DNA of 64,000 nucleotides from Zanthoxylum bungeanum (Eukaryota > Streptophyta > Magnoliopsida > Sapindales > Rutaceae). Every line of letters starts with the position of its first letter. Position 1 is the first letter of the stretch. A program made the translations under genes and the position numbers. The DNA lies in assembly GCA_019454045.1 (NCBI GenBank), contig SKCR01033467.1:1-64000 (forward strand). The letters are read 5' to 3'. Positions 1 through 64,000 of the stretch are shown here, piece after piece. The notes below the pieces were generated by a model. The model worked only from the letters and a program-made list of their open reading frames with translations. It was not told the origin of the DNA and ran no database searches.

Positions 1-89
1 GGTCGCTTTCATTCAAGAAAAATTAATTGGGCAAGCCCCGATGCATGCCTTATAATCACTCGACAAATGATAAAAATATTGAATAGATT

Positions 90-1400
90 GTGCATTCGAC
101 ACATCTCAAGTTGGACTCCTGAACCTGCATTTGGTTCAGTCGACAAAGGAAAATTCCTCATGACTCTTGTCGAGTCAAGTTGGACTCCTGAACCTGCATT
201 TGGTTCAGTCGACAAAGGGTCATTCCCCATGACTCTTGTCGAGTCAAGTTGGACTCCTGAACATGCATTTGGTTCAGTCGACAAAGGAACATTCCCCATG
301 ACTCTTGTCGAGTCAAGTTGGACTCCTGAACATGCATTTGGTTCAGTCGACAAAGGAACATTCCCCATGACTCTTGTCGAGTCAAGTTGGACTCCTGAAC
401 CTGCATTTGGTTCAGTCGACAAAGGAACATTCCCCATGACTCTTGTCGAGTCAAGTTGGACTCATGAACCTGCATTTGGTTCAGTCGACAAAGGGACATT
501 CCCCATGACTCTTGTCGAGTCATTTGGTTCAGTCGACAAAGGAACATTCCCCATGACTCTTGTCGAGTCAAGTTGGACTCCTGAACCTGCATTTGGTTCA
601 GTCGATAAAGGGACATTCCCCAGGACTCTTGTCGAGTCAATTAGGACTCATGAACCTGCATTTGGTTCAGTCGACTAAGGGACATTCCCCATGAATTTTG
701 TCGAGTCAAGTTGGACTCCTGAACCTGCATTTGGTTCAGTCGACAAAGGGTCATTCCCCATGACTCTTGTCGAGTCAAGTTGGACTCCTGAACATGCATT
801 TGGTTCAGTCGACAAAGGAACATTCCCCATGACTCTTGTCGAGTCAAGTTGGACTCCTGAACATGCATTTGGTTCAGTCGACAAAGGAACATTCCCCATG
901 ACTCTTGTCGAGTCAAGTTGGACTCCTGAACCTGCATTTGGTTCAGTCGAAAAATGGACATTCCCCAGGACTCTTGTCGAGTCAATTAGGACTCCTGAAC
1001 CTGCATTTGGTTCAGTCGACAAAGGGTCATTCCCCATGACTCTTGTCGAGTCAAGTTGGACTCCTGAACCTACATTTGGTTCAATCGACAAGGGACATTC
1101 CCCATGACTCTTGTCGAGTCAAGTGGAACTCCTGAACCTACATTTGGTTCAATCGACAAAGGGACATTCCACATGACTCTTGTCGAGTCAAGTGGAACTC
1201 CTGAACCTACATTCGTTTCAGTCGACAAAGGGACATTCCACATGACTCTTGTCGAGTCAAAATGAACTTCTGAACCTACATTCGGTTCAGTCGACCAAGG
1301 GACTTTCCCCATGAATGTTGTCGAGCCAAGTGGAACTCCTAAACCTACATTCGGTTCAGTTGACCAGAGAATGTTCCCCATTACTTATGTCGAGTCAAAT
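90..1400 (+). repeat. 69-bp tandem repeat array in the 3' region of a Tat-like retrotransposon
   Basis: About 19 copies of a 69-bp unit (23 codons, so it stays open in several frames and gives spurious ORFs on both strands). Each unit holds two short inverted repeats: CTGAACC and GGTTCAG around a 7-nt loop, and GACTC and GAGTC around a 5-nt loop. Copies diverge rightward from about 1090, and one partial unit lies near 520. The array directly precedes an LTR at 1653. Hypervariable tandem repeats between pol and the 3' LTR are a known property of Tat/Ogre/Retand Ty3 elements. A homologous array lies inverted at 53890-55010. Confidence 0.9.
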
Positions 1401-1652
1401 GTATCCATCGATCTTCAAACTGATTAGACGACCAAGAACCGATTCCCATAAGTCAAGTCAAATCAGAATGACTAAGACTTCGTCTGCCCAGATGATACAC
1501 GCGATATATTCCAAAAACCCACATTTTGCACAATACTCTTATAAAACCATTCGACAGAAGGTGATACATTCTTATCACGTGCTTTTTGTGATTAGTATCA
1601 TTCGACACAAACATATATACTCTCTAAGACAAAACTTTTTTGACTTAGAGTA

Positions 1653-2349
1653 AGGGACAAACTGTACGAACCAAAAATGGGCCAAGGATAAAACCGTCTT
1701 TTACCTTAAAAGCCCAAAATAGTGTGCAGAGCCCAAAATGGTATGCAAAGCCCGAAAGTAAAAGCCAGGCCCAAAAGATATATAAGCTTATATGGACCAA
1801 ACTTGGGCCAAAGGTAAAATCATCGAAGCCCAAGGTAAAGCCCAATAAAACCCTTCTTCCACTTGCAGAAAAATGATTCATACACAAAGCCAAATCTATA
1901 CCAAACATTTCCCACTTACCCTAATCATAATCGAACTGCTCCACTTTGTTCACTAAATAAAGATATCTTAGCACATTGTGGGACTTATGCCAGCTGCAAA
2001 AGTCATTTACCTTCAACTATAAATTATAACAAAATACGAGAAACAAAGGCAGTTCTTTCTGACAAGCTTCTCTTCTCTAACATAAGCTCTCAGAGCTTCA
2101 TATTTCCAAAACATTCTCTTCCGCCCTCACGGCCACCTAAAGAAGGTCAAGGTAATAGCAAACCTTGCTTTCATAGTTAACATATTTATTCTTCATTTCA
2201 TACAACTGACTTGGGCGTCGGAGTGTCTCCGGTACCTACCACACCGGTAGGCAGTCTACTCCCATTCATTCTTCTTTGTTTTGCAGGATCATTAGTGCCC
2301 CTATTTCCAAATTCTGATTGTGGACCTCGGCCAAAATCCAGCTTCCACA
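1653..2349 (+). mobile_element. 3' LTR of a Tat-like Ty3 retrotransposon (element continues left of window)
   Basis: About 697 bp. It matches the LTR at 53130-53764 (opposite strand) at both ends. The left end carries GGGACAAACTGTACG and the right end carries the block around the ACACCGGT palindrome (2240-2248), then TTTGTTTTGCAGGATC, and finishes in TTCCACA. The start is inferred by alignment with the other copy, and the expected TG appears mutated to AG here. The internal region and 5' LTR are outside the window. Only noncoding sequence is seen in it. Confidence 0.75.
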
Positions 2350-3560
2350 AACACGTGCAAGCAAAGTGAGCCAAGCTGAAAAAGGAAGCTAACACGTGAT
2401 TGGGCTTCATAATTTCAAGGAGGAATTTTATAATAGGCCGTGAGCAGAGAAAAGAGAACAAAAATTGTTGATTGTTAATTAAAAAGGCTTGCACGTGGGC
2501 CAGATGATGAAATTAGGTTTCCAATATTCAAGTTGTTTATTATAAAAAAGCCAATGAAAGTTGAAGACAGGGGGAGCTACTGCGCATAATACAACAAAAA
2601 CAAGAAAAAAACCGAGAGCTTCATACGTGCAGGCGTGAAGCCGAGAGCTGCTGCGCAAGAATTAGAAGAAAACAAAGAAGCAGCATCCACGCGTGAAGGA
2701 AGCAGAGTTGCTGCGCGAAGGCTCTAGGTGCGTGAGAGAACCAGAAGGCTAGGTGCAGCATTCGCGCGTGAGAGAGAAGAAGTTCTTCAGGAAAGCCGAG
2801 AGTCGGGACGCAGATCAGTATTAATTCAGAATAACATGTCGCTCCAATCCCAGGCTAGATTTATTTCTTTTATGGGGAACTAATTTTCTAGGCAAAACTA
2901 TGGATGAACTTTTGTGTTTGATTTTTATTATTTATGTTTTTTATTACTACGAGTACCTTTTAATCGTTTAATAAAATTAATGGCTGTTATTTTCTATTAT
3001 CTTTCGATTATTTAATCCAGAAATTATGTTTTGTCAAATCCCATATAGATCCAGTCACGCTTCTTCTATGTGTGGTTTGCGAATTTAATTGTGACTGGTA
3101 AAAGTCGTTTTATGTGTTGGTCTTCTGCTGCAGTATTGCCTGAGGGTATATTGTCGACGTTAGATAACTCGTAACGATGACTTTTGTGTGTTGTTAACAT
3201 AGAGAAAATAATCATTAATTACCTTAGAATTTGAATATGTGTAGAATTGAATATCTTCCGGTTGTTGGTTTGGGATGTGAAACCTTCAACTGAGTAGTAA
3301 TAGGAATTAATAACTGAATATAGGAGTTTGATGCAAGAGGGATTCCTGACGCTTTGCTGCTTTTCTCTGCCATTATCTTTTAATATCTTTTCATTATTTT
3401 ATTTATCTTAAAATTTAATTACCAATTTTTATCGTTTTATTTCTTAAGTTACCGTTAACGTTTTGTTTGAGTAAATTAGTTCCTGTAACCATCTCTCTGA
3501 GGAATCGACACCCCAACTGTACTGCAATAACCGCGAGTCATATTTGGGCGTAATCACCTA
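2350..3560 (+). other. possible degenerate LTR fragment; no gene seen
   Basis: Noncoding. From about 3420 the text (Ty3-like T-rich tail, then CTCTGAGGAATCGACACCCC and a short tract ending near 3550) resembles the right end of an Athila/Tat-type LTR, like 59690-59770 in this window. I found neither a matching second copy nor a primer-binding site next to it, so this is a weak call. Positions 2560-2820 are purine-rich with repeated GAGAGC/TGCGCG words. Confidence 0.3.
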
Positions 3561-6500
3561 TTGATCCTCATTTTCCTTCTACCGATCCTCCATCATCAAC
3601 AGACGATCATCCACAGTCTTCTATCGATCCTCGTCTGAGCCTATTCCATTAAAATGATGCGATCACGTAACAAAGTGACTATGAGATCACCACCAGCTAT
3701 ATGATGAGAATCATAATATAGACCAGCGCCATCTGAGCCTACTGAAGGGTGAGAGTGATGAGGAGGAGGATCAACCTGTGACGACCGGTTCTGTGTCCTA
3801 TCAAATAGAAAAATAAAAAAAATTAAATGAATGAATCACTTTGTTGCATGAATATACAAGTCATTTTATTATATCTGTCATGAAAACATTGTCTGCATAT
3901 ATGCAATAGAGGCTCATCCGTCGCATGACTCTCTGGTTAATGATCGTCGGATGCTCTAAGGAGGTGAGCTTGTCATCCAAATTGAGCTCAAAATGTTGCA
4001 AGAGCTGGGTGATGAGCAGGTCATGGGAATGTCCGTCTTAATATGAGTATTAACCTGAAATCAATGCCTAATAATAAGGGCTCATATATCCACCATACGG
4101 CATTGTAGAAACAAAATAATTTTTTAGGCATTGTCTAGTATAAAATATAAATAAATTAATTAGTATAATATTTTCTTACTTGAATTATGCAGTCTGGCAA
4201 GATGATGTCTAAAATATTAACCTCATATGCGTGATCTATACACGACACGATGATCAATTGAATGACATCCTCTATAGGCTGAATGCCTAGCTTGATGTGC
4301 ATCTGCTCTAACGCGTGCAATATGCCAGCATAAAACAAGGAATGCTCATGTTCCGTGAGCCTCGGTACCACCACCATATCCATGACAGCTCTCTGATCAA
4401 GCCATGTTTTCTACTATCAGCCATCATAAGGGCCAAACTACATATTATCCACAATTGGGCACCCCAATATCTCACATATAAGGTCAGACGTAATATCCAA
4501 CATCTGTCTGAACAACTAAGTCGAAAATTGAAATGACGCCTCCAGATCGATTCTTAGTCGATGTTACTGATGAACATCCGACATAATCGATCATTAGACT
4601 GGGGTGTCTAAAGTAAAAAAAATTGTCACATCTCATCTCACGCAATAGGTCGACTTGTCCATATCAGACAATATTTTTTATATCTATTGCATGTACCCAA
4701 CAATATGTCATATTCTTCAAACATTATGGTATTGACTGAATGACTCATTGTTGAGGAAGTAATAAGGAACAAGATCAGTCATTAACTTCGGAAAATAGTT
4801 CGGAAATCCTAAGAATTTCGGAGAAAACTTCGGATAAAACTTTGGAAATCATAAGTACTTCGGAGACTATTTCGGATATCCTAAGAAATAACGGATAACT
4901 CAAAGTTTTTTTTGGTCATATTCCGTTCACTTCGGGGACCTCGACTATTTATATTTTGAAATTTCGGAGATCCGAAAAATTGACTTCATATATCTTAAAG
5001 ACTTTATAGATCCGAAGTGAAATAGTGAATTCTTCGAATCTATCAAGTTTCAAATAAAAAAATAATAAAAAAGTAAGACTTCGGAGAACACAAGATAAAT
5101 ATCGTAGAAGATGAATTCTGTATTTCGGAGAGTAGATATTTTGGCAAAACGTAAGTATTGTGACTCAATTTGCCAACTGACAAATTTTTTTTGGCTCGTC
5201 AATTTCCCATTTTTAATTCTTTTATTTTGTAGGTACGAGCTTTTTTAATTTTAGGCTTGGGCTTGGTGAACTAGGCTAATTTACCACAATAATATCTAAA
5301 GTAGAGTTACCAAAATACTATAGGGGTTTAGATAGATAAAAATGGGGCTAAATCCTAATATTGGACTTCTGAACCCGTTTAGTACCCTCATCCATTTTGG
5401 GTTTTTCATTTTAAAAGTAAAAAAATTTATAGGTAATTTTCATTTACCTCCCCTATGATTTTACCTAATTATAAATCGATCTATCTAGCTTTGATAGTAC
5501 TCAAAAGATTAATTTTACATTTATTTTTCTAAGCATAGGAGGATAATTAGAACTCATATCTCCTCCTTACTCACATATATTTTTTTTTCCTTTTTAAAAG
5601 ATAAGAAGTAGAAAAAATCTAAATTTAATTTTTTAACTCTTTATTTATATAAATGGAATTCAAACTCCAAAATTCTTGCATAGTCTCAATGATCTTACTT
5701 GTAGCATAATCAAGATATATAAAATTAGTATCTCAATTGATGTGTCATACGATGTTGTAAAATTTATTGATATGTGTTACAAGATTAATAAATCAATAAT
5801 AGATAATAAAATATATAATTAGAGAGTGTCTGGGAGACAATCCACGGAGAATGTCAGTTGTAGTCTCTAAATTTAGGTCAAAATTAAAGATATCAAATTT
5901 TAAAAAATTAATATATATTATAACAAGTAAGCGAAAATAATATATCTTGATAAAGCATGATCACAATTATATAATTGTAATATATTATTGATAAAAATCG
6001 ATTTTACAACGATTTTTTTTTTTAAATCAATTTTGTAAATCTCAACAGAGATCTTTATCTAAAAGGAGGGAGTAGAAGATGAAATGGAAGAATAAAAAAT
6101 ATCAGTATCTTCAGTAAACCCTCTACGACATATAAAAAAAAAAATAGATAAAGTTTTAAGTTTTTGTTAATCTTTTATCACACATTTATTTATAGTAATA
6201 GGCGGTTAATTAAGATTTACTTATTTATAAATTTTTATCCAATAACTATTAATTACAATTTGTAAAAAAATTAACTAAAATTCGGTTCAACACCCGATTC
6301 AAATTTAAAAAATAATGAACTTTTTTATTTATTACGAATTCGATCGTCATGTCCAATAAAGCCCAAGCTGAGGTCAGTCAACAAACCCTAAACCAATTTG
6401 TAGTGCGCACACAAAAATCAAAATCGAAATTTTAACTTCAAATTATAATCGAAATTTAACAAAATTTCTATTTTTGAGAATTTAGAGAAATCATAATAAG

Positions 6501-7441
6501 GAAATCGTACTTAAAAGACCTAAATGGTTTACAAGTGCGTGCTTCAATTAATTTTAAGAAGTCTTATATGAGTTTATAAAATATGATCTCTACTGATAAA
6601 TAATAAAAATAATAAAAGCTTAATGTTGGGTTATGCTTGGGCTAAATTTAGAGCATAATGTTGGATCGAAAAAATAACCGTGTTTTTTTGTATGAAGACT
6701 TCGTATTCGGGCAAAACTTTGAAATAAATTTTTGAGCTAAAAATAAACAATATAGCATAACTGTTTTTACATTTTGAAACCCTAATTTTAAGCCAAATTT
6801 TAAAATTTCAGCTAGCAGCCTATAGAAAAATATCTTTTGATTTGTCAATCGAAAAAGCTAATGTATTTGGACTAAAGTTCCATACATTCATATTAGAATC
6901 GATATTGATAAATCTTGACCTTAAATTGAGATTATAAGAGATTGTCAAACAAAATGTCTATAATTTATCAACTAAACTTTTATGAGGGAGTCGAAAAGAG
7001 ACACATGAATTTGATAACATGCATGACTAATCAAGATTTGGTTGATATATAGTCATGTTTGCTTTGAGTAATAAACATGATCAAAAGTCAAGGCAGTATT
7101 AGGTTGGGACAATTTTGTCAATAAAGATGGAAGCATGCAATTTAAGAAATAATATATTTATGGGGGGTCAAATTTACTAAGCAATAAGTACACACTTAAT
7201 ATAAGTAATATAGGATTAAGTGGCCCTTAGCATTATCAATATATATAATTAGGTATTAGAAGAAACAAGTTTGATTACATTTCTAGTTGGTGGTGTTGAA
7301 AATTTCTTTGAGAATTATTGCTTGAAGTGTCATGTGTTTCCATATTACTTTTGTTTAGAAAGTCCATAATATCTCCTTCAATTGTGCCTTTGTTTTTATA
7401 CTAAACTTGCTAGTGTCAAAACATTTGCAATAGCTAGCTAG
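3561..7441. other. gene-poor AT-rich intergenic DNA
   Basis: No recognisable gene. A 75-codon minus-strand ORF at 4156-4383 has no family I recognise and no supporting exon structure. Positions 4770-5150 are enriched in CTTCGGA/TTCGGAGA words. The rest is A/T-rich with simple tracts. Confidence 0.6.
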
Positions 7442-7645
7442 TGTTTTTTTTTTCTTTTTCTTTTTCCAAATTGTTGGAAATCTCACTGTCAAATCACCCA
7501 TTTCGGGTTTAAGCGGAGTAGGTAAAATTTTGGACTGTCCCGAACTCTTATAAGAAACGTACTCCTTGAATTCGAACCCAGAACCTGAAGATCATCAGAT
7601 TTTGAATCCTACACCACCGAATCACGTCTCTTGAGGAGGTGTTTT
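7442..7645 (-). mobile_element. SINE (tRNA-derived), family A copy 1
   Basis: Minus-strand copy. The poly(A) tail appears as a T-rich tract at 7446-7466. The body follows, and the pol III B-box-like motif is in reverse complement at the GAATTCGAACCCAGAACC site (7568-7585). The same body is recognisable at 17567, 20220 (decayed), 28099, 36307 and, in plus orientation, 37999. The family shares the words for 'GTCAAACCACTCAT' and 'GGCTGTCCCAGGCTCTTA'. Confidence 0.7.
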
Positions 7646-8283
7646 TTGTTTCCTTCTTGATTATCCCCCTTTTCTGCAAAACTAACAAAAGAATAAGTGA
7701 AATTTCCTTATTTTGTGTAATATGTAAATTGGGTGGGAATTTTTTTCCAAAAAAAATCAAAAAAATCAAAAAACAATGCTTTTATTTGATATTGTTGTCT
7801 CAAAAAACACAGAATAAGAATTTTCATATTTTCATACTTTGAAGAAACAAATTTTTGTTTGTTTTTTGTTTCAATAAAATTCCACTTCAATTATAATTAT
7901 TATTTTGTGCAATGAGTACATCTATAAGATTATAACCATACATGTTTAAGATTTAGTTTTTAGTTTTTTTTTTCATTACATTCTTATCTGACTCATCACA
8001 AACTCATACTATATCTATTTACCTCTCAATCAATTATAAATTTAATGCCATCCCAAGGGTCATGACTCATGATCCATTGATTTTCAAATAATTATATTGT
8101 GTTTATTACATGGGTTCGAATATTGAGAAGATAAAGAGATAAAAATTAAATTTAGATTTTACCCATCCATACCTTATTAGAACACACAAGTCTTTCTCTT
8201 CCACTCGGGGAGGCAAATATTTGTTTTGAAAGAGAAGAATATCGACCTTAGACAACACTAAAAATAAGCTGCTCATGTCCAAA

Positions 8284-8980
8284 TAGGGATGACAACAGAT
8301 GAATTACGGTACCGTTTTGCAAATACCAAACTCATTCGTACTCACAAAACTAAAAACTAAACTCACCGATTATCCGTTGTGGGTTTTACGTACTTAACAT
8401 AACTAAACTCATCCGCTCTCAACAAATAAAATATCAAGCATTTATTAGTATTTGACGAATTTTTAACAGATTCTTAAATTTAAAACACTTAAAATGAATA
8501 AAATACATTCAATCGAACTTAGTTTTAAATTAATAATAAAAGGTATAAATTCATAACATTATGCTAAAAGAAAATGCATGCGATAAATTAAAATTTAACA
8601 TTAAAACAATACTGTTAATATATAATTCCATCACAAGTTCTTTATTTTAACCCAAAAAACCCCCAGCAAAATAGCATAATAAAAAAAACAACAACCATCA
8701 TACATTCAACACCAAGCTAAAATCATCATCTCATAACCTCATTTGCATGTAGCATTCATCCTAAATTTATTAATAATAATATAATAGAAAAATAAATCTA
8801 AATAAAATAAGAGTGTTGGGTTGACAAATATCGAATGTGGGTATCCACCTAATTTATCTATTTACCAAATCCACTCATTACCTGTAACAAGTGTTGATTT
8901 GTAATATCGAACGCATCCATTACTCGCTAAAAGACATACTAAATACTAGCCATATCGGATTTGTGGATGAAATTACCATC
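8284..8980. mobile_element. MITE-like element with imperfect terminal inverted repeats
   Basis: The left end (AGGGATGACAACAGATGAAT) and the right end (reverse complement near TAAGGATGGTAATTTCATCC, 8965-8984) form imperfect inverted repeats. This is a common layout for noncoding hAT-type MITEs whose ends read AGGGATGGCAA. The interior has no ORF. Exact ends and target duplication are not resolved. Confidence 0.45.
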
Positions 8981-9101
8981 CTTATATCCAACTCGATTTC
9001 GATTCCATGATTTTCTCCATTTTTTTTTGAAAAAATAACCCCCACTCTATAATAAAATCTTACTTCCACCTCCGATATCAACCCTAACTTTCCCCAAGCT
9101 C

Positions 9102-9323
9102 ATGCATTATCTCGAGGATTATCAAAACCTTTTCCAGGAACCATCCGAAACTGAAGAAATACAAAGGGGCCATAACAATTTTTCACCAGGCCAACACCTA
9201 GCAAATCCATGCAGCTACGTGTTTAATCCACCTTGGATCCTGAAAATTTTTTCCATTTCGGTTTTATATATGAAACTTGATGACAAACCAGAACCAGATC
9301 CCCGTAATTTGAAAACAGTGTAA
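9102..9323 (+). other. unrecognised 73-codon ORF, probably not a gene
   Basis: An isolated open frame of 73 codons between a MITE and a SINE. I recognise no domain and no flanking exon. It is slightly less A/T-rich than its surroundings, so a relic exon cannot be excluded. Confidence 0.15.
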
Positions 9324-9600
9324 CTGTTTTGTGTTCTTTCTGCAGATTGTTGCGAGAAGCTTCAAAAACTTTCATCTTTTTGCATACAGACAAATTGTTT
9401 CACCAACTTTTTTTTTTTTTTTTTTTTTTTTGCCATTTGCTCTTCTAAATTATAAAACGTTGAAATTCATGATATTAAATCAACTCAAAAGTTAATTTTA
9501 GAATTGATGATTATGTTATGTTTATATTTTTAGATCAAAATATATGAGATATTTTTCTCAAACACTCTCTCACGTGCATGCCGATCTTTTATCAGATTTG

Positions 9601-9833
9601 TATCACATGAGTAAGTAACGTTGGACTTGAGTGGTTTGCTCCCTCTCAGGATCAAGGTTCGAATCCCACTAGATGCATTTCCTTGGGGTCATACCCCATG
9701 GTGTGAAAAGCCAGCGACTTATCCTGATCTGTGTTGGGAAACTTCTTAGGGCACATGACACAGGTCCCGGGGATTAGTCGAGGTGCGCGTAAGCTGGCCC
9801 GGACACCCCGGTTATCAAAAAAAAAAAAAAATT
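9601..9833 (+). mobile_element. tRNA-derived SINE, family B (Au-like)
   Basis: It has an A-box-like region (TGGACTTGAGTGG, about 9623) and a clear B-box (GGTTCGAATCCC, 9656-9667), a GC-rich 3' body (AGGTGCGCGTAAGCTGGCCC near 9780-9799) and a terminal A tract (9818-9831). The body is unrelated to SINE family A in this window. It resembles the widespread angiosperm Au SINE in its 3' half. That assignment is from memory and should be checked. Confidence 0.7.
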
Positions 9834-10380
9834 GTCTATGAAATCATGCTAAAATTCATAAGATTAATTCAAACCAAAGGATAACTTAAGACTAAAAAAT
9901 TATCCAACATTTATATTACAAAAAATAAAACATAATAATGAGCATGGCTGCTGTGCATGAATCCAAACGAAGCTAGGGTTTGTTTTGTAGTACAAGTTCT
10001 AAAACCGATGGCTATGACCATTCTATTAGAAATAACATCTGGTTTAGTAAATGACTGAAATTGATATATATGATTTTCTCTTCTTGTCCTTGGGTTTTTG
10101 TAAAAACTTATTTTGATTAAATAATTATTGAAAGAATAATTAATATTTTAGAGTTAATTAAGGAAAGTCATTGGAGTTTTGATTATTTGCAAAAGCAACT
10201 TATACTTTTGAAGATTTAATTACCATATATTAACCAAAACAATATAAGATTATATGCCTTTTATATTATGTATAACTAAAAGATTCATATCATTAAGAGG
10301 TGTTACACTAAATTCTGCATGAATGAATATGACTTCTTACTCGGTACACCTAAGAATGTATTCAAGTTTGTTTGTTTGTT

Positions 10381-10428
<48 letters not shown>

Positions 10429-10872
10429 TTTTTATGATAAACTATTTTATACTTAATTAATATATGAGTAAAGCATTTTATGTTTTAAAAATGACATATT
10501 CGGCTTAAATGTTAAAATGATTACGTGTATCCGATTTTGTTTTATTAAGGTCGTGCAATCCCTACATATATGATGGACACTAAAAATTATACATTTAATA
10601 AAAGAGAATTAATTATTTTATACTTATAATTTCATTAATCCTCTTAATTTAGCACATTTATAAAATAATAATTATATTTATATTTTATGTGTAGGTAAAA
10701 TATGTTTCGAAAGCTCATCGGGAAAAAAATGGATATGAGATTTAAATTTCATGACCCAGAAAACCCAAAAATAACATGACAACTAGATTCAAATCGAACT
10801 TGGAAACACTCACCATGTTTAGATTGTCGACAAAATGAGCTTAAGATATATTTACTTACACATGTATTTTAT

Positions 10873-10912
<40 letters not shown>

Positions 10913-13019
10913 ATATAATAAATAAATAAATAAGAAATGAAAACTCACGTTAGTTGTCATTCCTAATGGAAAAGTTGTCATTTACAAATTGCAAGCACAA
11001 TTTACAATTTGAAAATAGGTGTCGAACATCTCTATAGAGGTGCTCAACGCCTCTTTTATTCAGTGGGATTTTCATAATTTTCTCTGAAAATTTGTGGAGT
11101 TTCAGCTCTTGTGTGTTTATTTTTTAAAAGTTTTGTTGTAATTTCTTTTTATTTCAATAATAAAATTATATGTGTTTTTATTCAAATCATGAGTAGCTAA
11201 TTTCATCATCATGTGGTAAATGGTGAATCTCTTAAAATAAGCATATAGATTAATCTTATTTATATTATAATATATGAATTGTAATCTAAAGACTAATATT
11301 TAATTTAAATCTGAATTAATTATTGACAAACTTTGTTACCGCCTACATGGTTGGTTTTATTTATTTGACATAATTGAGTACTTAATTGGACTTGTTATAG
11401 GCAAATATTATTATCACCGTATTTATGACCAGTTTTATATGTTTTGACATAATTAATCCATGGAATAAATTAATTGAGTAATAATGACAATTTATATATT
11501 ATAAAAAGTAAGATTTCTCTAAATTTGAAATATTAATAGTGAATCTTCTAGCCTCAATATTTTATTTTATTATTACAGACTCATTTAAAATTGTCAATCA
11601 TTTCCAATAATTTACTCTTTTATTTTCATTCGAATTATTATTTTATTTTATTAAATATATTCATTGTGGATTGACCTCTGACTTACCGAGTTATTTTATT
11701 ACTTCAACACTCTTATACTTAAAAATAAATAATCACTTTATGGGTATGTCGATATACTCCTATTTCATGTTATTATTATTAGTCTTTTACTAAGCTTGAC
11801 TTTACTCATCTTGCATCATCGGATAGAAAAATTAGTTCGCACATGAGCACTTTTATTTCATTATTATAAAATGTTTGATAAAAAAAATCATGAAAAATAT
11901 TCAGTGTTTGATTTATTGGTTGAATTTGTGAATCAAAATTTCTCTCCATTAATGATGATATTTTTATATCTGTTTCTTTGCGTTCTATGAAATGTTCTTA
12001 TAAGCATTTTCTTTGAATGGATTGGAATTAGTCAGGTAATTGATCATGAGTTTTTGTAATTTTATTTTTAAAACTCTTTAATTTAAAAATATATTTGTTT
12101 ACTTTTCTTTAAATATGATTTATTTGCAGATGGTATATATCATTCAATATTTTTTTTTTCTCATGGATGACCTCCCCTACCATAGAAATGTTGACAACAT
12201 TTTTTGAGAAATTCACAGAAGATTCCTATGAATTTTGCAAAGATAAATAGTGAATAATTAAGTTTAATTTTTTTTTAATTAACATATTCAACAACACTTA
12301 AATTTGATGTATTAATTTATGGCAATTAAGAAACATAAAAAAAATGATAATAAAACAAATAAGATAAATTTACTAATATAATTGCCATTTTGATTTCATT
12401 AAATCATATCAATAACATGAAGAAAATGTGTTAGTTAAAAAATAATATATCATTCTTAGTTATCTAAAGTATATATGTAGCAAGTCAAATATGCCTTACT
12501 ATATAAAAATGTTGATTTAGGAATTTTATTTTTAATATTATGCACAAGGAATAACCAACTCTCTAAAAAAAAAAAAAAAAAAAACTCTCTAAGCTAAACA
12601 TCCCAAATTGTAATTCTCAACTAAATATATAAAGGAAAATGTTATTGAAACTAATTATATTACGTTTACAAAAATGTTTATAATTATAAAAAAATGCTAT
12701 TTAAAAGTTGGTCATAAACTATGGATAATTATTTAATATAATAGGAGAATAAGTGACATTGTACCACCAGCTAGTTAACATATGACATAATATGATAGTT
12801 TTATTAAATATAATTATTAATTATTTAATAATTTTTTAATATTTTAGTACATTTTTATGCGCTTAACTTAATACACAAAAGCTTTAGAAATTTTTTCATA
12901 TACAAAATTATTTTCTTTTTACAAATAACATTATTATTCAAAAGTGAAAAAAGTACTTTAGTATTTTAAACTTTCCAGTTTCAAATATATGTAACCCTAT
13001 TTCCATAAAATCAAGAAAT
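9834..13019. other. AT-rich intergenic DNA with microsatellites
   Basis: No gene recognised. It holds an ATT trinucleotide tract (about 10393-10427), an AT dinucleotide tract (about 10876-10907) followed by AATA repeats, and several A/T homopolymers (for example 12567-12584). Confidence 0.7.
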
Positions 13020-13775
13020 GAAGGGCTAAAAACCAAAATAATAGGTAAATAAACCACACGGAAGGATTATAAAGTATAAAAATAATTTTTTTTTTGATAT
13101 TTTCTCATAACCCACATAGTTTAATAATAAGATAAATACTCGTTTAGTTCCTATATTTTCGGCTAATTATGTCCGTTTAATTCATATATTTTGAACAATA
13201 TCTCCCAACACCCATACTGTTAATTATGCTACAATTACAGTCATTTTTACTATAAAAGCTCATAAAAATGATTTTTAACTGTACTAAAACCAACAATAAG
13301 AGTGTTTTGAGATATTTTTCAAATAAAAAGACCAAATAAGTATTTAGTCTAAAATATAGGAAATAAATGAGAATTTACCCTTTACAATTGCATATAATTG
13401 ATTCAGAAATGAAGGGCTAAAAACCAATAATAGGTAAATAAAACCCATGAAATGATAATAAAGTATAAAAAATCTATTTTTTTGATATTTTCTCATCACC
13501 CACATAGTTTAATAATAAGATAAATACCGTTTAATTCTTATATTTTAGGTTAAATATGTCATTTTAGTCTATAGATTTTGGAAAATATCTTAAGACATTA
13601 ATGCTATTAGTTATATTACTATTAAAAGTCATTTTGACTATAAAAATTCATAAAAATAATAGGGACGTTTTGAGATATTTTTCAAAAAAAAAAAAAAAAA
13701 AACAAATATTTATTCTAAAATATAAGGAATAAATGAGAATTTACCCTTTAGAATTGCATAAAATGGTTCAGAAAT
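13020..13775. repeat. tandem duplication (about 390 bp) of a MITE-like block upstream of the PCO gene
   Basis: Copy 1 is 13020-13410 and copy 2 is 13411-13775. They share GAAGGGCTAAAAACCAA at the start and TTCAGAAAT at the end, and are diverged by many substitutions and indels. Inside each copy a sequence such as GATAAATACTCGTTTAGTTC (copy 1, about 13131) is mirrored by a reverse complement near GGAAATAAATGAGAATTTAC. Each copy therefore contains a small terminal-inverted-repeat element. Confidence 0.65.
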
Positions 13776-14315
13776 TGTTATAAAAACAAAAGTGAAGGGC
13801 AAAAAGAGAAATATAAAAATATTTAACTATAAATAATAGATAGATAAAAATCTGGTATTGGAAGTATAGGCAGCCCATAGAATTAAGAATCCTAAACATG
13901 GCCCCTGGTTTTCACTCTCATTTGTACTTCCTTTTAAGCTGTAAACCAAACCCTCCCTTTTATATACCTTCAGAGCTTCAATCCTTTTCATTCATCATCA
14001 ACACCTACAAATATGCTTCCTTTCACATTTCTGTACTTGCTCTTTTAACTGTAAAAACTGTAGCAAAAACAGTGCCTTGTACATTAAAATACATTTTGTT
14101 CTGTTTCCCCTGTTTCCTTTGTTCTTGTGGGTTTTGGTTGTTCATATAGTGTAAAGTTTTAGTTTTTGTAAATTCCCAGATCATAATTTGATGTTTTGGA
14201 GAGTTTTGTGAAATACCCATATAGAGTTAGCTTGTGTTTCTGGTGATTCTGTGTTGGTTCCCCTGTTTTTTTTGAAGTGAATTTGAATGCAATTTTGAAG
14301 TTTTTGAGAGTGTGA

Positions 14316-16987
14316 ATGGGGATTGAGTCAACGCTGGCTGATTTAAAAGGGGAACAGTTGAGTGAATTGCCGAAGGTGACAATTGCTGATGGAGCTTCGA
14401 AAAGCAGCAATTCAGTTGCTAATAGGAATAGGAATAGGGATAGGACTAGACAGTCGAGGAAGAACCGTCGTCGACAGAAGAATTTGATGGTGTCGCCGGT
14501 TCAGAGACTATATGAAACTTGCAAGGATGTGTTTGCCATTGGTGGCACTGGGGTTGTTCCCTCTCCTGAGAAAATTGAACGGCTTAAAGCTGTTCTGGGT
14601 ATGTTGTGATTCACTCATTATGTTTGTTTATGTGGGTGTGTCATAGAATGTGATATGTTTATTGTATTGAATCAAGTTTTTTGATTGCTTGTTGTTTGAT
14701 GATCATGTATGTATGTATGTGATACATCTACATTTATGGTTTAAGCACTTTCTCTCAATTCTCATTGTTTTGTGATCCTTTTGTAACTGCCATAGTATCA
14801 CCATCTGGTAATGTACTATCCTTTGACATTGATATTTTATGATTTCTTTATGTTGGGGTTTGTGCTTCTTGGTGATTTTTTTTTATGTCATGAGTTGCCC
14901 CTATATGGCTATATGGTGCATGCATTTTCTATTATGTACTAGACTAGATGTTGGGATCAAATTTGGAATTAAAAAAAATCCATCTATTAGTACCATGTGT
15001 ATCTTATGCATCAAATCCATCCAGCTCCATGCTGCTGAGCTTGAATTTTGTGATTTTGGGAAGTAATGTCATTCAAAAGTTGTATCAAAATCTGACATAT
15101 GGACATGAAAGTACAGAAGCACAAGTACTTTCTCTGTGGTGTGTTGAACTTTCTTATTTTTGCATACTTGTTATCTTTGATACTAATGAGGCTAGATCAT
15201 ATTGTTCAGATGGCATAAAACCGGAGGATGTTAGCCTGACGCCGGAACAGCCATATTTCCACAGACAGGTTGGTTGGAAATATCCTGCAATAACATACCA
15301 GCACATCTATGAATGTGACAAATTCTCTGTAAGTTACTCTTGTTGAGTTACTGTTTGCATACTTTGGAGAAATGGGACATTGTTAGTTTAATTTTTTTGG
15401 TTGTGACTAATGTTTCCATTCTAGATGGGGATCTTCTGCTTGCCACCTGATGGTGTCCTTCCTCTTCACAACCACCCTGGAATGACCGTTTTCAGCAAGC
15501 TTCTCTTTGGGACCATGCACATCAAATCATATGACTGGGTGGTCGATGTCCCTGGCAACACACCGGCTGAAGCGGCTGATGTCCCTGGCAACACATCTTC
15601 TGCTGTGGTCGATGTCCCTGGCAGCACATGTGCTGCTGAAGTTGATGTCCCTTGCAACACATCTGCTGATGTGAATCCCTCAGAAAGTAAGTATTTTCTT
15701 CAAGTTTCACTCTTGTCGCTTGTGGATATGTATTGTATATAGAAGTAAACATATTCTGAGGGAAAATACGATGCCACATGGAAAGTGTTGTCATATGAGT
15801 AATAGCACACAAAATGGAAAGCAGATAATAGATTTATTGTGGAGATTATCCATGAAAGCAATAGGAACCGTAGATTTAAAATTAAATGTTTCATAATGTA
15901 TGAGCTCGCTCTCATTCATCACTAAATTAGCCTTTGTATGCTGAGTTAATGGAAGAAGAAAATACCCTTGTTCTTGAATGAGAATTGGATTCTTATAGGA
16001 TACTATTCTTCCAATAGAGTAAGATCAAGTCCATTTTCCCTTTCTCCACTTTGCAATCCATCAAACATAGTGGCCGGTCCAGAACTTCAGGGCTTGTATA
16101 GGTTGAATTTGAGAGAACATCAGAATTGATGGTGTCTTCTCTTCAGCATTATTTTTTTTTCCTTTCTGTTTTATCGAAAATCCAACATCAGTTTAGAGTA
16201 GAGAGGCTCTAGACAAAGTAAGGTATTTCCCTGGTAGTTTGAGAATACAGACATTTTCTGGTCCTCAATAGTTTTTTTACTGCATTTTGAGTAGTGCCTG
16301 GAACAGTGATGCAAAATAAATGGTTACAGCTTCAATTAGATTTTAGTAAATGATCATTGGAAAACATTTTGGATTCGGCACTGTTTCGTGCTTATGACTG
16401 CCTAGTTTTGAGTATCTATATACACAGTAACATGGCTGGATCCATAGAGAATCCTTTAATATTTTCAAGAACCTTCAGTTACTTACTTTTTGTTCTGTTA
16501 TTTCGTTGGTTTAAATTTTATGTTGTTTTCTTATTGCAGCCAAGAAGCCTGAAGTGCGGTTGGCAAAGGTTAAGGACAACTCCGATCATAAAGCCCCTTG
16601 CAACACCTCCATCCTTTATCCCGCTGATGGAGGCAACATGCATTGCTTCACAGCAGTGACAGCATGCGCTGTGCTGGATGTGCTGGGCCCTCCATATTCC
16701 GATCCTGAGGGCCGACACTGCACATACTACCAAGACTACCCGTTTGCCAATTTCTCAGGTACCCACATTTTACCTTACCTCCACCTCCCATTCCCATAAT
16801 AATCACTCAAATTGTCAGAAGAACTAAATTCTCGATCATTGGATTCTGTCAAAAAATTCCAGTTGATGGAGTATCAATCCCTGAAGAGGAGCAAGAAGGC
16901 TATGCATGGCTTCAAGAGGTTGAGAAACCTGAGGACTTGATTGTAACTGGATCTTTCTACAACGGCCCAGATATAGTGGAGAAATGA
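14316..16987 (+). CDS. plant cysteine oxidase, PCO1/2-like (five coding exons, 335 aa)
   Basis: A nuclear/cytosolic non-haem iron thiol dioxygenase. In the family it uses O2 to oxidise the N-terminal Cys of ERF-VII factors, feeding the Arg/N-degron oxygen-sensing pathway. Coding exons by GT-AG and phase: 14316-14598, 15210-15328, 15425-15686, 16540-16758, 16863-16987. All junctions keep frame. The iron-binding triad is visible as H149 and H151 in LPLHNHPGM and H256 in GGNMHCF. The N-terminus is extended and Arg-rich (residues 37-55), as in the PCO1/2 group, and could be a nuclear signal. Oddity: residues 175-217 hold four copies of an 11-residue DVPGNT unit (33-bp repeat), where relatives I recall have one. 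This makes the protein longer than usual (about 240-300 aa). The start is the first ATG of the long exon-1 frame. UTRs probably reach from about 13900 to 17450. Confidence 0.93.
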
Positions 16988-17566
16988 ATGATCACACTCA
17001 TCGCCATCACCATTAACTTCCCATGCTGCCAAAGGCTACTTTAGATAGCTTGCTGCTTCAAGTTCTGTGCAGCTTTCAAACTTAGAACATTGTGTGTGAC
17101 ACACCTAAAGCCACACCCTGGGCATAAAATAAATTTATAGAAAATAAAAAAATCAGAAAAAATCAATTTTTTTTATGCCTAAAGTGTGTCTTTGAGTGTG
17201 TCATTTGAGTTTATATCTAGTATTATTATTAGAGTCTTGTATTATTTTCTTCTCTAGTTTTTTCTTTTCTCCATCATCAAGCACCTGGTGCTTCCTCAGT
17301 TCACAGTTTATTGTTTTTTATTTTTCTGTACATAAAAGGGAAAAAAAGCAAATAGGTTGAAAGTGCACGGGATGAAGTTTGTACTTTGTAAGCTCAATGA
17401 ACGAGTAAATGATAATAGTGCACTTTTTGTCATGTATCATCATCTTTCACCTGTCATTTTCTTCAAATTATCGAGGCTCTGTAATATGGATGGCTATTAT
17501 TACCTTAAAAAATAATTGATCTTTCGAAATATCTCGAATGAAATCTAAAATTATTCTTGTTATTTT

Positions 17567-17750
17567 TTTTTTATTTTTTTTTTAGAAACGTTGGAAATCC
17601 CACCATCAAACCACTCATTCTGAGCCGCGGCGCAGGTAAAACCACCGGCTGTCCCAGGCTCTTACAAGAAGTGCACCAATGGATTCGAACCCAGAACCTC
17701 AAGGTGAGATCCTGACACCAACCACCAAGCCACACCCCTTGTGGACTTGT
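17567..17750 (-). mobile_element. SINE family A, copy 2
   Basis: A T-rich tract (reverse poly(A)) at 17567-17583 is followed by the family body with reverse B-box at GATTCGAACCCAGAACC (about 17683-17699). It ends near CACACCCCTTGTGG. It is the best-preserved minus-strand copy of the family and lies just downstream of the PCO gene. Confidence 0.75.
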
Positions 17751-20219
17751 TATTTTCTTTGATCCCTAGTTACATACATTTATTTGTGTTGCCATTTAAC
17801 ATGTGCAGGGCTGTAGCACATGATAGCTAGAGACAGAGTTGTTAATTATAATTAGAAGTACTTTTGGGAAAGACAAACCTTTTGTCACACTTTCCTAATT
17901 TGAGGTCCTTTTGCTAGAGACAGAGACAGAGACATTAATGTTTGGTCCTTTTGGGGTCTATCATGTCATTTGATTTCATTTTCTCTCAACTGTTTGTGTA
18001 CAATACCATGAATTATATCATTTGCTATCACATGGGATGGGCTTGGTCTCTTCCTCTGTTCATTTAAAAAAAAAAAAATCAAAATATTTGTCCATTTATA
18101 GAAACTTTAAAAGCACTTTGTGAGCAAAGCACTTCTGGTGAAAGTGGTTTTCAAAGAAGTTACAACTTGTCTAGCTCTTGCTATGTTACTGTTATAAAAA
18201 TTTGAAACCATCATCACATCATTTACAAGCATATGTATCAGAAAAGCCAAGCAAACGAATGCAAAGTTGATTACAAGATCTGTATCTGCCTTGGAAAAAA
18301 TTGTGTGTGTGTATATATACCTAATATGAATTTTCTTTTTGATGACCAAATACTTATGGGATATTCTTAAAATTTATTTTAAATTTCATTTTGCAGGTCT
18401 CTTGTCTATCAACAAGATAATTCATGGTTAGATCGTTGACTCACCGGAATTTTCCCTCCGATGAGCTCACCAGCCACAACCTTCTTTTGGTTTTGCTCAT
18501 TGTCTCTATCCTTTCTTTTTTGTTTTGTTATTTCTGTTTTTGTTTGTGATTTTTTTTGTTTACCCGGTTTTTTTAATATGTGGTTCCACTTTTATGGTGG
18601 TAGTTAAATCCAATCAGATCTTGATCTGTGTTGGTATTTTGATGATTTTGTTTTCTTGCCTTATGCAGGTTTAATAATCTTTTTATCAACCTACAGAAGA
18701 TTTGATGTAAACTAACTGTAAATTAAATGGTGAATATTAGAATTTCTTCGGAGCTTCTCAAGATATTTACTTTATCTCATTGATCTATTAGTTGATTTGT
18801 ATTAGATTTGTTGTATGTTATTGTAAAAATTTCTTTTCAAAGAATATTTTATGTTATTTCACTTCTAGTTAGAAATTTGTAGTCATCGATTTTACATTGA
18901 GGCTGAGGTGAGGCGATCAAGCCAGACTCGTAATTCCTTCTATTCATAAATAATTTTAGGTGTGATTATGTTTTCTACTAGTTACGAGAAATACATAATA
19001 TATATCTTGCCTTTATGTTATTAGGTTTCATTCTAATTAACTTGAATCTTAGGATATCATAAGTTTATGTTTGAGCTGTTATTTGATCATATAATTACAT
19101 CATTGTGATGTTTTTATGAATGAATTTCTCATTTCATCTTTTAAAAAAAAAACAAGATAATTTTGAACTGAACATGATACCTCTCATTTCAGAGCTTCTC
19201 AAAGAACGCATTCCCATTAAGCTTTACTGGCTTTTCAATTATCAAATGATCATCTTTTTTCTTCTTTGCATAGTAAATTTCTCGCATTATAATTTTATAT
19301 TGACTACTGAATCAACAATTAAGAGATAAGTGAGACTCATATGAAGTCCACATTAGATATATTATGATAATTATTTCAGTGCTTAACATAATCATGATCC
19401 TAATTCAAAATAGATGTTTTTGTGAGGTGCGGAACTGGAGCCCACTCCAAAGTAAATTTGGACGGTTGAATTTCTATCCAACAGTCAGATTTAAAAAGAG
19501 GAAAAAAAATCAAATTTTTTTTTTTATTATTTTACTGGTTTCCATCCAATGACCCACGTATAATTTATTTATTTTTATTTTTTTATTATCTCTGAGGCTT
19601 TAAACGGTGTTTACAGAACCTAATTATCATATATATTTTCAAATTTTGACATAAAGCTGAAGCCTTAAAAGGTGCTATGTGCTTCAAGATGATTAGCCCT
19701 AAAATAAACCTTCTAGATGATCATTACCCCCAAGTAAAACCTTCCAATAAAATAAAATGAAATGCATATGGCTTTTGCCAATTCACTTTAGCAACTGAAA
19801 AATATAACCATGTATATGCCATATATATATACACTAGATATTACCCATGTCTACGGTGTTACAGAATTTACAGAGAGATTAAGATTCTATTATTTAATCT
19901 GTTTGTTAATTTTTAGAGATATTTTATAATGAAATGATTTTATTTTTTTAATTAAATGATTTTATTCTTTAATTTATTTGATAGTTTTCATTTTCGATTA
20001 ATAAATGATTTTATTCTTTAATTTATTTGGTAGTTTTCATTTTCCAATTTTATAGAGATTTTATAATTGAATGATTCTTTATTAACCGTTAGATTCTAAT
20101 GAAATAATCTGAGCCACCAATTAAGTCACATAAAGATAGCATTTGGATACATTATCTCTCTTAATCTTAATCATCCGTTACACTCTCTTTCCTCACACAC
20201 CATTATGCTTTATAATATA
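17751..20219. other. intergenic DNA, no gene recognised
   Basis: AT-rich. The longest open frames here (60-80 codons) have no recognisable domain. Near 19925-20045 an imperfect direct repeat of about 60 bp (ATGATTTTATTCTTTAATTT word) occurs twice. Confidence 0.6.
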
Positions 20220-20345
20220 GATTTTTTTAACGTTAGAAATTCTTGTCAAGCCATCTGATTGAGACATAAACGAAATAAGTAAAATTTCTGACTGTCTTAA
20301 AGTGTAGTACTTTGTCTCGATACCTAAAGATTCAAATATTATGGG
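20220..20345 (-). mobile_element. decayed SINE family A fragment
   Basis: A short T tract is followed by words aligning to the family A body: GTCAAGCCATCTGATTGAGA and TAAAATTTCTGACTGTC. The B-box region is degenerate. It is the most diverged copy in the window. Confidence 0.4.
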
Positions 20346-20979
20346 TGAGTAAAATTTGCGGGTATATCTAGAATTCGTTGGAATCAATCCCGTCTTGTAG
20401 GTTTTAGAACCGATACAAGTGACAAAAGGATATGTGCTAGTTCTAAATTTTAGAAATGGATCTCTGTAGAGTATGATATATATTTTACCCTTTCTGAAAC
20501 CGAAATTGACCCGTAAAACCGAATCCTAGAACATGCACCTAAAATTATTACTGTCTAATTTATTTATTTTCAATAGAATTTGTTGACGGTGGATTTTGGT
20601 CTCAGGGCAATATGAGAATATCACTCCCGAGGTAATCCTCCTTCAAAAGTGAATTTGTTTAGTTATGGGGGAAACCAAAAGCAAACTTAACAGAAGGTAG
20701 ATAATGCGCCAATCAAACAAGGAGATTTAACGTGGTTCGGCAGATTTTTATCCAACCTACATCCACGGACACAAACAGAACTATACTTTTATTGCTTAAA
20801 CTTGTATCTCTCGTGCTTTTACAAGTTTAATCACAATGAGATTGATCTTGATTCTGATGCCACTTACACATACTCTACCATTCTATTTATAATAGTGAAG
20901 AAATCAGATTCCATTTAGTATGAGATTTCCTAGTTGAAATAATCTCCTGTTCACACAAGGATTCCTTAATCAAATCTAC

Positions 20980-22090
20980 TGAAAATTCGAGGTTATCCTA
21001 AGTTCTGACCCTATGCGGAATTATAAACAATAAGCAGGACAAGTCCTGTTACTGCTACTATGGAATTGCAACAGGCAAATTGACAGGCAACCACAATAAT
21101 AATTAAATAAATTATGCTGCAAAATATTAAAACTATAACAAGAATAAAGCAGCAAAATAAATCAAACCACATAAAAATCAACACAATGATTTTGGTGACG
21201 AAGTGGAAAACTCTTCCGAGTAAAAAACCACTCCGGGTATAGGCTACCACCCGAATCCACTATATAGAGAAAAACTTACAGCGATGGTCAAGACCTATGG
21301 TGGCAACTCCACCGACTCAAGTACCTCAATACTGCAAGAACTCAAGGCAACTCCTCAAGCCCGCGACCCACGGTTTTCTTCAGAACCTCTGAAGTCTCTG
21401 AGTAGATTATATCACCAATTGACGCCGGAACTCCGACTACCAAAACTCCTCCTAAAGAACTCTAAAGGATTAGGGATTTTGGGTTAGGTTGTGTTGAAGG
21501 TTTAACAAAGAATGGATTTCACCATTAACAAAGAAGACATAAGATTCAAAGAGTCTTCAAGGTGAAATCAAAGAGAGTTGAAAGCTTTGAGAGATTTGGC
21601 TCAAGGGAAATATGCTTCAACTAATGAGAATGGCGGCTAAGAGTTATATTTATAGGTAGGGTGAAAACCTAGGGTTTTGCAGGCCAAAAACGCGTTCAGA
21701 TCGCAGTCGCGTTCGAACGCTTACTAGAACGCTACACGAACGCGCTCTTTCTGTGAAGACTCGTTCGAACGTCAATCGAACGCACAACGAACGTGAACTC
21801 TCTGGAATGATCTCGTTCGAACCCAACAAGAACGAGACTCGAACATTTGCTCTCTGGAATTCCCGTTCGAACCCAATAAAGAACGTGCCACTAACTCCAC
21901 ACGTTCGAACCCAATTACGAACGCAGCACCAACGCCACTCGTTCGAACACTTCAACGAACGCACCACGAACGCATGTCTGATGCACAGCAGCCAGAAACC
22001 AGTCCAATTGCACAAAGATCTTCATGAAAGATTACAACTCAATTGAACTTGTTTTGTCACGGACACATGCCAATAAAAATGGAACTCACA
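20980..22090 (-). repeat. 3' LTR of the copia element (1111 bp)
   Basis: It reads on the minus strand from TGTGAGTTCC to CGAATTTTCA. It carries six copies of the palindrome GTTCGAAC between about 21700 and 21950 and matches 25750-26858 throughout except for small indels. Confidence 0.95.
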
Positions 22091-22101
22091 ATCTCCCCCT
22101 T
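22091..22101 (-). other. polypurine tract of the copia element
   Basis: The minus strand reads AAAGGGGGAGAT directly against the TG of the 3' LTR, the typical copia plus-strand primer. Further GGGGGAG tracts lie at about 22373, 22450, 22470 and 22572. Confidence 0.85.
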
Positions 22102-23772
22102 TGGCATTCCGTGACAAAACACTACCTAATACAAAGACTACGGTAATAGACCCAAAAAGCAAATAGTCAACTGTCAACCATCAAAACAGTGACTTATTAC
22201 AAAAGGACTCGATCTAACACCTAACAAAGTAGTCTTGAAAGTAATGCCACCGCAGCAACATACCTGCTACCTGAAACATCCACAAACAACAATATACCGT
22301 GAAAAGCATTGGGATAATCAAGTAAAACATAAAGCAGGTAAAAATCTCATGCATGTACAAGTAGAAATCCCTCTCCCCCTTAATCTTAACTCCCCTTAAA
22401 ACGGAGATATCTAAAGGATATTCTACGACTCTCTCCTATATATTAAGGCTCTCCCCCTTAATATATTACTCTCCCCCTTTTTGTCACGAAATGACAAAGG
22501 GTAAAAGAAACAGGAAAAATAACAGGAGAACAGGAGAAAACACATGCAAGAGCATAAACAAACAGGAATTACTCCCCCTCACTAACAGGTACATAAAGAT
22601 AGCAAAATCACATACGGGAAGTAAACCACAACTCAGAAAAGTGCACAGGAAAGAAAGAAAATTGTATGCAATAGCATGAAGCACACACATGCACATACTG
22701 AGATAAATAAAAATCCTGTCAAAAACTGACTGAAACAGCATTTCAAGCTGAGACAATGATACCCAGTCAGTATTCAGCTGTTTATGACATGAAACAATAT
22801 GCATCATTTTAAAAGTGGCTAAATACAACACTTAAGCATATGACATAAACACTAAAGCATATAAAGCACTTGCGTGAAAAATAAAGTGCACAACAAATCA
22901 AGGCTTAAGACCTTATTTTATGAGCTGGACACAGCCAAAGAAATCCATCTCTAAACAAACCAAGTCCACAAAATAGGTGTTCAAACCCAGCACCACTAGG
23001 ACCTGAAAATAAGCAACATTGGTTGCATGCTATATTATTTACCCCAGAAATATCATGAGCTCATATTTAATAACTCTTTCGAGTGAAGGGTTTTTGCCCT
23101 TATCTTCTGAATTTGGCCATTTTGGCTCTTTTGCACTTGAGTCTCATTTTTCTTTTTAAATTTATTTCTTTTTGCAAAAGGGGATAGCAAGGTCAACTAG
23201 TCAAAGGTCACACTATTGAGCAAACAAGATATGATATAGAAATTAGATTGCTATTCCAAAAACTCATACATGCGACCAAGCCTTGACAAAATAAAAACGT
23301 GTATGTGAAGTGCAAGCACAAGATATACCAAAGGTTTTTATCACACACACTCATGTATATAGAGCATCAAGAAAAATAAAAGCATATCATACATGCATAA
23401 TCATATATCCTACATACCAGGATCACATGCATAAGCTTTTCATGCTCTAACAAGCCATAAAATAAAATAAATTTTGTCTTTTTCAATTTCTATTTTTTTT
23501 TGAATTTTTCAGATTTTAACAAATAAAAATAAAGACATAAATAGGCTTGTAAAACATCCAATGGTACGTGGAGTTGTATCCCGAGTGCAGATCATATTAC
23601 CGTCCATTCGGAATCGGCTATGAAATTTATGTTCGGGTTTCCATCCTATATACCAATGGACATATAACAAAAACAAGACACACACCACCCATATGCTGTG
23701 AAAACAAAATAAACGTGCAAAAACATAAAACACACGCACACACACATGCAATGGGAAAATAAAATGCATCTT
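22102..23772 (-). other. noncoding interior of the copia element
   Basis: No pol domain is recognised in any frame. A hydrophobic 115-codon minus ORF at 22484-22831 shows no known family and overlaps purine-tract repeats, so I do not call it a gene. Several GGGGGAG tracts (minus strand) are present. Confidence 0.55.
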
Positions 23773-25708
23773 TCAAGCAGAGTTACACCGAGGTGCACTC
23801 TCATTGTCCATCAGGACACACAGAAGAAGATGTGAATACATCTTGCTTTTAACCCAAAACTTTCTAGGAATCTCATCCACTTGAGAATTCCTAGTCAACA
23901 AATTAAGTTTCTCACTAAGAAATTTTGTCTGTTTTGTTAGTGTAGAAACTTGAGAAGCTAGATTTGAAGAGTCAAATCTAGGTGACACCTTTTTAGGCCT
24001 CTTCTTTTGCTTGTGAAGCATGAAGCACTTAGGCCTAATGTGTTCCAGCCTTGCCACAATGATGGCACACAGGCACAAACCTCGGATGAGAGCGAGGATT
24101 ACCCACAACACCTCTAGATTGAGGTTGGGAAACAGGATGAGGAATAACAGGAGGAAAAACATGACTACGCACAACAGGTTTCTTACCTAAGTCACGTTTA
24201 GCTGCTACAGGCACAGCTTTGGAAGAAGACGCCTTATCACAGTTAGGCTCAAAATTAATACCTAACATACGGTCCACATTCTTATTCTCACTAGAAAATA
24301 CAGACAATTTGGTTCTAGTATTTTCAAGTTCAGTTTCTAATATTTGGACCCTATTAATTAGACCTCTATTTCTCTCCTCTAGGTCATCTACTATCAAAAG
24401 GCTCTGCTCAAATTTGGCTTGAGCTTCATTCTTTTCTAGCTCAACAGCTTTCAGCCTTTTATTGACCTCTATGTTAGTCTTCTTAATAGCTAAACTCTCA
24501 TTAAACAGTTCAACATAAGCTACCTGAAGACTTTCCTCATCTACAGACTCATCAAGAGAGACTTCTGAATCATCATCATTAACCACAATCTCTCTCTCAC
24601 CAGTCACACTAGCAGTAAAGGCAATAAAATTTTTCTTGCCTTTAGGAGACTCATCAGAAGAATAACCACCTTCTGAATCACTAAGAGATGCTGCCATGGC
24701 TTTCTTGCCTTTAGCCCTAAGGTATGTAGGGCACTCTGGTCGAATATGCCCATAGCCTTCACACTCATGGCATTGGACATTATGGGATCTACTACCCATA
24801 TCCTCTCTAGACTCACTCCTGATATGCCTATTCTCTTTAGGCCTATCCTCCCTATCCCTATTACTGCTATGGCCATTTTTCTTAAGTTTAAGAAATTTCT
24901 TAAACTTCTTTGCAAACAAGGCCAAATCACGATCTGTGATGGTATCACCATCACCAGACGTATCATGCACAACTTCCTTAGCGATTTTCATCGCAAACGT
25001 TTTTGGCTCTCTATAACCAGGAAGCTTTTTCTCATAAACCTGCAATTTTCCTACGAGCTCATCTAAATTAAGCTGATCGAGGTCATTACTTTCCTCGATG
25101 GCGGTGATTTTGGGTAGGAACTTATCAGGTAGGGATCTCAGGATTTTCCTAACTATCCTACTGGTAGGAATAGTCTCACCTAGGTTAAAACTAGAATTAA
25201 CGATATCGTTAATCTCAGCATAAAATTCATCAAAGGTCTCATCATCTTTCATTCTGGCGACCTCAAACCTAGTAGCTAAATCCTAGATTATTTTCAATGT
25301 GCCTTAGCACAGTCGCAAGAGTCCCAAGCATTCTATTCACACATTGAGATCCTTACTCAGCACAGAATGTGTCATGTCATCACATTCTAAAGATGTCCCA
25401 AGATCTATGGATCACAGCAGATCCTCCTACAAATTGAGTAGATACACAGCAACACACATGGCACACCATGTATGGCATTAACAGCCTTCTGTCCTATTGC
25501 GCATCAAATTCATCTTTGGTCCAGGTCAATTTGTCTTTAGGGGAAGTGACCCCATCAACAGTAACAACGGGAGGTTTCCACCCGTATCAACAGTCATCCA
25601 GACCCTCTCATCTAAGGACTTAAGGAAAGCTCTCATGCGAACCTTCCAATGCAAATACTCCGTGCCATCAAAAAATGGCGGACAATTTAAGGGTTGACTA
25701 CGCTCCAT
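23773..25708 (-). pseudogene. copia-type gag, broken
   Basis: Three minus-strand segments in different frames. 25526-25708 is the gag N-terminus with the YLHWKVRMRAFL motif typical of plant copia (UBN2-type) gag. 24035-25252 is the main body: KDDETFDEFYAEIND helix region, a first CCHC knuckle CHECEGYGHIRPEC, a long acidic/coiled-coil stretch and a start of a second knuckle (CHHCGKAG). 23773-24174 continues the second knuckle in another frame. Between 25253 and 25525 the frame is full of stops. Structural gag only, with no pol downstream. Not functional as read. Confidence 0.85.
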
Positions 25709-25734
25709 AGCTAATGGGTCAAGGATCGAGTTCA

Positions 25735-25747
25735 GGCTCTGATACCA
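25735..25747 (-). other. primer-binding site, initiator Met tRNA
   Basis: The minus strand reads TGGTATCAGAGCC two bases inside the 5' LTR, the standard copia primer-binding site complementary to the 3' end of tRNA-iMet. Confidence 0.92.
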
Positions 25748-25749
25748 AT

Positions 25750-26858
25750 TGAAAATTCGAGGTTATCCTAAGTTCTGACCCTATGCGGAATTATAAACAA
25801 TAAGCAGGACAAGTCCTGTTACTGCTACTATGGAATTGCAACAGGCAAATGACAGGCAACCACAATAATAATTAAATAAATTATGCTGCAAAATATTAAA
25901 ATATAACAAGAATAAAGCAGCAAAATAAATCAAACCACATAAAAATCAACACAATGATTTTGGTGACGAAGTGGAAAACTTCCGAGTAAAAAACCACTCC
26001 GGGTATAGGCTACCACCCGAATCCACTATAAGAGAAAAACTTACAGCGATGGTCAAGACCTATGGTGGCAACTCCACCGACTCAAGTACCTCAATACTGC
26101 AAGAACTCAAGGCAACTCCTCAAGCCCGCGACCCACGGTTTTCTTCAGAACCTCTGAAGTCTCTGAGTAGATTATATCACCAATTGACGCCGGAACTCCG
26201 ACTACCAAAACTCCTCCTAAAGAACTCTAAAGGATTAGGGATTTTGGGTTAGGTTGTGTTGAAGGTTTAACAAAGAATGGATTTCACCATTAACAAAGAA
26301 GACATAAGATTCAAAGAGTCTTCAAGGTGAAATCAAAGAGAGTTGAAAGCTTTGAGAGATTTGGCTCAAGGGAAATATGCTTCAACTAATGAGAATGGCG
26401 GCTAAGAGTTATATTTATAGGTAGGGTGAAAACCTAGGGTTTTGCAGGCCAAAAACGCGTTCAGATCGCAGTCGCGTTCGAACGCTTACTAGAACGCTAC
26501 ACGAACGCGCTCTTTCTGTGAAGACTCGTTCGAACGTCAATCGACGAACGCACAACGAACGTGAACTCTCTGGAATGATCTCGTTCGAACCCAACAAGAA
26601 CGAGACTCGAACATTTGCTCTCTGGAATTCCCGTTCGAACCCAATAAAGAACGTGCCACTAACTCCACACGTTCGAACCCAATTACGAACGCAGCACCAA
26701 CGCCACTCGTTCGAACACTTCAACGAACGCACCACGAACGCATGTCTGATGCACAGCAGCCAGAAACCAGTCCAATTGCACAAAGATCTTCATGAAAGAT
26801 TACAACTCAATTGAACTTGTTTTGTCACGGACACATGCCAATAAAAATGGAACTCACA
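25750..26858 (-). repeat. 5' LTR of the copia element (1109 bp)
   Basis: It pairs with 20980-22090. The small differences include a 3-nt indel in the Arg/Glu-like CGAACG cluster near 26543 and single-base indels near 25850 and 26030. Confidence 0.95.
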
Positions 26859-27281
26859 TCTACCTCTACTTCCTTTATCCTTCTAGGACACTGTCTTCAT
26901 CAGTATCTCTTATGAAGGTAGGACTGTCTTCTTATCTGCAAGAATATGGTGTCATCTTCCGGAGCATATCTTGCCATCTGGTCGGTCTTCATGAGGTCGG
27001 TCATAATGATCATTTGAATTGAGAATGCTGCTGTCGATCTGATAATGCTCGGTCATTCGAACCAAAGTCTCGGTTGCTGATCATAAAGTGCTCGGTCTCT
27101 TCCTGTTGTGGTCGGTCTGTAACCATAAGGTGTTCAGCTTCTTATTGCAAAGTGCTCGGGCCCTTACTGCTGGCTTTTTATGGGTCGGGTCGACATTAAT
27201 GATCCTGAACAAGAATGAGATTACCTTTTTGCCCCTGTCGTGCTGCTTTAAATACCATAGTGCCTGAAAACACCATCAACA

Positions 27282-28098
27282 GAATTATTTCTAGTAATTT
27301 CATGGATGATGAGAGGTTGGTATCATTTAGATTTCGACCCAAAATATTCATATTAGCAAAGCAGAAATTTCCTTTAACTTACTATCCTTAATTTAATTTT
27401 CTATAGGCTCGACTTTGCAAAGAAAAATTGAACCGTGTAGCTGACGAGTTTCATGTCCTAATCAAGAGTCAAATTAAAGTTATTGAACAACTAATCTAAT
27501 TAAAGTAAAAAAATCTCAAGCGAGATCGAGAAATAGCTAAATTAACATGAATTTCGAATATAGTATAATGACGTCTATAAGATTTTTATTTGATTTGAAA
27601 AAGTAAAAATATGATATTACTACAACAATTCAAACATCAATTAGTAGTTAACCAGAGATGGCAAATACCTTAAACTAATATGCTTAGATCTATTATTTCA
27701 ATAAAATTTGGAAAATATTACTCTTGATTGGTCATGTGTATCATATAAATCATTTTAAAAACAAGTACATAAACATGAATCTCACATTCAAAATTATTCA
27801 ATTCAATAACCTAATCTAAATTCTAAACCATCAGTTGCCCTAAAAGTCTTTGGTAAGCAATTAGCAGCCAAACTTAAAAGTTTCAAAGTCTCTTCATAAC
27901 CTAATGTATATTAAACATCATGCCTGTCCCCACACTCTTATTGTTTTTTTTTTCAAATGATTTAATTGACTCATTTTTTTTAATTGCATTAATTAATATA
28001 AGTATTTCAATTCAATCTTGCCTTTGGAACATGGAATTTAATGGAAATGTTTAGGTCACTCACTTGGATTTTAATAATACAAGAAGTGCAAAGACATT
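27282..28098. other. intergenic DNA, nothing recognised
   Basis: AT-rich, no ORF of note, no recognisable repeat. Confidence 0.6.
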
Positions 28099-28250
28099 TT
28101 TTTTTTTAAATTGCCGGAAATCTTACCGTCAAACCACTCATTTCGAGTTTAAGTGGAGTATGTAAAATCTCTGGCTGTCCCAAACTCTTATAAGAAACAC
28201 ATTTCCTGAATTCGAACTCATAACCTTCAGACATTGGGGACAGAAATGCA
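28099..28250 (-). mobile_element. SINE family A, copy 4
   Basis: A T tract at 28099-28108 is followed by the family body (GTCAAACCACTCATTTCGAG) and a mutated B-box (GAATTCGAACTCATAACC). The 5' end of the element is truncated near 28250. Confidence 0.65.
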
Positions 28251-28309
28251 AAGACATGCTGACCCTTTCTTTTCTATAGTCTAATCAATATCTAGGCAAT
28301 TAGTTTGTA

Positions 28310-28574
28310 CTCCCTCCGTCCATTTTTGATAGGTCGTTGGTCATTTTCCAACAAAATAAGGGAACATGATTAAAACATAATCTTTTCCTAATATACCCCT
28401 CATTAATACAACACACAATCCCACTTTAATTCAATTATTTATACTCCAAATAATAATAATAAGGGTATATAAGTAAATTTTTTTTTATTTAACTCTCTCC
28501 AAATAAGGAAATAAGACTATAATTTGAGACTTCCAAAAATAGAAATGTGGCATATCAAAAAGGGACGGATGAAG
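28310..28574. mobile_element. Stowaway-type MITE (265 bp)
   Basis: It starts CTCCCTCCGTCC and ends GGGACGGATGAAG, flanked by TA on both sides (28308-28309 and 28575-28576). These ends and the TA target duplication are the hallmark of Stowaway MITEs mobilised by Tc1/mariner transposases. No ORF. Confidence 0.9.
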
Positions 28575-28576
28575 TA

Positions 28577-30050
28577 TATATAATACTATGCATTATCTCT
28601 GATTCATAGTATGTCTAAAAATCAGATAAAATTGATTCATAGATAACTTAAACATTAATTTATGTCTAATTTCTTGGAATTTTGATCAAATACTGAGTTC
28701 AATTGTCTTAAATTTTTTTTTATTTTTTTGATAAATGTGCATTAATAGTAATGAATGGTTAAAATTTAATTACATATAAATTCTTATCCAACAACTATCA
28801 ATCACAATTTATAAAAACCTCGACGCATCACTGAATCCAAATCCAATTTCTTGATTATGTATGATCTCTTAAGTCTTAAATACCCATAATATAAACTTAT
28901 GAACAAAAATCTGGACTTTCGATTTCGATTACCTTTCTAAATATAACTGCTGGTATTAAACTAAAACTCATATAAAAAAATGATCCTTAATTTAGTAATT
29001 TCAAAAACTCAATCATACATTCATATATTTTTATCTCATTTTTTATGTGATGTTGTCATGTGTCACTTTAAAATTTTAAAATATTTGATGCATTTACTAG
29101 GTGAACTTAAATTAATGAATGTATTTGTAATTTTTAGGAGGTGAATATACCTAGTTTAATAAATGTATTTGTTATTTATAGCTGAATGAATTTGATCTAA
29201 TGAATGTGTTTGTCATTTCAGGTGAATGAATTTGTTAATGTAATTAGTGATTTGAGTTAAATTGGATGGATTTTTCATTGTTATCACTATAAATATATGT
29301 ACAACCTTATATTTTATCAATACGTCTGCAAATATTAAATATTAATTTTAACAAGAAAATGTCAAACATATTATGCAATTTGCAGGGCCTAATAAATCCA
29401 GAATTGATAGATAATATGTTTTATTAAAATCTTATTTTCTATTTTTTCCGAATGATTAAGGCATAACTATTTATTCCGATGTTTACTTTGTTCTTTCGCT
29501 TTCTCTTAATTATTTGTGCAATATTTGTTTCATATCTTATGTGATGTAATCACATATCACTTTAAAAAATATGTTATTTATTTTAAATATTCGTCTTCTA
29601 TAACCGCAGCAACTCAGGAATGCTCATCTACTTTAATCTTAACTTTTTATTCCTGATTTTAAACTATTATTGAGATGTTTAATGGCTCATAACTCTCATG
29701 TAGTCATTAATGATCAATTTGTATATTTTAAATACACAACTTAATTAAAAAAATTAGCGCACCATTTTGACCAAGGTGGTTAATTACTATGCAATATAAA
29801 ATATGAACCATTCCAAATCATGTTTATCATAAAATATAGATTGAGTGAGATATACTAAGTCATTAATAATTAAAATTTGTAATATTTAACAATCATATTG
29901 AAGCCATGGTGATTTTAATAATTCAAAAACGTTAAAAACAACATTTTAAATTAACTTAAGTTTCAAAATGGGTGATACAAGTTGATGACGATCCTTATAT
30001 ATATATATTTTAAATGTTGAATATTTTTATTATGTATGTAATTTAATTAT
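28577..30050. other. intergenic DNA, nothing recognised
   Basis: AT-rich. Near 29100-29240 a short phrase (GTGAATGAATTTGTTAATG-like) recurs three times, a diffuse minisatellite. No gene. Confidence 0.55.
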
Positions 30051-30848
30051 TGTTGATGGTGTTTTCCGGGCACTATGTCATTTAAGCAGCACGACATGGG
30101 TAAAAGGGTAATTCCCTTATTGGTCCGGATCATTAATACCGACCCGACCACATGAGTCAGGGGCCGAGCACTTAAGATCGTTAACCCGACCACTTAAAGA
30201 TTGGATGACCGGGCAATTATCAGGTCGACAGCAGCATTCTCAGTACAAAAGACTATTATGACCGACCACATGAAGACCGAGCATAGGGCAAGACATGTTC
30301 GGGAAAATAAGGCATTCTATCCATATGAGATAAGATAATAAGTTATCCTACTTTCATGGGGTAAACTAGTAAGTCAATGTCCTAGTATGATAAAGGAAGT
30401 AAATGTAGTTTTTGGCTAGGAATCCTTATGGAAAAAAGGAATAGTTTCAACTAGGAAATTCTTGTACAAATAGGAATATGATTTCTTCACCATTATAAAT
30501 AGGAGGGTAGAGTGAAGAAAAAGAAGAACAAAAAAGGGAGAATAAGAGGAACAAGTTGAAGGTTAAAAGTGGGCATCAGAATCATCAAGCTCTGACTTGT
30601 AAACACAAAAGAGATCCGAGAAGCATATTTCAGTAATAAAAAGTATCATCCTGTTTGTGCCCGTGGACGTAGGTCGGATCCAAATCCACCGAACCACGTT
30701 AAATCTCTTTGTCGATTGGTGCATTTATCTGTCTTTTGCTAAATTTGCTTTTGGTCCCCCATAACCAAACAAATTCACTATTGAGGGAGGATTAGTCTCG
30801 GGAGTGATATTCCCATATTGCCCCTGAGACCAAAATCAGCTGTCAACA
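30051..30848 (+). repeat. 5' LTR of the Tat-like element
   Basis: It begins TGTTGATGGTGTTTTCC and ends AATCAGCTGTCAACA. A TATA-like ATTATAAATAGGAGG lies at about 30493. It is near-identical to 34397-35194 and is the same family as the solo LTR at 20581-27281. Confidence 0.95.
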
Positions 30849-30849
30849 G

Positions 30850-30870
30850 TTGGCGCCGTCTGTGGGGAAC
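30850..30870 (+). other. primer-binding site
   Basis: TGGCGCCGTCTGTGGGGAAC starts two bases after the LTR end. The TGGCGCC start complements a tRNA 3' end, and this form is common in plant Ty3 elements. I do not assign the tRNA with certainty (tRNA-Arg has been reported for Ogre-type elements). Confidence 0.8.
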
Positions 30871-30899
30871 TAACAAAAAGCAACTCGCGTAGTGAGACA

Positions 30900-32442
30900 A
30901 TGGCGGAAGGCGGAAACCACCAATCATCAGGGAACTCGGCCGCAGATTGGATGGAGAAGATCGAGGAGAACCTAAGGAAAGAAAGGGAGGAAAACCAAAC
31001 TCTGCTAAAAACTATAGTAGGCCGGTTGGAAAGGATAGAAGGAACACACAATGGACAATTCGAGGCCAGGACTAGCCGACGAAGGAATGAAATAACAGAA
31101 GGAAAGAGAATTATCGATACAAGTGAGGATGACAGACCCCGGAGGAGGGATCCCTACAGGGTAAGATCCGTGGTGGTGCAGAAAGATGCCCAGACCGAGG
31201 ACACATGGGAGGAGGAGGATGACAAATCATCACCAGACTCCTCCTACGATAGCCCTCACAACACCCGGAGAAGAGGAAAAGAATATAATGAAAAAGTACG
31301 AGAAGATACCGACCCCGAGAAGCACCATTCCCGAGATAGCAGAAAGAAAAGAAACCACAGGGGGTGGCATGGAACCAAAGACAGCAGCATGAAATCTTGG
31401 TTACGGGAGGAGCTGGTAAAATTGGGAGTATACCCCAATGCAAACAGAGGGGATATCCAGGACGGCAAAGATGAGTCCCCCCTCACAGAAGAAATAAAAT
31501 CAGAGAAATTCCCAAAAAGATTCAGCATGCCGACCATGACACCATACAAGGGCCATACCGATCCCAAAACCCACATTGAAAGTTTCGTCCTACTAATGGA
31601 GGTGCAAGGGGTAACAGGGGACGCCATCTGCAAAGTGTTCCCCCTAACTCTGGCCGGACCGGCCATTCTATGGTATAGAAGCCTAGCCCCAAGGAGCATC
31701 AGCAGCTTCGCACAACTGAGAAAGTCATTCATACGACACTTCAAGGGGCTTGTGTCCCCAGAAAGACAATTGGAGAACTAAGACTTATGAAACAAGGAGA
31801 CGATGAACCTTTGAAGATATTTATTGAAAGATACCATAATATGGTACTCGAAGTCGGAGGGTATGAATCCCCCGAGGCCCTGGAAAGCTTGAAGGGAGCC
31901 TTGAAAGTCGGGAGGCTATGGACCCATCTAAGGATTCAAGACGTATCGGATTATGCCACTGCCCTGGAGTTGGCCAGGAAGTTTATCTTAATAGAGGAGG
32001 AGAAAAAGATTGTCCGGGGAGTAGACACCCGAAAGGCTAAGATACTCAGGTCAGACAATCAGTGGGATTCGATCAGAAATTTGAGAAGACCAGTCCCGGA
32101 GCAGAAGAAACTCAGACCGACACCTCCGAGTAGTAATGTTCAAGAGATAAAGTCATCTGTCCAAGTCAACTGTGTCGCGGGGAGGACAATATACACCCCC
32201 TGAACAAACCTATGGCCCAGATAGTTAGAGAAATCCAGGACAAAGGTCTGTTGGCCGAGCCTAATTTAAGGAGGTTCCCGATTGAGGAGGGAAATAGTAG
32301 GGCTTACTGTATCTACCATAACGTAAGGGGACATGCCACGAATGGGTGCAGAGACCTGCGAGAGCAGGTGGAAGACTTGGTGAAAGAAGGCTATCTCAGT
32401 GAGTACATAGACCATTCTGTTTTTGAGGTCGACCAAAGTTGA
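30900..32442 (+). pseudogene. Tat-lineage gag with two frameshifts
   Basis: Three consecutive frames: 30900-31781 (293 aa, charged N-terminus, then the Retrotrans_gag core with PKTHIESFVLLMEVQG and ILWYRSLAPRSI motifs), 31787-32203 (138 aa, gag core continues: SLKGALKVGRLW) and 32212-32442 (76 aa, variant knuckle YCIYHNVRGHATNGCRDL followed by a REQVEDLVKEGYL helix). The breaks near 31777 and 32198 each look like loss of one base, the second in a C run. The knuckle form C-x2-H-x4-H-x4-C-like is what I know from Tat gags. The protein would package element RNA, but it is not expressible as one frame here. Confidence 0.85.
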
Positions 32443-32629
32443 TAGCGGAAGTCATCCGGTCGGATGCGTGGAATACTGAGATGCAGAGAGGACGTATTAA
32501 GAAGAGCCTTACTTGTAGTGACCCTTGTAGAGTTGTAAGAAAGACAACGGATCCCAAAATGTGAGTAATACCTCTTCTGTCTTAGGCTGACATTTATTTA
32601 TGCTTGTTTGTTGTGGTCCACACAATAGT

Positions 32630-34190
32630 TTTGATATTTTTTTTACGGCTCGGGTCTGCTCTTGTACCGCCGAGTCCGTTTTGTTGATATATGTTTTACG
32701 GCTCGGGTCTGCTCTTATACCACCGAGTCCGTTTTGTTGATATATGTTTTACGGCTCGGGTCTGCTCTGGTACCGCCGAGTCCGTTTTGTTGATATATGT
32801 TTTACGGCTCGGGTCTGCTCTTGTACCGCCGAGACCGATGTTTCTTTCCGGCTCGGGTCTGCTCTTGTACCGCCGAGACCGATGTTTCTTTCCGGCTCGG
32901 GTCTGCTCTTGTACCGCCGAGACCGATGTTTATTTCCGGCTCGGGTATGCTCTTGTACCGCCGAGACCGATGTTTCTTTCCGGCTCGGGTCTGCTCTTGT
33001 ACCGCCGAGACTGATGTTTCTTTCCGGCTCGGGTCTGCTCTTGTACCGCCGAGACCGATGTTCTTTCCGGCTCGGGTCTGCTCTTGTACCCCGCGAGACC
33101 GATGTTTCTTTCCGGCTCGGGTCTGCTCTTGTACCGCCGAGATCGATGTTCTTTCCGACTCGGGTCTGCTCTTGTACCGCCGAGATCGATGTTTCTTCCT
33201 GGCTCGGGTCTGCTCTTGTACCGCCGAGACCGATGTTTATTTCCGGCTCGGGTCTGCTCTTGTACCGCCGAGACCGATGTTTCTTTCCGACTCGGGTCTG
33301 CTCTTGTACCGCCGAGATCGATGTTTTTTCCTGGCTCGGGTCTGCTCTTGTACCGCCGAGGCCGATGTTTATTCGGCTCGGGGCTGGATTTCGTTCCGCC
33401 GAGGCCGTTTGGTTATTCGGCTCGGGGCTGGATTTCGTTCCGCCGAGGCCGCTTGGTTATTCGGCTCGGGGCTGGATTTCGTTCCGCCGAGGCCGCTTGG
33501 TTATTCGGCTCGGGGCTGGATTTCGTTCCGCCGAGGCCGCTTGGTTATTCGGCTCGGGGCTGGATTTCGTTCCGCCGAGGCCGCTTGGTTATTCGGCTCG
33601 GGGATGGATTTCGTTCCGCCGAGGCCACTTGTTTATTCGGCTCGGGGCTGGATTTCGTTCCGCCGAGGCCGCTTGGTTATTCGGCTCGGGGCTGGATTTC
33701 GTTCCGCCGAGACCGCTTGGTTAATCGGCTCGGATCTGGATTTTATTCCATCGAGGCCTTATGGTTTATTCAGCTCGGGGTCGGGTTACGTCCCACCGAG
33801 TCGGCTTCTTTGGACTGGGGATGTAATATTCCCCTAGAGCCAAGTCTTTCTTTCAGCTCGGGGTCGGGTTACGCCCCACCGAGTCGGCTTCTTTGGACTG
33901 GGGATGTAACATTCCCCCAGAGCCAAGTTTTTCTTTCAGCTCGGGGTCGGGTTACGTCCCACCGAGTCGGCTTCTTTGGACTGAGGATGTAGCATTCCCC
34001 AGAGCCAAGTCTTTCTTCAGCTCGGGGTCGGGATACGTCCCACCGAGAGACTTATCATCGGCATGGGATCGAAGCATCTCCCACATGGTCGGCCCTCTAT
34101 TGGTCTGGGGAGGTAACATTCCCCCAGAGCCAAATGTTCTTCTCAGCTCGGGATCGGGTTACGTCCCACCGAGTCGATCGTCATCAGCAT
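32630..34190 (+). repeat. tandem repeats of the element's 3' region (53-, 44- and about 84-bp units)
   Basis: Four 53-bp units (32640-32840) are followed by about twelve 44-bp units (to 33370), then nine variant 44-bp units with a GGGGCTGGATTTCGTTCCGC core (33370-33740), then about five units of roughly 84 bp (33770-34190). All keep the core CTCGG...CCGAG, an inverted repeat able to form a hairpin. The array is open in all three plus frames over 300 codons, so the long ORFs here are artefacts. Confidence 0.9.
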
Positions 34191-34396
34191 AAGGGCAAAA
34201 CATTTTCTCCACGGGTAGATATCGGGATCCTCGTTGACTGAGCACATGAGGGTGGCAGGAAGGACCAGATTTGCAGCCAAGGCATTTTTCTCTGCGATTT
34301 CTGGAGCAACCACCAGCAAGGCGATCAGCACACCATCTTTTTATAGTTCCCGGCACCAACTTGTATACTCGTTGGAACCGAGAACTAGGGGACAGA

Positions 34397-35194
34397 TGTT
34401 GATGGTGTTTTCCGGGCACTATGTCATTTAAGCAGCACGACATGGGTAAAAGGGTAATTCCCTTATTGGTCCGGATCATTAATACCGACCCGACCACATG
34501 AGTCAGGGGCCGAGCACTTAAGATCGTTAACCCGACCACTTAAAGATTGGATGACCGGGCAATTATCAGGTCGACAGCAGCATTCTCAGTACAAAAGACT
34601 ATTATGACCGACCACATGAAGACCGAGCATAGGGCAAGACATGTTCGGGAAAATAAGGCATTTTATCCATATGAGATAAGATAATAAGTTATCCTACTTT
34701 CATGGGGTAAACTAGTAAGTCAATGTCCTAGTATGATAAAGGAAGTAAATGTAGTTTTTGGCTAGGAATCCTTATGGAAAAAAGGAATAGTTTCAACTAG
34801 GAAATTCTTGTACAAATAGGAATATGATTTCTTCACCATTATAAATAGGAGGGTAGAGTGAAGGAAAAGAAGAACAAAAAAGGGAGAATAAGAGGAACAA
34901 GTTGAAGGTTAAAAGTGGGCATCAGAATCATCAAGCTCTGACTTGTAAACACAAAAGAGATCCGAGAAGCATATTTCAGTAATAAAAAGTATCATCCTGT
35001 TTGTGCCCGTGGACGTAGGTCGGACCAAGATCCGCCGAACCACGTTAAATCTCCTTGTTGATTGGTGCATTTATCTGTCTTTTGCTAAGTTTGCTTTTGG
35101 TCCCTCATAACCAAACAAATTCACTATTGAGGGAGGATTAGTCTCGGGAGTGATATTCCCATATTGCCCCTGAGACCAAAATCAGCCGTCAACA
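34397..35194 (+). repeat. 3' LTR of the Tat-like element
   Basis: 798 bp, the same length as the 5' LTR, with only scattered substitutions (for example AATCAGCTG versus AATCAGCCG at the end). This indicates a fairly young insertion. Confidence 0.95.
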
Positions 35195-35199
35195 ATTAT

Positions 35200-36306
35200 T
35201 TTATATGATAGTGTTTCATTTTCAAATTTCGATGATAAATTTTACAATAAATAATTAATTATATGAAAGAAAAAATTTAATTGAGCTTTTGTATGGTAGG
35301 AAATAAATTAATCATGTAAGAGTAGTTTTGAAAGTAAAATTTAAACATTAACTTAATCTTATTATATTGTTTTTACCTTAAATTCAAATATGTCTGTTTG
35401 CGCAATTTTTTGTCAATACGCGTGTAAGGTTCAAACCTCTTGAGACATAGTCCCAGAAAGAGGTGTTTGATTCCAAGAAAATGACTCCAAGAGGCACAAA
35501 CACACATATTACAGTTCTACATATTACAAACCTAAGAAATTAAACTAATTGCTCACTCTGAGTCTTCATTTTTTTCCTCTCTGCTCCTTTCTACACTTGA
35601 GTCTTTTATAGTGCATGACTCCACCAAACGCTCGAGCAGTTTCACTGTTTTCATCCCACTAACCCCCCACGTTCTCTGTGCCTATGCAACTGCCGGATCA
35701 TGCGAACAACTGCTGGATTGTGCGTGTAACCATTGGGTAACTTACTAAATCGTGGGGGTTGCCACCAGTTTGCGTAAGAAACGTCGGATGTGTCTCATAA
35801 CTGGCCAACCGTTTTGGAAATGTCTCTTTCTTTCTTCATGATTATTTACCTATTCTTTGAATCACCCTGTATTAAGTCTTTCTGGGCCGAATCCTTCTTC
35901 GTCCCATAATCTTTGAATCGCCCTGAGTTAAGTCTTTTTGGGCCGAATCCTTCTTCGTCCCATAAAGAATGACGCCATGCCTTTTTGTCCTCAGATACGT
36001 CATCCATTTCGTCATTTGATTCGTTCGACCCCTTTTCCATTGGGAGAAATTTATTTTATGTTAACAATGTCATTTTTTAAATCACTGAAATTAAGTTATA
36101 TTTAGTGTTAAATACTGGAAAAAAAAATGATAGACCACCTATATATATTTGATGTGTGTGTCACATAAAAGTTAGCAAACTTCGCATGTATAGGAATCAA
36201 TCACCACAAGAATATTGTTTTCACTCTATAAACAAATTTAGATGCTAATCTTGTTCATGATATATCTATTCTTCTTCTTTAAAGCATGTAGTGGAAACCT
36301 TTAATT
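35200..36306. other. intergenic DNA with a duplicated 53-bp block; no gene recognised
   Basis: At 35855-35962 a 53-bp unit (CTTTGAATC...CGTCCCATAA) occurs twice in tandem and generates a 64-codon minus ORF with an internal repeat (35846-36040). I do not think it is a gene. The less AT-rich stretch 35400-36050 may be an old retroelement relic. Confidence 0.45.
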
Positions 36307-36482
36307 TTTTAGGAAATGTTGGTAATCCTCCTATCAAATCATCCGATCTAGGCTAATTAAGTGAAGTAGGTAAAACCCTTAGTTATTCCAGGCTCTTACA
36401 AAAAATACATCCATTGGACTTGAACTCAGGACCTAATAATCAAATCTTAAATCATTTGTTATCAAGTCACACCCATTGAAAA
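36307..36482 (-). mobile_element. SINE family A, copy 5
   Basis: It has a short T tract, the family body (ATCAAATCATCCGATCTAGG; TTCCAGGCTCTTACAA), a B-box in reverse (GACTTGAACTCAGGACC), and ends near CACACCCATTG. Moderately diverged. Confidence 0.65.
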
Positions 36483-37801
36483 CCCATATGAGTGAGGTTC
36501 AAATCCTAAATCTTTTATGTCATCAACTCAAGAGATTTTACTAATTAATTAACCAATTAATCTCACAACACATAAGTGATTGTAGTTAGACCCTCTACAT
36601 ATATATGAAAAGTATTGGATGTTCCAGAAACAGTAATATTTATCCATTCACTATTTACCACGTATATACTTCAACCAATCATGAAAACGTGGTAAATAGT
36701 GAATGAATACGGAATATTATATAAGATTTTGGGATTAGTACGGAATCATCCATCTAACATAATACTCATACACAAGTGGCAATCAATGAATAGATGAGGA
36801 GCAATATTACTTCTAAAGCACCTTAGACTTGTCTCCTTTAGACATTTCCCTCCAAAACTCTTCAACTGCACACAGACTCATTTAACAATAGTCATATAGC
36901 TATTTAGTTATTTATTTGTATTAAACTGCTTGATCAAAAACTTTAGATAATAAACACAAGACCTTGACTTTGATGCTATATTTAAAAAAAAAAAAAACCC
37001 AAAGTTTAATGATAGGTATTACCCAATAATATTATTGTTGGAAACAACTATATATCAACAAACTTAATTAGTTTGGGAAGCAACTTGTGAAAAACCCTAA
37101 TATTAAAATCACATGCATATGCTTGGTGCCCAAAATGATGGCTAGAGCAAGCCCAACGATCAGTATTTTTAAAATCGGATTGGTGATCGAATTGATGATT
37201 TAAAAAATTTAATAGGTCACTGGTTTGACCAAAACAAAAGATTATAAATAATTTTAATTAATTAAAAATTATAAAAAATATTTAATTTTAACTTTTGATT
37301 ATTTTTTTTTTTAAAGAAATCGGTAGGTTCAGTTCATTGATTTTGATAAATTTTTATCAATTTTAAATGATTTTAACCAGTTTTTAGGATACGGATTTTA
37401 AAATAGACGGTTCCAGATTCCATCTATTTAACTGTCCGGTTCATTCTGGTTTTTAAAACCACGCTAACAACTGCGATGAAGTTGTAATTAAATTTATAAA
37501 CTAAACAACAATTAGGTCAATGAATTATATATCTTTTACCTACTAGCCGTAATGGCTGGTCAACGAATTGACTGTAAAATTGACAACTAATTAAACAAGG
37601 CAATTGCTAGCCGTATGCACCCATTGAAAGCTCAAATATTGACTCTGAAAAAATCATGGCCACCGTCCACCGCCACCACCGCCATGGACTAAGAGGTCAC
37701 CAACTAGAAACAAATTATTTCGACTGTTAGCCCATGTGATGTCGTCTTGCTTCGAAGCTTCAATGATAGTGCAATTGCATATACAATTAATAGCTAGCCT
37801 T

Positions 37802-37840
<39 letters not shown>

Positions 37841-37998
37841 TGTGAAAGTTTGACGTTGAATTCTTTTTATTTCTACACATTGTTAAGGCTTCCCTATAAA
37901 CATAATCTGGGTTGGAAATGTCCTCATGTCTGTTTTCCGGATTATTCGTATTCATGATCAAGCGAATAACAAGTTAATACTTTGACCATCATCGTCCT
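36483..37998. other. intergenic DNA with a CT microsatellite
   Basis: No gene recognised. A (CT)17-18 tract lies at 37803-37837 and a GGTGGC-rich minus tract near 37660. At 36655-36700 a phrase about 'CACGTATATACTTCAACC' sits beside its inverse, a small inverted repeat. Confidence 0.55.
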
Positions 37999-38174
37999 CA
38001 AGGGACATGGCTTGGTGGTGTAAGACTCAGGATATGACCTTCATGTCTTGAATTCGAATCCATGAAGTGCGTTTCTTGTAAAAGCCTGGGACAGCGGGGT
38101 TTTTACCTGCTTCGCTTAAGCTCGAAAAGGATGGTTTGATAGCGAAATTTCCAACGATTCCAAAAAAAAAAAAA
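37999..38174 (+). mobile_element. SINE family A, plus-strand copy with poly(A)
   Basis: It shows the family in sense orientation. The A-box-like GGCTTGGTGGTGTAAGACT is at about 38008 and the B-box-like GAATTCGAATCCATG at 38050. The body AAAAGCCTGGGACAGC follows, and the A tract is at 38161-38174. This copy defines the strand and ends of the other family members. Confidence 0.75.
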
Positions 38175-38448
38175 ACTTTGACCATCACGCTAAACACTAC
38201 CTTCTATTAACAAGATATAAGTAATAAAATTAGTATAAAATAGCTCTGGAAATTTAGTTGGGGAGTTGACATCTTTGTTTGCGCGTCTGTGTGATGAGCT
38301 ATGAGTGAATGAGATTTTTTGAATAGGTTAATATAATATTTTAAGTGTAAAAAACCTATAATTCGGAAGAGAAGAGATTATTATATAAGGTAACATTACT
38401 AATTAAGAGCTAGCTATCAAATAGAGATCAATATCCTTCAGAGCAGCA

Positions 38449-41269
<2,821 letters not shown>

Positions 41270-41979
41270 TAACCCTCCAAGCAATTCAATTTTGAGCCAA
41301 AATGGGAAAACTTGCGCATCAAGCTACTTCAAGGGACTCTCATCTCCAAATTCTCAAACATGAAGCAGTATTTTTCATCAAGAACAATAATAATAAGGAT
41401 GAAAGCTGTTGAGGAGTTGAATTTCAACTTATTGGATGTGAACAAAGTTTCGAAATAAGAAATAATGATGATGATCAAAATGTATATATTCATGCAATGC
41501 TTATACGAAACAGTAGCAATCTTGAACCGGTCATGCTTGTACTATTAATGCATTGTTTACATTATCATGAAATGCAACAAGTTGAATCCTGGCTGTAGGT
41601 TTATTAAGACATGATTTATGCAGAAAATTGTAGAACTCAAGTAAAATTGTTTACACCAGACAGATCCATTAAAAAACAACGGATTCTGTTCATCCAGTCT
41701 CCTGTACTGTTCCACTAACATCCCCGAATAAATCTTTACAAGAACCTTTTATCAAACTCCTTAACACAAGCTAATCATGCCAGCCTAGGGTCAGCTGTCA
41801 GCAGAAGTCGTGAGGGGTGGAGTTTCATATGATTCATGCAATGCTGCAACAAGATCGTAAAGTTAGCCATATGAAACAGATCAAAAGGCCACTCTCACGT
41901 CACTTATCAACAAATAATCTCAACGCATATGACCTTACCTGCACTCTCGAAAATAGTTTGTTCTTTTAGACATCTTTCT

Positions 41980-44900
41980 TCATGAAACCTTCAAAAGTTG
42001 ATGAAAAGCCTCTTGAGGTATATCAACAGAACCAACACGCTTCATTCGCTTCTTTCCTTCTTTTTGCTTCTCCAATAGCTTCCTCTTCCTTGTAATATCT
42101 CCACCATAACACTTTGCAAGAACGTTCTTTCTCATAGCCGAAATCCTATAACCAGAACAGAGAGGCTTAGCTAAAAGTTTGGATGCAGAATAATTACTTT
42201 ATTAGGAAAAAAAAGGGAAAGAATAACGGTGATCTATTAATTTGTTAATGCCAATGAATAACTGCAAGAATTGCTATCTAAAGAATCATTTTTGGCTGAT
42301 GACAATGTGTCAGAACTGTTATGGTGAAATTTCTCATATAGCAAAGACCAGTAAGAAAAAGTTTCCACGACTTACGTTTCCCTTGCAATAACCTTTGATC
42401 CAATTGCAGCTTGAATGGTTATCTCAAACATTTGCCTGCTCAAATTCAAATCACCCGAGGCCACTTCATAAACAAGCAAATAAACTACGAAATCAATGGT
42501 TTAAAACTTTATATTAAATGAAATGACCTGTCTATGAATTTCTTCAGCTTCTCTACTAGTTCACGACCAATACGCTGTGCCTTCAAATTGTGCACAATTG
42601 TTGCCATTGCATCAACAGGTTGACCATTCAAGAGGATATCAAGTTTCACCATATTAGCTTGTTGATATCTGTTCATGAAACCCGTTGTCATGTGTGGAAA
42701 GTGGGGAAACCAAATCCAAATATGCTATTCCAATCAGCGGGATGTACAAATGCCTCCATATAGATATACATATAATCTAGAAGGAAAGAGAGAGAGATTA
42801 CTCTGAGTCCTCGTAATCGAATGATGCATAACCTGATGTCAAACTCTTCAATTCATTGTAAAAGTCAACAACAATTTCCCTCAAGGGCAGGCGATACTTC
42901 AGAAAAGCACGCTGACTACAAATATGAAACTCAAATTATCAGTACTTCAACAGTGTATCATTTCATGGAAGGGTACATAAAGCTTGAGAAGTTAAATCAC
43001 ACAAATAATAAATGCAGAAACTGATGGGACAATTTAGCAATGTTAAAAACACTAGCAATGTAGGGTATAAACATATTTCAACCGAGGGCTGCTTTCCCCC
43101 CTCCTGACAGCCTCCACCCCCTCCAAAATTACAATATTATCCCCTCACTTGCAAAATCATATATATATATATATATATATAATATATATATATATATATA
43201 ATTATTGGTTAATTTACTTATTTTTTAATTATTTTTATTTTATTAATTAAATTCATTTATTTAATTATTTTTAATATATATTTTTTGATTTCATTTATTT
43301 AATATTTTTATTTATTATATTTATATTTATTTTTTTTATTTTATTTATTATATTGTAGTACTGAGTAATGAATATATTACTAAGTGCGCCAAGATGAGAC
43401 TCTGGAGGTAATATAAATAAGAATTTGTGTTTTATATATTTTCGTATATTTCTTTTTGTGTATTATTATATGTACTCTTATCTAAACATGATTAAAATAA
43501 GATTGGTTTAAGAGACTTTTCATTTGGAAAAAATGTTTGTTCGCAAACTATACATTTAATCGTTTTAGTCACAAATAAAAAATTATTGCTAACATCAAAA
43601 AGAGCATTTTCTATTATACATGTGTAGTGTTAAAAAAATTAATAAAGAATCAAAAGAAAATTAAATATATAAAGAAACATGAAAAAATAAATGAGACAAA
43701 AATAAAAAAGTAAAATAAAATAATTAAATAATTAAATTATAAAATAAAATAAGTGACTTTTCATAATTAAATCAAAAGGTAATTTATTTAAAAGAATATG
43801 GGTAATAGCGTCATTTTATGACATCTATTATATATAAGTAGTGTTAAATAAATTAATAAAGAATCAAAAGAAAATTAAATATATAAAGAAACACGAAAAA
43901 ATAAATGAAATAAAAAATAAAAAAGTAAAATAAAATAATTAAATTATAAAATGAAATAAGTGACTTTTCATAATTAAATCAAAAAGTAATTTATTTAAAA
44001 GAAGATGGGTAATAACATCATTTTGTAAGGGGAGAAGGGGTGGGGGTCTATAGGGGAGGGGGAAAAGCAATTTTCATTTCAATCAGAAGTTTTATGATGA
44101 GGTCAGATCTATGTTCTATGGACACTACAAATTTTAGTTTATTTTTATGTTAAAATCATCAAGATCCAGGCAGCAAATTACCTGTCAATAAATGAGTACT
44201 CCAACTGCTGTCCTCTCCGCTCAGAGCAAAGAGTAATCACAGATCCCACATACCTTAAGGCAGAAAAATTCATTTAGGATGAATAAAACACTGCACGATG
44301 CAAAAGAACTTATCCAGTAAAGGTAGTAAGAGGGCTTACTCACTAGGAGTGATAATTGTAGCAACTACTGTAGGTTCCCAGCAGGTCGTAACCTGCTTTT
44401 TGGGATTGGAGGGCAATGACGCAGGATTCTGTACTTCTGCTTTGCTAAAGAAAGGGACAAGGTATTATTAGGTAAAGCACTTCTTTAAACAAACTTCGAA
44501 TCAATATAAAAGACATACCTCCCATCAGAATACTCAAATATATAAGGCACAGTGGGGACTGTAGAAATGACATGAGCTCCATACTCCTGTTGTATATTGA
44601 CAGAGGGATTTATGAGAATAAGCAATCCTTCCAAATTTATTAAGCCAGATATGGGTTTACGAGTAAACTTTCTAGTTAAACATAATAAATATACCACATA
44701 GGATGGACATGTCTTACCCATGCAGATAAAATTGATAAACATCCAACATAGCAAGATATGTTGGTATAAAAAGCACAACAGACACTATACTTTATTAGTT
44801 TAACCTAACTTTGGAGCTTTTTAGATGTGATCCATCAAGAATGAATGAAAGACACGGTGAAGATGATTACATAACTACAAAAGGCAGTCAATTAATCATA

Positions 44901-47430
44901 TTAATGTCCATGATATTAAGATTATAGGCACATTAAGAAGCCTGCATGAGTACTGGAAGAAAGGAGGAAAAAAATTCATATACCTGATCCCAACTAGTAT
45001 GAAAGTGAGGTTTACTTGAGTATCGATAAAGTTTATCTATTATTATAAAGAAAATTCTCTCAGAATGGGAAAAAGGTGACCAATTCAAATTGTAATAAGT
45101 TAAGTTGGAAGTGCATGTGCATCTTCATGTTGCATTGAGGACTATGCCAACTGCAAACATAAGAGAGAGAAAAACACCTGTTCAAGTCGTTGATGAAAAA
45201 CATCCATGTGCAGCAAGCCTAAGAAACCGCACCTGTAGCACAACATGCTTTCATTACCAAAAAATAGAAAAAGGAAACTCCATACAATCAGTCACAAACT
45301 TATTAATTACAGAAGTAGGTTTTTGATTTTTAGTGCAAGTAAGATTAATCACTCAGTAGCAGATGCCACACCTAAAACCCAGTCCAAGTGCTGTGCTGGT
45401 CTCTTTAGCAACTAAGACGCTGGGATCATTGCACGTGAGTCTCTCTATTGCATGGTTGAGTGCTTCAAAATCAGATCCATCAGCGGGGTAAAGGCCAGAG
45501 AACACCATATGTTTTGCAGGCTTAAAACCTACATTTTCAGGGCACATAAAAACCCATGTCAAAGGGAAGGTAGTATAAGGACCACCGAAACCAGAACTAC
45601 TTTATTCAAGTAGAAAATGAAAGGAAGATAGTAAAACATAACATGTAGGGCCCTTCCAGCTGCAACAACTGCAAACTGCACTATTAAGTAAATGTAACAA
45701 AGCAACCAAAATAATCACTTTCCTAACCAAATAGTAAGCCTAACTCAACAAAAACTCCAATTATTAACCTAGAGATAATCTCCTTATGATTGGAAAAATC
45801 CCTGTGAAGAGGCTAACAACAAAACATTAGGATAATCTTAAGTGGGAGCGAAGGCATACCTGGAAGAGGCTCTACAATGCTTTTACTGTGATAGAGAGTG
45901 TCGCCAATGCGTGCATCTTTCGTTGATCGCATGCCAGTTACAACATAACCCACTTGTCCAGTTAGAAGGACCCCAGTAGGAGTGAGTTCAGGATGCATAA
46001 TTCCAACATCCAGAATTTCATAAACTTGGCTAGTTGCAACAGATGAAATCTTATCTCCTTTGCGCAGAGTTCCGTCAACAACTGCAACGTGACAAATTAC
46101 TCCTTTGTATTCATCGTAATAGGAATCTAACAAAAGCATACGCAAAGTTGAATTGATAATTCCGGGAGGGGGAGGTATCCGCTCTATGACTGCAGGAAGG
46201 ACATGCTCAAGACCCTGCCCTGTTTTTGCAGACGTCAAAAGGGCTTCTCCAGGGTCAAGATCAAACATTGATTTCAGCTGCGCTTTGACACGATCAGGAT
46301 CAGCAGTCGCCTGATCAATTTTGTTTATGACAGGTATTATCTTCAGGTCAGATTCAAAAGCAAGATAAAAATTAGCAACAGTTTGTGCCTGAACACCTTG
46401 GGCAGCATCCACAACCAAAAGGGCGCCCTGGCAAGCTGCCAGGGATCTCGACACTTCATAGCTGAAATCCACATGACCAGGAGTGTCAATTAGATTTAGT
46501 AGAAAACTTGATGGATCATGAGCTTCACCAAGGCCTGGGCCGTTCAACTCATGTTTGTAAAACATAGTAGCTGTCTGAGCTTTAACGGTTATTCCCCTTT
46601 CTCTCTCCACCTAAAAATATCCAAACTTCATCCAATAAATATTTTCCCAAACATAAATATATGAAAACAACCAGAATGAATCATCCAATAAATATTTTCC
46701 CAAACATAAATATATAAAAACATTTCAAGTAGTACGAACGTAAAGGCCATCATCTCAAGCCTATTTAGTAGAGCGTACTAGCTTATTATAATATGGCGAA
46801 ATTTAACCACCAATTCAGAAACACCTGTCTTCGTTTTGAAAGCAAAATCTAAAATAACTTCTCATATAAAAAAAAAAATAGCATTTTCAAATGAGAGTGT
46901 CAAACAAAGAATCCTACTCTCACAAACTAAAATGAACAAACACGCATTGAATAAACCAATAAGCCAAAACAAAACCATCAAAAAAAAAAAAAAAAAAAAC
47001 TAAATACCAACCTAGGCAAAATCTAAAAGCAACCCACTTCATATTTCATCCCAAATCACCATATAAACAATCAAAAAATTCGCTTTTATACCTGCAACTT
47101 ATCAAGATACTGAGGCTGCCCATGCCCTCTTTTGATAGTGCCAGTGAGCTCCAAAAGCCTGTCAGCGAGCGTTGACTTTCCATGGTCAATATGGGCAATT
47201 ATGGAGAAGTTTCTGATTCTCTCAGGTGGGTATTGGGTCAAGTCTACAATTGGGTTATCTCTGTTGCCGTGTTGGCGGGAATTTGAAGAAAATGAACGAG
47301 TTGAGTCAAACGAGTAGTGGTGGTTTTGGCTATGACTGAATCTAGGGTTTAATGGGTTGGGTTTAAGGATTGAAGAGAGTATAAATTGAGATTTTTTAAG
47401 GGTTTTGGAGGCTCTGTAGAGAGAACCCAT
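41980..47430 (-). CDS. mitochondrial translation factor GUF1 (LepA/EF4 family), 675 aa
   Basis: A ribosome-bound GTPase of the EF4 family, thought to assist mitochondrial translation under stress. Eleven coding exons on the minus strand: 47092-47430, 45860-46610, 45372-45528, 45178-45232, 44519-44586, 44340-44444, 44182-44253, 42802-42915, 42528-42668, 42376-42435, 41980-42145. Every junction is GT-AG and keeps frame (2028 nt). Residues 1-60 are Ser/Arg-rich with few acids, like a mitochondrial presequence. The G1 loop AHIDHGKS is at 79-86, with switch [21 protein letters not shown] and SAK following. The LepA C-terminal signature [20 protein letters not shown] lies in the last exon. The start is the Met of MGSLYRASK, not the upstream in-frame Met at 47526, because the presequence begins there in relatives. 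It is the mitochondrial paralogue rather than the chloroplast one. Confidence 0.95.
43073..44090. mobile_element. terminal-inverted-repeat element in a GUF1 intron
   Basis: It fills most of the 1.27-kb intron between exons 44182-44253 and 42802-42915. The left end (GCTGCTTTCCCCCCTCC, 43087-43103) and the right end (GGAGGGGGAAAAGCAATT, about 44056-44073) form imperfect inverted repeats continuing into CCACCCCCT/AGGGGTGGGGG. The interior has an (AT)n tract and two direct copies of about 200 bp (43612-43830 and 43833-44027). No ORF. Superfamily not assigned. Confidence 0.6.
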
Positions 47431-48495
47431 TTGAAGGGTTAGCCAAGAATGTGGAAAGTGTAGACAAATTTGATTCGGAAGAGTGCTTTCAGAAATTAGG
47501 TGCATTTGTTTTACCTTAAACGACAACGTTTAACATCAAATAAAGACCTTTGGTAAATATCAACAAAGACCCTGTATTGTTTGAAAATAAAAAATAAATA
47601 TATTTTTAACTATAAAATACCGGTACAAGAAATTGTTTCCTGAAATTGATTCACAAGAGATATTCAAGATTGTATTTTGAGGAAGTGGGAGCCTTCTGAC
47701 AGACTGTTGCCATTGCATCAGGAAGACACCAGCACCATGTCTCCTTTGCTTGCTCTGCATATTCTGTCTCTGATTACCATGTGACCTTCTGAAGTATGAG
47801 CTTCTGTTGGTGGTGGTGATGAGATGAGAGACTCCATGGATTTCTTCTGTAACTCTGAAACTGAACTTAACATTGTTATATATATAAACAATCAAACATT
47901 GTGTTTGCCAACTTAGCACATGCTTACTAATAGGTAAAATACTTCATTTACATATTGACACAGAAGAAACTCCACTTGGGTTTTTGTTTTTTGTATCTGT
48001 TATATGAAAACTATGCAGAAATTCATTTTGTTTTTTTTAATAACTCACACCCATGAGTCCCTATGGAGACTTGAACTCACAACCAATGGGAGTCCCCGTA
48101 GAGACTCAAACTCACAACCTCAAGTTTACTTTCAGGTTATGAGACCACTGGACTAATAGTCTTAATTGGCAAGGAATATGATAAAAGACATCAAAAAGAG
48201 AACAAGCACTGACCTCTTTATTGAATACTTGGGGAAGACATGCAAAGGCAGATATATATGTATATTGTGTCTGTAAAACAGTTTCTTCATCATTGCAAAA
48301 CACAGAGAAGATCAAGAAACACTACATACAAAAACAAGAAGACAGACACAAGAATAAAGGCAACTGGGATCAATTAGCTTAAAAGGTATAGTTAAAATAT
48401 ATGAAATATTTACAATAGCTTTACAAACAGAACAAGACATATTTCTGCTACTAGCTCCAATGTAAGGCAGCTACTTCTTCTGTAGGCTAAATACA
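47431..48495. other. spacer between GUF1 and NAC, with a SINE-like fragment
   Basis: A minus ORF of 119 codons (47560-47919) has no family I recognise and is not called. At about 48035-48165 the phrase GAGACTTGAACTCACAACC and a near repeat 40 bp later look like reverse-orientation B-boxes of another SINE family, weakly supported. Confidence 0.4.
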
Positions 48496-48596
48496 TCAAG
48501 TATAGCAACTGTTTGGGGAATATGTTGTGGACATTTCACTAGGACACGGTGGTGGTGAATCCCATGGCAAATTAGGCTTCCAAGCATCAGGCAGAT

Positions 48597-50063
48597 TCAA
48601 TGGCAAGCTGAAAGGCAATCCAATTGATCGGATAGTTCCCCAGTTGTCGTTATCATGAGTGCATTTGGGTTCTTTATTGATCCTGCTGCCTCATCTTCTT
48701 GCATTGTGGTATTGCCTTGCATATCTTGGTGCATACTGATTGAGAATCCCCTTGACTGCTGCTGTGGCCCTTCATAGTCTATGTTATTCTCAGTGCCTTT
48801 TATGATCATATCTCCAAACAAGGAAGTGTTCAGAAGCATGGAAGGAGTATCATTTGTACACTTGTTCGATCCTGAGATTTCGGGTGGCGAAAACAAAAAG
48901 TTGTTTGGAAGGTTTCCAATGAAAGCAGGAGGTACAGATTGTTTATAGAAGGTCGGATTGAGGGATTTATAGGAGGGGATGTCGAAAGCTGAGAAACTAG
49001 CAGTAGAGGCTTGCTGTAAGTCATTGTTTCCACATAACTGTATGACAGAACCAATTTCAGTTGTGCAAGAAACATTTTCTGAGCTAAATTGAGTACAGTG
49101 TGCCCCTTGGGAGAACCAAGAATGAGACATAGCTCTTTGTGCCATGGAATTTGTTTTCTTGAATATCCTACAAATTGCCCATGCATCCTGTTTAGAAATG
49201 AAAAGATTTTATGTTCAAAAATATTTATCTGAAAAGCAAACAACAATTGGGTAAAGAGATAGGACCATAGTGTTATTACATTTGGAGGAATGATTTTGTC
49301 TAAGAACTTCTTCTGTGGTGTTGAGACTGTGAGAGAAGGAAGGCGAAATTCGTGCATCATCCAGTCCGTTTTTATCCCCTTAGCAGCTCTGCCTCTGTAA
49401 AACACTAAGGACTTCTTCAAACCAATACACTTGGAACCATCCGATGAGTAAATAGGCCTATCAGTACCAGTTGCCTTCCAAAACCCGGCTCCTGTTACCC
49501 GGTTTGGCCTTGCACTGTTTCTGTATTTCTGGTCCCTTTGACAGTAGAAATACCACTCTTTCTCTCCTGTTTTCGCGAGCACTTCTAGTACGAAAATGAC
49601 CAAAAAAGAGGTGTATTAACAACCAAGTTTAGTACTTGGAAGCAAGTTATGCTAAGCACATCAGCAAGAGAGATCGAAAAGTACTCAGGAAGTTTTAGAC
49701 AATAGAAAGTAGAAGTATAAAAATAGAAATGATGTTGAAATTTTGTAAACGTTGTGTGTTTGTTCATGAAAACAGTTCTAATGTCAACAACTTGACAATT
49801 ATTTCAGTACAAGTAATATTCAACAAAAGTAAATGGATCAAGCAACTACTGAAAGTCATGCAGCAAAGATAAACCATCTTACTTGGAAGATCCCAGGGTT
49901 CATATTTGTATATATCAACTTGCTTAATGAGCTCAATGGGCAGAGATCTCTGTTGAATCTTTCTCCTGAGGTAAAATCCAATAAGCTCCTCATCTGTAGG
50001 ATGGAACCGAAAACCAGGCAACATCACATCATCAAGCTTGTCAATATCATTCTTCTCATCCAT
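48597..50063 (-). CDS. NAC-domain transcription factor, FEZ-like; C-terminus frameshifted
   Basis: A nuclear NAC factor. The FEZ (NAC009) clade controls root-cap stem-cell divisions, but function here is inference. Exons (minus): 49883-50063, 49280-49584, 48597-49187, giving 358 aa. The NAC subdomains are intact: [20 protein letters not shown] (A), PWDLP (B), [14 protein letters not shown] and [17 protein letters not shown] (C), [18 protein letters not shown] (D) and [12 protein letters not shown] (E). Oddity: at about 48690 the reading frame shifts. The frame used stops at 48597-48599. The alternate frame continues through a Pro-rich stretch ([17 protein letters not shown]) to a stop at 48496-48498, and resembles what I recall of the clade's normal C-terminus. 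Either a real one-base loss truncates the activation region, or it is an assembly error. An additional small intron seems unlikely. Confidence 0.9.
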
Positions 50064-51044
50064 TTTTGAAAAGCCTTAATTTAGAGATAGTGGAAGAGGT
50101 GAAAGATCAACTTAAATTTGAATGAACTGAAAAGGGAGAAAGTTTTTCCTCTAGAAAAGCTCAAGCTGTGAAGCAATATCCTTGAATATCAAGAAATAGT
50201 AAGCTCACTTCCATTTCTGAACCCCAAATGGGAGTTGTTTATATCCAATATAAGGATCTCAATAAGATTACAAAATCAGATGTGACTTTGGATTTTAAAG
50301 ACAAAATTGTTTTCAAACTTTCTCAAGGAAACTCTCCCTTTTATGTTCAAAAAAATAAAAAATCAAAGACAACTGACAAATCAATAAAAAAAAAGGCTTG
50401 ATTGAATTGTTTTTGTAAGCCACATTATATAATGTTGCTGGACCAACTTCCAAATTCCAATACAAAAGGCTGAAATTTATATTCAATCCAACAGATTCTA
50501 TAAAAATTCCCCTGAGACTCCTATTAACATAGACATGATCCATTTCTATTCCACTCTTGTTAGAGTTTCCATTCTGATTCTCATTGTCACATTTAAGCAC
50601 ATGTGACCTTTAGATTGGATTCCTCTAATGAGTAATTAATTAAATCTATTAATATAACAAATGGACCCCCTTACCCTCTTGAAAGCATAAGATATAGCCA
50701 TTTGGCCCCTTAGAGGATCCTTTCTGCTATTCTTTTCTAAGGCAGCTAAAATGCAGCCACCTCTTGTTCATTGATCTGTTTGGCTTTTAGAATGCTTGAT
50801 GATTTGCACAATAACTTTTTTCAAAAGTATTTATGTGTCATGTAGAGAAAAAGGATTTACTTATCTGCAAGGACTAAATCAAATAAAACCAAATAAAATT
50901 TTTTCCATTTCGCAAGATCGGCGACATAGATCTTTTGATACCATTTGGAAGCATTATTTCATTAAACTAAGTAAAAACTAGGTCTCTTTTTCTGATTTCT
51001 ATCAATATCAATTTAGGTATTCCCCAACCTCGCTCGACATATAG
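50064..51044. other. NAC upstream region; no other gene
   Basis: AT-rich. It presumably contains the NAC promoter and 5' UTR (the ATG is preceded by purine-rich leader sequence at 50064-50150). A 95-codon minus ORF (50313-50600) shows no recognisable domain. Confidence 0.5.
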
Positions 51045-51490
51045 TGTAATATCCATTATCCCACATTGCTAGCAAGGATGATCCTGGACTATTATATAAA
51101 TCATGAGCTCCCCTAATTTAGTAGACACTTTTTGGGTTACAAAGCCTAATAACAAAACCGTGACGGACAATGTGTCCAAAACGGACAATATCTACTAGGT
51201 TTTTGGTCCAAACTGTTATATATGGTATCAGAGCCGACTCGCGACCCGATGTATGGATGGGTATTTCGTTCTGTTCTGTTTCCGATTGTCTCTCACGAGG
51301 ATGCAAGGTCCTTAAGTGGGAAGATTGTAATAGCCTACATCTCTAGAGGATCCTGGACTAGTATATAAGTCATGGGCTCCCCTAATCTAGTAGACTTATT
51401 TTGGGTTGCAAGGCCTAATAACAAAAATGTAATGGACTATGTGCTCAAAGTAGACAATATCTATTCGGTTGTTGAGTCCAGACCATTATA
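51045..51490 (+). mobile_element. TRIM (miniature terminal-repeat retrotransposon)
   Basis: Two direct repeats of roughly 170 bp (51045-51220 and 51326-51490), both beginning TGTAATA and sharing AAGGATGATCCTGGACTA/AGGATCCTGGACTA and GGGCTCCCCTAAT words. They surround only about 100 bp. That core starts with TGGTATCAGAGCC (51223), an initiator-Met-tRNA primer site, and ends with the purine-rich AAGTGGGAAGAT. It has no ORF. The LTRs are clearly diverged, so the copy is old. Target duplication not resolved. Confidence 0.8.
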
Positions 51491-51669
51491 TGTAACAGCA
51501 CCATTTGTTTTCTTTTTTTCACCGGAGTACTTAGAGGTATACATTAGACATAAAAGCAAGAAAAGTTGGTAACATTTTCTTAACAATCTGAGCTAAGAAA
51601 GAGGTCTTGTGATTAACATTAGAGCACAATATGATTTACTGCTACCATATTAGCACTCAAAAAATAATA

Positions 51670-51905
51670 GGAAAAACCCACTTGAGGCCCCTGTACTCTC
51701 AATTTTTTTTACATTGCACCCCTATACTAAATTTTCTACACATTGTACCCCTTAACTCTCAAAAATTTGACATTCCACCCTTATTTAACAGTATTTGTTG
51801 GCGTGTAACACACGCTCCGTTAAGTGAGACGAGTCATGAAAAGCGTATTGCCACGTCTCGCATACATGGTCAAAATCCCCAAAACCCCAAATCTTTATTC
51901 CCCTA
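51670..51905 (+). mobile_element. terminal region of a Mutator-like element (MULE)
   Basis: A sequence beginning GGAAAAACCCACTTGAGGCC, with repeated GTACCCC/GCACCCC phrases and the block TCCGTTAAGTGAGACG, lies about 500-730 bp upstream of the MULE transposase ORF. This is the usual position and style of a MULE terminal inverted repeat. The partner repeat would be right of the window, beyond the nested retrotransposons. Confidence 0.6.
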
Positions 51906-52406
51906 CTCTAGCTGAAGAAATCGACATACTTGAGCTGCAAATCTTCTTCGATTCATAAATCCTCTGTTGAAAGACAAGTCCTTTTCTAAAGATACGAAGC
52001 TAAGTGCAAGAGAAGTGTGAACATCTATAAAGCTAAAGTGAGTGCCCTTTTTTAATCTTGAAAACGAATTTGTCTGAAGCTATAAATAACAAAATGAATT
52101 GTTTATGTGAAGTTGTCATCTTAGTGGTAGGCAATGTGGACCTGTTTGTGGTTGGGTTGCATAGTGGTCCCAAAATGGTCCCCAAATGCATTTGCTGCGT
52201 TACTTTCAATGTTTGCTTTTTATTTTTTGAGAGACGATTTTCTTTTCTTAGATTTGTTGTAGTTAGTTAATTGCATATTTTTTGTCAAAAAAGCTTTGTG
52301 CATGAATGTGTATTTATTCATGCATGTCATTTTCTGAATGAATTTTTTCTTTGTTTGCTCTGTAAGCTAATTTTTAGGTCTTGTTTGCTCTGCACTAGGG
52401 TTGATA

Positions 52407-53129
52407 ATGGGTGACAGTGAGCAACCTACTGAAAAAAAAGATCCACCTATAAACAATGAGCAACCTGCTGACAATAATGATCCAACTCTAACCAATCTAC
52501 CAGCTGACCACATCAGTTTTAGGGACTTTGACATTGATGATATAGACTTTGGTGATTTCTGTTTATATGATGACTGCCCTCATCAAACTTCTGATGAGAT
52601 TTGTGTTAATGTCCCTTACCAAACTGATGATGAAGATGATGAGTTGCAAGAAGCTAGGAATAATGTTAGAGAATATATGGTGAGGATAAAATCATTGAAT
52701 GGACAATCGATTGAACAAGAGAATAATGGTGAGGACATTGTATCAGATGGTGAGCATGCCGATGATAATGGTGATGACATAGCTGATGTCATTGCTGAGG
52801 AGAATAATGTAGGTGATGGATGTGAAAGTGATGGGAATGAAAGTGTATACCATGACAGTGATGAAAATAGGATTGAGTTTAGTGACACTGATGGGGATGT
52901 GGTGCATGATGAAAGCTGTAAAAAGAAATCACAAATTTGGTTTGATACAAAGGTTGTCATTCCTACATTTTGTTTAGGCATGACATTTAAGAACATTGCA
53001 GAGGTTAGAGATGGTATAGCTAGGTATGCAGTTGCAAAGGGTTTTCCAATTAGATACATAAAAAATGAACCTAGGAGGGTTAGGGCACAATGCAAAAGTG
53101 GTTGTCCATGGGTTTTATTAGTTAGTATG
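52407..53129 (+). pseudogene. MULE transposase, N-terminal part, disrupted by a retrotransposon
   Basis: An open frame starting MGDSEQPTEKK (an ATG two codons earlier is also possible). A long acidic Asp/Glu-rich region is followed by the MuDR N-terminal DNA-binding domain: FKNIAEVRDGIARYAVAKGF, then IRYIKNEPRRVRAQCKSGCPW. At 53129/53130 the frame runs into the LTR of a Tat-like element inserted in antisense, so the DDE catalytic domain and SWIM finger are displaced beyond the window edge. A small intron further upstream is possible but not needed. The transposase is not functional as it stands. Confidence 0.88.
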
Positions 53130-53764
53130 TGTGGACGCTGGATTTCGCCCTCGGTCCACAATCGAGAATTTGTAGTTGGGGGCGCTAGCGATCCTGCAAA
53201 ACAAAGGTAGAGTGAGCGGGAGTAGACTACCCACCGGTGTGGTGGGTGCCGGGGGCACTCCGACGCTCAAGTCAGTGATGAAGACGAGCTGTAAATAATG
53301 GAAGAGCGAGGCTTGACGTACCTTGACTTCTGTTGACTACCGTGAGGGCAGTGGGTCGGAGGTTCTGAGAGCTCTGGAGATAATATGACTAATCTGAGAG
53401 TTGTTAGAAGTTGAATATGATCGAGCTATGGATTGTCCAGCTATGGATTGTCCCGCTATAGATTGTCCAGCTATGGATTGTCCAGCCCCTTCTCGTAGAC
53501 TTTCTTCTCTTATATACACACTCTCGGGAAACGTGTGTATTTATTACCTTTAATTACTCGTTCGTTGGATGTTGGAAACTGTCGAGTTATGTGAGATATT
53601 TATGAGTCTGGACGTTTCTTGATTTGGTATCTATTGCGTCCGTTGGCCCTCTTGATGACAATGAGCTTGGGCCCGTGAGGCTTCTTGGTCTGATATTGGT
53701 CGGTCTCGAGGTAAAATGTCGATTTTACCCTTGGGCCCAAATTTGGCCCGTACAGTTTGTCCCA
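53130..53764 (-). repeat. 3' LTR of the minus-strand Tat-like element
   Basis: 635 bp, reading on the minus strand from TGGGACAAACTGTACGGGCC to ...CCAGCGTCCACA. It contains a 15-bp minisatellite (GCTATGGATTGTCCA, four copies, 53428-53487). Confidence 0.85.
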
Positions 53765-53889
53765 TACTCTCTAAGTCAAGTAGTCCTTGACTTGGAGAGT
53801 ACTTGACGCGTGTGTCGCTTGAGGCCATAGTATGTAGGTGTACTCGAGCGTTGATGCTGCCAAACGAATATCAAGTTATGAGCTTTACT

Positions 53890-55010
53890 CTTCAAGAGCC
53901 ATTGGGGAAGTACCCAATCGATTGAACCAGATGAAGGTCAGGATATAAGTCGTACGACATGTGTATTCCATGTCTACAACTTGACTCGATATGAGTCCGT
54001 GGGGGATGTCCCCGGTCGACTGAACCAGATGATGGTTCATGAGTTATTTCATTAGACAAGTCTATGAACTGAAGGAAGTCCATGTCTTCATTTGACTCGA
54101 CAAGAGTCATCTGGGAATGTCCCCGGTCGACTGAACCAGATGAGGTTCAGGATATAAGTCATACGACATGTGTATGTCTACAACTTGACTCTACATGAGT
54201 CCATGAGGGATGTCCCCGGTCGACTGAACCAGATGAGGTTCAGGGTGTAAGTCATACGACATGTGTATGTCTACAACTTGACTCTACATGAGTCCATGGG
54301 GGATGTCCCCAGTCGACTAAACCATATGAGGGTTCATGAGTTTATTTGACTCGACATGAGTCCGTGGGGGATGTCCCCGGTCGACTGAACCATATGAGGG
54401 TTCAGGAGTTTATTTGACTCGATATGAGTCCATGTGGGATGTCCCCAATCGACTGAACCAGATGAGGTTCAGGTGTGTAAGTCATACGACATGTGTATGT
54501 CTACAACTTGACTCTACATGAGTCCATGAGGGATGTCCCCGGTCGACTAAACCATATGAGGGTTCATGAGTTTATTTGACTCGACATGAGTCCGTGGGGG
54601 ATGTCCCCGGTCGACTGAACCATATGAGGGTTCAGGAGTTTATTTGACTCGACATGAGTCCATGTGGGATGTCCTCGGTCGACTGAACCAGATGAGGTTC
54701 AGGGTGTAAGTCATACGACATGTGTATGTCTACAACTTGACTCTACATGAGTCCGTGGGGGATGTCCCCGGTCGACTGAACCATATGAGGGTTCAGAAGT
54801 TTATTTGACTTGACATGAGTCCGTGGGGGATGTCCCCGGTCGACTGAACCATATGAGGGTTCATGAGTTTATTTGACTCGACATGAGTCCGTGGGGGATG
54901 TCCCCGGTCGACTGAACCATATGAGGGTTCAGGAGTTTATTTGACTCGACATGAGTCCGTGGGGGATGTCCCCGGTCGACTGAACCAGATGAAGGTCAGG
55001 ATAATCCCCA
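53890..55010 (-). repeat. tandem repeats homologous to the 69-bp array at 90-1400
   Basis: About 16 units of mostly 70-75 bp. Read on the minus strand they align to the left array: CTGAACC/GGTTCAG hairpin with 6-7 nt loops (ATATGAG or AGATGA on the plus strand), GTCGACCGGGGACATCCCC, and the GACTC/GAGTC hairpin. Longer variants carry an extra phrase (GTCATACGACATGTGTATG). Confidence 0.9.
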
Positions 55011-55019
55011 TACTACGGG

Positions 55020-56810
55020 TCGAAGAACCATGAGAGTCTTCAATGTCTTTTGGACCAAATGAAGGTCTATGAAAGTCTTCACTCTACAAACCCGACGAAG
55101 GTCCAAGACTTTTTCCTTATCATACTACTAAACCTGATGAAGGTCATCACAAATTCTATTGATGAGGGTCCATGTGACTACTGTCGTGTGGACCTGTCGA
55201 ATGGACTTGATAAAAGTCCAAGAAAGTTATTATTTCTCACCCTACTAGACCTGAAGAAGGTCAATGAGGGTTCTCATTCCTCATTCTTCAAGACCTGACA
55301 AAGGTCAATGAGGGTATAATTCCTCATTCTACAAGACTTGTAGTCTGAGACCATGTCGTCTGAAGACCATGAGACTACGGTCGAATGAACCTGATGAAGG
55401 TCCATGAGGGTTCTCATTCCTCATTCTACAGGACCTGACAAGGTCTATAAGGATATAATTCCTCATACTACAGGACTTGTAGTCTGAGACCATGTCGTCT
55501 GAAGACCATGAGACTACGGTCGAATGAACCTGATGAAGGTCCATGAGGGTTCTCATTCCTCATTCTACAGGACCTGACAAAGGTCTATAAGGATATAATT
55601 CCTCATACTACAGGACTTGTAGTCTGAGACCATGTCGTCTGAAGACCATGAGACTACGGTCGAATGAACCTGATGAAGGTCCATGAGGGTTCTCATTCCT
55701 CATTCTACAAGACCTGACAAAGCCATTGGGGGGTCTTCATTCCTCATTCTACAATCCTCATTCTACAAGACCTGATAAAGGTTAGTGAGGGTTTTCATTC
55801 CTCATTCTACAATCCTCATTCTACAAGACCTGATAAAGGTTAGTGATGGTTTTCATTCCTCATTCTACAAGACCATATATGCAGTGTCGAATGAGATCTT
55901 TAACGAGTGCCAAGCTTCACATGGTAGTGTCGAATGAGATCCTTAACAAGTGCTAAGCTTCATACGTGTAGTGTCGAAAGAGATCCTTAACAAGTGCTAA
56001 GCTTCATACGTGTAGTGTCGAATGAGACATCTTCCTCATGCTGAGTCTCCATACATGTAGTGTCGAGTGGGATATCATTGCCAAGTCTGGTAATGTCGAC
56101 TGGGATATTATCACCACATACATGTAGTGTCGAGTGTGATATCCTAATACCGATTCTCCATACATGTAGTGTTGAGTGGGATACTCAACAAGTGTCAAGT
56201 CACATATTATATTGTCGACTGAGACACCAATAACAATTACCAAGCTATATGTTGTAATGTCGACTGGGACAGCCATATCAAGTCCTAAACTATAAGTTGT
56301 AATGTCAACTATAAAAAGTGCAAGCCATACCTGGTAATGTCGACTGGGATATTATCACCCCATACATGTAGTGTCGAGTGGGGTAGCATCCTCATGATGT
56401 GTAACCGTGTAATGTTGATTGGAACCTTAGGCAACTCAGCCTACTTATTTATCATATCGTATGAAACTTCAGCCAATAACTGATCTTTCCTTCATGTCGT
56501 GTCGACTGGAACCTTAACCCCTAACTAAGACATGTTCCATGTCGTGTCGAGTGGTGTTTCAGCCCCTAGCTATGAGTTCTTCATTGTCGTGTCGAGTGGA
56601 ACCTCAGCTTCCAGCCAAGACTTCTTCCTTGTCGTGTCGAGTGGACTCTCTATCAGATACTAAGCCTTCTTCCATCTGGTAATGTCGACTGGGATGTCCA
56701 TGCCAAGTCTTCATTTGTGTATTGTCGTATGGGATATCATCACTCCAATTCCTAATACATGTAGTGTCGAATGGGAGTTTTATGAAGGATAATTTTTTTT
56801 AAAGTAACCA
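55020..56810 (-). repeat. further, more degenerate tandem repeats of the same element
   Basis: 55320-55735 holds three copies of a 140-bp unit (with ACCTGATGAAGGTCCATGAG). 55735-55870 holds two 65-bp units. 55870-56790 holds about fifteen loose units built on ATACATGTAGTGTCGA(G/A)TG. No coding capacity is recognised. Confidence 0.8.
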
Positions 56811-56928
56811 ATGAATACTTATTTGGGAAGCTATGATGTCCCCAATGCGACAATGGGTGGCCATCTAGCCCCATTTTTATAGACTAATTACATCAAGTAT
56901 CACTTTATTGAAGTACATTGCTAGCACA

Positions 56929-57697
56929 TCAGTTGTAGGGTCGCTTGGGCGGATTTGAGGTTCTCTCATTGTGATGGCTCGTGGAATTCTCTCTTTTCTT
57001 GTTTCTCTTATCCTCCTCCCATCTAATCTCAAATTGTGCCTGGGCCATGGCATGATCCATAGTGTAGCATCGAAATTTAGTGAGCTTTTTGTAGAGTCCA
57101 CTTTCTGAAAGTAATCCATTTCTGAATGCTTCCACTGCAGTAGGCTGATAGAGATCTGGGATTGTTATCCTCTCTCTATTGAAGCGAGCCACGTAGCTTC
57201 GCAAGGACTCCCCTCTCTGTTGTTGGATTGCATTAAGGTCATTGGTGGTCTTTTCAAGCTTGCAAGAACTTGCAAAATGCTCCACAAATTTATTAGCTAG
57301 TTCCTGATATGACCCAATAGTCCTGAAAGGTAGATTGAGGAACCAATTGAGGGCTGGGCCTGCCAATGTTTCTCCGAATCCTCTACACATTCCAGCTTCC
57401 CTTTGATGAGGAGCCAGATCAGTCGACATCATCTTGTATTTGTAATGGATCATATGATCATTCGGGTCTGTGGATCCGTCATACAGCTTCATATCTGGAG
57501 AACTGAACTTCCTTGGTAGTTCAATGGAAGTGATGGTGTCCAAAAATGGGGTATCTGAGATCGTGCCGGCTCGGCTTCTTCTCACTGGTAGTCTGACACC
57601 AGGTAGGCTAGAGAGAATTGCATCTTTGAACTCCTGCATTTCCTTGCGCATAGTGGAGGTAACTTGCCGTGCTTGGTCGATTGAGGAGACATGTTGA
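56929..57697 (-). pseudogene. Tat-lineage gag, 5'-truncated by a retrotransposon insertion
   Basis: About 255 codons of a Retrotrans_gag core read on the minus strand: SPDMKLYDGSTDPNDHMIHY, AGPALNWFLNLPFRTIGSYQ, RGESLRSYVARFNRERITIP. The open frame seems to start at 57729, but its first 11 codons are antisense of the Athila-like LTR, so that Met is not the gag start. The true N-terminus lies beyond the inserted element. The frame stops at 56929 without a zinc knuckle or protease, consistent with loss of everything from late gag through pol. Confidence 0.88.
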
Positions 57698-59773
57698 TGA
57701 TGAGTGGTATTTATATCACTTATTCCCACTCATTTGACCTAATATTTCGTATAGTTTCTCGGGTTTGATGAACGTTTTGATGTGTTTTAGTTTATTTTGC
57801 AGATAAAATAATATCGGGTCTTAATGAAATCATTTAGGATGAAATGTGGATCAAATAAGGGCAATTATTGGACTTGATATATTAATTTTGAAGATTGGAA
57901 ATTTGAAAGGGCGTTTTGACGAAGTGCAGTTTTGGAAATTCCAGTTTTGTGCATCTGTCGTATTTTGGGCATAACTTTTTACTCAGATATCGGATTGAGT
58001 TGATTCAAGTTCCAGATTAAAGAAGACTCAAAGATCTACAACTTTGAAAGAGAAAATATTTTCGAATTCTGATGATTTCATGACCGAAATTGATGAACCA
58101 TCCAGAAGTGTGTGGAGTGTAATTATTAAAAGTCATTATCATCATTTTCAAAGCAAAATATTAATTAATTAATAATTAATAAAAATTATCAAATCAACAC
58201 CAAACAAGATAAGCAATTAATGGAGCAATTATGGATTTGGTGGAGTAATTAGTGGAGAAATTAATAATGGATTTGGTGGAGAATTTGATGGATGATTTGA
58301 TGTTGGCAAAATTTTGCCTATAAATACCAAGCCATTTCATTTGTAAAATTCATACTTTCTTCTTTGAAATTCTTAATGAATAAATAAGAAGATTGTATCT
58401 AGTTTGTTTATTTTTAGTTTTCAGTAATTAATTTTCAGTTTCGCACTTTCTTTTCTTTACTTTTCAGTTTTTACTTTCCGCAATTTACTTTTACGCACAG
58501 TACTTTTCTTTCTTTAATTTTTCAGTTTTTACTTTTCAGTAATGAGGAGGTAATTCCCAAGCTAGGGTGAAAGGTAATTCTTTTACTGTTACTATTTAGA
58601 TTAATCTCCCTTAAAAATAATATATTCACTATTTAAAATACTGATTAATAAAGGATACCGCTATATTGGTCGGTTGGCAATTCAATTTAATCTGGTTTAA
58701 ACCTGACTAATCAAGGATACCGCCAGATTGGTCGGTTGGTAAAATAATTTTGGTACCGCCTTTATGGCTGGATTATGGACAAATATTACCGCCTATATGG
58801 CTGGTTGGACTTAATTTGACTTAATCAGGATACCGCCAGATTGGTCGGTTGGTAAAATAATATCACAAGTTTATATATTATTTTATGGGAGATATCTAAA
58901 TTAGTAGTAGTAAAAGTAATTCCTTTTACCTTAGCATTTTATTTTATTGTAATTTACTTTTCAGCTTTTACTTTACCGCAATTACTTTCAAGCATTTTCA
59001 TTTTATGTCTTTTACTTTTAAGTTTTTATTAGCCCTAGTTATGTGTGGTAACTAAATTAGTTATCTGGGGTTGTGATGAAATCCAATATCACCGTTTTAT
59101 AAGGGTTAGATTATAGCTTGGGTAATATAAAGATTTATTTATTGTGTCTTAAACTTAATGCTTTTTCATTAACTGGCCATTAATAAAATTGATCTGGTAA
59201 ATCTAAAATGAACTAGACATAGGGATTTTAGGTTTCAGCCTTAGACTCAATAACCCACGATCTTCCTTGAGGATAGATAACCCTTTAATAGATTTCCTTA
59301 CAGGATAGGAATATACCTGTCGGGCGGGGGTAGCCATAATTGGGACTTAAACTTAAAGAATCCAGATAATTTGGTTGACATAGACATATGGTTCAATTGG
59401 GTTAAACTGGGTATTTGTGTCTGACCATCGACAGAGGCTTACACATAATTTAGTGTTCCAGGTTAATAAATCAATATATTACCCAACTTTAATATAACCA
59501 CTTCATCTTTAAAATGATATTGGAAGAAATCACAACCCTAGATAGTTTTTAATATTGAATTTTCTTCAAACCTATTTTCGACAATTTTATTTACTTGCTT
59601 TTAAATTTAGAATCATCACCATTTCAAATCAATCAATCAACTTGTTAGATATTAGTAATCATTTGACCTCATAAAATTAATAGTTTAGATATTAAGTCCT
59701 CGTGGGATCGATATTTTTATACTACTTGAACGATACGTGCGCTTGCGTTATACGTGTGTGTTTACGCCGGTCA
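57698..59773 (+). repeat. 5' LTR of the Athila-like element (about 2.08 kb)
   Basis: It begins TGATGAGTGGTATTTATATC and its end is inferred at GCCGGTCA, six bases before the primer site. The interior has repeated phrases ATACCGCCAGATTGGTCGGT and ACCGCC...TGGCTGG (58655-58860, about five copies). A TATA-like CCTATAAATACC lies at 58317-58328. Confidence 0.88.
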
Positions 59774-59779
59774 AGTTTT

Positions 59780-59798
59780 TGGCGCCGTTGCCGGGGAC
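59780..59798 (+). other. primer-binding site, tRNA-Asp
   Basis: TGGCGCCGTTGCCGGGGAC is the exact complement of the 3' end of plant tRNA-Asp (…CCCCGGCAACGGCGCCA), the primer used by Athila-type elements. Confidence 0.9.
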
Positions 59799-59910
59799 TT
59801 ATATTTCTTGAGTTGTTAATTTTGAAACTATCTAATTTACTTGTATCTAATTTTCTTTATCTTTATCTGTAATTTTTATTTTTTTTATTGTATTTTCAGG
59901 TGATTTAAAA

Positions 59911-61164
59911 ATGGAACACTACTGGGAGATTGAAAGATTACGAGCTTTACAAGAAGATACACCCCACATCTGGGAGCAACAGTCCGGTTTTCTGAGGCCT
60001 GTTGTCGAGCCCAATGATTATCACTGGATGCCAGAACCAAGTAATATTACATTTGCTCATCAGAACTCAATGTGGAGATGTGACATATGTAATGGTGACC
60101 ACCCAAGCGATTATTGCGAATACAACTACCATCCAGGGTGGCAGAACTATCAAGATCCTTCATGGTACGAAGAACCATCACATTTCACAGAATCACATTT
60201 TCCATCTTATCCACCATCTTCCTTCGATCCTTATCAACAACCAGAACCATCAGAGGAAGATCAATTGATTCACATGTTCAAAGAACAGACAACTCGATTT
60301 GATGCACAAATTCAAAGTAACACAGAATCCATACGGAGAATGACAGATCGGATCAGACAATTAACAGAAAACCAGAATTATATACCTCAAGAACCATTCT
60401 CAGATAACACTGATGAAGCCTTCGAGTACCAATCATTTCAGAATGACATTTCAACAGAGGAGGAGGCTGAGCAGTATCAACAACCAGAGGTATCAGTTCA
60501 GGAGCCCGAACCGGCAAAGTCTCGATTTGATTTTTATTATTCTGACTCTGACGAGGAGGAAGCTGATCTATTTGTACCAACTGCACCAACAACGGAGGAT
60601 CAAACTTTCAATCCTCAAAATGAAGATCTTGGAGCATGCTTTACCATGATGTTTGAAGAAGATCTATCTGAACCATCCATTCCAGTCGTATCAGAGGATG
60701 AAAACCTAATGTCAGAAACATCTTTGCATCCTCGGGTTGACAATTTTGAAACATGTATTTCACAGATGACAGATGAAGAGATGAATACAAGAATTTTACA
60801 ATACATATGTGAAGAGAAGGTGGAGCAAGAAACAGAGCAAATGGAGGAGCAAATGTCTGACCTTAATAAAGATCCAGAGCATTCAGGAGAAACATTGCTG
60901 TTTTGGGGAGTACAAATTAAAGATATCAACCAGAAGCTTGACAGAATGGAATTTCCATTCCAAGTCAAACATCATACGAGACCTCCTGATTTTCTTTCTT
61001 TCTTTGCAGGAACCACTGGAGTAACAAGGAGCAAAAAGGTGGTACGAGCACTAAATGAGACAAAACTCTTTTTGCCACTTTACCGTTGGAAGAGACCCTT
61101 CAAAAGCAACGCTCACGGGATTGTCTTTAATCGGACATCCAAAACGACATTGAAACCTCCTTAA
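59911..61164 (+). CDS. Athila-type gag-like protein, 417 aa
   Basis: An intact acidic ORF just downstream of the primer site. It holds a variant knuckle C57-x2-C60-x3-H64-x4-C69 (CDICNGDHPSDYC), the spacing I associate with Athila gag. A Gln/Glu/Pro-rich region with several acidic clusters (for example SDSDEEEAD near residue 212) follows, then a basic C-terminal tail. I do not see the Retrotrans_gag core, so it may be only the C-terminal half of gag fused to other internal sequence, or a derived ORF. Expected role is RNA packaging, but this is inference. The start is the first ATG after the LTR leader; the frame is open throughout. Downstream at 61207 is the Athila-type phrase GCTAGCAGGGAGGCAACCCA. 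Confidence 0.65.
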   Translation: MEHYWEIERLRALQEDTPHIWEQQSGFLRPVVEPNDYHWMPEPSNITFAHQNSMWRCDICNGDHPSDYCEYNYHPGWQNYQDPSWYEEPSHFTESHFPSYPPSSFDPYQQPEPSEEDQLIHMFKEQTTRFDAQIQSNTESIRRMTDRIRQLTENQNYIPQEPFSDNTDEAFEYQSFQNDISTEEEAEQYQQPEVSVQEPEPAKSRFDFYYSDSDEEEADLFVPTAPTTEDQTFNPQNEDLGACFTMMFEEDLSEPSIPVVSEDENLMSETSLHPRVDNFETCISQMTDEEMNTRILQYICEEKVEQETEQMEEQMSDLNKDPEHSGETLLFWGVQIKDINQKLDRMEFPFQVKHHTRPPDFLSFFAGTTGVTRSKKVVRALNETKLFLPLYRWKRPFKSNAHGIVFNRTSKTTLKPP

Positions 61165-61676
61165 CAGATGAATTTCAGTCACGTCTGGCTGAAGACGAAA
61201 AATTTAGCGCTAGCAGGGAGGCAACCCATGCAATTTGTTGTAATTTGTTTTCATATTTTGTGTGAACTTTTTAATTTTGTGTGTTATTTTTGTAGGGAAA
61301 GCACAAACGAAGCATTTTAAGACAGAAGGAATTGTGTTTGGCAATCAAAGATGAAAAACAATTCATTAGCGATGGCTGAATAAGGAATGAAATCTTGAGA
61401 CACATCTTATGAATTTATACTAAGTGAGTGGCGTATTGCGTACACATTCCGTTGCCTTAATTATTGCTTTGATTCGCTTTTCTATTGTAATTATCTTTAT
61501 TTTCGTAGACAAGATCCAGACTTTTTGACCTTTCACGATCTCTTTTGTTGTTTAGCTAACAATCGTCCTTTGGAAGATATTAGTGCTATTATTACTCACC
61601 TTTTCAGGTACTATAAATTCAGCCCGTCATTGCACTTTTGAAGGCATCCTGATTTGAAAAAGAAATACATAAAAAA

Positions 61677-62330
61677 ATGGAAGCCACTTCAAGAAGACGA
61701 GTTGAAAACATCTGTGTGTTTTGCGGTACTAGTGTTGGTACTAAGCCACAATACATAGAAGCAGCACAGGAATTGGGTCGAGTCTTAGCAGCAAGGAATA
61801 TGCACTTAATATATGGCGGAGGAAATCTTGGACTTATGGGGATCGTTTCAAAGGCCGTACAGGAAGGAGGCAGTCACGTTTTGGGAATCATCCCAAAACC
61901 CTTGGCAGAGGCGAATCTTATTGGATCATCAAACGGAGAGGAACTGATCGTGCCAGGTATGTCTGAACGACTGGTAGAAATGATTAACCGTTCTGATGCT
62001 TTTATTGCTTTGCCAGGTGGCTTGGGCACATTGGAGGAAATTTTTATAGTACTATCTTGGGCGAACCTGAACATACACCAGAAACCGCTTGGACTACTCA
62101 ACGTTGATGGATTTTATGATTTTCTTTGTGTGTTTCTTGATGATGCTCGGAGAAATGGGTTCGTGTCGAAACCTATGAAAGAACTCCTCTTTACTGCCAG
62201 AACTGCTCCGGATCTAATTGACCAACTCATAGCCTATGAACCACAAGTTGACCCTTTCATTTCAAAAATAAAATGGTCTGAGGACGATCGTGGTAAGAAG
62301 CGACGAATAAATCTGGATCTTAACCTTTAA
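61677..62330 (+). CDS. LOG-family cytokinin riboside 5'-monophosphate phosphoribohydrolase, intronless, inside a retrotransposon
   Basis: In the family, LOG releases free cytokinin base from its nucleotide in one step, in cytosol and nucleus. Here 217 aa in one uninterrupted exon, whereas plant LOG genes are normally split by several introns, so it is a cDNA-derived copy. Motifs: ICVFCGTSVG (12-21), YGGGNLGLMG (46-55), LGIIPK (69-74), the catalytic/nucleotide signature PGGLGTLEE (113-121) with R98 upstream, and GLLNVDGFYD (139-148). The usual Lys after that Arg is Leu (L99). The C-terminus adds a basic patch GKKRR (206-210) and LDLNL (213-217), like an NLS plus EAR repression motif. No stops or frameshifts. 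It lies on the same strand as the element, between Athila backbone phrases at 61207 and 62391. The start context AAAAAAATGG is good. Expression would probably be from the LTR. Confidence 0.93.
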   Translation: MEATSRRRVENICVFCGTSVGTKPQYIEAAQELGRVLAARNMHLIYGGGNLGLMGIVSKAVQEGGSHVLGIIPKPLAEANLIGSSNGEELIVPGMSERLVEMINRSDAFIALPGGLGTLEEIFIVLSWANLNIHQKPLGLLNVDGFYDFLCVFLDDARRNGFVSKPMKELLFTARTAPDLIDQLIAYEPQVDPFISKIKWSEDDRGKKRRINLDLNL

Positions 62331-63649
62331 TTTTCCTGTAGAATTTCAGCTAACCAGGTATTATTTTCTAAACTCTTCTTTCACTGTTTAAGACATTGGG
62401 GACAATGTCTCATTTAGGTTTGGGGGTGAGGTATAGTTAATAGTACTTGTTTGTATTGTGTTTTTATTTTTAGTCCAAAATTTTTCGAAAAATACAAAAA
62501 AAAATTGAAAATTTTTCAAAAATTACAAAAATATTTTGCATTTTTGTGTTTTTATTTTAACTAAAAGGTGAAATTGGTAAGAAATAGCCGAGTAAGGAGT
62601 TTCCACTCTTGAGACGTATTTCAAACCATTTATTTCGAAACAAGTTAATTTTTGTTTATTTCATTTTGAATTATTTATTTGTGAATTCTCTATAATACTG
62701 ACTAAAATGAATCTTCATATGCTCATTTGACAGGTATTATCAACATATATAGTAACATACAGACATGAGCTAAAATTGAAAAGTTTGTAATATTCAGTGC
62801 TCTAGTTTAATTAGAGGAAGCATCTCAAAAAGCAATGGAGTAAAAAAAAAAAAAAAAAAAAAAAAACGTATGAGATCCGAGTTATTAAGTCTGTAAGGGT
62901 GTTTTAACACCTAGTGCCCTAAAGCCAACTGGTTTGGGAGTCACTGGCCCAAAGCTCGTTACATGGATCGAAGATGTTGCAAAAATATATATATTTGAAG
63001 TCTGAGTAATTAAGTTCGTAGGGGTGTCTTAACACCTGGTGCCCTAAAACCAACTGGTTTGGGAGTCACCGACCCAACACTCGCTACATAGATGGAAGAT
63101 ATTGTATATAAATAAAAAATTCAGAAAAATCAAAAAAAAATCAAAAAAATCAGAAAAATTATTCCATTGCTACAAAAAGGTGTGAAATCTGATAGAACTT
63201 TAGGACAAAATATTACTCTCTTATCAACTGCACTTATGACTGTTGTGGGCAAAAATGAGTTGTTTAATATTATGTTGGCTGTGTATATGAAGAATGGTAA
63301 AAATAATCGGAGAATTTACTTATTTAGTAATTTAGAAAGAAATAAAACAACTAGAAACTTGTAGTAGAAGTTTCACCTGATTAGTTACTATCTTCTTTAT
63401 TCTCTTTTCGCTTATCTTTTTGCTTTTGTGTGCATTAGTTTTAACTAACTTTTTACTTTTGTAAAATGTTTGTGGGTATCATTGCTGTAAGCCCTCACGA
63501 GACTACAACTCGTCCACTGGGGACACCTAGGGGTTTAAAGGCTTGTTGCATACGCTAAATGCAATCGTGATCCCTACGAAAGTGGCTTAGTTAATTTTAT
63601 TTTCATGTTATTTTATTTTATGTTTTGCTCGAGGACTAGCAAAATGTTA
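62331..63649 (+). other. noncoding 3' region of the Athila-like element
   Basis: It contains ACATTGGGGACAATGTCTCA (62391) followed by TTTAGGTTTGGGGGTGAGG, phrases I associate with Athila-type 3' regions. An A tract at 62843-62866 is followed by a 120-bp block repeated twice. A 65-codon ORF (63167-63364) is not credible as a gene. Confidence 0.6.
62870..63115 (+). repeat. two imperfect direct copies of a 120-bp block
   Basis: Both copies hold the phrases TAACACCT(A/G)GTGCCCTAAA and CCAACTGGTTTGGGAGTCAC, starting at about 62870 and 62995. They differ by several substitutions. Confidence 0.85.
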
Positions 63650-63661
63650 GGTTTGGGGGTG
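63650..63661 (+). other. polypurine tract of the Athila-like element
   Basis: GTTTGGGGGTG sits directly before the TG of the 3' LTR, in the form typical of Athila elements. Confidence 0.75.
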
Positions 63662-64000
63662 TGATGAGTGGTATTTATATCACTATTCCCACTCATTTGA
63701 CCTAATATTTCGTATAGTTTCTCGGGTTTGATGAACGTTTTGATGTGTTTTAGTTTATTTTGCAGATAAAATAATATCGGGTCTTAATGAAATCATTTAG
63801 GATGAAATGTGGATCAAATAAGGGCAATTATTGGACTTGATATATTAATTTTGAAGATTGGAAATTTGAAAGGGCGTTTTGACGAAGTGCAGTTTTGGAA
63901 ATTCCAGTTTTGTGCATCTGTCGTATTTTGGGCATAACTTTTTACTCAGATATCGGATTGAGTTGATTCAAGTTCCAGATTAAAGAAGACTCAAAGATCT
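63662..64000 (+). repeat. 3' LTR of the Athila-like element (start only)
   Basis: The first 339 bp match the start of the 5' LTR at 57698 base for base except for one missing T in the CACTTATTCCC/CACTATTCCC tract. The remaining 1.7 kb are outside the window. Confidence 0.95.

Follow-up and report, generated by a model that had tools for sequence, protein, structure and literature searches.

The window, a stretch of 64,000 nucleotides of Zanthoxylum bungeanum contig SKCR01033467.1, carries a recent, non-autonomous LTR retrotransposon of Gypsy type with a LOG-family open reading frame inside it. The coordinates of its features are presented in Table 1. Paired LTRs, a primer-binding site (PBS), a polypurine tract (PPT) and a 5-bp target duplication were all present, and the parts follow in the order LTR-PBS-ORF1-LOG-PPT-LTR with LOG in sense orientation. 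When the sequence was followed beyond the window (L009), GTTGA was exact at both ends of the element and the completed 3' LTR differed from the 5' LTR at 2 of 2073 compared bases. We take the PBS TGGCGCCGTTGCCGGGGACT to be of tRNA-Asp type and the backbone stretch containing GGAGGCAACCC to be of element (post-pol) type, and from this PBS type and the backbone motifs the element would presumably be Athila-like. Within the internal region of approximately 3.9 kb, which is of identical length in other complete copies, ORF1 and LOG were the only sense-strand ORFs of at least 90 aa. The gag, protease, RT, RNase H and integrase of an autonomous Gypsy element are not assembled here, and no RT was found in the window element. 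ORF1 gave no Pfam match below 0.05, had five protein relatives in a whole-database search, and is probably a gag-derived remnant. The PPT core GGTTTGGGGGTG occurs a second time at 62417-62428, which gives the LOG region the look of a segment enclosed by a PPT duplication. The element itself sits inside an antisense gag gene of Ty3 type, close to the start of that gene (56929-57697, minus strand; Retrotrans_gag, 1.9e-14). Elsewhere in the window, long tandem arrays lie at 106-1398, 32631-34047 and 54092-56672, with periods of 69, 44, 68/229 and 140 bp, among others; in some of these arrays several reading frames stay open, which yields long artefactual ORFs.

Table 1. Positions of the LOG-bearing element's parts and of other features in the window.
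Feature	Position	Strand	Basis or remark
Copia gag	24038-25282	-	
Elongation-factor GTPase fragment	45816-46610	-	
NAC-domain exon	48833-49615	-	
MuDR-type transposase fragment	52401-53210	+	
Target site duplication GTTGA, 5 bp	57693..57697	+	Partner just beyond 3' LTR, outside window (read as L009)
5' LTR, 2076 bp, TG...CA	57698..59773	+	LTR comparison
TATAAATA, likely core promoter in LTR	58319..58326	+	Inferred
Primer-binding site TGGCGCCGTTGCCGGGGACT	59780..59799	+	Motif in sequence
ORF1, 417 codons, C-x2-C-x3-H-x4-C motif	59911..61164	+	Open reading frame
Backbone stretch containing GGAGGCAACCC	61208..61240	+	Sequence
Candidate 3' splice site TTTTCAG/GTA, 69 bases 5' of LOG ATG	61606..61607	+	Simple-consensus score
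LOG-family ORF, 217 aa	61677..62330	+	Keeps catalytic Arg98 and Glu121; has Ser96, Leu99 and Ile124 at pocket positions
LOG C-terminal tail RGKKRRINLDLNL	62289..62327	+	Basic stretch and LxLxL (EAR-type) motif
Second exact copy of PPT core GGTTTGGGGGTG	62417..62428	+	86 bases 3' of LOG stop
Tandem repeat, 125-bp unit, 1.8 copies	62879..63104	+	3' internal region
Polypurine tract GGTTTGGGGGTG	63650..63661	+	
3' LTR, first 339 bp	63662..64000	+	Remainder outside window

The LOG ORF (61677-62330, plus strand) is open and intronless over 217 codons, confirming the first-pass annotation, which had described an intact, intronless LOG-family ORF in sense between the PBS and the 3' LTR. It matched Pfam Lysine_decarbox at 3e-35 and TIGR00730 at 7.8e-49, and its best solved relative was 2a33, Arabidopsis At2g37210 (1.1e-60). 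A domain match above the curated cut-off together with the LOG fold places it in the LOG family (SLOG, TIGR00730), and PGGxGTxxE and the catalytic Arg and Glu of the LOG active site were all present. An AlphaFold model of the protein had a pLDDT of 86.9 with 2a33 as its closest fold; residues 204-217 fell below 50, the tail being disordered. Against the NCBI equivalog model CtkRMPhLog the protein scored 116.9, where the cut-off is 300.

A LOG DNA query of the window's own 3.96-Gb genome returned 40 scored matches of 97-100% identity among 2217 loose candidates, and 20 of these, the window's copy included, were read as stretches of up to 10 kb. In 18 of the 20 the element was complete and built in the same way, each at its own site (part of ORF1 is deleted in L025), and the two incomplete stretches were L020, cut by a contig end, and L023, rearranged upstream. 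An exact 5-bp target duplication was found in 16 of the 18 (exceptions L013 and L014), and the LTR distance within complete elements was 0-0.016. A second sample, obtained with the canonical LOG3 protein as query, comprised the 150 best-scoring matches among 58360 loose candidates; each ran without interruption at 49-52% identity and 142 of the 150 had no internal stop, the list being biased to intact ORFs because only best-scoring matches were taken. In both samples the copies had been ranked by how similar they are to LOG or by score. Twelve second-sample loci were read with flanks, and in all 12 LOG was followed by the element 3' region and LTR start. These data show that an amplifying family of non-autonomous LTR retrotransposons carries LOG as a gene of its own. 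The earlier claim that LOG is cargo rather than a neighbouring gene is borne out by the frame that 18 of the 20 stretches, window included, have in common. No repeat of at least 10 bases was common to 61300-61676 and 62331-62950, which flank LOG, and hence nothing indicates that LOG was inserted later as a retrocopy, although a duplication of fewer bases may be present. The chance retrocopy that the annotation had named as a way of being wrong was rejected on this ground and on the common frame, LOG not being confined to the window copy. The flank before LOG also travels with it, since relatives P0011 and P0009 read through at their N-termini into sequence that matches the stretch just 5' of window LOG, around the candidate 3' splice site (E 2e-8 and 9e-5, respectively, in a search of 512 bases).

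To the same annotation, LOG copies at different sites with dN/dS well below 1 were the expected sign of an element gene, and this is what was observed. Across the 40 copies LOG had a pS of 0.065 and a pN of 0.0106, giving a pN/pS of 0.162 (codon bootstrap 0.089-0.288). Variants common to at least two copies were 28 synonymous and 14 nonsynonymous while private variants were 20 and 43 (Fisher p 0.0006), with 76% nonsynonymous expected by sites. In the second sample (12 loci plus the window) LOG pN/pS was 0.207 (0.146-0.286), with 43 synonymous and 25 nonsynonymous shared variants and 41 and 47 private ones. In contrast, ORF1 had a pN/pS of 0.58 in the 17 long loci (of 20) where a single match covered 85% or more of it, and its shared variants (53 synonymous, 135 nonsynonymous; 80% nonsynonymous expected by sites) point to weak constraint at most. 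The difference between 0.16 and 0.58 argues that selection keeps LOG in the element lineage. Mean between-copy divergence was 0.055 for the LTR (16 copies) and 0.0195 for whole LOG, 0.060 for ORF1, 0.061 for the 3' region and 0.044 for the stretch before LOG (17 copies each). As LOG silent sites, at 0.049 (20 long loci), are about as diverged as the LTR and only whole LOG is lower, amino-acid constraint and not local homogenisation explains the conservation. Since synonymous changes predominate among shared variants but not among private ones, selection acts in the lineage and is followed by near-neutral decay after insertion; single insertions decay, and the copies giving further copies retain the LOG protein, the sequence of which is thus shown to be under purifying selection within the element lineage. 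With respect to individual copies, 18 of the 40 were in frame from start to stop (17 gap-free, one with three bases missing) and 22 were broken, some perhaps by assembly errors. A protein-only neutral simulation was run for six relatives of 217 aa (1000 simulations). The mean substitution score lay above all 1000 simulations for P0001, P0005, P0010 and P0014; for P0002 and P0003 it was high yet inside the simulated range. P0003, P0005, P0010 and P0014 had fewer changes at conserved sites than simulated, and P0001 (6 vs 8.2) and P0002 (7 vs 7.9) were not depleted of them.

Three whole-database protein searches were made, with LOG, ORF1 and a canonical LOG profile, and the best 120 matches of the LOG query in 5.8 billion proteins were taken as relatives. 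Xanthoceras, Populus, Reevesia and Diplodiscus each contributed several, and gene names place some of these on different chromosomes. In the Xanthoceras gene models P0008, P0015 and P0029 LOG-type sequence occurs twice, which suggests tandem LOG copies in that genome. In a tree built with the tail removed, 39 thinned rows (window included) were set apart from 27 canonical rows and one bacterial outgroup by a branch of 99/94; unsampled intermediates are possible because only the best 120 of each search were compared.

In the available part of PMC4979012, Arg99 and Glu122 are the proposed catalytic residues and Met96, His97, Lys100, Glu125 and Trp129 (CgLOG numbers) the likely prenyl site; Lys100 is in contact with adenine as well, and replacing AMP-binding residues by alanine abolished activity, except at Ser19. 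Window LOG keeps the Met and Trp of this pocket and has His, Lys and Glu replaced, so that it lacks the plant-type pocket. Ser96, Leu99 and Ile124 were found in 40 of 40 close copies, Arg being lost to a stop in one, and a canonical His, Lys or Glu was seen in 0 of 12 second-sample loci, two of which carried letters other than the window's. While canonical LOGs each kept Arg, Glu122, Trp, His, Lys and Glu125 (114/114), the 77 of 97 relatives (200-260 aa) that end in strict LxLxL kept Arg in 73, Glu122 in 75 and Trp in all 77, and His97 in only 12, Lys100 in one and Glu125 in one. At the catalytic Arg position the 97 relatives had Gln in six and Cys or Met in two others. The earlier statement that this LOG makes active cytokinin is weakened, because three proposed prenyl-pocket residues are replaced in every close copy. 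The protein could also be catalytically weak, as Lys100 contacts adenine and AMP-site alanine mutants lost activity.

A basic plus LxLxL C-terminus was present in 76 of 101 relatives of at least 200 aa, as compared with 0 of 120 canonical LOGs, and in its strict form was absent from 25 of the 101. Among the 33 tailed of the 39 thinned rows the L positions had mean pairwise identities of 0.83, 0.94 and 0.83 and the intervening positions 0.22 and 0.20; conserved L with variable intervening positions is the pattern that the evolution of a short binding motif leaves. The EAR repression motif is LxLxL or DLNx(x)P according to the part of PMC9956375 available, and window LOG has LDLNL at its extreme C-terminus, an agreement with a motif that is short. 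Two thinned rows had the full pocket without the LxLxL tail, one (P0038) had both pocket and tail, and in the remaining 36 no more than one of the three pocket residues was left. If the tree holds, the tail would have come first and the pocket loss later.

Within 1.5 kb upstream of LOG, ORF1 was found in five of the 12 second-sample loci (L050, L052, L056, L057 and L060), and neither ORF1 nor an NABP-like ORF in L054 and L055. Five loci, L049, L051 (broken), L053, L058 and L059, have a 134-codon ORF just before LOG. Of the two versions scanned, that of L049 (820-1221) matched PF01623 Carla_C4 at 2.2e-7, above cut-off, and that of L059 matched Viral_NABP alone at 0.0069, below cut-off. The last 103 codons of this ORF had a pN/pS of 0.32 in four copies. 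A gene of plant-virus type, carlavirus nucleic-acid-binding-protein-like, is thereby seen inside a retrotransposon; in some viruses carlavirus proteins of the NABP type are silencing suppressors or transcription regulators. The ORF that precedes it, which we take to be integrase-tail-like and which has no Pfam match, was found in L049, L058 and L059, with stops in L051, and was not found in L053. Further upstream in L049 lies a presumably gag-like ORF without a Pfam match, then a protease-like ORF (0.0026, below cut-off). The idea that the sister subfamily holds pol was dropped on this L049 stretch, as the protease-like ORF runs straight into the integrase-tail-like one, so that the part from RT to the integrase core could not fit between them. 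That an NABP-like ORF is paired with LOG hints that the two formed an accessory module in an autonomous ancestor, itself not seen here.

The best explanation overall, to which we give about an even chance, is that a resident, selected LOG supplies the element with a pocket-changed, corepressor-linked nucleotide hydrolase that aids it, the mechanism being our reconstruction. The element would be transcribed from its LTR (TATAAATA at 58319), and LOG RNA would arise by splicing from 59900 (candidate donor CAG/GTGATT) to 61608, skipping ORF1, the candidate sites at 59900 and 61606..61607 having been scored by simple consensus; alternatively LOG would be expressed by downstream initiation (ATAAAAAAATGG context). 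Copying would be in trans by a Gypsy-type polymerase, probably Athila/Tat. The protein is predicted to be a LOG-fold nucleotide 5'-monophosphate phosphoribohydrolase with the catalytic pair kept and the base/side-chain pocket changed, and its basic LxLxL tail is predicted to bring it into the nucleus and into contact with TOPLESS-type corepressors. Its action there, on nucleotides or on host transcription, would favour the element, for example through dampened silencing or a proliferative state, and this nuclear action would stand in place of simple cytokinin release, which is probably no longer the protein's job. A broader account is put forward tentatively: a long-lived rosid retrotransposon lineage may have made a cytokinin-activating enzyme its host-manipulation protein, keeping the nucleotide-hydrolase centre, swapping the pocket and adding a nuclear corepressor-recruiting tail, with a sister subfamily pairing it with a carlavirus-like nucleic-acid-binding protein, as an accessory module where some other elements have env-like ORFs.

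The first-pass annotation had instead proposed an ordinary cytokinin-activating enzyme that promotes meristem or germ-line proliferation and so helps the element to reach the next generation. The LOG fold, PGGxGTxxE, catalytic Arg/Glu and Trp129 are all kept and purifying selection is strong, which speaks for this reading, but the window has other residues in place of the proposed prenyl holders His97, Lys100 and Glu125, which are invariant among canonical plant LOGs and scarcely kept by the strictly tailed relatives; we consider this reading unlikely. Selection for a benefit that acts in trans is difficult when an element exists in many copies, which counts against our preferred explanation. 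A structural role in cis, in which LOG-derived protein or RNA serves its own element (for example by binding its RNA or nucleotides in particle formation, the tail being coincidental or an assembly motif), would explain the selection visible in a high-copy non-autonomous family, and the much weaker constraint on ORF1 than on LOG also speaks for it. This role is nevertheless doubtful, since a purely structural role needs none of the catalytic residues that most relatives keep and the tail pattern is that of the EAR motif. A passenger reading, in which the element picked up a host LOG a single time and has carried it along, so that its conservation reflects host-gene function before a recent capture, has little probability and is largely refuted by the contrast between shared and private variants, by silent sites about as diverged as the LTRs and by the depletion of conserved-site changes in four of six relatives, although LTR elements do capture host genes in general, the basal members P0059 (Xanthoceras) and P0031 keep a canonical pocket and could be host genes, and the two closest relatives tested, P0001 and P0002, showed no such depletion. 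The corepressor-linked hydrolase is the proposed mechanism that we prefer.

The function of extra ORFs in plant retrotransposons is mostly unknown, and window LOG is one with a known fold, measurable selection at the level of the element, defined active-site changes and a testable interaction motif. The annotation knew of no described case; Gypsy elements with LOG-type domains have, however, already been published from Citrus and Populus, and so the kind is known. The available part of PMC9289625 (Alvarado-Marchena et al. 2022) reports a YgdH/LOG domain in Gypsy consensuses of Citrus sinensis and C. clementina, and of Populus trichocarpa with the n5 filter off, and cites Steinbauerova et al. 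2011 as in line with this. A 'lysine decarboxylase' in PMC10606437 was set aside, being in the accessible text a gene near eccDNA regions and not an element-borne LOG. Among titles and abstract openings, with most subscription journals outside reach, neither a further case nor a paper on the tail, pocket or selection was found, and no DNA relatives were confirmed in viral contig and genome contig collections. As far as these searches reach, a clade that mostly keeps the catalytic Arg/Glu, mostly lacks the three prenyl-pocket residues and mostly bears a basic LxLxL tail appears to be new. For annotation there is a warning in that some Populus relatives are named cytokinin-activating LOGL10 genes; 13 Populus LOG genes are listed as cytokinin-activating enzymes in the part of PMC3866579 available.

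Canonical plant LOG1/3 and LOG8, which are cytokinin riboside 5'-monophosphate phosphoribohydrolases, have the same fold, PGGxGTxxE and catalytic Arg/Glu as window LOG, whereas the latter is about 50% identical to them, has three pocket residues replaced, carries a basic LxLxL tail, is intronless and is borne by an element. The Citrus and Populus YgdH likewise is a LOG-family domain in Gypsy-type elements of rosids, but in the accessible part of PMC9289625 it is described as a survey domain hit, with no account of selection, of pocket or tail, of how copies are built or of an adjacent ORF. The ALKBH5-like m6A demethylase of Phalaenopsis Gypsy elements (same part of PMC9289625) is also a captured nucleotide-acting enzyme kept over replication rounds; it is a different enzyme with activity shown, whereas that of window LOG is predicted from sequence. 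The pathogen EAR proteins HaRxL21 (PMC7446885) and Jsi1 (PMC8126959), in the available parts of these papers, are likewise parasite-encoded and carry an LxLxL-type motif; TOPLESS binding is reported for them, whereas for window LOG it is predicted. Should the module prove functional, plant transposons would resemble pathogens in manipulating hormone, nucleotide or corepressor pathways.
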